A stretch of 64,000 bases of DNA from Vibrio echinoideorum (GTDB taxonomy: Bacteria; Pseudomonadota; Gammaproteobacteria; Enterobacterales; Vibrionaceae). This document shows positions 1 to 64,000 of the stretch, in pieces. A model generated the notes under the pieces. It was not told the DNA's origin and did no database searches. It was given only the letters and a program-made list of their open reading frames with translations. Made by a program: the position numbers and the translations under genes. How positions within the stretch are numbered: the stretch's first letter is position 1; each line of letters opens with the position of its first letter. The DNA lies in NCBI RefSeq assembly GCF_024347455.1, contig NZ_AP025483.1, positions 2,294,001-2,358,000 on the forward strand, written 5' to 3'.

Positions 1-354
<354 letters not shown>

Positions 355-360
355 CTACCC

Positions 361-1674
361 TTATTTCGCTTTATTTAACTTTTCAAATCGATTTAATTTT
401 TCAACTCGGATGGTCACAGCACGTTTGTGCGCATCCAAACCTTCGGCTTCCGCCATTGTGACTACCGTTGGCGCTAGGCCTTTCAAACCATCAGCCGTTA
501 ACTCTTGTACCGTCATACGCTTAGAGAAATCAGCCAAACCTAGACTTGAATAGGTTTTGGTATAGCCGTAAGTAGGAAGAACGTGATTTGTACCTGATGC
601 GTAGTCACCTGCAGACTCTGGAGACCAGTCACCAAGGAAGATTGAACCTGCATTGTCTAGTAACGGCAGCAATTCACGTGGATTCTTGGTCTGAACAATC
701 AAGTGCTCTGGACCGTAGAAGTTAGAAATCGCAATAGCTTGAGTGATCGATTCAGCAATGATGATTAGGCTTGAAGCCAATGCTTGCTGAGCGATGTTCG
801 CACGAGACAGTTCTTTCAGTTGCTTCTGAACCGCATCGGTTACTTGGTCGGCAATAACTGGCGATGGTGTTACTAATACAACCTGTGAATCTGGGCCATG
901 TTCAGCTTGGCTCAGTAGATCAGCAGCAATGAAGTCAGCATCCGCAGTTTCGTCTGCAATCACCATCACCTCCGATGGGCCTGCCGGCATATCAATCGCA
1001 GAACCACGGAAGTCGTTACTCACTTGGCGCTTAGCTTCCGTTACATACGCATTACCAGGACCGAAAATTTTATCTACTTTAGAGACACTCTCCGTACCGT
1101 AAGCCATCGCCGCAACGGCTTGACCACCACCTACATTGTAAACCTCATCGATTTTACAAAGATTAGCGACATACAAGATTTCATCCGCGATTGGCGGAGG
1201 TGAACAAAGCACAACCTTGCGGCAACCCGCGATTTGAGCAGGTACACCTAACATAAGAACCGTTGACGGAAGTGGCGCGCTGCCACCCGGAATATAGAGT
1301 CCAACAGTATTAATAGCGCGTGTCACTTGCTCACACACAACGCCTGGCTGTGTTTCAACCTTAATTGGCTGCGGCTTCTGAGCTTCGTGAAACTTAGCAA
1401 TATTGCTATAAGCTTGTTCTAACGCTTGCTTCATTTCTGGTGTTAAACGAGCACATGCCTCTTCAATCTCAGTCGAGCTGACTCGAATGGATTCTGGAGT
1501 CACACGATCGAACTTTTCAGTCAGTTCTTTAAGTGCGGCATCGCCTTCATTTCGTACTTTTGCAATAACATCAGAAACAGTCGCTGTGATGTTTGCACCT
1601 TCAGTAATAGCTGGACGCTCTAGTACCGAGTCTTGCTGTGATTCACTTAAAGATTGCCAAACAACGGTTCTCAT
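361..1674 (-). CDS. hisD: Histidinol dehydrogenase
   Basis: Zinc enzyme that oxidises L-histidinol to L-histidine in two NAD-dependent steps, the last reactions of the pathway. At 437 residues it is normal family length. Visible signatures are the GPGN turn in [17 protein letters not shown], the metal-ligand segment [12 protein letters not shown], and the catalytic Glu-His pair in [10 protein letters not shown] chose the ATG at 1674 (MRTVVWQSL); an in-frame GTG two codons upstream (1680) overlaps the last base of the hisG stop and is a possible alternative. Either way hisG and hisD are translationally close, as expected for one operon. Confidence 0.96.
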
Positions 1675-1679
1675 CGTCA

Positions 1680-2576
1680 CTACCCCATCATTTTTTCGAT
1701 TGGTAATACTAGAATCGAGCTTGCACCCAACTCTTTCAGCTGTTCCATAGTTTCCCAGAACAAGTTCTCGGTACTTACAAGGTGAACGGCAACTTTGTCT
1801 TTGTCTGTTGATAGTGGAAGAACAGTAGGATCTTCAGCGCCAGGCAATAATGCTTTGATCTGCTCTAGCTGAGATGTTGGCGCGTGAAGCATGATGTACT
1901 TCGACTCTTTCGCTTGTTGAACACCCTGCATGCGAGTCAGTAGTTTTTCAATCAGAGCAGTTTTGTCTGCATCGAACTCACCAACACGCTGAATCAATGT
2001 TGCTTTAGATTGGAAGATAGCCTCTGCTTCTTTTAGGCCATTTGCTTCTAGCGTCGCACCTGTAGAAACTAAATCGGCGATAGCGTCTGCTAGGCCTGCG
2101 CGAGGCGCAACTTCAACCGAACCCGTTAGCATACAAGCGCTGAATTCAACACCCTGCTCGTCCATGTAGGCTTTCAGTAGTTGTGGGTAAGTTGTTGCAA
2201 TACGTTTACCCGCTAGATCTTGTGGGCCGTTGTATTCTTCGTCTTTGTTAATCGCGATAGAAAGACGGCAACCACCGAAGTCTAAACGACGTAGTGTGCG
2301 AAACTCTGATGGCTCTTTTAAAGCAACACGGTCTAGGCGAACTTCTTCTAGTTCATTTTCACCGATGAAACCAAGGTCAACCACACCATCCATGATAAGA
2401 CCTGGGATGTCGTCATCACGAACTAATAACAAGTCGATTGGCATATTTAGTGAATGAACAACTAAACGCTCACCCATGATGTTAAATTTAACACCACATT
2501 TTTTAAGTAGATCTTGGCACTCTTTACTTAAGCGACCTTTCTTTTGAATTGCGATTCTTAGGCGTTGTGTCTGCAT
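1680..2576 (-). CDS. hisG: ATP phosphoribosyltransferase, long form
   Basis: Catalyses the first, feedback-controlled step of histidine synthesis: ATP + PRPP to phosphoribosyl-ATP. The 298-residue length is that of the long HisG form, with a C-terminal ACT-like regulatory domain that binds histidine (known for the family); no HisZ partner is needed. Visible motifs are [11 protein letters not shown] at the N terminus and the PRPP-binding region [20 protein letters not shown] with nearby [12 protein letters not shown]. The ATG at 2576 ([10 protein letters not shown]) fits the family better than an upstream in-frame start at 2594. First gene of the operon, 57 bases downstream of the attenuator hairpin. 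Confidence 0.96.
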
Positions 2577-2632
2577 TGCTGTATCCCTGTGCAAATATTT
2601 GAATTTATTGATTATTTAAAAGTGCTAAAACT

Positions 2633-2669
2633 AAAAAACCCTCGGAAGACTTTGTCATCCCGAGGGTTT
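2633..2669 (-). terminator. his operon attenuator terminator
   Basis: Read on the minus strand, an 8-9 bp stem (AAACCCTCGG with CCGAGGGTTT) is followed at once by a T run and lies between the leader peptide gene and hisG. It is an intrinsic terminator that should form when histidyl-tRNA is plentiful and the ribosome runs through the leader peptide. Confidence 0.88.
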
Positions 2670-2694
2670 AAATCTAAATTCTTTGACTTAACCT

Positions 2695-2716
2695 CCGGGA
2701 GAATTCTTGCTCCCGG
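2695..2716 (-). promoter_or_regulatory. his leader pause/antiterminator hairpin
   Basis: A perfect stem CCGGGAG/CTCCCGG with an 8-base loop sits between the leader peptide stop and the terminator hairpin. Its position fits the pause or antiterminator structure of a classical attenuator. The exact alternative pairings were not computed. Confidence 0.55.
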
Positions 2717-2740
2717 GTATACGTAAATCTCCCCGAAAGA

Positions 2741-2788
2741 CTAGATAGGGTGATGATGGTGATGAATGTTCATTACTAATTTACGCAT
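2741..2788 (-). CDS. hisL: his operon leader peptide
   Basis: A 15-codon reading frame giving MRKLVMNIHHHHHPI, then TAG. The five consecutive His codons are the sensor of ribosome-mediated attenuation: stalling here when charged tRNA-His is scarce lets transcription reach hisG. E. coli hisL has seven His codons in a 16-residue peptide, so this is a slightly shorter run. It ends 71 bases before the terminator hairpin on the transcript. Confidence 0.92.
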   Translation of the reverse strand: MRKLVMNIHHHHHPI

Positions 2789-2825
2789 ACTTATCGGCTC
2801 TTAGGTTGTTTGCTGTCTTGTCTCC

Positions 2826-2854
2826 ACACTAACTAAGCTGGCATCCTTTTTCAA
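2826..2854 (-). promoter_or_regulatory. Possible his operon promoter
   Basis: On the minus strand, TTGAAA (2849-2854) and TAGTGT (2826-2831) are spaced by 17 bases and would start transcription about 30 bases before hisL. The -10 is weak and other hexamers nearby could serve. Confidence 0.3.
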
Positions 2855-2904
2855 CCATTTATTCGAACTTTTTTCACTAAAGTTCAAATTAATTTAACAG
2901 GCAC

Positions 2905-2932
2905 AAAAAAGGGAAGCCGCAGCCTCCCTTTT
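2905..2932 (-). terminator. Terminator of the lysine transporter gene
   Basis: The minus strand reads AAAAGGGAGGCTGCGG then CTTCCCTTTTTT, a GC stem with a T run, about 20 bases past the stop at 2954. Confidence 0.85.
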
Positions 2933-2953
2933 CATTATTCAATCAGATGATGA

Positions 2954-4546
2954 TTAGCTTTTGCACGTCGCCATTTTACAGCGAGAGAAATAAGCTAATG
3001 CAAAACATACAGCAACAAACGTTAGAGACGCCGCGCCGAATGCAATGCCAGTTGATGATGTCATACCTAGAGTGATGAAGCCGATACACGATACGAACGC
3101 CACAGACAACGCGTAAGGAAGCTGAGTCGATACGTGGTCAATATGGTTACAACGAGCACCTGTAGAAGATAGAATCGTTGTGTCTGAGATTGGGGAGCAA
3201 TGGTCGCCAAATACAGAACCCGCTAGAACCGCACTTAACATAGGCAGAATTAGCGCGATGTCAGAGGCTGCAGCCATGTCACCCGCGATAGGAAGCATGA
3301 TACCGAACGTACCCCATGAAGTACCTGTCGAGAATGCCATCAGGCCAGCAAGAAGGAACAAGATAACGGGTAGCCAGTGGTAATCAATGTTGCCTGTCGC
3401 AAGAGATGATAGGTAAGAACCGGTTTTCATGTCGCCGATTACAGAGCCGATCGTCCATGCAAATACAAGAATCAGGATAGCGCCAAACATAGAGCTTGCA
3501 CCGATCCACATCGTTCTTGCGATATCAGCCATAGGCAGCTTCTGTTTGAATACTGTCGCTAATGCAACTAGTAAACCGATAACACCACCGTAAACAAGAG
3601 ATTTACCTACATCTGTATTTTCAAATGCACCAAGAAGGTTAAAAGCTTGACCATCAGCTGTGAGCGCTTGACCACCGGTGTAAAGCATTGCAGCAATGGT
3701 TGCTACGATTAACGATACAATTGGCATCACAAGATCAGAAACTGAACCGTTTTCGCTCTCTTTAATGTCTAGCTCTTCGTTCAGATCGTGAGCTTGCTTT
3801 TGATCATTATCTCCGTCAAAGCCACGGCCTTGAGACGCTTCGATCTCATGCTCACGCATCTTACCAACGTCTAGACCAAACCATGCAACGGCAAATACCA
3901 TTAACAGAGCAAAAACAGCGTAGAAGTTCATTGGGATAAGGCGAACGTAAGCACCCAGCGCAGAATACTCTGTAACGCCGTGAGTAACTAAGATGCCGCC
4001 TATGATAGTAATGATGTAAGCACCCCAGCTAGATGCAGGCATGATCACACACATAGGAGCAGCAGTAGAATCTAGGATATAAGCAAGCTTAGCGCGAGAT
4101 ACGTAGAAACGGTCTGTTACAGGGCGAGAGATAGCACCTACCGCTAAACTGTTGAAGTAATCATCAACAAAGATGAATACGCCTAAGAAGGCAGCAAGTA
4201 GTTTTGAACCACGTTTGCTCTTAACACGAGACTGAGCCCACTCAGCGAATGCGCGAGTACCGCCAGATAGTGTTAATAATGCCGTTGTCATTCCAAGGAT
4301 AATTAGGAAAGCAACGATGCTCATGTTCCAAGTGTTAATACCACCATCTTCGATGAAAACACCAGATGCTTTGGTAAACACGTAGCTAGTTGCGTTCCCG
4401 ACTGAGTAATCAGCAAGTAGAATCGCACCCATGATGATACCGACACCCAAAGAAACCAATACACGGCGGGTAACAATAGCAAGACTTAAGGCCACAAGGG
4501 GCGGAAGTAAAGATAAAGGCGATGTTGCAAAATCTATTAAATTCAT
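2954..4546 (-). CDS. NhaC-family transporter, predicted lysine permease (LysW-like)
   Basis: A 530-residue inner-membrane protein of the NhaC superfamily with about 11-12 hydrophobic segments (for example PPLVALSLAIVTRRVLVSLG near the start). Conserved polar stretches characteristic of the group include DYFNSLAVGAISRPVTDR, STAAPMCVIMPASSWGAY, STGTSWGTFGIMLP and GSVFGDHCSPISDTTILSS. By homology alone it would be called a Na+/H+ antiporter. It is, however, transcribed behind a lysine riboswitch, and comparative work on the lysine regulon proposed NhaC-type proteins of this kind as lysine importers (LysW). I infer lysine uptake; the substrate is untested. The start MNLIDFATSP (4546) is preferred to the codon at 4555. 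A terminator follows, so it is monocistronic. Confidence 0.82.
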   Translation of the reverse strand: MNLIDFATSPLSLLPPLVALSLAIVTRRVLVSLGVGIIMGAILLADYSVGNATSYVFTKASGVFIEDGGINTWNMSIVAFLIILGMTTALLTLSGGTRAFAEWAQSRVKSKRGSKLLAAFLGVFIFVDDYFNSLAVGAISRPVTDRFYVSRAKLAYILDSTAAPMCVIMPASSWGAYIITIIGGILVTHGVTEYSALGAYVRLIPMNFYAVFALLMVFAVAWFGLDVGKMREHEIEASQGRGFDGDNDQKQAHDLNEELDIKESENGSVSDLVMPIVSLIVATIAAMLYTGGQALTADGQAFNLLGAFENTDVGKSLVYGGVIGLLVALATVFKQKLPMADIARTMWIGASSMFGAILILVFAWTIGSVIGDMKTGSYLSSLATGNIDYHWLPVILFLLAGLMAFSTGTSWGTFGIMLPIAGDMAAASDIALILPMLSAVLAGSVFGDHCSPISDTTILSSTGARCNHIDHVSTQLPYALSVAFVSCIGFITLGMTSSTGIAFGAASLTFVAVCFALAYFSRCKMATCKS

Positions 4547-4660
4547 GATCTTCAAAAACCAGTTTTTTATTTGGCTAGAGATCTACTGCAGACAAACTTG
4601 ATACGAATTACCAAGCCCATGTTGAACTAAGCGAAAGGGAAGTGAACACTTCACCCAACC

Positions 4661-4831
4661 CTACAGTAGCGCTCCATAGTTTAAAATTAAGACTATGGCA
4701 GTGTTGTACCTATTGAGTACAACCCCAGCAAATTGCTTAGATATACAATTTACTTCGGCAATTACACCTTTCATTCCCGTTCATTGGCATCACCCCAACG
4801 AAAACTACTCTTTATAATTGCACCTCTACGT
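4661..4831 (-). ncRNA. Lysine riboswitch (L-box)
   Basis: The minus strand carries the complete five-helix junction. In order: GTAGAGGTGC with an AGAGTAG motif; helix P2 (GCAATTA with TAATTGC) enclosing a CGTTGG/CCAATG arm and the GGGAATGAAAGG segment; GCCGAAG (4753-4759); P3 (AAATTG/CAATTT); GCTGGGG (4723-4729); P4 (GTTGTAC/GTACAAC); P5 (CCATAGT/ACTATGG); and the closing strand GGAGCGCTACTG (4664-4675), whose CTAC pairs with the 5' GTAG. These are the invariant blocks of the lysine aptamer. Downstream, GAAGTGTTCACTTC forms a hairpin with GGG/CCC flanks that may belong to the expression platform, about 90-110 bases before the transporter start. Confidence 0.93.
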
Positions 4832-4841
4832 GCGATAACAT

Positions 4842-4870
4842 TATTAACCGTTGAAACCAAAGTTTAACAA
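4842..4870 (-). promoter_or_regulatory. Promoter ahead of the lysine riboswitch
   Basis: On the minus strand, TTGTTA (4865-4870) and TTAATA (4842-4847) are separated by 17 bases, placing the start near 4835, just before the aptamer P1 strand. Confidence 0.55.
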
Positions 4871-5199
4871 CAAATCAACCAAAGCCTCGCATCAGGTAGC
4901 CGCAATTGTACCCATCAAGAGCAACAATGCAACATATCATTCCGACAAAAATAGTTTTTTGTTAATGAAGTAATCAATAGAAGAATAGCCAATAAAAGGC
5001 AATTACTCCACCAGTCACATATCAGTTTTTTAGATAATCTTAATAATTATTATAAATTCACTGAAATTTGCCTTTTGATTTTCAACTATTCATCTCACTT
5101 CTTTATTTAAGTATCTAATAGAAGAAATACTATTTGTTTTATTCCTAGGCTCTGTTTATTATTAGGAGGATTATTTAGTTTACCTTGATGGGAAATATC
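4871..5199 (+). other. AT-rich intergenic region upstream of hns
   Basis: No gene is seen here. From about 4930 the region is very AT-rich, with many A and T tracts such as TAATTATTATAAATT near 5040. That is the kind of curved DNA H-NS itself binds, so autoregulation of hns is plausible (inference). An AGGAGG lies at 5164-5169, but 30 bases before the likely start codon. Confidence 0.5.
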
Positions 5200-5610
5200 A
5201 TGTCTGAATTAACAAAAACTTTATTAAATATCCGTAGCCTTCGTGCATTCTCACGTGAATTAACTCTTGAGCAACTTGAAGAAGCGCTAGACAAGCTGAC
5301 TATTGTTGTACAAGAGCGTCAAGAGTCTGAAGCTGAAGAACGTGCTGCTAAAGCAGAGCAAGAAGCTAAGCTATCTGCTATCGCTGAACAAATTGCAAAA
5401 GACGGAATTGATGTTGCAGATCTTATTGCTGCACTTTCTGGTGAAGCAAAATCTAAAACAACAAAAGCTAAACGCGCTCCTCGCCCAGCTAAATACAAAT
5501 ATGTAGATGCAAACGGCGACGAGAAAACTTGGACAGGTCAAGGTCGTACGCCTTCAGCTATCCAAGAACAACTAGATGCTGGTAAATCTCTAGAAGAGTT
5601 TGCTCTTTAA
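5200..5610 (+). CDS. hns: H-NS family nucleoid protein (VicH-like)
   Basis: Nucleoid-associated protein that coats AT-rich DNA and silences transcription, notably of horizontally acquired genes. The 136 residues show an N-terminal oligomerisation coiled coil (MSELTKTLLNIRSLRAFSRE, then EQLEEALDKL and a charged Glu/Ala helix), a Lys-rich linker near residues 88-100, and the C-terminal DNA-binding domain with the signature TWTGQGRTPSAIQEQL. The start MSELTK at 5200 matches E. coli H-NS (MSEALK). In-frame ATG (5188) and TTG (5185) codons lie upstream, but the added residues MMGNI are not family-like. A strong terminator follows; it appears monocistronic. Confidence 0.95.
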   Translation: MSELTKTLLNIRSLRAFSRELTLEQLEEALDKLTIVVQERQESEAEERAAKAEQEAKLSAIAEQIAKDGIDVADLIAALSGEAKSKTTKAKRAPRPAKYKYVDANGDEKTWTGQGRTPSAIQEQLDAGKSLEEFAL

Positions 5611-5712
5611 GGCATCAAGTTTGCTAAGTGAATAATCAATAACACACTAAGCAATAGAATTAATATTTAAGTCGACCAAAGTATTATTTACGGCTTCAAT
5701 ATATTCAGAAAC

Positions 5713-5740
5713 AAAAAAGGCTCCTTTCGGAGCCTTTTTT
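5713..5740 (+). terminator. Bidirectional terminator between hns and gsk
   Basis: AAAAAAGGCTCC TTTC GGAGCCTTTTTT: a perfect stem with A and T tracts on both sides, serving the convergent hns and gsk genes. Confidence 0.9.
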
Positions 5741-5823
5741 ATATTTTGTTATTCGTTACTGGCTTTGATAAACACAGCAGCGTACTTAATAAACAGAGAA
5801 GTTCATTTGATAAGTACGACGTC

Positions 5824-7128
5824 TTATCTTTCCCAGTAAGCTTCTTCTAGGCTATCTTCTCTTTCAGGAAGTCCACGAGATAAACGTGGAGAGTGTTGAA
5901 CTAACACTTCATAACTTGCGCGGTTTGAATATTTACAAACTTGCGAGAAAGATGAATACGTCAAGAAGGAATGTTGATGCTTACTTGAGTTAGGCACGTT
6001 TTCTTTATGATATTTATTTGCAGCCATATCATGCAATAAAGCAGATAACGCGGCATCACCTGCACCATTGGTATTCTTAATCTTTTCTGGGCCACCCATA
6101 TAAGGTGCAATGTGCGAATAGATTTTCGTTGGGTTATCACATAAGTTTTTATGCGCAGGACGGCTAAACTCGTAACGGTTAAACTCAGCAATAGAACCTG
6201 GTAGCAACGGTAATGAGGTTTCACGCTTCACGGCGTCTTCAGTATAACCAGCCATAAATAGGCCGACCGGGCCTGAAGTACATAGAACTAAGTCTACCCA
6301 CTCTAGCGCTTTGTCTGAAGCAGCAAGTGGATCGCTCTCACCAGTTAACGCTTCGGCTTCATCTTCATTCATTGCTACAACGGTTACGTGTTGCTCAAGG
6401 AAGTCTTTCCAAAACTCAGGATCGTCTTGAATAACGAACTTAGTACCTAGCGTTAATACAACGGGTACATCGTATTTCTTCGCGTATTCGATAGCTTTCA
6501 TTGTTGCTTCAGGCATTGGATCGCCTGGTTTACAACGAACTAAATAAGCTGTTAAAACTAAAGCAGAAGCACTTTTGAAGATTTTTTCAGGAATGCTCTC
6601 TGGTTTTAGTTGGTTCATTTGCCCTTCACTAATAGCGAAAGTACGTTCACCGTCTTCAGTAATTAATGCAAAACAGCGACCAATTGCGCCATCTACCCCT
6701 TGTAAATGGTTCAGATCCATTCTGCTTGATGTATTACATAAATAACGGTAACCATAGCTACCAATCTTAATATCTTGGCTCATTACACCTAGTAGTGTTG
6801 AACGGTCATCGGCCAATACTGAGTAGTTGTGTAATGTGTTGCCGATAGTGCCACCAGCATATTCATTGGTAATTAAGCACTGCTCTTTTAATTCTTGATA
6901 TAAAGACTCTGCAGCTTCATCGCCGATGACTAGCGAATGTCCCTTACTTAAGCCATATTTTTCAATCAGCTCAGAATTCACTTTTGCCTCGATATCCACC
7001 AACGTTTGGTCAATACCTATAATATGAGTGCGTGACATTCTTTTGCTTGTTTGAGCTTGGCTCACTAATGGATCACGAGCGTGAACCGGAAAATAGTGCT
7101 TTGATTTACGTTGTCCAGGGAATTTCAT
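5824..7128 (-). CDS. gsk: Inosine-guanosine kinase
   Basis: Phosphorylates guanosine and inosine to GMP and IMP in purine salvage. It is a 434-residue PfkB/ribokinase-family enzyme, closely matching E. coli Gsk from the first residues (MKFPGQRKSKHYFPVHARDP) to the C terminus (SPRLSRGLPEREDSLEEAYW). The family's nucleotide/anion-hole signature is visible as NTNGAGDAALSALLHD. A perfect PurR-type palindrome lies 79 bases upstream of the start, so it probably belongs to the purine regulon. It is convergent with hns across a shared terminator. Confidence 0.96.
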   Translation of the reverse strand: MKFPGQRKSKHYFPVHARDPLVSQAQTSKRMSRTHIIGIDQTLVDIEAKVNSELIEKYGLSKGHSLVIGDEAAESLYQELKEQCLITNEYAGGTIGNTLHNYSVLADDRSTLLGVMSQDIKIGSYGYRYLCNTSSRMDLNHLQGVDGAIGRCFALITEDGERTFAISEGQMNQLKPESIPEKIFKSASALVLTAYLVRCKPGDPMPEATMKAIEYAKKYDVPVVLTLGTKFVIQDDPEFWKDFLEQHVTVVAMNEDEAEALTGESDPLAASDKALEWVDLVLCTSGPVGLFMAGYTEDAVKRETSLPLLPGSIAEFNRYEFSRPAHKNLCDNPTKIYSHIAPYMGGPEKIKNTNGAGDAALSALLHDMAANKYHKENVPNSSKHQHSFLTYSSFSQVCKYSNRASYEVLVQHSPRLSRGLPEREDSLEEAYWER

Positions 7129-7205
7129 AAGGCTAGTCTAAGTCAAGGGGAAATAGGTGGCGGATTCTACCGCGCAATATTTAACGCGGCAATCTTTCAA
7201 ACTAT

Positions 7206-7219
7206 AGCAAACGTTTGCT
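7206..7219. promoter_or_regulatory. PurR-type operator upstream of gsk
   Basis: AGCAAACGTTTGCT is a perfect 14-base palindrome containing the PurR core GCAAACGTTTGC. It lies 78 bases upstream of the gsk start and 12 bases past the stop of the next gene. Other LacI-family repressors share this core, but the purine gene downstream favours PurR. Confidence 0.75.
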
Positions 7220-7230
7220 GTACTATTTTT

Positions 7231-7500
7231 TTATTCGCCTTCCATAAAGCTTAAATCAGGCAGCATACCCAAATGCTCTGCATAACGCTTTTGGTTGAAC
7301 TCGGCGCCATTTTTCATTACATCAAATACTTCAAGCGCAAGTGCACATGCCATAGCCGCTACAGCGTCTTCACGAGACGTGCCTGTCATTACCAAACGCA
7401 TCAGTGTTTCCTTCACTTTAGCTGGTTGGCCATCTTCAAGTTGATTTTCAATAATTTCGATTAACTCGGCTTCTTGCATAAATTCATTTTGTTCAGACAT
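7231..7500 (-). CDS. Small conserved hypothetical protein
   Basis: An 89-residue acidic, soluble protein with no signal peptide or membrane segment. I do not recognise a named domain. It is largely helical in appearance (EAELIEIIENQLEDGQ, then VKETLMRLVMTGTSREDAVA, then AMACALALEVFDVMKNGAEF). It ends 12 bases from the PurR box ahead of gsk and is transcribed in the same direction, so it may share upstream transcription with gsk. It is divergent from mnmA. Reading-frame quality and position suggest a real gene; function unknown. Confidence 0.7.
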   Translation of the reverse strand: MSEQNEFMQEAELIEIIENQLEDGQPAKVKETLMRLVMTGTSREDAVAAMACALALEVFDVMKNGAEFNQKRYAEHLGMLPDLSFMEGE

Positions 7501-7704
7501 TTTTTCATCTCAGGGCTTGGATTTCGAGCGACTATGCCACATATACTTCTGACATCCTAGTGAGTCACCTCGCTCTCATGCAATTCTCTAACAAAGTCAG
7601 CGCACTATTTGTGCAAATGAAACTGTGATTCCGGTCTCGGATCTGTCACGGCGTTTCTCTTTCTGTTAGAATCTGCGACCAAGTATTAGTAACGGTGTTT
7701 AGAC

Positions 7705-8841
7705 ATGTCAGATATCAGCTCTGGAAACAGCGAAAAGAAAGTAATTGTCGGTATGTCCGGCGGTGTAGATTCGTCAGTATCGGCGTATCTTCTTCAGCAA
7801 CAAGGCTATCAGGTAGAAGGCCTTTTCATGAAAAACTGGGAAGAAGACGATAACGAAGAATACTGTACAGCTGCTGAAGACCTTGCTGACGCTCAAGCGG
7901 TATGTGACAAATTAGGTATCCACCTTCACACTATCAACTTTGCTGCTGAATACTGGGACAACGTTTTTGAATACTTCCTTGAAGAATACAAAGCAGGTCG
8001 TACACCAAACCCAGATATTCTTTGTAACAAAGAAATCAAATTTAAAGCTTTCTTAGAATTTGCTGATGAAGTGCTAGACGCAGACTACATCGCAATGGGT
8101 CACTACGTTCGTCGTACTTTCCCTACTCAAGAAGAGCTAGACGCTGGCGTGAAACCAGAAATGCTACGTGGCCTAGACGGCAATAAAGACCAAAGCTATT
8201 TCCTATACACGCTAAGTTCAGATCAAGTGGCACGCAGCCTATTCCCTGTGGGTGAATTAGAGAAACCTGAAGTGCGCCGTATTGCTGAAGAGCAAGACTT
8301 GATCACTGCGAAGAAAAAAGACTCCACCGGTATCTGCTTTATCGGTGAGCGTAAGTTCACTGAGTTCTTGGGCAAATACCTACCGGCTCAACCAGGTAAT
8401 ATCGAGACGCCAGACGGTCAAGTGATTGGTCAACACCAAGGCTTGATGTACCACACTTTGGGTCAACGTAAAGGTCTTCATATTGGCGGCACTAAAGGTG
8501 GCGGCGGTAACGAAGAACCATGGTTTGTTGGTGAAAAAGATCTTAAGCGTAACGTTCTGATCGCGGTTCAAGGTAAAGATCACCCGCTTCTTAAATCAGA
8601 GGGTTTGTTTGCTTCTCAGCTTCATTGGGTTAATCGCACACCAATTACTGAAGTTATGACATGCACGGTAAAAACACGTTACCGTCAAACCGATATTCCT
8701 TGTACAATCATCCCAATTGACGATGATAACATTAAGGTTATCTTCGATGAGCCACAAATAGCTGTAACGCCAGGCCAGTCGGCTGTGTTCTATCAAGATG
8801 AGGTATGTCTTGGTGGTGGTATCATCGAAAAACGCATCTAA
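7705..8841 (+). CDS. mnmA: tRNA-specific 2-thiouridylase
   Basis: Inserts sulfur at C2 of the wobble uridine (position 34) of tRNA-Lys, -Glu and -Gln, using ATP and sulfur delivered by the IscS/Tus relay. The 378 residues show the ATP-binding PP-loop SGGVDSS (residues 18-24), the catalytic Cys107 in [12 protein letters not shown] and the persulfide Cys211 in [13 protein letters not shown]. The C-terminal domain is complete. It heads the conserved gene order mnmA-hflD-purB shared with E. coli, with hflD starting 48 bases downstream. Confidence 0.97.
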
Positions 8842-8889
8842 TCTAATCGAACGAACAACAAACGATAGAAAACAACTAGGAGTTACTAC

Positions 8890-9507
8890 GTGGCTAATAC
8901 ACTTTATGACCGTACTATTGCTTTCGCTGGAATTTGCCAAGCTGTAGCTTTGGTTCAACAAGTAGCGAAAGACGGCCGTTGTGATAAAGATGCCTTCGAA
9001 GCTTCACTCAATGCCATTTTAAATACTAACCCAGCGAACACTGTGGGTGTATTTGGCCGTGAGGCGAACCTAAAGCTAGGCCTTGAATGCTTAGTAAAAG
9101 GTATCGACAGTACTCCAGCTGGTAGCGATATTACTCGCTACATTATCAGCTTGATGGCGCTTGAACGTAAGCTATCTTCTCGCAACGATTCGATGTCTCA
9201 ACTGGGTGATCGCATTCAAACTGCAGAGCGTCAAACTGAGCATTTTGATCTATTTGACGAGCAAATGATCAGCAACCTTGCGAGCATCTACTTAGATGTA
9301 GTGAGCCCTATTGGCCCTCGTATTCAGGTTTCTGGTACGCCAGCAGTACTTCAACAGACATCGAGCCAGCATAAGGTTCGTGCACTTCTTCTATCAGGGA
9401 TTCGAAGCGCTGTATTATGGCGTCAAGTTGGCGGCAAACGCCGCCACCTTATTTTCGGTCGTAAGAAGATGATCGAGCAGGCTCAAATCCTATTAGCTCG
9501 AATGTAA
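8890..9507 (+). CDS. hflD: High frequency lysogenisation protein HflD homolog
   Basis: A 205-residue, mostly helical, peripheral inner-membrane protein. In E. coli, HflD binds phage lambda CII and limits lysogeny; its cellular role is unclear. Family segments seen are [20 protein letters not shown] at the N terminus and [20 protein letters not shown] near the C terminus. The start is GTG, supported by an AGGAG eight bases upstream. It lies between mnmA and purB as in E. coli and is followed by a terminator. Confidence 0.93.
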
Positions 9508-9514
9508 TTTATTA

Positions 9515-9543
9515 GCTCGCGCCTCGTCGCGAGCTTGTTTTTT
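9515..9543 (+). terminator. Terminator after hflD
   Basis: GCTCGCG ... CGCGAGC stem followed by TTGTTTTTT, starting 8 bases past the hflD stop. Confidence 0.85.
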
Positions 9544-9560
9544 GTATCAACACAACTCTC

Positions 9561-9576
9561 ACGCAAACGATTGCGC
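9561..9576. promoter_or_regulatory. PurR-type operator upstream of purB
   Basis: ACGCAAACGATTGCGC matches the PurR consensus (ACGCAAACGTTTGCGT) at all but two positions and sits just upstream of the purB promoter hexamers. Confidence 0.75.
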
Positions 9577-9583
9577 AATATGC

Positions 9584-11021
<1,438 letters not shown>

Positions 11022-11050
11022 AATTCGAATTTCGAATCACAGAATAGACT

Positions 11051-11077
11051 AAGGCTTCCCATGTGGAAGCCTTTTTG
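11051..11077 (+). terminator. Terminator after purB
   Basis: AAGGCTTCC CATGT GGAAGCCTTTTT stem-loop with a T run, 30 bases past the purB stop. Confidence 0.9.
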
Positions 11078-11264
11078 TTGAGCGGAACCAAGTGTATTGA
11101 ACATGGTCTGTCATCAAAAGAACACTAAGCACTCCCTACTTATTACCCTACTCATATTAGTCATTTCGATATAAACCATTCAATATCGTAACCCTCTATC
11201 ACCAGTACCTTTCTATCACCAAACACATATCTCTCAGATACTTACTGTCTTGAATGCCATGATC

Positions 11265-11291
11265 AAAAAAGGCCCCCCGAAGGAAGCCTTT
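11265..11291 (-). terminator. Terminator after htpX
   Basis: Minus strand AAAGGCTTCCTTCGG then GGGGCCTTTTTT: an imperfect stem with a TTCG loop and T run, 44 bases past the htpX stop. Confidence 0.82.
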
Positions 11292-11334
11292 CAAATACAT
11301 ATTGCCGCTTAACGAAAGTAGCTTGTGTTAGAAA

Positions 11335-12198
11335 TTACATGTTACGTAAAGACGCAATACGCTTATCTAGCGGTGGGTGGCTCATTAGAAGCTCTGTTAG
11401 AGACTTCTTACCGTTGATACCAAATGCCATCATAGAACCTTCTAACTGTGGCTCGTGGCTCACCTTTAGACGCTCTAGCGCTGCAATCATCTTCTCTTTA
11501 CCCACTAGGTTCGCTGCACCTGCATCGGCATGGAATTCACGATGACGGCTGTACCACATCGTAATGAAGCTTGCTAAGAAACCAAATACCAATTCCAACA
11601 CCATAGACACACCGAAGTACACCATCATGTTGCTGCCACCCTCTTCTTCGTTGTCATTCGACGCAACAATGTTGGCGATGAAACGAGATAGGAAAATAAC
11701 GAACGTGTTCACAACACCCTGCATTAGCGTCATGGTCACCATGTCGCCGTTCGCGATGTGGCTCACTTCATGCGCTAATACCGCTTCAGCTTCATCACGC
11801 GTCATGTTGTGCAGCAGGCCTGTTGATACTGCTACCAATGAATCGTCACGCTTAGCACCCGTCGCGAATGCGTTGATGTCTGGCGAGTCGTAGATCGCCA
11901 CTGTTGGCATACCAATACCAACCTGTTGAGATTGACGACTTACCGTCTCCATCAACCAATGTTCTGTTTCGTTACGAGGGCTTTCGATGACCATTCCGCC
12001 AACTGAACGCAATGCCATTTTCTTAGACATCATTAGTGAGATGAATGAACCACCAAAACCAAAGACCGCAGCCATTAACAACAAGCCTGAAAGGCTTCCT
12101 GGTTGCATACCTGTGACGGCGTATACAATATTAAGAACAACACTTAGTACCAATACAACCGCAAGGTTGGTTGCAAGGAACAACATTACTCGCTTCAT
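11335..12198 (-). CDS. htpX: Membrane-bound zinc protease HtpX
   Basis: Inner-membrane M48 metalloprotease that degrades damaged membrane proteins, part of envelope stress control together with FtsH. The 287 residues have two N-terminal membrane segments (about 4-27 and 36-57), the zinc motif HEVSH (His143, Glu144, His147), two further hydrophobic stretches (about 155-175 and 195-215) and the third-ligand region in [13 protein letters not shown]. Length and order match E. coli HtpX. No heat-shock promoter could be assigned with confidence in the upstream 250 bases. Confidence 0.96.
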
Positions 12199-12475
12199 TA
12201 CTTATCTCCGCATGAAAGCTGTTTTTATAAAACTTATTGTTATAGACAAGGCAGACAGCAATTTATTCCAACCTTGAAGACTTATACTTACTTATACATA
12301 TAGTCTTAGATTAAGAAAACAAGGTTAAGCATTAAATTGCAACATTTGATTACGAGACTGTATTCGAATTAGCCATGGTCTATTAGACCTAAGTCGTATG
12401 GTGTCGATATAACAATCCGTTTACAGTGACCTCAGATGATTTATTGGCTAGTCCATGTACAAAAAGGGAAGAATC

Positions 12476-12643
12476 ATGGTTGAAGGTACTAACACTCAAA
12501 TGGCTATCGATTTACTGTGCTGTCACCTAGGGATTACTGAAGAAGAAGCAAAAAAACAGATCGGAATCCTAACACCGCAAACGGCACAGGTAAAAATCAC
12601 AGAAACACAGCAAGCACTAATGGGACTGACAAAAGAACATTAA
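12476..12643 (+). CDS. Small unknown protein (55 residues)
   Basis: A soluble protein of 55 residues starting MVEGTNTQMAIDLLCC. The ATG at 12476 has a GGGAAG Shine-Dalgarno with normal spacing; an in-frame ATG at 12455 has none. The sequence reads as two or three short helices (QMAIDLLCCHLGI, TEEEAKKQIGIL, TETQQALMGLTKEH) with two adjacent cysteines. I do not recognise a family; the first 30 residues loosely recall small UBA-like helical modules, which is only an impression. A terminator follows directly, so it is a compact monocistronic unit between htpX and bioD. Confidence 0.7.
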   Translation: MVEGTNTQMAIDLLCCHLGITEEEAKKQIGILTPQTAQVKITETQQALMGLTKEH

Positions 12644-12703
12644 CCCCAAGCTTGTTCAAAAGACCGGTTTTTATAAACGTACGGTCAAAAGGCTTAATAA
12701 AGC

Positions 12704-12730
12704 AAAAGGGCTGCAATCGCAGCCCTTTTC
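12704..12730. terminator. Bidirectional terminator
   Basis: AAAAGGGCTGC AATC GCAGCCCTTTT: a perfect stem with A and T tracts on both sides, between the small gene at 12476 and bioD. Confidence 0.88.
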
Positions 12731-12754
12731 TTATTTGAAACGTCTATTGTTCAA

Positions 12755-13438
12755 TCAAAGATCAAGCAGTGGCTGTACATTAATGTACTTACCGATGTTC
12801 TTAGACTTCGCTTTTGGTACGTATGGGATTTCACCTAACTTCGGCGCTCCTAGCTTATCTTCAAGCATCGCAATAATCTCAGCATAATGTTCAGTGCCTG
12901 GATTAATACGGTTTGCAACCCAACCTACTAGGTTTAGGCCATCAGCGCGAATTGCCTCTGCGGTTAACAAAGCGTGGCTCAAACAGCCCAGCTTTATTCC
13001 AACAGTCAGCACCACGGGAAGCTGTTCTTTTTTGACCCAGCTAGACAGGTATTCGTCATCTGAAACCGGAACACGCCAGCCACCAGCACCTTCAACTAGA
13101 ACGATGTCAGAGTTTTGCTTATGCGCTTCTAGCTTCGCGGATAATACCGCTTCATCAACCACTACACCGTCATGCTTTGCTGCAATGTGAGGTGATGATG
13201 GTAGCAACAATGCGTACGGGTTAACGTCTTCGTAAGCAATATCTTGCGTTGCAGCCTCTTGAAGATGCAACGCATCACTGTTACGTAGACCTTCAGGATA
13301 TTGGTCACAACCTGCAGCAACTGGTTTGTAACCAATCGTTGATAACTCTTGTGCGGCCAAAGCTTGAAGAATTGCTTTTGAAACCACAGTTTTTCCCACT
13401 TCGGTATCCGTACCTGCAATAAATAATGCATCAATCAT
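12755..13438 (-). CDS. bioD: Dethiobiotin synthetase
   Basis: ATP-dependent carboxylation of DAPA to dethiobiotin, the penultimate step of biotin synthesis. 227 residues from [17 protein letters not shown], where GTDTEVGKT is the P-loop; the substrate-side motif [10 protein letters not shown] is also intact. The ATG at 13438 overlaps the bioC TGA stop (ATGA), so translation is coupled and the longer upstream reading is unlikely. Last gene of the bioBFCD operon, followed by a shared terminator. Confidence 0.95.
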
Positions 13439-14238
13439 AATTGAATAACCCCTAAACAAACTTGATATGTTGCTGGTAAGAAACCTTGATGGTTTTTAAA
13501 CTCTCTATATTCCCGTTCAACAAGCTGTAGCATTCGGCGACTTGTTAAACCTTGTGAGCGACCACTTACGTGATTAGCGCCAATACCTTTAAGGTCGCGC
13601 ATCAGTTCAAACGCAGTGTCGTACCAAACGATAATGGTTGGCAAGTCTAGTTGATGAGCCGTACAGCTAGATTGCGCTAACGCAATTTTTACCTGATTGA
13701 TTGTAATAAAATGGTTAACGTGTTGATGTGTGTCAATTTTGCTCCACGATTTTTTTAACTCAAATAGTGACTCTTCAAGCAAAGTTGAGAAAATTACTTG
13801 CCCTCCGTCACAGGTTACACGCTTCATTTCTCTTAAAGGTAACGATAAGTCGTCACACCATTGCAATGCCAAGCTAGAAAAAACAACGTCAAAGCACCCA
13901 TCTTGGAACGGGAGTTGCTCGGCATCAGCTTGCTGATATAAAGAGACCGATGTACCACAACGCTGCTTCGCCTTTTTCAACATTCCAATAGATAGATCGG
14001 CACACACCACCTCAGCACCACGTTTCACCATCTGTTCAGAAAAATAGCCGGTACCGCAGCCTAAATCCAACACCTTCAAACCTGAGAGATCGTTAGGTAG
14101 TTTATCCAATAAACGATGGCCGACGTCACGTTGAAACTCAGCGTGTTTATCATAGGTTGTGGCTGCTTTACCGAAAGCTTCTGCAATCGCACTCTTATCT
14201 TGGCCTACGTAATTATGCACTGCTGCTTCTTGTGACAT
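13435..14238 (-). CDS. bioC: Malonyl-ACP O-methyltransferase
   Basis: SAM-dependent enzyme that methylates malonyl-ACP so that fatty-acid synthase can build the pimeloyl chain of biotin. 267 residues, class I methyltransferase fold: motif [16 protein letters not shown] (about 55-69), then an acidic residue after strand 2 in [10 protein letters not shown], and [15 protein letters not shown] as motif IV region. The start follows the bioF stop with no gap. The matching esterase BioH is not in this window. Confidence 0.93.
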
Positions 14239-15450
14239 TTACTGAGCCTCATTCTTTAATTCAAAGCATGATTCTATGCTTGGTTTGCTTCCAGACTCGT
14301 TGCTTCGCTCTATTGCTTGAAGCAACGAGTCAATTAACTGAAGAATCTGTTTCTGACTGTGATTGGCCGTTAAAGTAATTCGCAGGCGAGCAGTCCCTGC
14401 CGGAACCGTCGGCGGTCTTATTGCGGTTACCCAAACTTGGTTACGCTTCAATTCTTCGGCAATAGATAACGTAGCTTGAGCTTCGCCAACGATAAACGGC
14501 TTAATAGGAGTCTGAGTATCAATAAAACCTTTCACGCCACTCATCTGCTCTGAATAAATAGCACCAAGTTCTTGGAGCTTTTCACGACGCCACTCTTGCG
14601 TTTGGATCATCTGACACGCATGAGACAAAGCGACGGCTTGTGAAGGAGGTATCGCCGTCGAATAAACATGATGACGAGCAAACTGAGTTAAGTAATCACC
14701 CACTTCTGACGTACAAAGAATCGCAGCACCAGAAAGGCCGAATGCTTTACCAAAGGTCACCACCAAAATATCAGGCGTTACTTGTGCCGCGTTGCAGCTC
14801 CCTGCTCCTTTATCACCTAATACGCCGATACCGTGGGCATCATCAACCGCTAACCAACTGTCGTATTGATTAGTCAGGTTAGATATCTGGCTAAGAGGCG
14901 CTTGGTCGCCATCCATGCTAAACACACCTTCAGTCACGACTAACGATTGTGGAAAGCGGCTTAGTAAAGACTCTAGGTGCTGCGTATCGTTGTGCTTAAA
15001 GCGTTTCATTGTTGCAGGAGAAAGCATCCCCGCTTCCATCAGAGAGGCGTGGTTAAGTTTGTCTTGCAACAGAGAGTCGTCTTTTTCGAGCAGAGAGAAC
15101 AACAGAGCTTGATTAGCACTAAACCCAGAGCTAAATAGAATGGCGCGTTCAAAACCAAGCCACTCACACAGCTGAGCTTCTAGATTTCGATGAACAGAAC
15201 TAAAACCAGTAACCAATGGGGATGCCGCACTGCCTGCGCCATACTGAGAAAGCCCCACTTGCCATGCATTCACTAATTCAGGATCGTTCGCTAAGCCTAG
15301 GTAATCATTACTCGAAAAGTTAATGAAGCTAGAACCTTCGCTATTAAGCAAAGGGCTATTACTGTTTTCGAGTACCTTAAGTTGACGGGTTAACCCTTGC
15401 TCACGACGATGAACAAGGGCTTCTTTGATGCGAGATTTAAACAGTGGCAT
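14239..15450 (-). CDS. bioF: 8-amino-7-oxononanoate synthase
   Basis: PLP enzyme that condenses pimeloyl-ACP with L-alanine to give KAPA. 403 residues from [17 protein letters not shown]. The PLP lysine lies in [12 protein letters not shown], and [13 protein letters not shown] holds the pyridine-binding aspartate. The ATG at 15450 lies inside the end of bioB (14-base overlap), indicating coupled translation; a longer in-frame start at 15465 is possible but not family-like. Confidence 0.95.
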
Positions 15451-16489
15451 CGTAGAAAATGTCATCTTTCGTTGGACGAGCAGCAACGCGCTCCACCACT
15501 TGATCTAACAGTTCATTTTCTTGAATTTCGTCTGGCTTTTGAGCCACTTGTTGACTATTGATACCCAACTTCTTAAACAGCTGCATATCCGTGTCTTCAT
15601 CTGGATTTGGCGTAGTCAGTAACTTACAGCCGTAGAAGATAGAGTTCGCACCCGCCATGAAACACATCGCTTGCATCTGTTCGTTCATGTTCTCACGGCC
15701 CGCTGATAGACGAACCGCAGACATTGGCATCATGATACGAGCAATGGCAATCAGTTTGATGAAATCGAAAGACTCAACATCATCAACGTTTTCCATCGGT
15801 GTGCCTTTCACTTTTACGAGCATGTTGATTGGCACACTTTCAGGGTGTACAGGAAGGTTAGCTAGTTCTACAAGTAGACCTGCACGGTCATTGGTGCTTT
15901 CACCCATACCAATAATGCCACCAGAACAAATCTTCATACCCGCATCACGTACATGAGATAAAGTATCTAAACGATCTTGGTAAGTACGAGTAGTAATGAT
16001 GCTGCCGTAGAACTCAGGAGACGTATCAAGGTTATGGTTGTAGTAATCTAAACCCGCACCCGCTAGTTCACCCGCTTGATCGGGCGTTAACATGCCCAGT
16101 GTCATACAGGTTTCCAAGCCCATGCCTTTCACACCTTTGATCATGTCGGTAAGGTGAGGCATATCGCGCTCTTTCGGGTTTTTCCATGCAGCGCCCATAC
16201 AAAAGCGAGTTGAGCCCGCATTCTTGGCTTTTAGCGCAGCATCCAAAACACGCTCGACTTCCATTAAGCGTTCTTTGTCGACATCCGTTCGGTAGTGAGC
16301 ACTTTGAGGACAGTACTTACAATCTTCAGGACAAGCACCCGTCTTTATCGATAAAAGCGTACTCACTTGCACGTGGTTTTGCTCTTGGTACCGTCTATGA
16401 ACGACTTGAGCTTCAAACATTAAATCCATAAACGGTTTTTCAAGCAGTGCTGTTACTTCAGCCACTGTCCAGTCATGACGAACTTCCAC
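15437..16489 (-). CDS. bioB: Biotin synthase
   Basis: Radical-SAM enzyme that inserts sulfur into dethiobiotin, using a [4Fe-4S] cluster to generate the radical and a [2Fe-2S] cluster as sulfur donor. The cluster motif is CPEDCKYC (Cys53, Cys57, Cys60). I chose the GTG at 16489: it is preceded by AAGGAT at proper spacing and gives 350 residues ([12 protein letters not shown]), the usual family length. Upstream ATG codons at 16522 and 16543 would add a Lys-rich tail. First gene of bioBFCD and divergent from bioA across a BirA operator. Confidence 0.95.
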
Positions 16490-16555
16490 GTGTCGATCCT
16501 TTTTTATTATTTGATGTTGCATCTCTATTAATAGAGATTGCATTTATGCTTGGCT

Positions 16556-16583
16556 AGTCTACCGACAAGCTTTAGACTGTCAA
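16556..16583 (-). promoter_or_regulatory. bioB promoter
   Basis: Minus strand TTGACA (16578-16583) and TAGACT (16556-16561) with 16 bases between them. The -35 lies inside one half-site of the BirA operator, so bound repressor would block it. Confidence 0.65.
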
Positions 16584-16610
16584 CACATTGATAATATCAA
16601 AAGTTTACAT
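16577..16610. promoter_or_regulatory. BirA operator between bioB and bioA
   Basis: Half-sites CTGTCAACA (16577-16585) and AGTTTACAT (16602-16610) are separated by 16 bases, the spacing of the E. coli operator (TTGTAAACC-16-GGTTTACAA). They match it at 6/9 and 7/9 positions. Biotinyl-BirA would repress both divergent transcripts. Confidence 0.78.
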
Positions 16611-16648
16611 CTGGTTAGTTTTTAATCACATCAAAAATGGAAGTTACT

Positions 16649-17926
16649 ATGGATCTCGCCTTTGATCGCCAGCATATCTGGCATCCTTACACATCAACGT
16701 TAACACCTCTGACCTGCTACCCAGTCACCAACGCAGACGGTGTTTACCTAGAATTAGAAGGCGGAAAGCGAATTATTGATGGTATGTCATCTTGGTGGTC
16801 AACCATCCACGGCTACAATCATCCAGAGCTCAATGCTGCAGCTCACAGCCAAATCGATAAGGTTTCACACGTTATGTTTGGTGGTATCACCCACCAGCCC
16901 GCTATCGATTTGTGTAAAAAGTTGTTGAATCTAGCGCCAAGTAATCTAGAACACGTATTCTTGGCTGATTCAGGTTCAGTGGCCGTAGAAGTTAGCCTTA
17001 AGATGGCACTGCAATACTGGCATGCTAAAGGGCAACCTCGTTCAAAGTTCCTAACGCTAAGAGATGGTTACCACGGTGATACCTTTGCAGCGATGTCAGT
17101 GACCGATCCGGATAACTCGATGCATAGCCTTTACAAAGGCTTCCTACCTGAACATATTTTTGCTGATTCACCAAAGACTGGCTTTTGGGATGAGTGGAAT
17201 TCAAGTGACATCAATAGCTTTCGAGAAAAGCTAACAACCCATCATGAAGAGGTTGCCGCCGTAATCTTGGAGCCTATAGTTCAAGGCGCTGGCGGCATGC
17301 GCATATACCACCCTGAGTTCTTAAAACAGGTTCGCTTACTGTGTGATGAATTCAACGTATTACTTATTTTGGATGAGATTGCGACCGGATTTGGCCGAAC
17401 AGGCAAACTGTTCGCCTGTGAGCATGCCGATGTTCAACCGGACATCTTATGCGTAGGCAAGGCTTTAACTGGCGGCTATATGACGCTGTCAGCGACGCTT
17501 GCGAGCAAAGAAGTCGCCGACACGGTATGTGGCGGTGAGGCGGGCTGCTTTATGCATGGGCCAACCTTTATGGGTAACCCTTTAGCTTGTGCTGTGGGTG
17601 CAGCAAGTTTGTCCATAATTGAAAAAGGCGACTGGCAAAATCAAACTCAACAGATTGAACAACTCTTTTCTGAGTTATTACCACCGTTGCGAGAGCATGA
17701 TCTTGTCAAAGACGTTCGTTGGTTAGGCGCTATTGGCGTTGTTGAAACACATACACCTGTCGATATGGAAACCATCCAAGCTCACTTTGTAGAGCAAGGT
17801 GTTTGGATCCGTCCTTTTGGTAAGTTGATCTATATGATGCCTCCTTTCATTAGCAAGCCTGAACATATAGAGAAGCTTGTTTCCGCTATTGATTGCGCAT
17901 TAAAAGATCGCCACTGCTTTAAATAG
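16649..17926 (+). CDS. bioA: Adenosylmethionine-8-amino-7-oxononanoate aminotransferase
   Basis: Class III PLP aminotransferase converting KAPA to DAPA with SAM as amino donor. 425 residues starting MDLAFDRQHIWHPYTS. Motifs: DEIATGFGRTG (cofactor aspartate) and GKALTGGYMTLSA (PLP lysine). The ATG at 16649 has GGAAG five bases upstream, which is why I prefer it to the in-frame ATG at 16637. It is transcribed away from bioBFCD from the shared operator region. Confidence 0.95.
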   Translation: MDLAFDRQHIWHPYTSTLTPLTCYPVTNADGVYLELEGGKRIIDGMSSWWSTIHGYNHPELNAAAHSQIDKVSHVMFGGITHQPAIDLCKKLLNLAPSNLEHVFLADSGSVAVEVSLKMALQYWHAKGQPRSKFLTLRDGYHGDTFAAMSVTDPDNSMHSLYKGFLPEHIFADSPKTGFWDEWNSSDINSFREKLTTHHEEVAAVILEPIVQGAGGMRIYHPEFLKQVRLLCDEFNVLLILDEIATGFGRTGKLFACEHADVQPDILCVGKALTGGYMTLSATLASKEVADTVCGGEAGCFMHGPTFMGNPLACAVGAASLSIIEKGDWQNQTQQIEQLFSELLPPLREHDLVKDVRWLGAIGVVETHTPVDMETIQAHFVEQGVWIRPFGKLIYMMPPFISKPEHIEKLVSAIDCALKDRHCFK

Positions 17927-17940
17927 AAGGTAAAGCTATT

Positions 17941-17993
17941 ACCTCTCCTTACTGGTTCATTTGCTATCTGCAATATTGAAGTTAAGGAGAGGT
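17941..17993. repeat. Inverted repeat downstream of bioA
   Basis: ACCTCTCCTTA (17941-17951) and TAAGGAGAGGT (17983-17993) are perfect 11-base complements around a 31-base loop, 14 bases past the bioA stop. A second imperfect pair (GGTCGGTTC / GAACGACC, to about 18026) follows. There is no T run, so this is not a typical intrinsic terminator. Confidence 0.6.
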
Positions 17994-18030
17994 CGGTTCA
18001 TTATTCTCGACAATAGAGAACGACCGCCTT

Positions 18031-18297
18031 CTAACGAAGTTGGCTGTCTTTACTTGCTCTGCGATTGAACAATGAGTGACGATACGCAACGTGTTCAAAC
18101 ATGGACTGGCATCCAATACAGAAACGCACGCCTTTAATTGCTAGCCGTCTCTTTTCTGATATCTCATCACCGCACTCGTCACAATAATGCAAGCTTTCCC
18201 CACTTTGAATGTTCCCTCTTACACGAGAGATCTCATCATCAATGGTATTTTGAATTTGCTGACTGACGTTATCGTCACCTGCCCATCCTACGGCCAT
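18031..18297 (-). CDS. ybiI: DksA/TraR-type zinc-finger protein (YbiI family)
   Basis: 88 residues with a four-cysteine zinc finger: CDECG then CIGC, in LHYCDECGDEISEKRR and GVRFCIGCQSMFEH. The ends MAVGWAGDD and RRASKDSQLR match E. coli YbiI almost exactly. It lacks the long coiled-coil arm of DksA, so it may bind RNA polymerase or act otherwise; no reaction is established for the family. Single gene, convergent with bioA. Confidence 0.88.
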   Translation of the reverse strand: MAVGWAGDDNVSQQIQNTIDDEISRVRGNIQSGESLHYCDECGDEISEKRRLAIKGVRFCIGCQSMFEHVAYRHSLFNRRASKDSQLR

Positions 18298-18460
18298 AAG
18301 TCCTCCTCTGTATTTGCATGAGAAAACTTGTACCTACCGCGGTAAGAGCGCATTATAACCATTTTTAGTGATGTAATAATAACCAAAATTAGAGAAACAC
18401 TATTACAAATGAGTAATGAAATTGGCCCTCGACTCACTGCTTTCCGGTGTAACAGATAAT

Positions 18461-18488
18461 AAAAAACCCAGCCGATTGACTGGGTTTT
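18461..18488 (-). terminator. Terminator after serS
   Basis: Minus strand AAAACCCAGTC then GGCTGGGTTTTTT with an intervening loop, 20 bases past the serS stop. Confidence 0.88.
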
Positions 18489-18507
18489 CGTATAACAGTT
18501 TTACTGA

Positions 18508-19830
<1,323 letters not shown>

Positions 19831-19844
19831 TTAGTTATTTGAAT

Positions 19845-19867
19845 ATTCAGTAGCTTGACTACTGAAT
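19845..19867. repeat. Perfect inverted repeat in the rarA-serS gap
   Basis: ATTCAGTAG TTGAC-type loop CTACTGAAT: 9-base perfect arms (19845-19853 and 19859-19867) with a 5-base loop. No T run follows on the minus strand, so it reads as a leader hairpin or a dyad-symmetric protein site 30 bases upstream of serS. Confidence 0.6.
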
Positions 19868-19958
19868 CACTGCTAAACCCCTAAAACTGGTGCTATTTCG
19901 ACCAATTTTAAACGATTTAATTGAATTTTTATGACAAGGTAACGATATCCAAAAAAGA

Positions 19959-21308
19959 CTACTTTTCATAGCGTTTTTGTGGGCTTTTTGTGTCCAAATC
20001 CGCCAGATAATCTAGCTTCTCGCCAATTTTAGTCTCTAAGCCTCGTTTTGTTGGGAAATAGTATTGTCTTTCTCCCATTTCAGGAGGCAAGTACTTTTCG
20101 CCAGCCGCGTAGGCACCTGGTTCGTCATGAGCATAACGGTATTCTTGCCCATAGCCCATGTCCTTCATCAAAGTTGTGGGTGCATTTCGCAAATGATGAG
20201 GCACTTCATATTCAGGAAGATTATGAGCATCCGTTAAGGCTTGCTTCCAAGCGGTGTAAACTGCATTACTTTTTGGCGCACACGCTAAATAGACAACGGC
20301 TTGTGCAATCGCACGCTCGCCTTCAGCAGGACCAATACGCGTGAAGCAGTCCCACGCCGACATCGCGACTTGCATGGCTCGAGGATCAGCGTTTCCAATA
20401 TCTTCAGAAGCAATCGCTAATAAGCGTCTTACGATATACAAAGGGTCACAACCTGCTGCAATCATTCGCGCCGACCAATACAGAGCTGCATCAGGGTTAG
20501 ATCCACGAATCGATTTGTGAACAGCGGAGATCAAGTCGTACCAAATATCGCCCTTATTATCAAAGCGAGCAACCTTCTCTCCGGCGACTTCCGCCAATAA
20601 CTGCAGCGTTATCGATTTCTCACCTTGGTCGTTGTCTTCTGCCATATCATACAGCAGCTCAAGGTAGTTGAGCGCCATACGAGCATCGCCGTTAACCAGT
20701 TCAGCGAGACGATCTAAGACATTATCTGAAAAGTCGGCCGACACATCACCAAGCCCGCGCTGTTTATCTTCAATGGCTTGGCGTATCACCAACGCGATAT
20801 CATCGGTATTTAGTGACGTAAGTTTGTAAACACGTGCTCGTGACAACAAAGCGTTGTTCAATTCAAAGGATGGATTTTCTGTCGTCGCACCAATAAAAGT
20901 CACCGTTCCATCTTCAATATGAGGCAGAAAGGCATCTTGTTGGCTTTTGTTAAAGCGATGGACTTCGTCTACAAACAGAATCGTTCTACGCCCTGCTTGT
21001 TTGTTCTCGCGCGCTTTTTCAATGGCGATACGAATATCTTTTACGCCCGAGGTCACCGCTGATACGCGCTCAACTTCGGCGTTGGCATAATTAGCGGCCA
21101 CTTCCGCCAAAGTAGTTTTACCGGTGCCCGGAGGCCCCCATAAAATCATCGAGTGAATATGACCCGCTTCCAACGCTCTACGAAGTGGTTTACCTGGGCC
21201 TAATATATGCTGTTGACCAATATACTGTTCGACAGTTTCAGGTCTCATACGAGCAGCAAGGGGACGAAAATCTTCGTCCCCCGCAAAATCTAAGCTGTAA
21301 TTACTCAA
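19959..21308 (-). CDS. rarA: Replication-associated recombination protein A
   Basis: AAA+ ATPase (RarA/MgsA, Mgs1/WRNIP1 family) that acts at stalled replication forks. 449 residues with Walker [10 protein letters not shown], Walker [11 protein letters not shown] and the sensor region [12 protein letters not shown]. No ATG fits the N terminus: the reading starts with TTG at 21308 (then [12 protein letters not shown]), matching MSNLSLDF of E. coli; a second TTG at 21314 is possible. Lies between lolA and serS as in E. coli. Confidence 0.95.
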
Positions 21309-21378
21309 TTGCAATCTCTTGATTCGTTGATGGCATCAATACCAATCGACTTATTACCAAACGATCTGCTGATGTAGA

Positions 21379-21975
21379 TCAGTTTCTTTGGTCGTCGACC
21401 TCGACACCTTCCGGCGCCACAAAAGTAAAACGGTCTGCAGCAGGCTTACCTAAGTCAACATTTTCAAAGGTAAACTCACCTTTCTGACCATCTTGTTCAA
21501 TCACATTAAAGCCCTGAACAATGCCTTTTTCAGTAATGTTAATCTGGAAGTCGCCTTGATTAGAATCAACAGCCGTTGGCGTTAACGTAAACTGGTTACC
21601 CGATTGCACTACGTTGTAATTATCCCAATCACTTTCTTGGCTACGCGTAAGCAAAACAAAAGGTGTTTGTGATGTCGCTTGTTCTTGCCAGTAAATACTT
21701 ACCTGCTCAATGAACGTGCTGTAATACCACAAGCTTTGGCCATCTGATACCAGCAAGTTTTCATCAGGAAATGTCGTTTCCCAACGGAATAAACTAGGTC
21801 GTGCTATCTCTACCGTGCCCTCGCCTTCCATCACAACATCACCGTCAGGGCTGGTTACGACTTGTTTAAAGTCAGCGCTAAAACCGGCGTTCAATGCCAA
21901 GCGACTACTCAACTCTTCTTTCGGAGAAGCAAATACTGAGAAGCTCATAAATAAAAGTGCGAATACTTTTTTCAT
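21379..21975 (-). CDS. lolA: Outer-membrane lipoprotein carrier protein
   Basis: Periplasmic chaperone that takes mature lipoproteins from LolCDE and hands them to LolB. 198 residues with a 16-residue signal peptide ([16 protein letters not shown], then SPKEE). The body matches the LolA barrel: [15 protein letters not shown] and [20 protein letters not shown]. The ATG at 21975 is preferred; one extra Met codon lies just upstream. The partner LolCDE complex is encoded at 44119-47257. Confidence 0.95.
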
Positions 21976-22050
21976 CAATAATCCTGTTAGAACATAAGTC
22001 GGTCATGTTTTCGGTTTGACCGACTTAATGGGCATGAGTTCCTAGTGGAA

Positions 22051-25000
22051 CTAATCTTTTGGTGGAGCTGGTGCTAAGACTTCACGGTTACCATTGTGGC
22101 CCGGAGTACTTACGATACCTTGAGCTTCAAGCTGCTCTACAATTCGTGCTGCACGGTTGTAACCAATCTTAAATCGACGCTGTACGCCAGAAACCGAGCC
22201 TCGACGCGAGTGAACTACGTGCTCAACGACTTGATCAAATAGAGGATCAACTTCTTCATCTCCTTCCATCTTCTCACCCGGTAACAGTGTTTCTGGGGTT
22301 TGGTCGCCGTTCGTAATCTCTTCAATATAGTTTGGCTTACCGCGTGCTTTCCAGTTGTTCACTACCGCGTGTACATCGTCATCAGAAGCAAACGCGCCGT
22401 GTACACGAGTTGTGTGGCTTGAACCCGGTGGTAAGTACAACATATCACCCATACCCAATAATGATTCTGCACCACCTTGGTCAAGAATAGTTCTTGAATC
22501 CGTTTTGGTTGATACCGTAAAGGCAACACGCGTTGGGATGTTGGCTTTAATAAGACCAGTAATAACATCCACCGAAGGACGTTGAGTTGCTAAGATCAAG
22601 TGAACACCAGCCGCACGCGCTTTTTGCGCCAAGCGTGCAATAAGTTCTTCAACTTTCTTACCCACTACCATGATTAAATCGGCGAATTCATCAACGACAA
22701 CCACAATGTAAGGCAGTTTCTCCAACAATGGCGCTTCAGGGTCCATACTGTCGCCCGGCTTCCACAGTGGGTCATGGATTGGGTGACCCGCTTCCGCGGC
22801 CATCTTCAATTTGTCGTTGTAGCCTTTAATGTTACGAACACCAAGAGCCGACATAAGTTTGTAACGACGTTCCATTTCTCCTACACACCAACGAAGGGCG
22901 TTAGACGCATCTTTCATGTCAGTCACAACTTCAGACAACAGATGTGGAATACCTTCATAGATAGATAATTCCAACATTTTCGGATCGATCATGATGAAAC
23001 GAACATCTTCTGGCGATGCCTTGTAAAGCATACTCAAGATCATGACATTCACACCAACCGACTTACCTGAACCTGTAGTACCCGCAACCAGTACATGAGG
23101 CATTTTAGATAGGTCAGCAATGACGGCCTCACCTGCGATATCTTGCCCAAGAACGACAGTCGTAGGAGATTTAGCTTCAATAAATTGTTTGCTACCCACT
23201 ACGTCAGAGAAAAACACAGTCTGGCGACTCATGTTTGGTAATTCCAAACCAACATAAGGCTTACCCGGAATAACCTCAACTACACGCACAGCTAGCGCTG
23301 ATAGTGAACGCGCTAAGTCCATCGACAAACCTGAGATACGGCTAACTTTGACACCTGGTGCAAGGTCTAACTCAAATCGAGTGATCACTGGGCCAGGGAA
23401 AATATCAACAACTTCAGCCTTGATCTTGTAATCCGCTAATTTAGATTCAACAAGGCGAGCGATGGCTTCTAGTGCATCACGATCAATGAAGGTCTCACGC
23501 TTCTCAGGGTGGAATAACAACTCAAGCGTTGGCAATGGTTCCGCAGGTTTCGGCAAGTTAACGTCTTGCTGAACTAAAAACGGATTTTGTGTTGCAGCCA
23601 TGTTCGCTTGAGCTTCAGAAACCATGTTCTGGAATGCGGCTACATCTTGGTCTTGATTTAAAGGTTCTTCTTCTATTACCTCTTCCCAAGGAAGATCAAC
23701 AATTGGCTGTTGGGGCTGTTCCGTTGGTTGCACAAATTCTGAATGTTCTTGCTCATCAGATAAAGGTTCAGGTTGCTCGGTGTTTTGTTCATCAGTAACT
23801 TCAGCGTCAAACTCTGAGCTCGGTTCAAAGCTCTGGTTTTGCGTTGTCTCAAAAGGTGAATCTTGTGCTGAGAACTCTTGTGGCGTTTCTTCTTGTTCAC
23901 CCATTGGTGATGCGTACAACGACTCAGGCTGAATATCTTCTGTATCGAACTCAGCATTTACTTCTGCAGTACTATCAATTTCTGAGTTGGCGGTATCAAT
24001 GTCAACATCATTAACAGAGCTAACTTGCGGCTCTTCACTCTGCATGTACTCTTGATACGCTACTTGAGACTCGTGAGCATCGGCCTGATTTTGTTCAGCA
24101 AGATCATCTTCATACATAGCTGCATTTTCTAACTGCTCTATAGTCGCGTTCAACTGCTTCGAACGATCGATACCTTCTTCCAATGAATCATCGGGCGCTT
24201 GATAAATTGGTACAGCGGGGACTGACTCTACTGGTGCATTTTCATTTTTAATCTGTGTATGAGCAGAAGCTTCTTGTTTAGTTGGAGCCTCTACTGGCAT
24301 ATGAATATTATACTGGCGTTTCGGTGATACGGTATTGTCTAAAGTATTGTCGGTCGCATCTGAAGCTCCTGCAGTCGCAGAAAAGCTCATAGCAGGATCA
24401 AGATGCTCTGCTTCTTTACGCCCTTCTATAGCGCTGTCTTCTATGGCACTGCCTTCTACAAGATTGTCTTCTAAAGCAGGTACGTCACGGTAAGTTGGTC
24501 GTTGACGCTCTTCTAATAACAAATCTCGATCTGCTGACTCCTGCAACTCAGGTTCAAGCAGCTCTTGATCTTGGCCACGAACTTTATTGACAACAGACGT
24601 AAAGAACTTAATCGCGCATTCACCCAACCATTCAACAATGCTTAACCAAGAAATACCCGTTAATAAGGTTAAACCCGCCCCCCACAAGAAAAGAAGAACA
24701 AGAGTACTACCCAAAACATTCAGCGTTGGAAGTGCAAGGCTTGTGAGCACATCACCAACCACACCGCCTGATGAAAAGTACCAAATGTCGTCAAAGTTGA
24801 TATCGGCTAGACCACAACTAGTAAGAATAAGAACGGTAAGACCAAGTAAACGAGAGCCCCACAGCATGAAATCTATTGGCTCGTCTTCATTGCGTTTACG
24901 GAATAATACCCACGCAGCAACCGTTACCAAGATAGGTAAAGGGTAAGCCAAAGAACCAAACACAAAGAAAAGCGTATCCGCCAACCATGCACCTAGGTAG

Positions 25001-25218
25001 CCACCCGCATTTTGAATGTCACCACCCCACGCCGTTTGCGACCATGATGGGTCTGCAGGACTAAAAGTTAATAACGCAACGGCAAGTAGAATAGAGAAGA
25101 GAACACCCAGAATAAGACTGCACTCTTTTAGACGTTGAGAACCATTCAAACGGGGAGACTGAGGCTCTTCACTCGTTTTAATGATTGTTTCTACTTTATT
25201 ACTGCTCTGCTTGAACAT
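22051..25218 (-). CDS. ftsK: DNA translocase FtsK
   Basis: Septum-anchored motor that pumps the chromosome termini to each daughter cell and activates XerCD at dif. 1055 residues from [14 protein letters not shown]: four membrane segments in about the first 200 residues; a long acidic, Glu/Gln-rich low-complexity linker (about 225-560); the RecA-like motor with Walker [14 protein letters not shown] (about 710) and Walker [14 protein letters not shown]; then the KOPS-reading gamma winged helix starting [20 protein letters not shown]. The longer reading from 25266 would add a 16-residue tail without family support. Confidence 0.96.
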
Positions 25219-25333
25219 AAACCAACTTAATAATTGAACGGGATAAAAACGTCGCGAGAGGCCCAAGCCGCTCGTTTAAATGAAACTACTGTTGATTTAA
25301 CCATATCAAACAGAAAAACCCAATTCCAGAAAG

Positions 25334-25364
25334 CAAGAAAGCGGAACAAATGTCCGCTTTCTTT
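25334..25364 (-). terminator. Probable terminator after lrp
   Basis: GAAAGCGGA and TCCGCTTTC arms around a 7-base loop, followed on the minus strand by CTTGCTTTC rather than a clean T run. It sits 20 bases past the lrp stop. Confidence 0.6.
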
Positions 25365-25381
25365 CATTTCACCAATTGCGA

Positions 25382-25876
25382 TTAACGAGTTTTAATCACA
25401 AGTTGATTAGTTTGTTTCACTTCTTCCATTACAACGTAAGTTCGAGTGTCGTTTACGCCTGGTAGACGCAGTAACGTATCACCGAGCAACTTACGGTAAG
25501 CACCCATATCCGATACACGTGTTTTTAGAAGATAGTCAAAATCACCCGACACTAAATGACACTCTTGGATGTCATCAAGCTTCTGAACAGCGGTGTTGAA
25601 TTGTTCGAACACATCTGGAGCACCACGGTTCAACGTAATTTCAACAAACACTAAAAGTGAAGCATCAAGGTACTGTGGGTTCAGCAACGCTGTGTACCCA
25701 GTAATGTAACCTTGACGTTCTAAACGACGAACACGTTCAAGACATGGAGTTGGAGAAAGTCCTACTCGTTTTGATAGTTCTACGTTTGAGATACGACCGT
25801 CTTTTTGCAACTCATTAAGAATGTTGCGGTCAATACGATCTAGTTCCTTGGACGGCTTCTTATAATTGTCTGCCAT
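25382..25876 (-). CDS. lrp: Leucine-responsive regulatory protein
   Basis: Global feast/famine regulator of amino-acid metabolism. 164 residues: N-terminal helix-turn-helix (LDRIDRNILNELQKDGRISN, VELSKRVGLSPTPCLERVRR), then the RAM ligand-binding and oligomerisation domain (DIQECHLVSGDFDYLLKTR). Near-identical in length and sequence to E. coli Lrp. It is divergent from ald across a 156-base, AT-rich gap where Lrp probably binds (inference). Confidence 0.96.
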   Translation of the reverse strand: MADNYKKPSKELDRIDRNILNELQKDGRISNVELSKRVGLSPTPCLERVRRLERQGYITGYTALLNPQYLDASLLVFVEITLNRGAPDVFEQFNTAVQKLDDIQECHLVSGDFDYLLKTRVSDMGAYRKLLGDTLLRLPGVNDTRTYVVMEEVKQTNQLVIKTR

Positions 25877-26032
25877 TTTTTATTCCACCTTATTACTTCC
25901 TTGCAAAAAAATATACTACAACTTTTTAATATTCAGTATCAAATTCTACCTGAACCTATCTATACTAGATATTAATTCGACAGAATTACCCTACACATAG
26001 ATAAAACAACCAAAATAAAATAAGGAGTCAGG

Positions 26033-27157
26033 ATGATCATTGGCGTACCTAAGGAAATCAAGAACCACGAATACCGCGTTGGTATGACCCCAGCTAGCGT
26101 GAGAGAACTAATCCCACACGGCCACCAAGTTTTTGTAGAAACCAATGCCGGTACTGGTATCGGTTTTTCAGACGATGATTACATCGCTGTAGGCGCATCC
26201 ATTCTTCCTACTGCTGCTGACGTTTTCACGAAAGCAGAAATGATTGTAAAGGTTAAAGAACCTCAAGCTGTCGAGCGAGCTATGCTTCGTGAAGGGCAAA
26301 TATTATTTACCTATTTACACCTTGCACCAGATTTTCCACAAACGGAAGAGCTAATCAAGAGCAAAGCTGTCTGCGTAGCCTATGAGACTGTAACAGATAA
26401 TATGGGTCGCTTGCCACTATTAGCACCAATGTCTGAAGTGGCTGGTCGTATGTCTATTCAAGCAGGTGCACAAACATTAGAGAAATCTAACGGTGGTTGT
26501 GGTCTTCTTCTTGGCGGCGTACCAGGTGTTGAGCCAGCAAAAGTTGTTGTTGTTGGCGGCGGTGTTGTTGGTGCTAATGCAGCACGTATGGCTGTTGGCC
26601 TTCGCGCTGATGTAACCATTCTTGATCGTAACGTAGATACACTTCGTCGTCTTGATGAAGAATTCCAAGGCCGTGCAAAAGTGGTTTATTCTACAGAAGA
26701 CGCTATCGAGAAGCATGTTCTAGAAGCCGACCTAGTGATTGGTGCAGTACTAATCCCAGGTGCAGCCGCTCCTAAACTTGTTACAAAAGATCACATTGCG
26801 AAAATGAAGCCAGGCTCAGCAGTTGTTGACGTTGCGATCGACCAAGGTGGTTGTTTCGAAACTTCACACGCGACGACTCACGCAGATCCAACTTACATTG
26901 TTGATGATGTCGTTCACTACTGTGTTGCTAACATGCCAGGTGCCGTTGCTCGTACTTCAACTTACGCACTAAACAATGCAACACTTCCTTACATTGTTAA
27001 GCTAGCAAACAAAGGCTACCGCGAAGCTCTTCTATCCGATGAAGGTTTCCTAGAAGGTCTAAACGTCATTCACGGTAAAGTAACTTGTAAAGAAGTTGCT
27101 GAAAGCTTTGACCTAGAATACGTAGAGCCAGCTAAAGCAATCGCAATGTTTAACTAA
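26033..27157 (+). CDS. ald: Alanine dehydrogenase
   Basis: NAD-dependent, reversible deamination of L-alanine to pyruvate and ammonium. 374 residues: catalytic domain with [20 protein letters not shown] and MIVKVKEPQ, and the Rossmann NAD domain [20 protein letters not shown] (about 170-190). [20 protein letters not shown] is the conserved C-terminal active-site segment. AAGGAG precedes the ATG. Divergent from lrp and a likely Lrp target, since Lrp-type proteins commonly control their divergent neighbour. Confidence 0.95.
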
Positions 27158-27217
27158 TTGCGTTTAGCCAGTTAGTGCCTTAGTGATCAACAGTCAGTAA
27201 AGCACTGCTCGCTAACT

Positions 27218-27257
27218 AAAAAGCCAGTACGACTCATTTTGGTCGACTGGCTTTTTT
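27218..27257 (+). terminator. Terminator after ald
   Basis: AAAAGCCAGT ... ACTGGCTTTTTT stem, with inner GAC/GTC pairs, and a T run. Confidence 0.88.
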
Positions 27258-27297
27258 GTATTTATGACCATACACCTCAAGTACCGTGATCTCTTTA

Positions 27298-27353
27298 TTC
27301 TTGGTTCTTGGTTCTTGGTTCTTGGTTCTTGGTTCTTGGTTCTTGGTTCTTGG
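27298..27353. repeat. Heptamer tandem repeat (TTCTTGG x 8)
   Basis: Eight uninterrupted identical copies of TTCTTGG (56 bases) lie between the ald terminator and the stop codon of the minus-strand methyltransferase gene, ending two bases from that stop. No spacers, so it is not CRISPR. Confidence 0.97.
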
Positions 27354-27355
27354 AG

Positions 27356-28558
27356 CTAGCATTTCACCTTAAAGCCATGAATCAACAGATTCCTTGGCGT
27401 AATACTACGTTCACAAAACTCCTCAATAGATGCTTCGTAACCTTGTTCTTGTAAATAGATGGCGCGATCCAACGCCAACCATACTTCCAAAGGGCGCATA
27501 AAGACTTGTTGAACCAAACTCAATTTTTCCATTTCCCAAAAAAGAGCCTCTCCTTGAGCAAAATATGAATCAAAATCGATATTAGCTTCAAGCGGTAATG
27601 TCTTGATCTCAGATGCCCAACGGCAAAATGATTCAAAACCTTCGGACAATTCTGATTTTTTGATGCTAGGCACAGGCACATATTCGCCAATATTAAGTTC
27701 AGTTTTAAGCAATTGACTGAAACCCAATCGATAAGTCATCTCCAACTGGCGGTGCCTCTTTACTCTTTCCCCACCCGTTACGGTCTCTTGAAGTGGGATT
27801 CTTAGGTCACCTTTACTCAATGTTAATGCCGAAATTTTCGCAACGGAAGACATCGCTTGATAGGTCTCACCACGAATAAGATGGTAACAGCAAGGTGAAA
27901 TGGTCACCGCTGGCAATCCATGAGAAACTGATTTTTTGACTAATTCAACATGAAGGTCGCCGCAAGCATGCAGTGCTACAGCATGTTGATTTGAATTGAA
28001 TACTTCATCCGCCCTCTGTGAAAATGCATCACCTTGAACAAACGTCATGTCTAAATGTTGAGCATCTGCAATTGTTTGTCCGCTCTCACACAAAGACTGT
28101 TGCCATTCAAAGCTAGTGACTTTTTGGCAAGATTGTTGTGACAGAATTCGCCCTAAAAAACCTTTCCCCGAACACCACTCCAACCACTCTTTGCCATGAT
28201 GATGTTCGAGCGCAACTTCTCCCATCGCAACAATTTGTTGCAACTTCCTTCCCGGAATACCCTCTTCCGTTCCTCGATCCAGCTTTAATCCAGCAAGTTT
28301 CGTGCTATTGAACTGGATACTTTGACTTACTTGCTCTAGTTGCGGAATAAAACGTGCAAGCTCTGCTATTAATATCTGAGGCTGATCTTTTAAATACTGG
28401 ATGCTCTCAAGACTCAAGCTTTCTAACCAATCAATAAGAGGGCGATTCACATCTAACCATGGTTGTTGGAGAGTTTGGCATAGGTGGAAAGGCTCTGAGC
28501 GCCAGTAGACTTGGTGCTCTAACAAAAATGAGTCGAGTATTTTAAATCGTGAATGCAT
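27356..28558 (-). CDS. SAM-dependent methyltransferase (Methyltransf_32 type)
   Basis: A 400-residue protein of unknown substrate. The central third resembles the Methyltransf_32 family (GSTCD and related proteins): KEWLEWCSGKGFLGRILS would be the SAM motif I, FVQGDA the motif II region, and VALHACGDLHVELV with VTISPCCYHLI the characteristic Cys-rich motif IV. N- and C-terminal regions (about 1-110 and 300-400) have no recognised domain. In the wider family such proteins are suspected RNA or thiol methyltransferases, which is inference. The stop abuts an eight-copy heptamer repeat. Single gene between ald and cysB. Confidence 0.75.
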   Translation of the reverse strand: MHSRFKILDSFLLEHQVYWRSEPFHLCQTLQQPWLDVNRPLIDWLESLSLESIQYLKDQPQILIAELARFIPQLEQVSQSIQFNSTKLAGLKLDRGTEEGIPGRKLQQIVAMGEVALEHHHGKEWLEWCSGKGFLGRILSQQSCQKVTSFEWQQSLCESGQTIADAQHLDMTFVQGDAFSQRADEVFNSNQHAVALHACGDLHVELVKKSVSHGLPAVTISPCCYHLIRGETYQAMSSVAKISALTLSKGDLRIPLQETVTGGERVKRHRQLEMTYRLGFSQLLKTELNIGEYVPVPSIKKSELSEGFESFCRWASEIKTLPLEANIDFDSYFAQGEALFWEMEKLSLVQQVFMRPLEVWLALDRAIYLQEQGYEASIEEFCERSITPRNLLIHGFKVKC

Positions 28559-28682
28559 GCTTCCCCCTATGGTGCGAGGATTGTAGGGGTTAGAGGCCGA
28601 AATAGAAAGAAGCTATATAAGGAACGGTATAAAGAGAGGTAATACAAGACGTGAGTGTATGGAAGTCACGCTTGGTTAAAGC

Positions 28683-28709
28683 AAAAATCGGCCTGATAAC
28701 AGACCGATT
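28683..28709 (-). terminator. Terminator after cysB
   Basis: Minus strand AATCGGTCTG TTAT CAGGCCGATTTTTG: two stem blocks with an opposed T/G, then a T run. It lies beyond the octamer repeat that follows the cysB stop. Confidence 0.75.
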
Positions 28710-28741
28710 CGGAATCTAGAGAAACCCTTCTAAATGTCTAA

Positions 28742-28773
28742 GCTTCTGAGCTTCTGAGCTTCTGAGCTTCTGA
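28742..28773. repeat. Octamer tandem repeat (GCTTCTGA x 4)
   Basis: Four identical copies of GCTTCTGA (32 bases) begin three bases past the cysB stop and lie between it and the terminator, so they form the cysB 3' UTR. Confidence 0.95.
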
Positions 28774-28776
28774 TAA

Positions 28777-30073
<1,297 letters not shown>

Positions 30074-30838
30074 ATGAATATTGGTTTAATAATTGCCTTA
30101 GTAGCCGTTCTTTTGGTGTTAGTTTTAGGCTACAACATCATGCTTCAATACAAAGTTAAGGTAGAAACAGCGAAGAAACAGGAAGCTTCTCGTTATCTAA
30201 CCATTATTGACGGAACAGAGGAGTTGATTGGTAATGCGCATCACATGCCTTTTAGCCAAGATCTTCTTGTATGCTTAAACAATCGAATTCTTGATGCGCT
30301 AGAAAATATGTATCAACTCGATCCAAGAAATAAGCAACTTGCCCAACGAATCGAAAGCGTAAAGCAACAAATCACTCAGCTTAAAGAAAACTACCAAGGT
30401 GGTGAAAGTACTGCATTCCGAGTACCAAGCAGTGATAAGCAAGCTATCATGATGCTTAAGCTCGTTAAACGCCTACGTGATACAGTTCGTAACGAACACA
30501 ATAAAGGTCGTTTTGAAACTCAAGCTTATGTGGTTGAAAATGCTCGCTTAGAAACCATTCAAATTCGCATCAACATTGAGAACGTTATTAAGCGTGCGAA
30601 CGACTCGATATCTCGTGGACAACCGGGAACCGCGATTCAGTTATTGCGTAAAGGCATAGATGCGTTAGCAACCAAAAACGACTCATACTCTAATCAAGCA
30701 AAAGAAAAGCTTCAACAGATGCTCAACGACCTTGATCAGAAACGCCAAGATAAAAATGCGCAAGACTTGCAGCAAATGGAATCTAAAGAGCGTGATGAAG
30801 ATATGGATGCCCTCTTCGGTCAGAAGAAAAAATGGTAA
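30074..30838 (+). CDS. Membrane-anchored coiled-coil protein of unknown function
   Basis: 254 residues: one N-terminal membrane helix (about 3-24, IGLIIALVAVLLVLVLGYN) followed by a long charged helical domain, presumably cytoplasmic. Segments such as LAQRIESVKQQITQLKEN and ARLETIQIRINIENVIKRAN look like coiled coil, and the tail (AQDLQQMESKERDEDMDAL) is strongly acidic. I do not recognise a characterised family; similar Vibrio proteins are sometimes labelled DNA repair ATPase, but there is no Walker motif here. Followed by a strong terminator; miaE begins downstream. Confidence 0.75.
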   Translation: MNIGLIIALVAVLLVLVLGYNIMLQYKVKVETAKKQEASRYLTIIDGTEELIGNAHHMPFSQDLLVCLNNRILDALENMYQLDPRNKQLAQRIESVKQQITQLKENYQGGESTAFRVPSSDKQAIMMLKLVKRLRDTVRNEHNKGRFETQAYVVENARLETIQIRINIENVIKRANDSISRGQPGTAIQLLRKGIDALATKNDSYSNQAKEKLQQMLNDLDQKRQDKNAQDLQQMESKERDEDMDALFGQKKKW

Positions 30839-30858
30839 CACTCTAATTCAAACGTTTA

Positions 30859-30894
30859 GAGGCCACCTTATTTTCAAAATAGGTGGCCTTTTTT
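30859..30894 (+). terminator. Terminator after the 30074 gene
   Basis: AGGCCACCTTATTTT CAAAATAGGTGGCCTTTTTT: a long near-perfect stem and T run. Confidence 0.92.
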
Positions 30895-30979
30895 ATGTCT
30901 GGTGAATTTCCTTTCTCCTTATAGGGAGATCTCGATAGCTGTGATAACATTTCGTATTATCAACGAACTTTCCTCGACC

Positions 30980-31735
30980 ATGTATCAAGAACTATTAGAT
31001 CCAATTCACTCTTTTCTTAAAGCTGAAACGCCAGATTCATGGATAGATGAAGCCAAGAAGCCTGAAAACCTTCACATCATTTTACGCGACCACATGCTCT
31101 GTGAACTCAAAGCTGCACAAAGTGCTTTGTTCTTAATCCGTAAGTACGCGGTTGATAAAGAAAGTGCGAAACAGCTCAACGAATGGATTTTGCCATACGA
31201 GCAATTCGCTTATCGTCGTATCGGAGACTTAGAATCACTTCGTGGTAAGAGTAATGTATCAAAGCAAATCACAGCGAAAGAAGGCTGTAACTACGGTGCT
31301 GATCTCATCGATAAAATGGTACTTCTGATAAAAGAAGAACTGCATCACTTCTATCAGGTGATGGAGTTAATGGAAAAGAAGGGAGTGACCTACCAACCAA
31401 TTGAAGCTGGTCGCTACGCTAGAGGTTTAATTAAGCAAGTTAAGACGTACGAGCCTGATGCTCTGGTTGATAAACTGATCATCGGCGCCTTTATAGAAGC
31501 TCGTTCTTGTGAACGTTTTGCTAAACTGGCTCCTTTCTTAGAAGAGGATATGGAGAAGTTTTATGTGTCTCTACTTCGCTCAGAAGCTCGCCACTATCAA
31601 GATTACCTCGAACTAGCGGAGCAAATCGCAGGGAAAGATATATCTGAGCGTATTGCCCACTTCGCTCAAGTAGAAGCAGAACTCATCACTTCAGAAGACA
31701 GTGATTTCAAATTCCATAGTGGTGCTCCGATTTAA
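30980..31735 (+). CDS. miaE: tRNA-(ms2io6A) hydroxylase
   Basis: Non-haem diiron monooxygenase that hydroxylates the isopentenyl group of ms2i6A37 in tRNA. 251 residues from MYQELLDPIHSFLK. Ferritin-like diiron ligands are visible as Glu and Glu-x-x-His pairs in ELKAAQSALFL, IKEELHHFYQVME, EARSCERF and SEARHYQDYLEL. The reading frame is open back to 30902, but homology to Salmonella MiaE begins at MYQELL, so I use 30980; no good Shine-Dalgarno supports either start. Presence of miaE is typical of Vibrio and Salmonella and absent from E. coli. Confidence 0.92.
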   Translation: MYQELLDPIHSFLKAETPDSWIDEAKKPENLHIILRDHMLCELKAAQSALFLIRKYAVDKESAKQLNEWILPYEQFAYRRIGDLESLRGKSNVSKQITAKEGCNYGADLIDKMVLLIKEELHHFYQVMELMEKKGVTYQPIEAGRYARGLIKQVKTYEPDALVDKLIIGAFIEARSCERFAKLAPFLEEDMEKFYVSLLRSEARHYQDYLELAEQIAGKDISERIAHFAQVEAELITSEDSDFKFHSGAPI

Positions 31736-31775
31736 GCCGAATGGTAAATCTAGTTCAAATCAATCCAATCCATAA

Positions 31776-31808
31776 ATAAGAAGGCCAGCAATTTGCTGGC
31801 CTTCTTAT
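31776..31808. terminator. Bidirectional terminator miaE / pyrF
   Basis: AATAAGAAGGCCAGCAA and TTTGCTGGCCTTCTTATT: a long symmetrical stem serving both convergent genes. Confidence 0.92.
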
Positions 31809-31832
31809 TGATATCACTACCTTAACGTAAGC

Positions 31833-32528
31833 TTAAACTAGCGTGCCGTTGATCTCAGCGAGAACAGTTGCAGGGTCAACAGCTTGAGTAATTGGACGGC
31901 CGATAACTAAGTAGTCTGAACCGGCTTCAATCGCTTTAGAAGGCGTCATAATACGCTTCTGGTCACCGACATCAGCACCTACAGGACGGATACCTGGAGT
32001 CACTAACTTAAACTCTTGGCCAAGTGCACCTTTAAGTAAAGAAGCCTCTTGTGCTGAGCATACAACACCGTCCAAACCAGAGTTTTTAGTTAGAGACGCC
32101 AAGCGCATAACTTGCTGTTGTGGCTCAAGATCTAAACCAATACCCGCTAAGTCAGACTGCTCCATACTGGTTAGTACTGTCACACCAATTAATAGCGGAC
32201 GATCTTTACCATACGGTTCTAAGATTTCGCGAGAAGCGGTCATCATGCGCTCACCTCCACTTGCGTGTACGTTAACCATCCACACACCTAGCTCAGCAGC
32301 AGCGCGTACTGCTTTTGAACATGTGTTCGGGATGTCGTGGAACTTAAGGTCTAAGAAGACTGAGAAACCACGTTTATGCAATTCACGAACAAATTCAGGG
32401 CCAAACAGGGTAAACATCTCTTTGCCAACTTTTAGGCGACAAGATGCTGGATCAATACGATCGACGAAGGCTAACGCATCCGCTTGGTTATCATAATCCA
32501 ATGCTACAATGATTTTTTGGTCGTTCAT
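31833..32528 (-). CDS. pyrF: Orotidine 5'-phosphate decarboxylase
   Basis: Last step of UMP synthesis: decarboxylation of OMP. 231-residue TIM barrel with the catalytic Asp-Lys-Asp tetrad segment [12 protein letters not shown], and [17 protein letters not shown] at the phosphate-binding loop. Downstream of lapB as in E. coli (lapA-lapB-pyrF), but here a terminator after lapB suggests it also has its own promoter. Confidence 0.97.
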
Positions 32529-32553
32529 TTCATCTCCTAACGCAGTTAACTTT

Positions 32554-32593
32554 CTTTAAATAATCACTATAAACTTTAAATAATCAATATAAA
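32554..32593. repeat. 20-base tandem duplication upstream of pyrF
   Basis: CTTTAAATAATCACTATAAA (32554-32573) is followed directly by the same sequence with one change, C to A (32574-32593). It is AT-rich and lies 26-65 bases upstream of pyrF, where promoter elements are expected. Confidence 0.9.
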
Positions 32594-32615
32594 TAATAGC
32601 GACAAATAACAGCCA

Positions 32616-32638
32616 TAAAAATGCAGCCCGAAAGCTGC
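32616..32638 (-). terminator. Terminator after lapB
   Basis: Minus strand TGCAGC TTTCGG GCTGCATTTTTA: short GC stem and T run, 34 bases past the lapB stop. Confidence 0.82.
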
Positions 32639-32671
32639 AATTAATAATTTGGTCTATCAAGGACCATAAAT

Positions 32672-33847
32672 CTATTCACCATCCAGCCCACGAATAGGCT
32701 TGATCGTTCCCCATCCTTTACATGATGGACAGTGCCAATACATTGAATGTGTAGAGAAGCCACACTGACGACAACGGTAGTGAGGCTTAACCTTCAACTG
32801 TTCGCCAACCATGGACTGAAGTGTGGTTAAGCTTTCTTTTGCTCGACCTTCTTCAGCTTCTGCTAGGTGGTAATCAATTAATCGATAAAAACCCTTCATG
32901 GTTGGGTTTTTAACCAATTGCTTCGTCAGTAATTCTTGGGCAGAGCCAACATCTTCATGGTGAGCAACTAATTGAGCGAGCATCAATTCAGCGGATACAC
33001 CAGCCTTCTTCTGAATACAGGCTTTCAGGAACTCGACAAGTTGAGCTTCTTGTCCAAGCTTGTGGTAACACTCAGCAAGGGTTGGTAACACCTCACTGAT
33101 AAAATCGATATCTTGTTCGAGAACGGATTCTAAACAAGTGATTGTCTTTTGATAATCTTCGTTTGCTAAATGGAATTTACCTAAAGCAATACTGGCACGA
33201 ACACATTTCGGGTCTTCAGAAAGTGCTTTCTTAAAATGCTGTAGAGCTTTCGAACGATTGCCATCGGCTTGTTCTTGCATCGCAAGCTCACACCAAAAAT
33301 GCGCGACCGTGGCACGCATCTTCATCTTTTTCTTACCCAGTTTAACGAGGATATTTCCGTAATGAATAGCCTTGTTCCACTCACGAGTTTGCTGATAAAT
33401 CGCAACAAGTTGTTGTAAAGCGCCCTCTTTATGATCAGGTTCTTCTACAAGCTGTTCGAAGATTTTTTCGGCGCGGTCAAGAAAGCCAGAGACCATATAG
33501 TCTTTCGCTAATTGCTGTAAGGCGAGGTTTTTCTGATCGAGAGTAAGTCCCGAGCGAGAGATAAGGTTTTGGTGAATACGAATAGCGCGGTCGACTTCGC
33601 CCCTTGAGCGGAACAAGTTACCCAAAGCTAAATGCGTATCAATGGTTTCATTGTCGACTTGAAGCAGTTCAATAAAGTGATCGACTGCTTTGTCAGATTG
33701 ATCGGACAGTAATAGGTTCAAACCCGTCACATATTGACGGGAGATCTGGTGTGATTGTTTTTGCTTTTCTTGCTGAGCATTACGATTCCCCATATACCAA
33801 CCGTAAGCGGCTGCAATAGGTAAAAGTAAGAACAGTAACTCTAACAT
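32672..33847 (-). CDS. lapB: Lipopolysaccharide assembly protein B
   Basis: Inner-membrane TPR protein (formerly YciM) that, with FtsH, controls LpxC levels and so LPS amount. 391 residues: N-terminal membrane helix MLELLFLLLPIAAAYGWYMG, a series of about nine TPR helices pairs in the cytoplasm (about 35-350), and a C-terminal rubredoxin-like metal site CRQCG ... CPSC (residues about 364-380). Start at 33847, with an extra Met codon just before it. Cotranscribed with lapA, 12 bases apart. Confidence 0.96.
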   Translation of the reverse strand: MLELLFLLLPIAAAYGWYMGNRNAQQEKQKQSHQISRQYVTGLNLLLSDQSDKAVDHFIELLQVDNETIDTHLALGNLFRSRGEVDRAIRIHQNLISRSGLTLDQKNLALQQLAKDYMVSGFLDRAEKIFEQLVEEPDHKEGALQQLVAIYQQTREWNKAIHYGNILVKLGKKKMKMRATVAHFWCELAMQEQADGNRSKALQHFKKALSEDPKCVRASIALGKFHLANEDYQKTITCLESVLEQDIDFISEVLPTLAECYHKLGQEAQLVEFLKACIQKKAGVSAELMLAQLVAHHEDVGSAQELLTKQLVKNPTMKGFYRLIDYHLAEAEEGRAKESLTTLQSMVGEQLKVKPHYRCRQCGFSTHSMYWHCPSCKGWGTIKPIRGLDGE

Positions 33848-33859
33848 CAAATAAGACCT

Positions 33860-34132
33860 TTAAGCTTTGGTATCAGCAGCTACCTGCTTTGATTGCTTAT
33901 TGAGTTGTTTATTCAAGCGATGAATTTTAAGTTGAGATCGCATGTGCATATTGCCGAAGACTAACCAAGCAAGAGCAAAGCCTGAAACAAACACAACACC
34001 CAGTAGGCTTGATAGGTGGAAGTCACCTTGCGCTAGCAGATAGTTAAAGTTCACAGTCGTTTGGTTTTGAGAGCCTAAGGCCAGTGCAATTAGGAAAAGT
34101 GCGATAACGGCGACTATTTTTATAATTTTCAT
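33860..34132 (-). CDS. lapA: Lipopolysaccharide assembly protein A
   Basis: 90-residue inner-membrane protein (YciS, DUF1049) with two membrane helices (about 3-20 and 41-63) and a basic C-terminal coiled tail (RLNKQLNKQSKQV). Works alongside LapB in LPS assembly. The NFNYLLAQGDFHLSSLLG linker is typical of the family. Immediately upstream of lapB in the conserved lapAB order. Confidence 0.94.
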   Translation of the reverse strand: MKIIKIVAVIALFLIALALGSQNQTTVNFNYLLAQGDFHLSSLLGVVFVSGFALAWLVFGNMHMRSQLKIHRLNKQLNKQSKQVAADTKA

Positions 34133-34207
34133 AGTTCATCACTCATTGGTTAGTTAGCTGTACGATTATGCAGGAAAATTACTAATCAGACCACCATATT
34201 ATGGTCA

Positions 34208-34244
34208 TAAAAAAGCGGCATACTACAATGTATGCCGCTTTTCT
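34208..34244 (-). terminator. Terminator after ihfB
   Basis: AAAAAAGCGGCATACA-type stem (AAAGCGGCATAC ... GTATGCCGCTTT) with T run on the minus strand, 18 bases past the ihfB stop. Confidence 0.9.
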
Positions 34245-34261
34245 TAATTCCGATAAGTAGT

Positions 34262-34546
34262 CTACAGCCCTGAGTTTACTCGCTCGCGTAGCTCTTTACC
34301 TGGTTTAAAGTGAGGAACGTATTTGCCTTCCAACTCAACCTTGTCACCAGTTTTAGGGTTACGTCCAACACGAGGTTCACGGAAGTGCAGAGAAAAACTG
34401 CCAAAGCCGCGAATTTCGATTCGATCACCACTTTCTAGTGTTGAAGCCATGTGCTCTAAAATGTCTTTTACAGCGTCTTCAATTTCTTTTGCAGAAAGAT
34501 GCGTTTGCTCAGCGCACAGTCTTTCAATCAATTCAGACTTAGTCAT
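34262..34546 (-). CDS. ihfB: Integration host factor, beta subunit
   Basis: DNA-bending subunit that pairs with IhfA and shapes promoters, recombination and replication complexes. 94 residues of the HU/IHF fold: N-terminal helices [20 protein letters not shown], then the DNA-inserting beta arm with [14 protein letters not shown], which holds the conserved proline. Lies downstream of rpsA as in E. coli, with a terminator between them (34604-34631). Confidence 0.97.
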
Positions 34547-34603
34547 AGTTACCCTCGTTGGTTTTCTTTTTAGAAATTATAGACCTATCGGAAAAATAAG
34601 CAA

Positions 34604-34631
34604 AAAAAAAGGAGCCTTACGGCTCCTTTCT
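34604..34631 (-). terminator. Terminator after rpsA
   Basis: Minus strand AAAGGAGCC GTAA GGCTCCTTTTTTTTT, with a nine-base T run. Confidence 0.92.
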
Positions 34632-34646
34632 TAGCGAAAAATTAAA

Positions 34647-36317
34647 TTATTCGCCTTTAGCAGCTTTGAATGCGTCTGCCATTGCGTTACCGAACCCGCC
34701 GTCTTCAGACTTGTTCAGTGAAGCCATTGCTTCTTGCTCATCAGCTTCATCTTTAGCTTTGATAGATAGGTTGATTACGCGGTTCTTACGGTCTACACCA
34801 GTGAACTTCGCTTCAACGCTGTCGCCAACGCTTAGGATTAGAGATGCATCTTCGATACGGTCGCGAGAAACTTCAGAAGCGCGGATGTAACCTTCAACGC
34901 CTTCGATTAGCTCGATAGTAGCGCCTTTCGCGTCAACTGCAGTAACAGTACCGTTTACAAGAACACCTTTCTTGTTATCAGCAACGTATGCATTGAACGG
35001 GTCGTTTTCCATTTGCTTAACGCCAAGAGAAATACGCTCACGCTCTGCATCTACTGCTAGAACAACAGCAGAGATTTCGTCGCCTTTCTTGTATTCACGT
35101 ACAGCTTCTTCGCCGGCAGCGTTCCAAGAAATGTCAGATAGGTGTACTAGACCGTCGATACCGCCTTCTAGACCGATGAAGATACCAAAGTCAGTGATAG
35201 ACTTGATCTTACCAGTAACTTTGTCGCCCTTAGCTTGCATTTCTGCAAATGACTGCCATGGGTTAGCTTTACACTGTTTCAGACCTAGAGAGATACGACG
35301 ACGTTCTTCGTCGATATCAAGAACCATAACCTCAACTTCGTCGCCAACATTAACAACTTTAGAAGGGTGGATGTTCTTGTTAGTCCAATCCATTTCAGAA
35401 ACGTGTACTAGACCTTCAACGCCTTCTTCGATTTCAACGAAGCAGCCGTAGTCAGTTAGGTTTGTAACACGACCAGAAAGTTTGTGACCTTCAGGGTAAC
35501 GCTTAGCGATTGCTACCCATGGATCTTCGCCTAGTTGCTTAAGACCTAGTGAAACACGAGTGCGCTCACGATCGAACTTAAGAACTTTAACTAGGATTTC
35601 GTCACCAACGTTAACGATCTCTGATGGGTGCTTAACACGCTTCCAAGCCATATCTGTGATATGTAGAAGACCGTCAACACCGCCAAGATCAACGAATGCA
35701 CCGTAGTCAGTAAGGTTCTTAACGATACCTTTAACTTCAGTACCTTCTTGTAGAGTTTCAAGAAGTTCGTCACGCTCAACACTGTTTTCAGATTCGATAA
35801 CAGCACGACGAGAAACAACAACGTTGTTACGCTTCTGGTCTAGCTTGATTACTTTGAACTCTAGCTCTTTGTTTTCTAGGTGAGCAGTGTCACGGATAGG
35901 ACGTACGTCTACTAGAGAACCTGGAAGGAAAGCACGGATACCGTTAAGTTCAACAGTGAAACCGCCTTTAACTTTACCGTTGATGATACCAACAACAGTT
36001 TCAGCTTCTTCGCAAGCTTTCTCAAGTACGATCCAAGCTTCATGACGCTTAGCTTTCTCACGAGAAAGTTGAGTCTCACCGAAACCATCTTCAACAGCGT
36101 CTAGAGCTACGTCTACTTCAGCACCAACTTCAACTTCAAGTTCGCCAGCAGCGTTCTTGAATTGTTCAGCAGGGATAGCAGATTCAGACTTAAGACCAGC
36201 ATCTACAAGAACGAAACCGTTCTCAATAGCTACTACAGTACCTTTAACGATGCTGCCTTGTTGGAATTCAGTTTCAGATAGAAACTCTTCAAAGAGTTGA
36301 GCAAAAGATTCAGTCAT
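34647..36317 (-). CDS. rpsA: 30S ribosomal protein S1
   Basis: Largest ribosomal protein; binds mRNA leaders and helps initiation. 556 residues in six S1 (OB-fold) repeats, as in E. coli (557): the first two bind the ribosome, the last four RNA. Repeat cores are recognisable as [87 protein letters not shown] and [19 protein letters not shown]. It lies downstream of cmk and upstream of ihfB. The leader carries GGA-loop hairpins consistent with autogenous control. Confidence 0.98.
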
Positions 36318-36340
36318 TATTTAATCTTCAATAATTAAAC

Positions 36341-36420
36341 GTCCATGGGTATCCTACCGCATGGGGTTGATAAATTCGCCGGTCATCATCCTTGCGACCA
36401 ACGCTCGTACTAGCTCGGCG
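36341..36420 (-). promoter_or_regulatory. rpsA leader: S1 autoregulatory hairpins
   Basis: The transcript upstream of rpsA folds into at least two hairpins, each exposing an SD-like GGA in its loop: GGTC-GCAAGGATGAT-GACC (36381-36399), enclosed by TTCGCC/GGCGAA, and CCATG-GGT-AGGAT-ACC-CATGG (36344-36366). The rpsA start lacks a strong Shine-Dalgarno. This matches the structured rpsA leader through which free S1 represses its own translation in gamma-proteobacteria. Confidence 0.75.
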
Positions 36421-36423
36421 AAA

Positions 36424-37104
36424 TTACCCAGCCAGTTTCGATTCAATATAGTGTAGTGCTTTTTCTACTACCTGCTCAATATTCATTGAGGTGGAATCAA
36501 GCACTAGAGCATCCTCTGCAGGGCGAAGTGGCGCCACTGGGCGATTACGATCTCTGTCGTCTCGCTCTTGGATCTCGCTCAAAAGGTCGTCAAATTTAAC
36601 ATCTAACCCCTTCTGTTGCAACTGTTTAAGGCGGCGGCTCGCACGCTCTTCAGCACTTGCATCTAAAAATATTTTTGCTTCAGCTTCAGGAAACACAACC
36701 GTTCCCATATCACGGCCGTCAGCAACTAAACCTGGAGCTGTGCTGAATGCGCGTTGACGACGAAGTAGTGCTTCACGAACACGAGGTAAAGCTGCAACTT
36801 TCGAAGCCGCCATGCCTGTTTCTTCTTTACGAAGTTCACTAGACACATCTTCACCCTCAAGGATAACTTTAACTAAGTCGCCTTCAGCAATAAACTGAAC
36901 GTCCAAGTGGGTAGCAAGCAGTACTAAAGCATCTTCTGATTCAGTATCAACACCGTGGTGAATTGCTGCTAAAGCCAGTACGCGATAGATCGCTCCTGAG
37001 TCTAGAAGATGAAAACCTAGCTTATCTGCTAGCAACATACACAGGGTACCTTTACCTGCACCACTTGGTCCATCAACCGTAATCACTGGGCTTTGAGAAG
37101 GCAT
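36424..37104 (-). CDS. cmk: Cytidylate kinase
   Basis: Phosphorylates CMP and dCMP to diphosphates. 226 residues with the P-loop [14 protein letters not shown] (about 10-22), the CMP-specific region [15 protein letters not shown], and the LID/insert segments [14 protein letters not shown] and [16 protein letters not shown]. Upstream of rpsA as in E. coli. The GGAT-rich rpsA leader starts right after its stop. Confidence 0.96.
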
Positions 37105-37306
37105 CTTTTACTCCACGTTTTGTCGTAAGTTTTATTCTGTACTAGCGATTAGCCACTACTTTATAGGCGGCATATTATAAAGAAAAATTGAAACTCGAGC
37201 GAGGTAAATCTCAGATAATTCAAACTTGGTGATACATAGATGAATGCAACCGACTCAATATCAATCATCTTAAGTCAATAAGACTCTCACCTGCTTTTAT
37301 AGACAC

Positions 37307-37334
37307 AAAAAAGCCTCATAATAAACGAGGCTTA
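37307..37334 (-). terminator. Terminator after kdsB
   Basis: Minus strand AAGCCTCG TTTATTAT GAGGCTTTTTT-type stem with T run, 30 bases past the kdsB stop. Confidence 0.88.
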
Positions 37335-37363
37335 AAGATCTTGTAGAGGTAACTGAGACAAGC

Positions 37364-38110
37364 TTAGCCAATAATGGCACGAACCGCTTCTAAGTCTTCT
37401 GGAGTATCAACGCCTGCAGCAGGAGCTTCCATAGCGACGTCTACATGGATTTTTTCACCATACCACAACACTCGTAACTGCTCTAAACACTCAATACGTT
37501 CTAAAGTGCTCGGTTCCCAATTAATGTAAGTATTAATAAAACCAGCTCGGTAAGCGTAGATGCCAATGTGACGCAGTAAAGGAGACTCAGCGGCAGTACC
37601 GTTGTTAGCGTAAGCATCACGATCCCAAGGGATCGTTGCACGACTAAAATACAGAGCGTAGCCGTCTTTATCGGTCACAACTTTAACAGCATTAGGATTA
37701 AACACTTCATCAGCATGAGTGATTTCCACACCCAATGTTGCCATTGGTGCTGTGCTGTTCGCGAGGTTATTTGCCACCTGATTAATGATTGAAGGCGGAA
37801 TAAGTGGCTCGTCCCCCTGAACATTCACGATAATATGGTCATCAGGAATGTTCATCGCTTTAATCACTTCAGCTAGACGTTCGGTACCGGACTCATGATT
37901 CGGTGATGTCATACAAACGGTCGCGCCAAATGCTTTAGCCGCTTTTTCAACTCGAGCGTCGTCGGTCGCGATAATAACCTTATCTGCACCCGCCTTCATT
38001 GATTGCTCATATACCCATTGAATCATCGGCTTTCCACCAATATCAGCAAGAGGCTTACCTGGTAGGCGGCTCGATTGGTATCTTGCAGGTATAACAACCG
38101 TATAAGACAT
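37364..38110 (-). CDS. kdsB: CMP-KDO synthetase
   Basis: Activates KDO as CMP-KDO for the LPS inner core. 248 residues with the nucleotidyltransferase signature [20 protein letters not shown] and the [10 protein letters not shown] metal/CTP segment. The ATG shares its A with the TAA stop of the small ycaR gene (TAATG), so the two are translationally coupled. End of the LPS-related run msbA-lpxK-ycaR-kdsB, the same as E. coli apart from ycaQ. Confidence 0.97.
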
Positions 38111-38289
38111 TACTTACCCTCGTCCATTGAAACAGTGCGAGCTTCAGGTTCTAAGAGAACAGGAATACCCTCTTTAATTGGGTAAGCAAGGCGGTCAATT
38201 TTACAAACAAGCTCTTGCTTATCCTTGTCAAAAGTTAGTTTACCTTTGCATACAGGGCAAGCAACGATCTCAAGTAGACGGTGATCCAT
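38110..38289 (-). CDS. ycaR: Trm112-like protein YcaR
   Basis: A 59-residue gene, [18 protein letters not shown] ... VSMDEGK, matching E. coli YcaR (UPF0434/Trm112-like) along its whole length. It keeps Cys11, Cys14 and Cys29, a zinc-ribbon-like set. Eukaryotic Trm112 activates methyltransferases; the bacterial role is not established. Its start lies inside the end of lpxK (20-base overlap) and its stop overlaps the kdsB start by one base, so it is translated as part of that operon. Confidence 0.93.
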
Positions 38290-39277
38290 AGTATTCCATA
38301 ACCTCTTTTATTCTTTTTAAAATTTGCTGTTGCGAATATTCATCAAACTGCGTGGAAACAGGAAGATACCACCAGTTATCTTGAGCATATTCTTCGCATT
38401 TTACAGCGTCTTTTTCTGTCATAATCATATTCATACCTTTGTTTGCTAAGGCATGAAGTTCATCTTTATCAAAATCTTGATGGTCGGCAAAGCCTTGTGT
38501 AAAAATCACATCACCATCAAGATCTTCCAATGTTTTAAAAAAGCGTGGCGGATGACCAATACCAGCAAAGGCCACGAGCTTCTGCAAATCTGTTACCGAC
38601 ACTTTCTGGCCAGTCTTTAGGTTAACTGCTTTGCTCGGTAGCAAAGACATTGAGAACTCTCGCCCTTGTGCTTTACCACCATTGTTGACCAAAAAATCCA
38701 CACTATCCAAACGAGATACAGGTTCTCTCAATGGACCCAAAGGAATAAGACTCTCATTACCAAAGCGTCTAACACCGTCAATAACGGCAAACTCAATATC
38801 GCGTTCAAGGGCATAATGCTGAAGACCATCATCAGTAATAATGACATCAACGCCTTCTTTCAGTAAAGCCTTCACCGCATTTGCTCGTACAGGATCGACC
38901 GCGACAGGCGCACCAGTCCGTTTGCGAATCAAACGAGGCTCATCACCTGAATGCTCAGCTGGTGTATTTTCGTCCAACACTAATGGGTAGCTTGGTGCTT
39001 TCGCTCCGTAGCCTCGAGAAACGACTCCGGGCTTAAAACCATGAGCTTGAAGCATTTCAACTAACCAAATCACGACAGGCGTTTTTCCATTGCCTCCAGC
39101 TGTTATGTTACCAACAACAATCACAGGCATAGGTGGACGATAGGTCTCTTTTTTACCGGATAGATAGGCGTCACGTCTTTGACCGCTGATCATTTTGAAA
39201 AGCAGACTCAATGGCCACAGCAGCGGCCAAAGAAGGTATTTTAACGGATGATTGTTAAACCAAATCTTTTCGATCAC
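38270..39277 (-). CDS. lpxK: Tetraacyldisaccharide 4'-kinase
   Basis: Inner-membrane kinase that adds the 4'-phosphate of lipid A. 335 residues: an N-terminal hydrophobic helix (about 12-28, [20 protein letters not shown]), P-loop [17 protein letters not shown] (about 57-73) and the catalytic segment [17 protein letters not shown]. Starts 15 bases downstream of msbA and overlaps ycaR at its end. Confidence 0.96.
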
Positions 39278-39292
39278 AACAAAGACCTAATC

Positions 39293-41041
39293 TTATCCGC
39301 TGAACTGAATTCGGTGGAGTTGTGCATAAGCGCCATCATGCGCGATTAGCTCCGCGTGTGCACCTCTTTCTACAATACGACCATCATCAACCACTAAGAT
39401 CTCATCAGCCTGTTCGATGGTCGACAATCGGTGAGCAATAACCAATACCGTTTTGTCTTTTTGCAGCTCTTCAAGTGCAGACTGAATCGCTCGTTCAGAT
39501 TCCGTATCTAATGCCGATGTGGCTTCATCAAGAATCAACACTGGTGCCTCTCTTAACAACGCTCTTGCAATAGCGATACGTTGCCTTTGGCCGCCAGATA
39601 GACTTGCCCCATTCTCACCAACAATCGTATCAATGCCGTTTTCCATGCCTTCGATAAATTCAGTAGCATGAGCAAGCTTAGCCGCGTGTTCGATTTGTTC
39701 GCGAGAATATTTAGCTTCTGCTGCGTAAGCAATGTTGTTGGCTACCGTATCGTTAAACAGGTGTACATTTTGAGAAACAAGCGCAAAGTGCTCACGTAGA
39801 TTTCTCAATTCGTAATCACGAATATCGTGTCCATCCAGTTCGATAGAACCAGAATCCACGTCATAAAAACGAGTAAACAGATTAGCAATCGTACTCTTAC
39901 CTGAACCTGAACGACCAACAAGGGCAACAGTTTTACCTTTCGGTATATTAAAACTGACCTTATCAAGCGCTGGTTTCTCAGCACCTTGGTAAGTAAATGT
40001 CACATCTTTTACCGCAACTTCACCATTTACGGTTTCAGGTTTCAGCGTACCCTTGTTTTGCTCAGTATCTAAGTCCATTAAACCAAATAGAGTGGTACTC
40101 GCCGCCATACCTCGTTGGAATTCCGACGTTACATTGGTTAACGCTTTTAGTGGACGTAGTAAGCCAAACATGGCCGAGAATACAACCGTAAATGTACCTG
40201 CCGTTAGCTCTGCTTTAATCGATTCAACACTGGCGAGATAAAGAACAACAACAATCGCGATAGAGGCAATCATCTGAATAATCGGGTTTGCAGCCGCTTG
40301 AGCCGTTACCAACTTCATGCTCTGTTGGCGCATCTGATTACTGACAGTATCAAAACGACCTCTTTCTAAGTCTTGACCACCGTAAGTTAGCACCACCTTA
40401 TGGCCTTTCAGCATTTGTTCTGCCGAAGAAGCAACATGACCCATGCTGGTTTGCATGTTTTTAGAGATTTTTCTGAATCGCTTAGATACGATACTGATTG
40501 CCCACGCAACAAAAGGGGCGACAGCAAATAGCACCAAAGACAACTGCCAGCTATTCCAGAACATCAGCGTCAACAAGCCAATGATGCTAGCACCTTCACG
40601 CACAATACTGACCAAAGCCTTACTGGTTGCTGCAGAAACTTGTTCTGAATCGTAAGTAATGCGAGAGAGTAATGCACCAGTTTGCTCTTTATCAAAGAAA
40701 GATACCGGCATGTGCATAAAGTGACTGAATATTTTACGACGAATCTCCATCACCACGTTGCCAGAGACCCAACTCAAGCAGTAGGTTGAGACGAAGCCAC
40801 TCACACCACGGATGAACATCATGGCAAAGATAATAATAGGGAGAGTGCGTAAAAAATCAGACTCAGCGTTACCAAAGCCTTCATCAAGTAAAGGCTTTAG
40901 TAAAGAAATCATATAGGTATCAGAGACGGCATTTATAATAAGCGCAATTACCGCAACACCAAGGCCTGCCTTATACAGTCGAATATAAGTCCAAAGTCTT
41001 TTAAATGTGACCCAAGTGGTTTCATCTGTTTCTGTTGACAT
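39293..41041 (-). CDS. msbA: Lipid A export ABC transporter MsbA
   Basis: Homodimeric ATPase that flips lipid A-core across the inner membrane. 582 residues (E. coli also 582) from [17 protein letters not shown]: six membrane segments in about the first 320 residues, then the nucleotide-binding domain with Walker [10 protein letters not shown] (about 373), signature LSGGQRQR and Walker [13 protein letters not shown]. The in-frame codon at 41062 would add seven residues without family support. Operon with lpxK, ycaR and kdsB. Confidence 0.96.
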
Positions 41042-41072
41042 AGAATCGCTTAATTTTCTCACAATAATCTAT

Positions 41073-43382
41073 CTATTCTACTCCCTTACGAAGCATCTGC
41101 CTATACCACTGCCTCCCCTGATGTTCTCTAATCGTATGATATTTCCAACCTTCCTTACTGGTAGTGATGGTTATTTGCCCGCTTTCACCCGTATCTAGCC
41201 ACGTACTTCCGGCTTCTCGATAACGTTCTACTACAGACTGGCTTGGCATACCCCACTGGTTTCCTTTAGACAATGAAGCGATAGCCAACTGTGAAGAAAC
41301 AGCCTCGATAAATCGAGCAATAGAAGAGGTTGAGCTACCATGATGAGGAACCAACATTACATCACTTTTGAGTCGCGTAGCTTCGCGTGCAAGTAACCAC
41401 TCACTGACTAATTCAATATCTCCGGTAAGAAGCATCGAAAGCTCAGTGCTTGGCTCATAGATGCGGACAACACATGAATGAGGGTTATATGCTCTCTCAA
41501 CACTTTGAGGGGGCCACAAGACCTCAAATTCGACATCTTGCCAGTACCAAGACTCTCCAATCACACAAGCTTGATCATTAAACGTAGACGGACTATTGAG
41601 TGAGACTGGCGGTTTAAGTCTTTGGCTAGCGCGTATCCATTTAGGGTTATAGTGAGAAAGCAATGCCTGATATCCACCTGCATGGTCAGAATCGAAATGA
41701 CTGACAATCACCCCATCAAGTTCCTTTATTCCCCTTCTTTCTATCGTAGGTATCAATAGCGACTCAACCACAGACCCGCCCGGCCAAGCATTACCAAGAT
41801 CATAAACAACAATCCGGTTATTTTTTTGAAGAACAACCGACAAACCATGTCCAACATCCAAGATATCGACTCTCAATACGTCTTGTTTCAACTTGCCAAA
41901 TTCCCACCACAAAACAAATACAGCACTAGCGAAAAACAGCATTTTGCGATGGAAGTAATGACGTAAAAGACCCAATAGAAAAATGAAAAACACAAACAAG
42001 GCAGCGAGTTCATCATCAACCGTGATCCAAAAGCGTTCAGAGAAAGGCAGAGCCAAAACAACGGGCGTAAGCGATAAATCCACCAGAGTCCACAAATAAC
42101 CAACGATATTGTTCTCTGCCCAGATGGATTCAAATATTAAGCTGATAAACATCGCTAAGAACAACAAAGGAATCGTCACTATCGAAATCCAAGGTAGCAA
42201 AAAAAAGTTGTATAACACCGAGACCAAACTAACCCCCTGAAAGAACAGCATTGAAAAAGGAGCCAGTAACAACGTCAGCATTAACTGGATTTTGAATAGC
42301 TTGAAGAGTTTTGTGACTAGAGGGCTTTTGTAAGAAGAAAGATGAGTATTAGAAGCAATATAAAGAACGGCTGCTAACGCTCCAAATGAGAGCCAGAAGC
42401 TACTCGAAAGTACCGAAAATGGCCAAATTAACAACACGACACAAAGACTCAAGACCACATATCGAATCAAGCTGATATTTTGACCTCGCCACAAGAAATA
42501 GCTCGCGATAACACACATCACTAGCGCTCTTAATGTCGGTAACGTAAACCCTGCAAACCAACTGTAGAAATACGCCAACCCTAGCCCAAATAATGTCGGT
42601 AACCAAAGGAGTCTAGGTGATAGCAATCTGACTAACTTCCCCAATTGATAACCTATTCCAAAGGCGATACCAATATGCAGCCCCGAAATAGCCATCAAGT
42701 GAATAAGGCCACTACTTTTGAGCAAATCCCATCGCTGAGTGTCTATAAGGTCACGATAACCAAAACTCAAAGCAATAATGAGGTCGGCATTCACCAGCCG
42801 ACTTAGCCTTTTTAGGCTGCTTTCGAACCACAGAGAACGCAAATTCGTACTAGAGTGAATTCTATACTTAGTGTCAGCCCTGTAAGTTGCGTTAGCAACA
42901 ATGCCTGCACTAAACAGGTGCTTTTCCAAATCAAAGCCCACTTCATTTAATTTGCCCAAAACGGGTTTTATTGAAGTTGATAAGTAGACACTGTCTCCAA
43001 GCGTTAACTTGAAAGGTGTAAATAGTCTCAGTTTTATCAATTGAGGAAAGATTATTTTTTCACCGCCAATTGATCTAGCTACTATTACACTTTCAAAACC
43101 ATGGCTATTTTCACTAAAAAGGCTAACAACTGACGCATTTATGGTAGTATTCTGCCCTGATTGAAATAATCGACTTGTCTGCATTTCAATCATATTTCCT
43201 AGGCAGATAACCAGTATCAATGCTGTTACTGAACCTCTTCCACTCCGGAAAACGCTATACTTTGTTGATGCTAGAAGTAATAACAGCATCAATGGTGCCC
43301 AAACCCAATGTGGCATCACAGGCCAAAAGCTGGCTGACACAACTGTCGCAGCGAATGAAATCAAGAACCAAGTGTTAAACAA
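41073..43382 (-). CDS. comEC: DNA internalisation competence protein ComEC/Rec2
   Basis: Inner-membrane channel that carries transforming single-stranded DNA into the cytoplasm. 769 residues: N-terminal hydrophobic region, OB-like domain (about 90-170), Competence domain with many membrane helices (about 190-480, including LIHLMAISGLHIGIAFGIGY), and a C-terminal metallo-beta-lactamase-like domain with VSHFDSDHAGGYQ (about 560) and LVPHHGSS. The start codon is TTG with AGGAGG 11 bases upstream. Only 17 bases separate it from the divergent gene at 43400. Consistent with natural transformation in Vibrio. Confidence 0.95.
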   Translation of the reverse strand: MFNTWFLISFAATVVSASFWPVMPHWVWAPLMLLLLLASTKYSVFRSGRGSVTALILVICLGNMIEMQTSRLFQSGQNTTINASVVSLFSENSHGFESVIVARSIGGEKIIFPQLIKLRLFTPFKLTLGDSVYLSTSIKPVLGKLNEVGFDLEKHLFSAGIVANATYRADTKYRIHSSTNLRSLWFESSLKRLSRLVNADLIIALSFGYRDLIDTQRWDLLKSSGLIHLMAISGLHIGIAFGIGYQLGKLVRLLSPRLLWLPTLFGLGLAYFYSWFAGFTLPTLRALVMCVIASYFLWRGQNISLIRYVVLSLCVVLLIWPFSVLSSSFWLSFGALAAVLYIASNTHLSSYKSPLVTKLFKLFKIQLMLTLLLAPFSMLFFQGVSLVSVLYNFFLLPWISIVTIPLLFLAMFISLIFESIWAENNIVGYLWTLVDLSLTPVVLALPFSERFWITVDDELAALFVFFIFLLGLLRHYFHRKMLFFASAVFVLWWEFGKLKQDVLRVDILDVGHGLSVVLQKNNRIVVYDLGNAWPGGSVVESLLIPTIERRGIKELDGVIVSHFDSDHAGGYQALLSHYNPKWIRASQRLKPPVSLNSPSTFNDQACVIGESWYWQDVEFEVLWPPQSVERAYNPHSCVVRIYEPSTELSMLLTGDIELVSEWLLAREATRLKSDVMLVPHHGSSTSSIARFIEAVSSQLAIASLSKGNQWGMPSQSVVERYREAGSTWLDTGESGQITITTSKEGWKYHTIREHQGRQWYRQMLRKGVE

Positions 43383-43399
43383 GAGAGTAGCTTCCTCCT

Positions 43400-43912
43400 A
43401 TGCCAAGAAAGTTTATCAAACGATTTATGCCTGACCATGAGCTCATCAAGCGTCAGAAAGCATTGAAAGTTTTTGGCAATGTTTTGTACAACCCCAATCT
43501 ATGGTGCCTTAATCGTCGCTCTGCGGCTGGTGCGTTCGCTGTTGGGTTATTCATGGCGTTTGTCCCTCTACCAAGTCAAATGATTATGTCCGCAGGCCTT
43601 GCTGTTGCATGTGGTGTAAATCTGCCACTGGCTGTTGCACTCGTTTGGATAAGCAACCCAGTCACCATGCCAGTGCTCTTCTACTTTGCTTATAAAGTCG
43701 GAGCTTTTGTTATGCATGTGCCACCTCAAGCATTTCATTTCGAACTGTCATGGGACTTCATCTTGGCGCAAATGAGTACGATAGGACCTCCATTCCTATT
43801 AGGTTGTCTAATTTGTGGCGTGGTTTCAGCGATGATTGGCTATTTTGGTATTCGCGGTTTATGGCGCTACTCAGTAGTAAGAAGCTGGAAGAAACGACAA
43901 GCAAGGTATTGA
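43400..43912 (+). CDS. DUF2062 membrane protein
   Basis: 170 residues of the DUF2062 family, inner membrane, function unknown. Conserved features seen are PNLWCLNRRSAAGAFAVGLF, a PLPSQM turn and SNPVTMPVLFYFAYKVG, with about three membrane helices (about 44-75, 78-105 and 130-155). Basic residues at both ends. Its ATG abuts the complement of the comEC Shine-Dalgarno, so its own ribosome binding site is weak. Followed by a terminator after about 115 bases. Confidence 0.85.
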   Translation: MPRKFIKRFMPDHELIKRQKALKVFGNVLYNPNLWCLNRRSAAGAFAVGLFMAFVPLPSQMIMSAGLAVACGVNLPLAVALVWISNPVTMPVLFYFAYKVGAFVMHVPPQAFHFELSWDFILAQMSTIGPPFLLGCLICGVVSAMIGYFGIRGLWRYSVVRSWKKRQARY

Positions 43913-44028
43913 ATCTATACTCGTCTACTCGTTATTTTAAACGGACAACAGTAAAAATCAGACGAGTCATAGGCCTGTGCAAGATTGGTATGTAACCAAA
44001 GTCGTAAAAAATGCAGTTTGAATTCAAT

Positions 44029-44058
44029 AAAAAAGGATCCCATCAGGGATCCTTTTTT
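44029..44058. terminator. Bidirectional terminator DUF2062 gene / lolE
   Basis: AAAAAAGGATCC CATC AGGGATCCTTTTTTT: stem with A and T tracts on both sides, between convergent genes. Confidence 0.88.
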
Positions 44059-44118
44059 TGTATCTATCGAAGCGCGACTTATTTTTTGTTAAAAGTTAAT
44101 ACAATTAATAACAAATCG

Positions 44119-45363
44119 CTATTTAGAGCTAAGCACCGAGGCTGGATTTAACTTCGCCGCTCGTGATGCTGGATACCATGTAGCCAGTAGACTTAAAACA
44201 ATCGCCGTACCTGAAACTACAACGACATCCATCATGTCGAGCTGTGATGGCAAGAAGTCGACAAAGTAGATGTCGCCCGATAAGAACTGATGGTCGATCA
44301 GCTTTTCAAGTCCTTTGATAATAGTCGTTAGATTGAGTGCCACTAAGACACCTATCGCACTGCCAATTAAACTTCCTAGTACGCCCGAAAATACACCCTG
44401 CCAAACAAAGATACGCTTCACAAGACCGTCCGATGCGCCCATGGTTCTTAAAATGGCGATCTCAGAGGCTCTGTCTTTTACTGCCATCATCAGCGTTGAG
44501 ACAATGTTGAAACAAGCCACGCCAATAACCAATACCATGACTAGATACATGATAGTGCGAACCAATTGAATATCACGATATAAGAAACCAAACTTCTGTT
44601 GCCAGCTGCGCAGGTAGACATAAACATCAAGCTGATTACCCACTTCACGCACAATGGAGTTCGCGTTCAAAACATCGGTGACTTTCAAAGAAACCCCAGT
44701 AACACCCTCACCTAAGTTGGCATAAACTTGGGCATCACCAAGAGGGATTAAAGCTAAGCTATGATCTATCTGACCGTTAAGCGTCAACAAACCGACCACT
44801 TTAACGCGTACACGCTTCGGTGCTTGCACCTTCACTGAACCATTAACTGTGGGAATCATCAAAGTCAGATAGTCACCGACTTTCGCGCCAAGCACATTCG
44901 CCACACCAGAACCCAGAATGATCTGTTGTTGCCCCGCTTTAAATTCACTCCAAGCTTGTTTGTCTATGAAACTAGAAAGGCTAGATACCTGCTTCTCAAG
45001 TTGAGGATCAACGCCTCTGACTTCAATCGCTTTTAACTCTTTGCCCTTTTCAGCAAGCGCAGTAATTTTAACATAAGGCGCAGCCGCGACGACTTTGTCA
45101 TTTTTCACCGATTGCTCAATCACATGCTCCCAGCGAGTAACTGGCTCATTCACTCCCTCGAATTCACCATGTGGGATAACAGAAAGCACTCGTGACTGCA
45201 GTTCACGCTCAAAGCCATTCATGGCAGATAAGCCAATGATGATCACAGCCACACCAACTGCAATACCAATCGTCGATGACAAAGAGATAAACGACACCAT
45301 CTTGTCTCGTTGTTTTGCTCGGCTAAATCGGCCGCCAATCAATAAGGATAAAGAAGAAAACAC
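44119..45363 (-). CDS. lolE: Lipoprotein-releasing system subunit LolE
   Basis: Inner-membrane subunit that binds outer-membrane lipoproteins in the LolCDE extractor. 414 residues with the FtsX/MacB layout: an N-terminal helix (about 25-45), a large periplasmic domain (about 50-270), then three membrane helices (about 275-410), ending ATWYPASRAAKLNPASVLSS. The AMNGFERELQ motif near residue 48 is typical of LolC/E. Starts directly after the lolD stop. Order lolC-lolD-lolE matches E. coli. Confidence 0.95.
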   Translation of the reverse strand: MFSSLSLLIGGRFSRAKQRDKMVSFISLSSTIGIAVGVAVIIIGLSAMNGFERELQSRVLSVIPHGEFEGVNEPVTRWEHVIEQSVKNDKVVAAAPYVKITALAEKGKELKAIEVRGVDPQLEKQVSSLSSFIDKQAWSEFKAGQQQIILGSGVANVLGAKVGDYLTLMIPTVNGSVKVQAPKRVRVKVVGLLTLNGQIDHSLALIPLGDAQVYANLGEGVTGVSLKVTDVLNANSIVREVGNQLDVYVYLRSWQQKFGFLYRDIQLVRTIMYLVMVLVIGVACFNIVSTLMMAVKDRASEIAILRTMGASDGLVKRIFVWQGVFSGVLGSLIGSAIGVLVALNLTTIIKGLEKLIDHQFLSGDIYFVDFLPSQLDMMDVVVVSGTAIVLSLLATWYPASRAAKLNPASVLSSK

Positions 45364-46056
45364 TTAGCTCTCCTCTTTTTCTACGTTGACCAACAATCCG
45401 TCTTGCATGTGCAATTGACGATCCATCTTGCCTGCAAGTTCCCCATCATGAGTGACGACCAAAAAGGCAGTGTCGTATTCACGGTTCAACTCACGCATTA
45501 AGTCATAAATAGACAGTGCCGTGTTGTGGTCAAGGTTACCGGTTGGCTCATCGGCCAGCACTAACGCCGGTTTGTTAACCAACGCGCGAGCAATCGCCAC
45601 ACGCTGCCTCTCACCACCAGAAAGCTCTGAAGGTCGGTGGTCAACACGATGACTCAATCCAACTTTATCCAACAGGCGTTGCGCTTCTTCTTTTGCTTTA
45701 GCTGGCTTTTCACCACCAATAAGCAAAGGCATCGCCACGTTTTCTAACGCTGAAAAGTCTGAAAGAAGATGATGAAATTGATAAACAAACCCAAGATGTT
45801 GGTTGCGAAGCTTCGCTTGTTTATTCGAGCTCAAAGACGCTAAATCTTGGTCGAGAAAGCTCACACTTCCCGCTGAAGCATCATCTAGAGCACCTAAGAT
45901 ATGAAGTAAGGTACTTTTACCAGAACCAGAGGTACCAATGATTGCAACCAGCTCACCTTTATCGATTTCGAAGCTGACTCCCTTGAGCACCTCTGTATCT
46001 AACGAGCCTTCACGGTACGTTTTACGGATATCATTACATTGAAGAAAATTACTCAT
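45364..46056 (-). CDS. lolD: Lipoprotein-releasing system ATP-binding protein LolD
   Basis: ABC ATPase powering lipoprotein release to LolA. 230 residues: Walker [15 protein letters not shown], LolD-type Q-loop [16 protein letters not shown], signature [15 protein letters not shown] and Walker [13 protein letters not shown]. It overlaps the end of lolC by 8 bases and abuts lolE. Confidence 0.97.
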
Positions 46057-47257
46057 AACGAAGGGCCTCAGCAGGTTTCACAGACGATGCACGATAAGAA
46101 GGGAACACAGTGGCAATCAAGCTAAGTGCAATAGCCAGAACCACAACAACGGCGATTTGAATTGGGTTAATTAAAATTGGCAGTTGCCCACCAAACGAGA
46201 ACAGAGCAACGCCCATCGCTTCTAAAATAGTATTGAGATTCATGGCTAAAATAATGCCTAATACGCCACCAGATAAAGCACCAATCACGCCGCTACTTGC
46301 TCCTTGGACCATGAAGATCCCCATAACTTGACCATCGGTCATGCCTTGGGTTTTAAGAATCGCAACCTCAGATTGCTTCTCCATCACTACCATAATCAAC
46401 GCTGAGATAATATTGAAAGCAGCAACACCGATGATCAACCCAAGCATCAAACCCATCATGTTTTTTTCCATGCGAACGGCTTGAAATAGCTCACCGCGTT
46501 GGTCACGCCAGTCGCTCCATACCCAACCTTCAGGCAGAGGCTGGTTTGATAATTCTGCCACTTCAAATGGGTCATCAAAAAACAGTCGCCAACCTGAAAT
46601 CGTGTCAGACTTGTAACGCATCAAACGCCCGGCATCTTGGATATCTGTCACCATCAATTGAGCATCGATATCAGATCCCGTATTGAAGATACCCGCTACT
46701 GTGAAGTTTCGTTGGCTTGGAATACGTCCTAGAGGTGTGTATTGACTAGCACTGGTCACCATTAAACGAACTTTGTCACCCATTGATACTTTCAAGTTTC
46801 TCGCCAAAGTATGACCGAGAAACAACTGATATTGCCCTGCTTTCAGTGAAGACAATCTGCCCGCAATTAAGTGGTTTTGAAGTGGGTCGTCCGAATTAGG
46901 TTCGATGCCAATCAATAGGCCTGCAGACAGTTGAGCCGGACTTTGAATCACTGCCTCACTACGCACAATCGGTTCAACGTGACCATTAAGAGACATTTGT
47001 TCTGCAAAGCTTGGGGCTTGTTCAGAAAGAGAGGTTGTTCCTCCGTGCTCATAAACCACAGCTTGAGGAAGAACACCAAGAATTCGGTCTTTTAACTGCG
47101 CTTCGAATCCATTCATTACCGATAAAACAGTAATCAAAGACAGTACGCCAATGGTGATGCCTGCCGTCGACATGTAAGAAACAAAACGGCTAAAGCGATC
47201 ACCTGAACGGCCTTTCAAATAACGCAGGCCAACAAACATTGAAATAGGATGAAACAT
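46049..47257 (-). CDS. lolC: Lipoprotein-releasing system subunit LolC
   Basis: Inner-membrane subunit of LolCDE that recruits LolA through a periplasmic hook. 402 residues from [17 protein letters not shown], the E. coli-like start; upstream in-frame ATG (47269) and TTG (47272) codons also exist and none has a clear Shine-Dalgarno. One N-terminal helix, periplasmic domain (about 50-265) and three C-terminal helices, ending [19 protein letters not shown]. First gene of lolCDE; divergent from the PilZ-like gene. Confidence 0.94.
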
Positions 47258-47484
47258 ACTTTGAACCATCAAAAAGGGATGCGGGTTAATGTAACGGGTA
47301 TTGTTGTTACTGTGTAGGGGGTAATTGAAAATATAGAGTGAATTAACTCAATTAGTTAGGCTTGAAAAACAGAACCTTGTTAAATTGCGAGATTTCAAAC
47401 AACTATTTGAGACTTTCAATTAACTGACCTTGATTACTGCGGCCACATAGCGATAATCAATAGATCACTTCAAGGAACTAACGC

Positions 47485-48054
47485 ATGACAGAACAAGAGT
47501 TTTTCACCGTTCACCACAGCCTTACCGCTAATATAGAACCAATGGAAAGTAACTTCACTTTACCCTCTCAAATTCAATTTGAATCCGAGATCCCTGCCCC
47601 GTTTGTTGTGGCAAGTGAATTTAGCCAATTGGATCTATTGGCCGACAGTGCTCGCAACGAACTGAAAAACAGCGACTTGAAGAATGTCATTAGTTTATTG
47701 GATGCACAAAACTCTAAATTAAACCTCTTGTTGAGCTTTATGTTGTCGCAACAAGATGATGAGCAATTTCGTACCCACACCTACTCATTTGGTGCGAGTC
47801 AATTTTCCTGTTTTTCAAAAACAGACATAGAGCTGGGCCGCTTAGTAAAAGCCAAGCTTTTTATCGAGCACCCTGCCGCTGCTATTTATTGCTATGCGGA
47901 AGTTTTCGCTAGCGAGCCTAAAGATTCAGGCTTCGAAATCAAATTTAAATATGCTCATCTTCGTGATACTGACCAAGATTTGTTAATCAAGGCAGCCCTT
48001 CATCAACAACAAAAGCTCTTACGTCAACGCTCTTTAGAACGAGATAACAAGTAA
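47485..48054 (+). CDS. Atypical PilZ-like protein upstream of mfd
   Basis: 189 residues, soluble. The second half (about 100-165, TYSFGASQFSCFSKTDIELG then RLVKAKLFI) has the strand pattern of a PilZ barrel, and a gene in this position in V. cholerae is one of its annotated PilZ proteins (recalled as PlzB, not checked). The usual c-di-GMP residues are not evident: no clear RxxxR at the domain start and no D/NxSxxG, so ligand binding is doubtful. The first 95 residues (ARNELKNSDLKNVISLLDAQ) look helical. It ends only 6 bases before mfd and is probably cotranscribed. Confidence 0.7.
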   Translation: MTEQEFFTVHHSLTANIEPMESNFTLPSQIQFESEIPAPFVVASEFSQLDLLADSARNELKNSDLKNVISLLDAQNSKLNLLLSFMLSQQDDEQFRTHTYSFGASQFSCFSKTDIELGRLVKAKLFIEHPAAAIYCYAEVFASEPKDSGFEIKFKYAHLRDTDQDLLIKAALHQQQKLLRQRSLERDNK

Positions 48055-48060
48055 ATAGAC

Positions 48061-51000
48061 ATGACAAAACAATCCATTTTCACACTACCTAAACTCAAAG
48101 GCGCTGGTGATAAAAAACACATCGGTAACCTAGTTGGTTCATCTCTCGCGCTTGCTATCGCTAAACTTGCGGAGCAGCATAACAGCCATACCGTACTGGC
48201 TGTAACGGACCCACAAATCGCGCTGAAACTTCAATCTGAAATTGAACAGTTTACAGCCCATGAAGTTGCATTATTCCCCGATTGGGAAACGTTGCCATAC
48301 GACAACTTCTCGCCGCACCAAGAGATCATTTCAGATAGGATCGCGCGTCTTTATGCACTGCCGACTCTAAAAGACGGCATCACAATCGTACCGATCAGTA
48401 CACTATTGCAACGTCAGTCACCTCGCGACTTTTTGTTACAGCACACTCTAATGGTGAAAATGGGCGATCTGTACTCGTTAGAAAAACTGCGCCTTCAGCT
48501 TGAAAAATCTGGCTACCGTTATGTTGATCAAGTATTTGGCCCGGGTGAATATGCTAGCCGTGGTTCTATTCTTGACCTATTCCCTATGGGTAGCAAAGAT
48601 CCCTATCGTATCGACTTTTTCGATGACGAGATCGATACAATTAGAACGTTTGATCCTGAGAATCAACGCTCTATCGAAGACATATCTGAGATTCGATTGC
48701 TGCCTGCTCATGAGTTTCCAACCTCAGAAAGCGCAATCGAAGATTTCCGTATTCGCTGGCGTCAGCAATTCGATGCGCGCCGTGAACCAGAATCTATCTA
48801 TATGCAGGTTTCTAAAGGCACTTGGCCTGCTGGTATAGAATATTGGCAGCCGCTGTTTTTCGAACATACCGAAACCTTATTCGACTATGTTGCGGATGAA
48901 GCACAAATCTTAATTCTTGGTGACGTAGAAACCGCCGTTGATTCTTTCCTTACCGACGTTGCTCACCGATACGAGCAACGGGGTGTTGACCCATTACGCC
49001 CTCTGCTAACACCAGAACAACTTTGGCTAAAGAAAGACGAACTATTCGCACACTTCAAACAGAAGCCTCAGGTCAACCTGAGCTTAGACTCGATTGAAGA
49101 GAAAGCTGGGCGTGTCAATTTACCGGTTGCGTCTCTGCCTGATCTTAGTGTTCAACATCAGAATAAAGAACCTCTCGCTAATCTAAGAAAATTCACCGAG
49201 GCCTTCGATGGCAAAGTCGTCTTTTCTGTAGAATCTGAAGGTCGTCGTGAAGCACTTAGTGAATTGCTTAGAGGCATCAAGGTAAGACCAAGTGAGGTTA
49301 AAAACCTCGACGCGGCAATTAAAGCTAAAGATAAGTTCAGCCTGATATTAGGCTCAGCTGAGCATGGCTTTATCCATGAAGCACAAAATATAGCCCTTAT
49401 TTGTGAAAGCGACCTGTTGGGCGATCGCGTTATTCAACGTCGCAAGAAAGATAAGAAAAGCGTTAACAGCGACACAGTAATCCGTCACCTAGCTGAACTT
49501 AAACCGGGTCAGCCTGTTGTTCACATTGACCACGGTATTGGTCGCTATATCGGCCTGCAAACGCTCGAAGCCGGCGGCATGAAAACCGAATACGTAACGC
49601 TTGAGTATCAAAACGATGCCAAGTTATACGTGCCTGTTGCTTCTTTAAACTTAATTGGACGCTACTCTGGTGGTGCTGAAGATTCTGCGCCGTTGCATAA
49701 GCTTGGCGGTGAAGCATGGCAGAAAGCTCGTAAACGAGCGGCTGAAAAAGTACGTGATGTTGCAGCGGAATTGCTTGATGTATACGCCAAGCGTGAGCTA
49801 AAACCTGGCTACAAATTTGTACTCGACCGCGATCAATACGCGACCTTCAAGTCTGGATTTCCATTTGAAGAAACTGACGACCAAGCCATGGCTATCAACG
49901 CGGTGATGTCTGACATGTGCCAAGCTAAAGCCATGGATCGCTTGGTATGTGGTGATGTTGGTTTTGGTAAAACAGAAGTCGCAATGCGCGCGGCGTTTGT
50001 GTGTACCGACAACAGCAAACAAGTAGCGGTGTTAGTACCAACCACCCTGCTTGCTCAGCAACACTTTGAAAACTTCCGAGACCGTTTTGCGAACCTTCCG
50101 ATTCGTGTCGAAGTTCTGTCTCGATTCAAATCCGCCAAAGAGCAGAAGTTAATTATGCAAGATGTCACCGACGGCAAGGTCGATATCTTGGTCGGTACCC
50201 ATAAGCTACTTTCTAGCGACATTAAGTTTAAAGATCTTGGCTTATTGGTTGTCGATGAGGAGCACCGATTTGGTGTTAGACAGAAAGAAAAAGTGAAAGC
50301 AATGCGCGCGGATGTCGATATCCTAACGCTAACCGCAACACCGATTCCGCGTACGTTGAACATGGCTATGAGCGGCATGCGTGATCTGTCGATCATCGCA
50401 ACACCACCAGCACGACGCTTAGCAATAAAAACCTTCGTTCGCGAAAGTGACGATGCCATGGTCAGAGAAGCGGTACTCCGTGAGATCATGCGTGGTGGTC
50501 AGGTTTACTTCCTGCATAACCAAGTTGACACCATTGAGAAAACGGCGGAATCACTGCAAAAACTGATTCCAGAGGCTCGAGTAACGGTGGCTCATGGTCA
50601 AATGCGTGAACGCGAACTAGAACGCATCATGAATGACTTCTACCACCAGCGCTTTAACTTGTTGGTATGTACCACCATCATCGAAACAGGTATCGACGTT
50701 CCTACGGCGAACACTATCTTGATGGACAGAGCCGATAACCTCGGTTTAGCACAATTGCACCAATTACGTGGTCGTGTGGGTCGTTCACACCATCAAGCTT
50801 ACGCGTACATGCTGACGCCACACCCGAAGGCAATGACTAAAGATGCGATCAAGCGTTTAGACGCGATTGCCTCTTTGGAAGATCTCGGTGCGGGCTTTAC
50901 CTTAGCAACCCATGATTTAGAAATTCGTGGCGCGGGTGAGTTGTTAGGTGATGAACAAAGTGGCCAAATCCAATCGGTTGGTTTTACCCTTTACATGGAA

Positions 51001-51522
51001 ATGCTTGAACAAGCAGTTGAGGCACTAAAAGAAGGCCGAGAGCCATCTCTTGATGACCTATTGCGTGAGCAAACTGAAATTGAAATGCGTCTGCCTGCGC
51101 TATTACCAGACGACTATATTCCAGACATCAATACTCGATTATCGACCTACAAACGTATTGCGAGCGTCAGTGACACGGATGAACTGGCAGAGCTGAAAGT
51201 TGAGCTGATCGACCGCTTTGGTAGTCTTCCTGATGCAACCAAGAACTTATTATCAGTTTCTGAGCTAAAATTAGCGGCTGCGTCAATTAAAGCGAAGAAA
51301 ATTGAAGCTCACGACAAGGGCGGATTCTTAGAATTCTACCCAGATGCTGACATAAACCCAGCCTACCTTGTTAAACTATTGCAATCTCAACCGCAAAAGT
51401 TTTCAATGGAAGGACCAACAAAGTTCAAGTTTACGATACCATTGGTCGACAGACGGAAACGAATTCAATTTGTTAGTGATTTATTGGGCGAATTCAGGCA
51501 AAACTTGCTGCCATCAGCTTAA
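48061..51522 (+). CDS. mfd: Transcription-repair coupling factor
   Basis: SF2 translocase that pushes stalled RNA polymerase off damaged templates and recruits UvrA. 1153 residues in the standard order: UvrB-like N-terminal module (about 1-340), linker, RNA polymerase-interaction domain (about 475-545, PGQPVVHIDHGIGRYIGLQ), the RecG-like motor with Walker A CGDVGFGKTEVAMR (about 629), DEEH box (about 730) and TATPIPRTLNMAMSG, then the TRG segment and C-terminal D7 domain. Full length, no breaks. Confidence 0.98.
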   Translation: MTKQSIFTLPKLKGAGDKKHIGNLVGSSLALAIAKLAEQHNSHTVLAVTDPQIALKLQSEIEQFTAHEVALFPDWETLPYDNFSPHQEIISDRIARLYALPTLKDGITIVPISTLLQRQSPRDFLLQHTLMVKMGDLYSLEKLRLQLEKSGYRYVDQVFGPGEYASRGSILDLFPMGSKDPYRIDFFDDEIDTIRTFDPENQRSIEDISEIRLLPAHEFPTSESAIEDFRIRWRQQFDARREPESIYMQVSKGTWPAGIEYWQPLFFEHTETLFDYVADEAQILILGDVETAVDSFLTDVAHRYEQRGVDPLRPLLTPEQLWLKKDELFAHFKQKPQVNLSLDSIEEKAGRVNLPVASLPDLSVQHQNKEPLANLRKFTEAFDGKVVFSVESEGRREALSELLRGIKVRPSEVKNLDAAIKAKDKFSLILGSAEHGFIHEAQNIALICESDLLGDRVIQRRKKDKKSVNSDTVIRHLAELKPGQPVVHIDHGIGRYIGLQTLEAGGMKTEYVTLEYQNDAKLYVPVASLNLIGRYSGGAEDSAPLHKLGGEAWQKARKRAAEKVRDVAAELLDVYAKRELKPGYKFVLDRDQYATFKSGFPFEETDDQAMAINAVMSDMCQAKAMDRLVCGDVGFGKTEVAMRAAFVCTDNSKQVAVLVPTTLLAQQHFENFRDRFANLPIRVEVLSRFKSAKEQKLIMQDVTDGKVDILVGTHKLLSSDIKFKDLGLLVVDEEHRFGVRQKEKVKAMRADVDILTLTATPIPRTLNMAMSGMRDLSIIATPPARRLAIKTFVRESDDAMVREAVLREIMRGGQVYFLHNQVDTIEKTAESLQKLIPEARVTVAHGQMRERELERIMNDFYHQRFNLLVCTTIIETGIDVPTANTILMDRADNLGLAQLHQLRGRVGRSHHQAYAYMLTPHPKAMTKDAIKRLDAIASLEDLGAGFTLATHDLEIRGAGELLGDEQSGQIQSVGFTLYMEMLEQAVEALKEGREPSLDDLLREQTEIEMRLPALLPDDYIPDINTRLSTYKRIASVSDTDELAELKVELIDRFGSLPDATKNLLSVSELKLAAASIKAKKIEAHDKGGFLEFYPDADINPAYLVKLLQSQPQKFSMEGPTKFKFTIPLVDRRKRIQFVSDLLGEFRQNLLPSA

Positions 51523-51551
51523 GACTCAATCCACTTGCACATATAAATTAT

Positions 51552-51571
51552 CCAGCCGATAGATCGGCTGG
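51552..51571. repeat. Perfect hairpin between mfd and csiV
   Basis: CCAGCCGATAGATCGGCTGG: a 20-base dyad (9-base arms) ending 14 bases before the csiV start. There is no T run, so it is a leader hairpin or protein site, not an intrinsic terminator. Confidence 0.7.
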
Positions 51572-51585
51572 AAGACGGAGTAAAA

Positions 51586-52368
51586 ATGAAAAGACTGATC
51601 CCACTGCTACTATTGTTCGTCTCATTGCCAAGTTTGGCGCAGAGACAATTTGATATAGAAGTGATCATTTTTAAGCGCGCAGTTGATGCAGAAAAAGTGA
51701 ATGAATCTTGGCCAAACACACAGCCTAAGATTTCACTTGAGCGCGTGGGTTCATTTCAAGACACCCAATACCGAGCAAAGAAAGGCGTCCAGATGCTTCC
51801 TTACTCGGAATACAAGCTAACGCCTCAAAAAGATAAGCTACGTAAACACGCTGGCTTTGAAGTTCTAATGCATACAGCTTGGCGTCAAGGTGATCAAGGT
51901 AAGAGCTCAGCGCCTGTCTTCCACATTCAAGCAGGTAAAGACTTCTCTAAAGATTTTAATGCCGACGGCTCAGAAAAAGGAGCCGTTACTACGACAACAA
52001 CTACAACAACAGGTGCTGATGGCTTCCAAGAAGAGACCATCGATAAACCGCTTTACGAGTTAGACGGCAAACTACAAATCTACGTGCAGCACTACCTATA
52101 CGCTGAAACCACACTGGATTTAAAAGCACCAAGCGTTCGTGAAGTCACTCTACAAGAACAACAAATTGAGCTAGATTCACCCGTAAGTGGTGCAGAAAGT
52201 AACGTTCAAGTCGGTAACTTAACTGAGATTTCTCCGACAGTTGAAGTAGAAGAATTCCTAAAGAGCTACCGTATGGACCAAAAACGTCGCATGCGTAGTA
52301 CAGAGACTCATTACCTTGATCACCCTCTGCTTGGTATGGTGATTCAAGTTCGACGCGTAGCGCAGTAA
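51586..52368 (+). CDS. csiV: Peptidoglycan-binding protein CsiV
   Basis: Periplasmic protein; in V. cholerae the homolog next to mfd is needed for LpoA/PBP1A-dependent cell-wall synthesis and rod shape. 260 residues with an 18-residue signal peptide (MKRLIPLLLLFVSLPSLA, then QRQF) and the family (DUF2803) segments RQFDIEVIIFKRA near the N terminus and HPLLGMVIQVRRV at the C terminus. A run of eight threonines (about residues 134-141) lies in the middle and is probably a flexible loop. Monocistronic, with a terminator at 52502. Confidence 0.88.
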   Translation: MKRLIPLLLLFVSLPSLAQRQFDIEVIIFKRAVDAEKVNESWPNTQPKISLERVGSFQDTQYRAKKGVQMLPYSEYKLTPQKDKLRKHAGFEVLMHTAWRQGDQGKSSAPVFHIQAGKDFSKDFNADGSEKGAVTTTTTTTTGADGFQEETIDKPLYELDGKLQIYVQHYLYAETTLDLKAPSVREVTLQEQQIELDSPVSGAESNVQVGNLTEISPTVEVEEFLKSYRMDQKRRMRSTETHYLDHPLLGMVIQVRRVAQ

Positions 52369-52400
52369 GTCGCTGTATAAGAATAAGAATTCATTCGTAA

Positions 52401-52483
52401 ACAACTCAGCTTTGATTATATAAATAGTGACTTACATGAGTACTGATCTATATAGATATTGAGCTAGATAAATACTGAGTTGT
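52401..52483. repeat. Long-range inverted repeat after csiV
   Basis: ACAACTCAG (52401-52409) and CTGAGTTGT (52475-52483) are perfect complements 65 bases apart. The AT-rich interior contains further short dyads (CTATATAG). Confidence 0.5.
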
Positions 52484-52501
52484 ATGGATTAATGATTCAA
52501 G

Positions 52502-52530
52502 ACGCCCTCCATTGTGAGGGCGTTTTATTA
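52502..52530 (+). terminator. Terminator after csiV
   Basis: ACGCCCTC CATTGT GAGGGCGT followed by TTTATT, 134 bases past the csiV stop and just before the acetyltransferase gene. Confidence 0.8.
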
Positions 52531-52558
52531 GTACTTACAATGTTAATTGGTACGTCCT

Positions 52559-53104
52559 ATGAGCCCTGATTTTCAAATCAATACCCAACACCTCAGCCTC
52601 AAGATTATTGAAGCTTCTGACGCTCCACAATTTTCTCAACTGGTTCAATCATCTCCGAGCTTGTTTCCATGGGTTGATTGGTGCCACGACGAATTTTCTA
52701 TCGTAGAAGCAGAAAGATTCATTCTTGCAACTCGTTTAAATTGGGTTAAATCTGATGCGTTTGGCTTTGGTATTTTCGAACGCAACAGCGATAAACTGGT
52801 CGGCATGGTTGCCATTAATGAGCTATACCACACCTTTAATATGGCGAGTTTAGGCTATTGGGTAGGTGACCGGTTTCAAAGAAAAGGGATCGCGAAAGAA
52901 GCGATGCAGGCCCTATTTGAGTTTTGCTTTGCTCAACTGAAATTAACGCGCTTGGAAATTGTTTGCGATACAGAAAACCGACCAAGCCAAAGACTGATAG
53001 AGAAATGTGGCGCCGAACGAGAAACGATTGCGAAGAATCGCTTTGTTTTTAACGGTAAGCCAAAAGATGGCGTGGTTTACTCAGTATTACCGCCAACAGC
53101 TTAG
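52559..53104 (+). CDS. GNAT acetyltransferase, RimL-like
   Basis: 181-residue GCN5-related N-acetyltransferase. Closest in pattern to the RimJ/RimL group: FPWVDWCHDEFSIVEAERFI, the acetyl-CoA loop YWVGDRFQRKGIAKEAMQAL (Q/R-x-x-G-x-A type) and LEIVCDTENRPSQRLIEKCG. It may acetylate a ribosomal-protein N terminus (RimL modifies L7/L12), but substrate cannot be read from sequence. I use the ATG at 52559; a TTG at 52547 is in frame. Confidence 0.82.
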   Translation: MSPDFQINTQHLSLKIIEASDAPQFSQLVQSSPSLFPWVDWCHDEFSIVEAERFILATRLNWVKSDAFGFGIFERNSDKLVGMVAINELYHTFNMASLGYWVGDRFQRKGIAKEAMQALFEFCFAQLKLTRLEIVCDTENRPSQRLIEKCGAERETIAKNRFVFNGKPKDGVVYSVLPPTA

Positions 53105-53169
53105 CCCGAATCCGCTAACAAAGATGATAAGCAGTTAAAAATTCAAATATCACTTAATCGACACGATCA

Positions 53170-53197
53170 AAAAAGAGCTCCGAAGAGCTCTTTTTTA
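53170..53197. terminator. Bidirectional terminator
   Basis: AAAAAAGAGCTC CGAA GAGCTCTTTTTT: symmetrical stem between the convergent acetyltransferase gene and ndh. Confidence 0.9.
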
Positions 53198-53232
53198 TCA
53201 TCAGCGTAACCACCTTTATAAGGCTTAACTGA

Positions 53233-54522
53233 TTAGTGAAGCTTTAGGTTTGGGCGAAGTACACGGTTAATACGACCAACCAGCATCATCAACGATGTTT
53301 TGATTAGTCCGTGCAGCGCCATTTGGTGCATGCGGTACAAAGAAATGTAAACGATACGAGCAATACGACCTTCAACCATCATAGAACCTTTAGTCAGGTT
53401 ACCCATCAGACTACCTACCGTAGAGAAGCGGCTTAATGAAACAAGCGAGCCTTTATCTTTGTAGATGTAATCTTTAAGGTCACGGCCGTTTAGCTTGGCG
53501 ATAATATTGCCAAATGCACAGCTTGCCATTTGGTGAGCGGCTTGTGCACGAGGTGGAACAAATGAACCATCAGCTTGTGTACATTGCGCCAAGTCGCCAA
53601 TAGCAAAAATATTGTCATCAAGCGTCGTTTGCAACGTGTTTTTCACAACTAATTGGTTGATACGGTTAGTCTCAAGACCACCAATATCTTTCATGAAATC
53701 TGGCGCTTTAATACCTGCAGCCCAAACCATGATTTGTGCTGGGATCTTCTCACCATCTTTAGTCGTTAGGCCGTCAGCATCAGCTTGTGTAACCATTGTA
53801 GTCGTACGCACAGTAACACCAAGCTTAGTAAGCTCAGAGTGTGCTGCGCTCGAAATACGAGGTGGTAGAGCAGGAAGGATACGCTCCCCCGCTTCAACAA
53901 GGTTAACGTTCAGCTTGCTTGAATCTAGATCACCGAAGCCGTAAGTACGAAGCTCTTTAACCGCGTTGTGCAACTCAGCAGAAAGCTCTACACCTGTCGC
54001 CCCAGCACCAACAATCGCGATATCGACTGTACCTTGGCCATTCTTAGCGTGCAGTTTTAAGAACTGGTTGTTCATTTCAGTACGGAAACGGTGTGCTTGT
54101 TCTGGGCTATCAAGGAAAATACAGTTGTCACGAACGCCAGGAGTATTGAAATCGTTTGACGTTGAACCGAGAGCCATCACTAGAATATCGTATTCAAGCT
54201 CACGACTTGGCATAAGCAGTTCACCGTGATCATCGGTAAGCTCGCTCAGTGCAATCACTTTACGCTCACGATCGATGTCGTTTAGGCTGCCCATTTGAAA
54301 ATCGAAGTAATGGTTTTTTGCATGAGCGCGGTAGCTCAAAGCATCCACGCCTTCATCCAATGAACCGGTTGCTACTTCATGAAGTAATGGTTTCCATAGG
54401 TGACTCGCTTTACGGTCTACCAGAGTAATCTGGGCACGCTTTTTACGACCTAAAGTGCGGCCTAGCTTAGTTGCTAGTTCTAAACCACCAGCACCGCCGC
54501 CTACTACGATAATTTTTGTCAA
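53233..54522 (-). CDS. ndh: Type II NADH dehydrogenase
   Basis: Single-subunit, non-proton-pumping NADH:quinone oxidoreductase on the inner face of the membrane. 429 residues with two dinucleotide-binding motifs, [18 protein letters not shown] at the N terminus (FAD) and [18 protein letters not shown] (NADH), the FAD segment [11 protein letters not shown], and an amphipathic membrane-binding C-terminal region. A perfect FNR box lies 262 bases upstream, consistent with the known FNR repression of ndh in E. coli. Confidence 0.96.
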
Positions 54523-54783
54523 AATGACAATCCTCTACAAAATGAATAAATGGGGTTCAGCTCGAATACTCCAGCCGATAAATTCTATGTATCTACTCGC
54601 CTTGCGCTTAAAGGCTATGGCTTATCTGATAACTGCGAAAATGAATAACAGCAACTCACGAGTAGTTAGAGGGATACGAACAACAAACTTAGGTTTGAGG
54701 TCCTGTTTACATGGATAAAAGGTGACTACCTGAGAGGTAGAGCACAAATAGTGGGCAAGTTTATCACTCGCTCTCAGTTTTTC

Positions 54784-54797
54784 TTGATATTTATCAA
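54784..54797. promoter_or_regulatory. FNR-type box upstream of ndh
   Basis: TTGATATTTATCAA is a perfect match to the FNR consensus TTGAT-N4-ATCAA, in the 484-base region upstream of ndh (minus strand). Confidence 0.75.
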
Positions 54798-54957
54798 AAT
54801 ATTTTTCTTCAGAACATTATATATAGCAAAAAGATGACCGCAACAAAAATCCTAACCCTTAATGAGGATTCGCCACTAATTAGTTAACGATTGCGCAAAC
54901 TCGTCGATAAAACACATTCAACAGATTTATCAGTCATCGTCTTTCGGTTTCAGATAT

Positions 54958-54991
54958 AAAAAAAGCAGCACTCGATGAGTGCTGCTTTTAT
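54958..54991 (-). terminator. Terminator after ycfP
   Basis: AAAAAGCAGCACTC GATGAGTGCTGCTTTT-type stem; on the minus strand the T run follows. It starts 16 bases past the ycfP stop. Confidence 0.88.
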
Positions 54992-55006
54992 AAAATAAAC
55001 CAATAA

Positions 55007-55546
55007 TTAAGCGTTCTTGAAGGCTTTCATTGCTTGAAGATGTTGAGAAATTTTTGTGAACTTATGACTCTCTTTTTCGTCCCAGATAATATCGTAGTAG
55101 TCTTCGAGCGCTGCGGCAGTTTTGGTATTATCGTGGATTTCATCTTCACGAGAAAGTACCACTAAACAGCGTCCTTTGTTCTTCATACGATACTGAGCCA
55201 CACACTTAGTTGCGATATCTTCGTATTCTTCTGGACGGTCAATTCTGCCAACCATATTGTTCTCAGGCTGCAGATTGGGGTTGAACACCACCTGCTTAAT
55301 ACCACACAAGAAACCAATACGCTCAGACCAAAAACCGCCTAATCCTACACCACAAATAATTGGATGCGGATCGTCTGATTGTTCAATCACTTTATGCACT
55401 TCTTTGAGCAAGTGTTGCATATCGTGTTTTGGGTGCAAAGTACTGTAGTTGATGAAACGAATGTCATCATCAATGAATTGCAACTGCAGTACTTTTTCGT
55501 GGTTGCCAGGGCTTGTAGAATCGAAGCCGTGCAAGTAAATAATCAT
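55007..55546 (-). CDS. ycfP: YcfP-family esterase-like protein
   Basis: 179 residues of the UPF0227 alpha/beta-hydrolase-like family, starting [20 protein letters not shown] as in E. coli YcfP. The nucleophile elbow reads [12 protein letters not shown], with glycine where hydrolases carry serine; this is shared with the E. coli protein, so catalysis by the usual triad is doubtful for the whole family. Function unknown. Between ndh and thiK; in E. coli nagZ sits between thiK and ycfP, here it does not. Confidence 0.88.
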
Positions 55547-55655
55547 TTGTACCTCCCCCGTTGAATGCTGGTACGCTTAGATTAATCTAACATGAAAAAT
55601 AAGGTTTTAAAGGGAAGAGCACCGAAATTATATTTTTCACTTCCTAAACGTGATC

Positions 55656-56510
55656 CTAACTACAGAAAGTGTGACTCAGAGCCTCTGCTTCATGTAGGTA
55701 ACTTTCATCGCCCCACAGTTGATGTGCAAGTAAATACCACAACATGGCCATCATTCTACTGCGTGGCAACCAGGCCTCTACACCGTCGAGCCAAGGCTGA
55801 ACATCATGAATACCTCGCAACTGACAATACTTCTGAACAGATTCAGTGACTGGAACGCCAGCAACCGAAATTGTCAATGTTAGATCGAGCCTAGGATCGG
55901 CTAACGCTGCATACTCCCAATCAATAATCTTAATCCCGTCGCTATTCTTCACTAGATTGTAACCACCCAAATCAAAGTGACATAAAGACAAGCCTAGATT
56001 TGGGATACTCGGAGCCACGCGCCATTGTTGATAAATTTGAGTGTAGACGTCAGTTTTATGAATAGCATCAAGTTGGAGCCAATAATGGTCGACTCGCGAC
56101 GTGAAACTAAATGGCTGGAGAGGTAATCGCTTAGTGTTAACCAAATGCACAGAGATCAGCGTTTTCAACAAATCATCAAGATCTAAACCTTCGTAGAGCG
56201 TATCGCCAGCAATCCATTCGACCAATAGCCCGCTCTCATTAACGACTATAGGGCTAGGCCCAAGACCAAGACGTTCAATCGCAGAGAGCACTTGATACTC
56301 TTCATGACGAGAAATGAAGAACGCTTTGGTGATTGATGTAATCGGACGCCAAACATACTCGCTGCCATCGACTGAAACCAATTTCCAACAACGGTTAGTC
56401 AACCCTCCAGTCAGAGTCTGTGCCTTAATTGGCGGCTCAGAAAAGTGACTATCAAGCGAACTCAGACTGGTATCAAGAAGCTTAGCTTCAGACCAAGAAA
56501 AAATTGCCAT
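55656..56510 (-). CDS. thiK: Thiamine kinase-like phosphotransferase
   Basis: 284-residue APH/choline-kinase-family protein. The N lobe has the nucleotide loop LTGGLTNRCWKLVSVDG and the lysine position is replaced (EYVWRPI), as in other ThiK proteins. The catalytic loop reads LCHFDLGGYNLV and the metal aspartate lies in IKIIDWEYAALADPRLDL. Position between ycfP and lpoB matches E. coli thiK (ycfN), which phosphorylates salvaged thiamine; that, rather than sequence alone, supports the name. Confidence 0.78.
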   Translation of the reverse strand: MAIFSWSEAKLLDTSLSSLDSHFSEPPIKAQTLTGGLTNRCWKLVSVDGSEYVWRPITSITKAFFISRHEEYQVLSAIERLGLGPSPIVVNESGLLVEWIAGDTLYEGLDLDDLLKTLISVHLVNTKRLPLQPFSFTSRVDHYWLQLDAIHKTDVYTQIYQQWRVAPSIPNLGLSLCHFDLGGYNLVKNSDGIKIIDWEYAALADPRLDLTLTISVAGVPVTESVQKYCQLRGIHDVQPWLDGVEAWLPRSRMMAMLWYLLAHQLWGDESYLHEAEALSHTFCS

Positions 56511-56543
56511 TATTCATCCCTATAAACGTCTTCATTTCCCTAC

Positions 56544-56574
56544 AAAAAAGACACTGACCAAAAGCCAGTGTCTC
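56544..56574 (-). terminator. Terminator after lpoB
   Basis: Minus strand AGACACTGG CTTTTGGT CAGTGTCTTTTTTG: stem and T run, 130 bases past the lpoB stop, just upstream of thiK. Confidence 0.85.
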
Positions 56575-56701
56575 TTCATTAACAGTGCACAATGTACTGC
56601 CTTCGCGCGTGGCCAAGCTATACGCTGCCAAGATTAAGCGCAGTCAAGACTAGACTAGACATTGTCAATACTGGCTGCGCATAGTTGGCAAGTAAGCGAA
56701 A

Positions 56702-57292
56702 TTAAAGACCCAATAGGCTCTTAGATTGTTGCTTACGGATTTCAGTCTCATCAGCCCATTCAATCAAGCCAGACTCAAGATCCATTAGACGCATAGTCAT
56801 TTTGTAGTAAACGTCTTCGTCGCTACCGTCTTTCTTAACGATGCTTGATAGGTTGCCGTACAACATGTACTGCGCGCCAACCATCTTACCGAACTGAATC
56901 GCTGAGCTTTGGTTTACAAGCTCATCATTGTTTTGGAAGTTCAATTGGTCACGAACAGACTCTACGCGGTCCATATCAACGAAACGGAACTTACCAGAGT
57001 TCAGCATTTTAGTACTGATAGTGTCAGTGATTGACTCAGTATCGATGTGCTCACTGGTTTTGTTCTTGATTCGCTCTACGAACACGATTGGACGTTGCTC
57101 ACGAGTGATGTAAGACACTGAACCAGACGCCATCATGCTATCGACCATTTCACCCGCAATCGTTTGAAGGTCAGTTGAACCGAAATCGATTGTCGTGGTT
57201 TCTACTGCTTGTGCATCACCGTAGCTTACCTTGTTTGAACAACCGCCTAAAATAACCGCTAAACCTAGTAGCGCAACGACACTCTTTTTCAT
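56702..57292 (-). CDS. lpoB: Penicillin-binding protein activator LpoB
   Basis: Outer-membrane lipoprotein that stimulates PBP1B across the periplasm. 196 residues with a lipoprotein signal peptide and lipobox LGGC (Cys18). The folded domain carries RPIVFVERIKNKTSEHID, KMLNSGKFRFVD and GAQYMLYGNLSSIVKKD, matching LpoB (YcfM). The Pro-rich linker of E. coli LpoB is short or absent (only about 15 residues between Cys18 and the domain). Next to ycfL and thiK as in E. coli. Confidence 0.9.
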   Translation of the reverse strand: MKKSVVALLGLAVILGGCSNKVSYGDAQAVETTTIDFGSTDLQTIAGEMVDSMMASGSVSYITREQRPIVFVERIKNKTSEHIDTESITDTISTKMLNSGKFRFVDMDRVESVRDQLNFQNNDELVNQSSAIQFGKMVGAQYMLYGNLSSIVKKDGSDEDVYYKMTMRLMDLESGLIEWADETEIRKQQSKSLLGL

Positions 57293-57384
57293 TTTGTTTC
57301 CTCAACTTATCACTGAGTGGGGTTACCCTCACTCTTAAATGCTTATATTGGCGAACCAAAAGGGTCCGCTTCTTAAAATCTAGC

Positions 57385-57768
57385 TTACTGCTCTCGGAAC
57401 TGAACTCTAAACTGAGTTGCGTTCGGGTTTACCGACACTTCCGACAACGAAATACTTTCAAAACCGCGAACAATCGCTTGCTTCCAAGGACCTTGTTTAA
57501 GGTTGACCTCCAGGCCTGCATCGTCGTACCAGTAGAAACGATAAAGGATATTTTGATCGCCTTTATAGTTACTGTTTAAACGAACAATCCCTCTAGTGTG
57601 ACCATCGACTTGGTCAGTGCGGATATCTTCAACCAATAGACGGCTACCCAATACCTTGTCACCAAAGAAAACGTTCTGAGTCAGGCTATCAACTCTTACG
57701 CCAGCTGTATTATCAGCACAACCAGCCAGAGCCATAACCGCTGCTAAGCTCACTAACCACTTTTTCAT
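57385..57768 (-). CDS. ycfL: YcfL-family lipoprotein
   Basis: 127 residues, DUF1425 family. Lipoprotein signal with LAGC (Cys17), then a small beta domain (TDQVDGHTRGIVRLNSNY, ILYRFYWYDDAGLEV). No function established. Its start overlaps the stop of the upstream lipoprotein gene by one base (TAATG), so the two are coupled, and lpoB follows 92 bases later. The context suggests a part in cell-wall or envelope work, which is inference. Confidence 0.88.
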   Translation of the reverse strand: MKKWLVSLAAVMALAGCADNTAGVRVDSLTQNVFFGDKVLGSRLLVEDIRTDQVDGHTRGIVRLNSNYKGDQNILYRFYWYDDAGLEVNLKQGPWKQAIVRGFESISLSEVSVNPNATQFRVQFREQ

Positions 57769-59159
57769 TACAGCCTCCCTAGCTGTTTATGCCACATTGT
57801 TGCGTTGTTTCCTTGTCGAGAAATCCAAACCAAGGTGGTCTGCCCTTCTCGAATATCAAAATCATACGTTTTAGTACCTGCTTCCAACGTATATTGACCG
57901 CTATTTGCTACAAATGTGCTGCTCTTAATCTCTGCAGGCAATGATTGCCAACTGCGAGTGTCTGGTTGCTCCGTGAATACGTTCCACACGTTGAACAAAA
58001 TATTACCCACATCGTTGCCTTTGGTCGCTTCTTTACGGATACGGTCTTTAGCCACCACACGTAGCGCTTGGCGAATCACGATACTCGTCATACGTTCAGA
58101 CAAGTCATTCTGAGCCATCGCATTTACGTCAGTAATTAAACTTTCAGACAATGGTTGCCCATTGATTCGTAAAGCAGAAAAGCGTTCTACGTTTTGGCTT
58201 GGGTAGTATGGCAACGCCAAAGAGTATATTGCCCCCTGATCGCGACTGTCATAAATAGGTAAATCTAGTCGCCAACTATCCATAGCTTGAACAGCACTCT
58301 GCTCTTGAAGAACAATCACTCGCCCTTGCCCACCACCTAACTTAGAAGATTGCTTATAGCGCTTTTCAAGTGTTGCTAAATCTTGTCGCATTCCTAAACG
58401 AGCGGCTGTCGCCATCGTTCGATCGATGATTTCTTGGTTTTCCGGCATAACGGCCAGAGCACGTCGATAGTCAACATATGCGCTGTTTAAGTCATTGGAC
58501 GCTTCATAAAGCAGCCCCGACAAAAACATCAAATATGCATTTTGTACAGATTGCAGCTTTTTACCCGCATCAGGGTAATTCGCAAGGATGCTACCGACAT
58601 TGGCAGACAAACCTTGAGATTTAGCATCGCTAGCTGCTTTTTCTAGCTCGGCTTCGCGCTGTTTCTTTGCTTGTTCTTGTACCTGGTTGGCGCGACGCAT
58701 TTCTATCACCGCACCTTCTAAATCATTTTTCTTAAGATAATTTAAACCGAGATAGAGATGAAGAAAGCCCAACTCGTAATCAGGCGGCGCATACTCGGTA
58801 ATATTGTCATTCACAGCCAACGCACCCACGCTGGTTGCACTGTCTGAAATAGAAATTACTGCTTTGCTTTGTTGATCTTTTACTGCCTGATCAGCCAATT
58901 CAAACGAAGACTTACTTTCTGGATACTTTTGATCAAGCAGGTTAATTCTGCCCCTTTCAAAATTATCAAGAATATCTCCTGCCGCATAATCTGGTAACTC
59001 TTGTTGAGCCTCTGAATAATCTCCAGATTTTACTGCTTGGTATATCTCTTGGTTTTGTGCACTGTAATGGCTGAACAGACTTCCTGCCGACATACTCGCG
59101 CAACCTGCGGTCAGCGCCGATAACAGGGCAATAGAAGCGAATCTAAACTGTTGCTTCAC
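57768..59159 (-). CDS. Large TPR lipoprotein (COG3014 family)
   Basis: 463 residues. Lipoprotein signal with lipobox TAGC (Cys20), then TPR-like helical repeats in about the first 260 residues (LGFLHLYLGLNYLKKNDLEG, DLNSAYVDYRRALAVMPENQ) and a beta-rich C-terminal part (ending TLVWISRQGNNATMWHKQL). Looks like the COG3014 group, function unknown. First gene of a lipoprotein trio with ycfL and lpoB, absent from the E. coli version of this cluster, so a role in LpoB-linked peptidoglycan synthesis is worth testing. Confidence 0.82.
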   Translation of the reverse strand: MKQQFRFASIALLSALTAGCASMSAGSLFSHYSAQNQEIYQAVKSGDYSEAQQELPDYAAGDILDNFERGRINLLDQKYPESKSSFELADQAVKDQQSKAVISISDSATSVGALAVNDNITEYAPPDYELGFLHLYLGLNYLKKNDLEGAVIEMRRANQVQEQAKKQREAELEKAASDAKSQGLSANVGSILANYPDAGKKLQSVQNAYLMFLSGLLYEASNDLNSAYVDYRRALAVMPENQEIIDRTMATAARLGMRQDLATLEKRYKQSSKLGGGQGRVIVLQEQSAVQAMDSWRLDLPIYDSRDQGAIYSLALPYYPSQNVERFSALRINGQPLSESLITDVNAMAQNDLSERMTSIVIRQALRVVAKDRIRKEATKGNDVGNILFNVWNVFTEQPDTRSWQSLPAEIKSSTFVANSGQYTLEAGTKTYDFDIREGQTTLVWISRQGNNATMWHKQLGRL

Positions 59160-59320
59160 TTAACGTCTCCGTGCATGTTTTAAATGCCAACTTCTGTACG
59201 ATTAATGGCAAAACGATACTTTTATAACTTAATACGTTTAAAAAAATCACTTCGCCCAATTGATGCCAGTATTCAGACAACAAATGAAGTTTAAAGTTGG
59301 CATACAACCTACAATTTATC

Positions 59321-59400
59321 CAACTAGCTAAGTAATCAACTAACTAATCACTCAACTAGCTAGTTATTCAACCAACTGATTATTCAACTAGCTAATCAAT
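59321..59400. repeat. 16-base degenerate tandem repeat (5 copies)
   Basis: Five copies of exactly 16 bases start at 59321, 59337, 59353, 59369 and 59385, each beginning CAAC; consensus CAACTAGCTAATTATT. The core ACTAGCTA is nearly self-complementary. The last copy runs into the 3' end of hinT, supplying its TAG stop and final codons. Confidence 0.92.
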
Positions 59401-59738
59401 AGCGGCCCAAGCGGACGACCACCGACTAAGTGCATGTGAATATGGTATACCTCTTGGCCGCCGTGAGAGTTACAGTTTACGATAAGACGGTAACCATCTT
59501 CGGCAATACCTTCTTCTTTTGCTAACTTACGAGCAACAGTAAACATGCGTCCCATCATCGCTTCATCTTCCACTTCAACATCGTTAGTTGTAGGAATCAG
59601 CTTGTTCGGGATAATTAGGATATGACTAGGAGCGCGAGGGTTGATATCGCGAAACGCCGTTACTAAGTCGTCTTGATATAGCAGATCTGCAGGGATTTCT
59701 TTATTAATGATCTTACTAAAGATGGTTTCTTCAGCCAT
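59388..59738 (-). CDS. hinT: HIT-family purine nucleoside phosphoramidase
   Basis: Hydrolyses adenosine 5'-phosphoramidates and related AMP-lysine adducts. 116 residues with the histidine-triad motif HIHMHLVGG (about 102-110) and the nucleotide-binding strand [16 protein letters not shown]. The last codons (PLLIS then TAG) fall in a 16-base tandem repeat, so the C terminus may vary between strains. Upstream of the lipoprotein cluster, as E. coli hinT precedes ycfL-lpoB. Confidence 0.95.
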
Positions 59739-60013
59739 GTTTTTCTCCGATAAAACATTTACTTTTTAATGTTTTGAGTATGCGCTATGCCGCAACAAAC
59801 CACAATAAATCCGCTTTAAAGCATAATAAAAAACACCGTTCAAATCAAAGAAAACGAGCCTTAGCTCTCAAGAATGGCATGTTGATTATAACTGAGGGTT
59901 ATTTTTGACGTGTGCGTCATAAAATGCGTAAGTCGAGCTCAATAGAATGCTGACAATTTTGTTAGTTTTACTTTGACCTGACATTAGGTCGCATTTTATT
60001 TAGGGAGAAAGCC

Positions 60014-62005
60014 ATGAAGGGATCTGTGATCAAGCGTATGTACGCTGGTTTCGCACTGATCATCATCATGTTCGCAGTCACGATAACCATCATGATGAAC
60101 AGCATGAATCAGATACATAGCAATTTTGAGAGTGTTTCAGAAACCTCACTACCACTTGTTGCGCTTTCAAATCAAACAAGTGTTCAATTGCTTTCTGCTG
60201 ATAAATCATTCAAAGATTACTTAACCACACAAAACGCTGAACGCATGTCTGCAATGCGCACAGAGTTTACAGCATCACAAAACTCTTTTTCTGAAGTACT
60301 CGGTAGCTTAGAAGGTGCAAGTCAGAACAACGCCACGCTCATCGAGCGAATTGCCCAGTTAAGAGCCATGGAACAGCGTTACTTCGCCGAAGCCGATGAA
60401 GCGATGGACAATTACGTTGCGATGTTCGAAGCACAAGAACAGGTACAAAAAGCATCGCGCGACTTTCAACGTCTGCATTCAGAGTTGACTGTTGGTATGA
60501 AAGAGTACGTTGCCGACCAAAAAAGCATCTCCGTAAAAGTAATGGCGAAAAGCTACTTCATTAAACTGCAAGACGCTGAAGTGATCACTTCAGATGCATT
60601 AGCAAGTTCTGATGTGGCATTCGTACAAAAAGCAGTAAACCAAAATAAAAAGGCCGTTACTCACCTTAATTACGCTTATCGCGGCCTATCCACGCAACTG
60701 CCAGCTCTTAAAAATGTCTTTGATGAATCGGTTCAGAAATTCACCAAAGACGTTGGTCAAAAAGGCGGTGTGTTGGACAAGCACAACAACTACTTGAAAG
60801 CGAAACAAGCTCTGTACATCAACATTGCTAACTTAGCGGTTGAAATTGACCAAGCGATGGCGGTACTTGATTCATTCAATGTCACCGCAGAAGAGCAATT
60901 AAACGCTTCACTTGAAGACGCAAGCAGCATCTACGATAAAGGTCTGTTCAATGCGATTGCCATTGGTATTGTTGTCACCGTATTCGCTGCAGCAATTGGT
61001 TACCATATTGCACATAGCGTAAGAGAGCCGTTAACTCGCATTCTAGGTACACTGGAAGGACTAACTGAAGGCGATATGACTCAACGTATCGACATTCGTT
61101 ATGATAACGAATTCAGCCGTGTGAGCCGCCACATCAACACCTTAGCCGACAACCTACGCAATATTCTGGTGAAACTGAATGACGCTTCCGATGACTTAAC
61201 TAAGACCGCAAGCGTAAACCAGAAAACCTCTACAGAGACCCAAGCTCAACTGAACAGCCAACGTGAGCAAACGGCAACTGTTGCGACTGCGATGACAGAA
61301 ATGTCTCATTCTGTACAAGAAGTGGCGAACAGCGCGCAAAGCTCACTAACCATGGTTCAACAAGTAGAATCGGCTTCTGAGTCTGGTCGTCAGATAATGA
61401 ACACCAACATCAGTACCATTAACCAGCTCGAGGTTCGCCTTACTGAATCTGTTGGCGCTGTAGGTGAGTTGCAACAAATGAGTAGCCAGATTGGCTCCAT
61501 CCTAGATGTTATCCGTGGTATTGCTGAACAAACCAACCTACTTGCACTCAACGCGGCAATCGAAGCGGCGCGTGCCGGTGAGCAAGGTCGTGGTTTTGCA
61601 GTGGTTGCCGATGAAGTTCGAGTGCTTGCACAGAAGACCACTCAATCAACGTCTGAAATCGAGACCATGATCAGCAACCTGCAATCAAGCTCTAAAACAG
61701 CAAGCAACGTGATTGAAAGTTGTATGAGCGATATGGACATGTCGGTTCAACAAGCTTCAAGTGCCAACAGTGCGATGGAAGAGATCCAAGCCTTGATTCT
61801 AGAGATCAGTCACATGAGTACGCACATCTCTCAAGCAGCCGCTGAGCAGAGTGAAACTTCTGGTGATATCGCGCGTAATATCGAAGACATCAACCACATC
61901 GCTGATAAGAGTTACCAAGCGATGTCTTCAATTGCGGAGGCAAGCCAAAACCTAACAATTCTCGCAAACCAGCAAGGTGATTTGGTTCATCAGTTCAAGC
62001 TATAG
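60014..62005 (+). CDS. Methyl-accepting chemotaxis protein
   Basis: 663-residue chemoreceptor. Membrane helix about 11-32, a long helical periplasmic domain (about 33-310) of unnamed type with a [20 protein letters not shown] start, second helix about 313-333, HAMP domain (about 337-388), and the cytoplasmic signalling hairpin whose tip [20 protein letters not shown] lies about 504-523. The C-terminal CheR/CheB pentapeptide (NWETF type) is absent: it ends LVHQFKL. Ligand unknown. Preceded by AGGGAGA and followed by a terminator; monocistronic. Confidence 0.93.
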
Positions 62006-62074
62006 ATAGCTGAGACATTGATAGATATTTAGTGCGAATATTGGGACTTATTACCCAATAGTGGTAACTATTTG

Positions 62075-62113
62075 AACAAGGGCAACTTTTATCAAGGGTT
62101 GCCCTTGTTTTTT
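62075..62113 (+). terminator. Terminator after the chemoreceptor gene
   Basis: AACAAGGGCAAC ... GTTGCCCTTGTTTTTT: a 12-base stem with T run. Confidence 0.9.
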
Positions 62114-62203
62114 ATGATCTTTGTCATTATATGATTATTAAGGCTTGCTGCTTCCCGTTTTTTTCTTTCACCTTTATGAGCGAGCCGCTATTAAGGAATT
62201 TAT

Positions 62204-63370
62204 ATGGCTGTTCATGTTGGCATTATCGATCAAGATCCCATTCGCTTGATCACCCCACTACTCGATAACCGAACGATCAGCACTCATATCGTGTTCATCG
62301 GTGACAAGAATCAAGTCAGTATTTACCAACGCTTAGACAGCGTTTTGCAAAAACGCGACATTACGAGTGAATTTTTCGAGATCCCAACCCTCGTAAATAC
62401 GTCCGCGATTAAAGAATCTATCCAAAACCTTGCCGAAGACCTCAAAGCTCGTGGAGAAGAAGTGAAACTCAACGCAAGTTGTGGCCTTCGTCACCGCCTA
62501 CTTTCTGTCTACGAAGTATTTCGTACTTACCACTGGCCAATCTTTGTTGTTGAACCAAACAGTGACAAGCTGTGCTGGCTTTACCCGAATGGTAAAGAAG
62601 ATGCACAAGTTCAAGACCGCATCACTATCGACGACTACCTGACTGTGTTCGGCGCTCGCGGTGAATTCAGCGATGTACAGTTGTCTCCGCAACTTGATCA
62701 GAAGCTTTATGAACTGGGTGAACGCTGGGCAAGTAATGCACTAGAACTCGGCCCAGGCCTTGCTACATTGAACTACCTTGCAACGACCTGCCGTAAAGAA
62801 CAGAGGCTTGATGTAGGGTTGTCTGAGAAGCAACAAGGTTATCGCGAACTAAACATGCTGTTGAGCGATTTGGTGGAAGCTAAGATTGCCACTTATGACA
62901 ATGGTATTTTGACGTTTGCCAATGAAGACGCACGACGCTTCTCAAACGGTGAATGGCTAGAGACTTTGGTTCACAGCACAGTTAAACAAATCCAAGATGA
63001 CATGCCGACCATTCAAGATCGCTCTTTGAATGTTCAGGTATATCGCCAATTAGGTGAACGTGAGGTTCGTAATGAGCTTGATGTTGCCTCTGTAGTGAAC
63101 AATAAGCTGCATATCATCGAATGTAAGACCAAAGGTATGCGTGATGATGGCGATGATACCTTGTACAAACTGGAATCGCTTAGAGACCTGCTGGGTGGCC
63201 TACAAGCACGTGCCATGTTAGTGAGCTTCCGTCCTCTTCGTCATAACGACATCACACGAGCAGAAGATCTTGGCCTTGCATTGATTGGCCCTGACGAATT
63301 AAAAGATCTTAAAACACACCTAGCGGCATGGTTTACCGCCGCCGGTGGTGATGAAGATTTAGAGTGCTAA
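62204..63370 (+). CDS. Stand-alone CARF-domain nuclease (VC1899/Card1-type, DUF1887)
   Basis: 388 residues. The N-terminal CARF domain (about 1-145) carries the ligand motif [D/N]-x-[S/T]-x3-[R/K] as NASCGLR (Asn90, Ser92, Arg96). A winged-helix-like middle (about 165-245) follows, then a PD-(D/E)xK nuclease domain with Glu291, Asp293 and Glu306-Cys-Lys308 in RNELDV and HIIECKTKG. In type III CRISPR systems, relatives (Card1, Can2) are switched on by cyclic tetra-adenylate and cut DNA or RNA. This protein resembles V. cholerae VC1899 (structure 1XMX, from memory), which is also outside any CRISPR locus. AAGGAA precedes the ATG. Flanked by a chemoreceptor gene and udp, each with its own terminator, so it is an isolated single gene. 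The activating signal and target are unknown. Confidence 0.9.
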   Translation: MAVHVGIIDQDPIRLITPLLDNRTISTHIVFIGDKNQVSIYQRLDSVLQKRDITSEFFEIPTLVNTSAIKESIQNLAEDLKARGEEVKLNASCGLRHRLLSVYEVFRTYHWPIFVVEPNSDKLCWLYPNGKEDAQVQDRITIDDYLTVFGARGEFSDVQLSPQLDQKLYELGERWASNALELGPGLATLNYLATTCRKEQRLDVGLSEKQQGYRELNMLLSDLVEAKIATYDNGILTFANEDARRFSNGEWLETLVHSTVKQIQDDMPTIQDRSLNVQVYRQLGEREVRNELDVASVVNNKLHIIECKTKGMRDDGDDTLYKLESLRDLLGGLQARAMLVSFRPLRHNDITRAEDLGLALIGPDELKDLKTHLAAWFTAAGGDEDLEC

Positions 63371-63413
63371 AAATAAATAGACTCTTGAGAGCTGAACGCT
63401 CTTAAGTAAATCT

Positions 63414-63451
63414 AAAAAGGCGAATGACTATTGAGTCACTCGCCTTTTTTT
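63414..63451 (+). terminator. Terminator after the CARF nuclease gene
   Basis: AAAAAGGCGAATGACT ATTG AGTCACTCGCCTTTTTTT, a long stem with one mismatch. Confidence 0.92.
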
Positions 63452-63523
63452 CTCCAGCTATTCGTCTGTTTTGCTCTATTTTCATCTTTCAACTATCTAT
63501 GCCTTTAATTTCTTTGCCTCATA

Positions 63524-63557
63524 AAAAATGGCCGCATCATTCGATGCGGCCATTTTT
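63524..63557 (-). terminator. Terminator after udp
   Basis: AAAAATGGCCGCATCA TT TGATGCGGCC-type perfect stem (arms AAAAATGGCCGCATC and GATGCGGCCATTTTT), 17 bases past the udp stop and active in either direction. Confidence 0.92.
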
Positions 63558-63574
63558 AAATCTTGGAAACAGAC

Positions 63575-64000
63575 TTAAAGCATTTTACGAGCAGCTTCTA
63601 CAACCACTTTGATTGAACGAGCTTCTGTTACTTTTAGCGTTTCGTGATCAGGCGTCTCTTTTTGAGTACGGTTGATGATTACACCAGCAACACAACCTGC
63701 TTTCAGACCAGAACTTGCACACATAGTTAATAGCGTTGCAGATTCCATTTCGAAGTTTAGAACGCCCATGTCTTGCCATTCTTGCATAGAACCTTGGAAA
63801 CGCTTAACAACGCGGCCCGAGAACGTATCGTAACGCTCTTGACCTGGATAGAACGTATCACTTGATGCCGTTACGCCCATGTGAACTGTTGCACCTGATT
63901 CGTCAACTGCCGCTTTCATTGCAGTTGCTACTTCGAAGTCAGCTACCGCTGGGAACTCCATTGGAGCAAAGTGCAGGCTAGCGCCGTCTAGACGAACAGA
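63575..64000 (-). CDS. udp: Uridine phosphorylase, C-terminal part
   Basis: Phosphorolysis of uridine to uracil and ribose 1-phosphate in pyrimidine salvage. The visible 141 C-terminal residues include [30 protein letters not shown], the substrate segment [15 protein letters not shown] and the end [10 protein letters not shown], all as in E. coli Udp. The N-terminal half, with the phosphate site, lies past the window edge. Confidence 0.96.

Follow-up and report, generated by a model that had tools for sequence, protein, structure and literature searches.

CARF domains are known mainly as receivers of CRISPR second messengers, RtcR being an exception, and RtcR is not known to carry a nuclease domain. 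DUF1887 was founded on VC1899 of Vibrio cholerae, whose genome was noted in 2006 to lack CRISPR, and in the excerpts of that report used here it is divided into Rossmann-like, winged-helix and endonuclease domains (PMC1462988). According to excerpts of a later survey, its CARF domain shows the fold in plain form, and members without a CRISPR link occur in every CARF family (PMC4012209). The biochemical account of purified VC1899, likewise used in excerpt, describes no plasmid nicking, very little RNase activity and no control by cA4; it lists the pocket residues and suggests a degenerate enzyme cast adrift from CRISPR (PMC7969007). In view of these three papers, the orphan status of the protein is no discovery. 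In the open-licence PubMed Central literature, we found no report on family-wide conservation or cellular function of the CARF gene. The CARF domain of RtcR binds tRNA fragments with cyclic phosphate ends, as stated in the excerpts of PMC7790460.

In this study, we analysed a stretch of 64,000 nucleotides of Vibrio echinoideorum (the window, at its full length) and identify the product of 62204..63370 (+ strand) as a VC1899 orthologue, a 388-aa CARF and PD-(D/E)xK nuclease (DUF1887 / Card1-like), from its open reading frame, Pfam, the 1xmx match and a structure model with fold match. The PDB sequence match to 1xmx has an E value of 4.4e-225. VC1899 of V. cholerae (PDB 1XMX; DUF1887/PF09002) is the same protein with no substantive difference, the window copy being that of the V. 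splendidus group, and high full-length identity, a common pocket and a vertical gene tree place it in the orthologue group. The protein is thus the orphan CARF protein whose structure is already solved and whose assays are already published. The system of its own envisaged in the preliminary description is, on the excerpted evidence of PMC7969007, not supported as one new to the field. The N-terminal CARF sensor domain covers residues 1-150 (62204..62653, + strand), with PF23400 matching residues 15-145 and CARF chains matching approximately residues 1-130. The middle winged-helix region, residues 161-249 (62684..62950, + strand), is set by the 1XMX domain limits excerpted from PMC1462988 and by helices in the model, and the PD-(D/E)xK nuclease domain follows at residues 240-379 (62921..63340, + strand; PF09002, E 3.9e-64) with the nuclease signature Glu, Asp, Glu-x-Lys. 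By structure model and fold match, the fold of the whole protein is that of Can2/Card1. The PADLOC model matched by this core gene is type III CRISPR Csx1 (E 3.7e-149), so that in automated surveys most Vibrio may be credited with a CRISPR ancillary gene.

We propose, with a probability of roughly 0.58, that the gene encodes a functional, vertically inherited core CARF nuclease of Vibrionaceae which is neither a type III effector nor a decaying remnant and which is gated by a ligand other than cyclic oligoadenylate (cOA). Comparative evidence from the sequences supports the view that a CRISPR-free CARF system with its own ligand would have been maintained in this family. Such a maintained system contradicts the published guess of degeneracy.

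The catalytic residues Glu253, Glu291, Asp293, Glu306 and Lys308 are each invariant in 185/185 proteins. The same holds, in the alignment, for Asp9, Asp11, Pro12 and Arg14 of the first pocket loop (62228..62245, + strand; positions as excerpted from PMC7969007), for Asn90, Ser92, Gly94, Arg96 and His97 of the second pocket loop after strand 4 (62471..62494, + strand) and for Val115 and Glu117. Asp34, a published pocket residue, varies (91/185). These 185 distinct proteins stem from 80 named loci and a sample of genomes rather than from all 191 carriers, with the split copy of genome G016 (L159/L163), a 152-aa fragment (L194) and the deepest member (L180) excluded; they are related by descent, and the rows are not independent tests. 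The union of a CARF domain with a PD-(D/E)xK nuclease bearing Asn90, Ser92, Arg96, Glu291, Asp293, Glu306 and Lys308, as first described, is real, and a loss of catalytic residues among relatives, which had been named as evidence against a nuclease, was not found: they are kept in close and in distant relatives. Compared with the same domain, five of the nine published CARF-domain pocket positions are invariant (hypergeometric P 0.014) and seven are conserved at 99% or more (P 0.0010). Compared with all 383 columns in 129 proteins, 6/10 pocket positions are invariant, which is not significant (P 0.10), and 8/10 are kept in at least 128/129 proteins (P 0.015); conservation in the nuclease domain is higher still, which weakens the excess here. 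L180, at 42% identity, keeps Asp9, Asp11, Pro12, Arg14, Asn90, Ser92, Gly94 and Arg96 and differs by Lys97, Tyr115 and Asp117. The residues which contact cA4, Ser, Thr, Lys and Tyr, are absent, and Asp9, the variable position 34, Arg96 and Val115 are found instead. The earlier assignment to Card1/Can2-type enzymes answering cOA does not hold in this respect, since a pocket unlike the cOA pocket of Can2 means that the cOA response is not transferable to the window protein.

Conserved pocket residues could also serve folding or dimer contacts. A CARF pocket that is no sensor at all, being a dimer platform or an enzyme (e.g. a phosphodiesterase via Asp9/Asp11/His97) beside a nuclease constitutively engaged in nucleic-acid processing, is an explanation that we regard as unlikely. 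The little activity of VC1899 without ligand, as given in the excerpted assays, is more readily expected of a locked enzyme than of one that is constitutively active.

The CARF gene is matched in 191/197 Vibrionaceae genomes and in 12/13 genera, with second matches in G057, G084, G099, G113, G129 and G152. The six Vibrionaceae genomes lacking a match are G193 (1.1 Mb), G194 (1.0 Mb), G002 (2.1 Mb), G021 (2.6 Mb), G169 (3.1 Mb) and G003 (4.4 Mb, 210 contigs, 94% complete). Outside Vibrionaceae the gene is rare and scattered. A sample of the order yielded matches in 32/295 genomes, 23 from Vibrionaceae and 9 from other families; a sample of the class (369 genomes) yielded 18 besides the window's own genome, and within the family of G335 only G335 itself had one (1/147). 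No match occurred among 50,697 phage records, and the single one among 72,556 plasmid records, in Aeromonas media, has 30% identity over half of the query; a mobile origin of the gene was rejected on these counts, the plasmid match being distant. A gene tree of 130 proteins, with the deepest member as root and with sequences without other label counted as the window's genus, recovers all six genera represented at least twice as monophyletic (support 0.41, for two sequences, to 1.0). In a tree of 147 sequences, its 24 Vibrionaceae proteins and L180 form one clade with support 1.0, and the stem of this clade is long (0.71 substitutions per site). Apparently, an accessory, partly CRISPR-linked protein type became fixed a single time in an ancestor of the family, its pocket changing and then becoming frozen, if we infer the direction of this history correctly.

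With regard to position, the MCP gene directly precedes the CARF gene in 72/80 and hinT lies within about 6 kb in 73/80 of the named Vibrio loci, i.e. the best 80 of 148 matching loci. Together with the monophyly of the six genera, this upholds the vertical inheritance at a fixed place suggested at the outset: the CARF nuclease is a vertically inherited core gene of Vibrionaceae with a stable chromosomal position. No gene emerged as a constant operon partner; the MCP gene, so frequent a neighbour in the named Vibrio loci, adjoins the CARF gene in 0/19 further regions, of which 3 are from Vibrio. In these further regions, 16/19 from other genera, udp is near the CARF gene in 13/19. Terminator-like elements were predicted on both sides of the gene, a hairpin 3' of the upstream MCP gene (62074..62110, + strand) and an inverted repeat 3' of the CARF gene (63414..63449, assigned to neither strand, since it was predicted on the - strand and has its T-run on the + strand). 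The fold of the window leader places a stem-loop 5' of the start codon (62142..62186, + strand). Exact arms GCTTGC / GCAAGC stand just 5' of the ribosome-binding site in 42/81 Vibrio leaders, and stems of at least 6 are present in 51/81, where 31 base shuffles gave 25 on average and 38 at most. The fold energy of the leaders is only mildly low (median z -0.95), and no Rfam family matched the CARF-gene leader at gathering score. In another genus (L166, L124, L125), a different stem, TTACACAT / ATGTGTAA, occupies a similar place. A regulatory role of the leader stem-loop is only a guess.

Selection on the gene is strong. Its median dN/dS is 0.0177 (57 pairs; Nei-Gojobori, pairs with dS 0.1 to 1, which are not independent), and seven neighbours have values of 0.0139 (hinT), 0.0161, 0.0216 (udp), 0.0219 (MCP), 0.0329, 0.0329 and 0.0414. 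In G169 (L249), a Vibrio close to V. metoecus (80 to 96% identity between the genes of the two at the locus), the CARF gene is gone without remnant, and both of its neighbours, the MCP gene and the gene next downstream, are retained. This clean loss shows that the gene is not essential. Being losable and yet present in 97% of the sampled genomes, it is likelier to be of conditional use, in stress or infection, than to belong to an essential process. The G016 copy (291 aa) is split over two frames in a genome that is 95% complete, which reflects either a sequencing error or a real break. Both cases could be read in favour of the published suggestion that VC1899 is a degenerate leftover, once a CRISPR effector but now without its ligand and largely inactive. 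This suggestion also draws on the purified protein, with very little RNase activity, no nicking, no cA4 response and replaced cA4-binding residues in the excerpted data (PMC7969007). However, decay should strike a replaced pocket and an active site early, whereas the gene is found in 191/197 genomes, its dN/dS is 0.018 and catalytic and pocket residues are kept in 185/185 proteins, and we consider a leftover improbable. Given the strictly kept active site, the low activity of VC1899 fits a ligand-free, locked enzyme at least as well as a dead one.

Concerning CRISPR and cyclase genes, the window's genome contains no match to Cas1 and none to SMODS (PF18144). The Cas10 palm model PF22335 gave three matches at E <= 0.001 and four at E <= 0.01, two of them over the model's cut-off. 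Cas10 was rejected for all four, which are GGDEF proteins (two by Pfam, two by motif), leaving no non-GGDEF match. As judged by profile searches for Cas1 and the Cas10 palm, rather than gene by gene for csm/cmr, this genome has no type III CRISPR locus. The description of the gene as stand-alone and CRISPR-free is hereby supported for its own genome, and the type III or cyclase locus elsewhere in the genome that might have accounted for it was not found, neither as a type III nor as a SMODS-type locus. GGDEF proteins reach some 25 to 36 bits against PF22335 by cross-reaction; since this model also has matches in E. coli, the 161/197 family genomes matching it (119 over the cut-off) were not taken to contain Cas10. 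A strong Cas10 match (E <= 3.5e-28) is present in 6/197 family genomes, and a weaker palm match no more than 25 kb from a Cas1 match in at least eight more (G009, G013, G018, G037, G042, G099, G125, G156). A CBASS-type cyclase, initially considered as the signal source, is disfavoured by SMODS matches in 17/197 family genomes (15 over the cut-off) and none in the window's own. That the protein is an effector of cOA or of a CBASS cyclase, serving sporadic type III or CD-NTase loci of the family, is highly improbable: it does share the fold of Can2, Card1 and Cdn1, and the 14 genomes with these Cas10 candidates all carry the CARF gene, but they make up 14/191 carriers among the matches listed (the true number may differ), Cas1 is found in 50/197 and SMODS in the 17/197 family genomes given above, other residues stand at the cA4 contacts, VC1899 shows no activation by cA4 in the excerpted assays (PMC7969007), and the G013 contig with type III genes has a second homologue of its own, 25% identical.

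Among relatives, those with the Can2 pocket pattern S-x-Q...K (Ser9, Gln11, Lys96) are in genomes with Cas10 in 14/18 cases and those with an acidic first loop in 1/5 (Fisher P 0.033), a weak contrast, as the rows are not independent and the Cas10 negatives come from a search at a limit of 1e-10. Most Can2-like relatives have Ser9, Gln11 and Pro14 at the first pocket loop. The search at 1e-10 missed the divergent Cas10 of G290 and G013, for which the calls were set by reading their loci, and Cas10 may thus be undercounted among the other negatives. The underlying 27 rows include four in neither class; the partial proteins of G477 and G783, in which the pocket is not readable, and the fragment of G441 were dropped. 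In G290 (L184:7269-8411, L239:3246-5069), a type III-D CRISPR locus that comprises a 607-aa GGDD Cas10, RAMPs, Cas6, RT-Cas1, a Csm6-type protein and a CARF-TM protein also includes a 37%-identical homologue with an acidic pocket (D-N-E-P, N-A-S-T-G-S-H), whose ligand is perhaps an unusual product of Cas10. This case rules out that the acidic pocket never meets Cas10, and the acidic pocket alone therefore does not exclude a Cas10 product.

A query with the homologue of Thalassotalea sp. G2M2-11 (G335, L185:5749-8485, P0121) returned 102 proteins, of which three are below 340 aa. The 99 longer relatives fall into 43 of the acidic class, 33 of the Can2 class, 21 of neither and 2 unreadable ones, and 98/99 keep all five catalytic residues; as far as these sequences tell, it is the pocket, rather than the active site, that evolves. 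Some of the acidic-class relatives (43/99 listed) are named Pseudoalteromonas or Shewanella. The Thalassotalea homologue resembles the window protein in a non-canonical pocket (G-D-D-P / N-A-S-N-G-S-R) and kept catalytic residues, and differs in being 33% identical and accessory (1/147 genomes of its family). It starts 25 bases 3' of a T4SS coupling-protein-like gene (TraG/TrwB; weak mad8 match). Chromosome 2 of the Vibrionaceae genome G015 (L191) holds a second, 37%-identical copy with an acidic pocket, and no cas genes were recognised among the few neighbours of L191 scanned. The pocket string of L191 recurs in Thaumasiovibrio occultus P0169. The metagenome proteins P0160-P0162, P0167 and P0171 represent a further pocket class, neither Can2-like nor VC1899-like (N-G-S-M or similar, N-A-T-G-G-[DN]-R-Y-V-E-P).

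For the core CARF nuclease proposed here, we envisage the following mechanism. The protein is probably a homodimer, as the excerpted 1XMX and Can2 papers suggest, in which the paired CARF domains would form the pocket from Asp9, Asp11, Arg14, Ser92, Arg96 and His97. Rather than cyclic oligoadenylate, this specialised pocket would accommodate a different ligand, most probably an endogenous nucleotide or a molecule derived from RNA that occurs throughout the family; candidates, by analogy with the RtcR CARF domain, are RNA ends with 2',3'-cyclic phosphate, or else a cyclic dinucleotide. Once the ligand is bound, the two nuclease domains would close up and metal-dependent cleavage, presumably of RNA, would begin, and under stress or infection growth might be slowed, or foreign or damaged RNA cleared. 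Since purified VC1899 is nearly inactive in the excerpted assays (PMC7969007), the nuclease function in the cell is putative. More tentatively, with the odds slightly against it, the VC1899 group with its private, invariant acidic-plus-arginine pocket may constitute a family-wide, CRISPR-free signalling system responding to an endogenous non-cOA nucleotide or RNA-end signal. If the proposal is right, an unchanging non-cA4 pocket under strong selection points to a possible new nucleotide or RNA-damage signal in Vibrio, and the orphan 1XMX, dismissed as degenerate, would be a ready-made tool for finding it. CARF sensing would then have a permanent, chromosomally encoded function beyond CRISPR throughout an entire bacterial family.

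Compared with known systems, the window protein differs from Can2 at the ligand site. The cA4 site of Sulfobacillus Can2 (PDB 7BDV), as excerpted, consists of Ser19, Thr42, Lys99 and Tyr118, as opposed to Asp9, Asp34, Arg96 and Val115 in the window protein, and Can2 is type III-linked and cA4-activated, unlike VC1899 (excerpts of PMC7969007). Card1 (6WXW/6XL1) and Cdn1 (9U49/8Z4I) are 16 to 18% identical to the window protein and, by their entry titles and, for Cdn1, excerpts of PMC12825302, are CRISPR effectors binding cOA. RtcR parallels the proposed reading in that its CARF domain acts outside CRISPR with an RNA-derived ligand; in contrast to the window nuclease, RtcR is a transcription activator (excerpts of PMC7790460).
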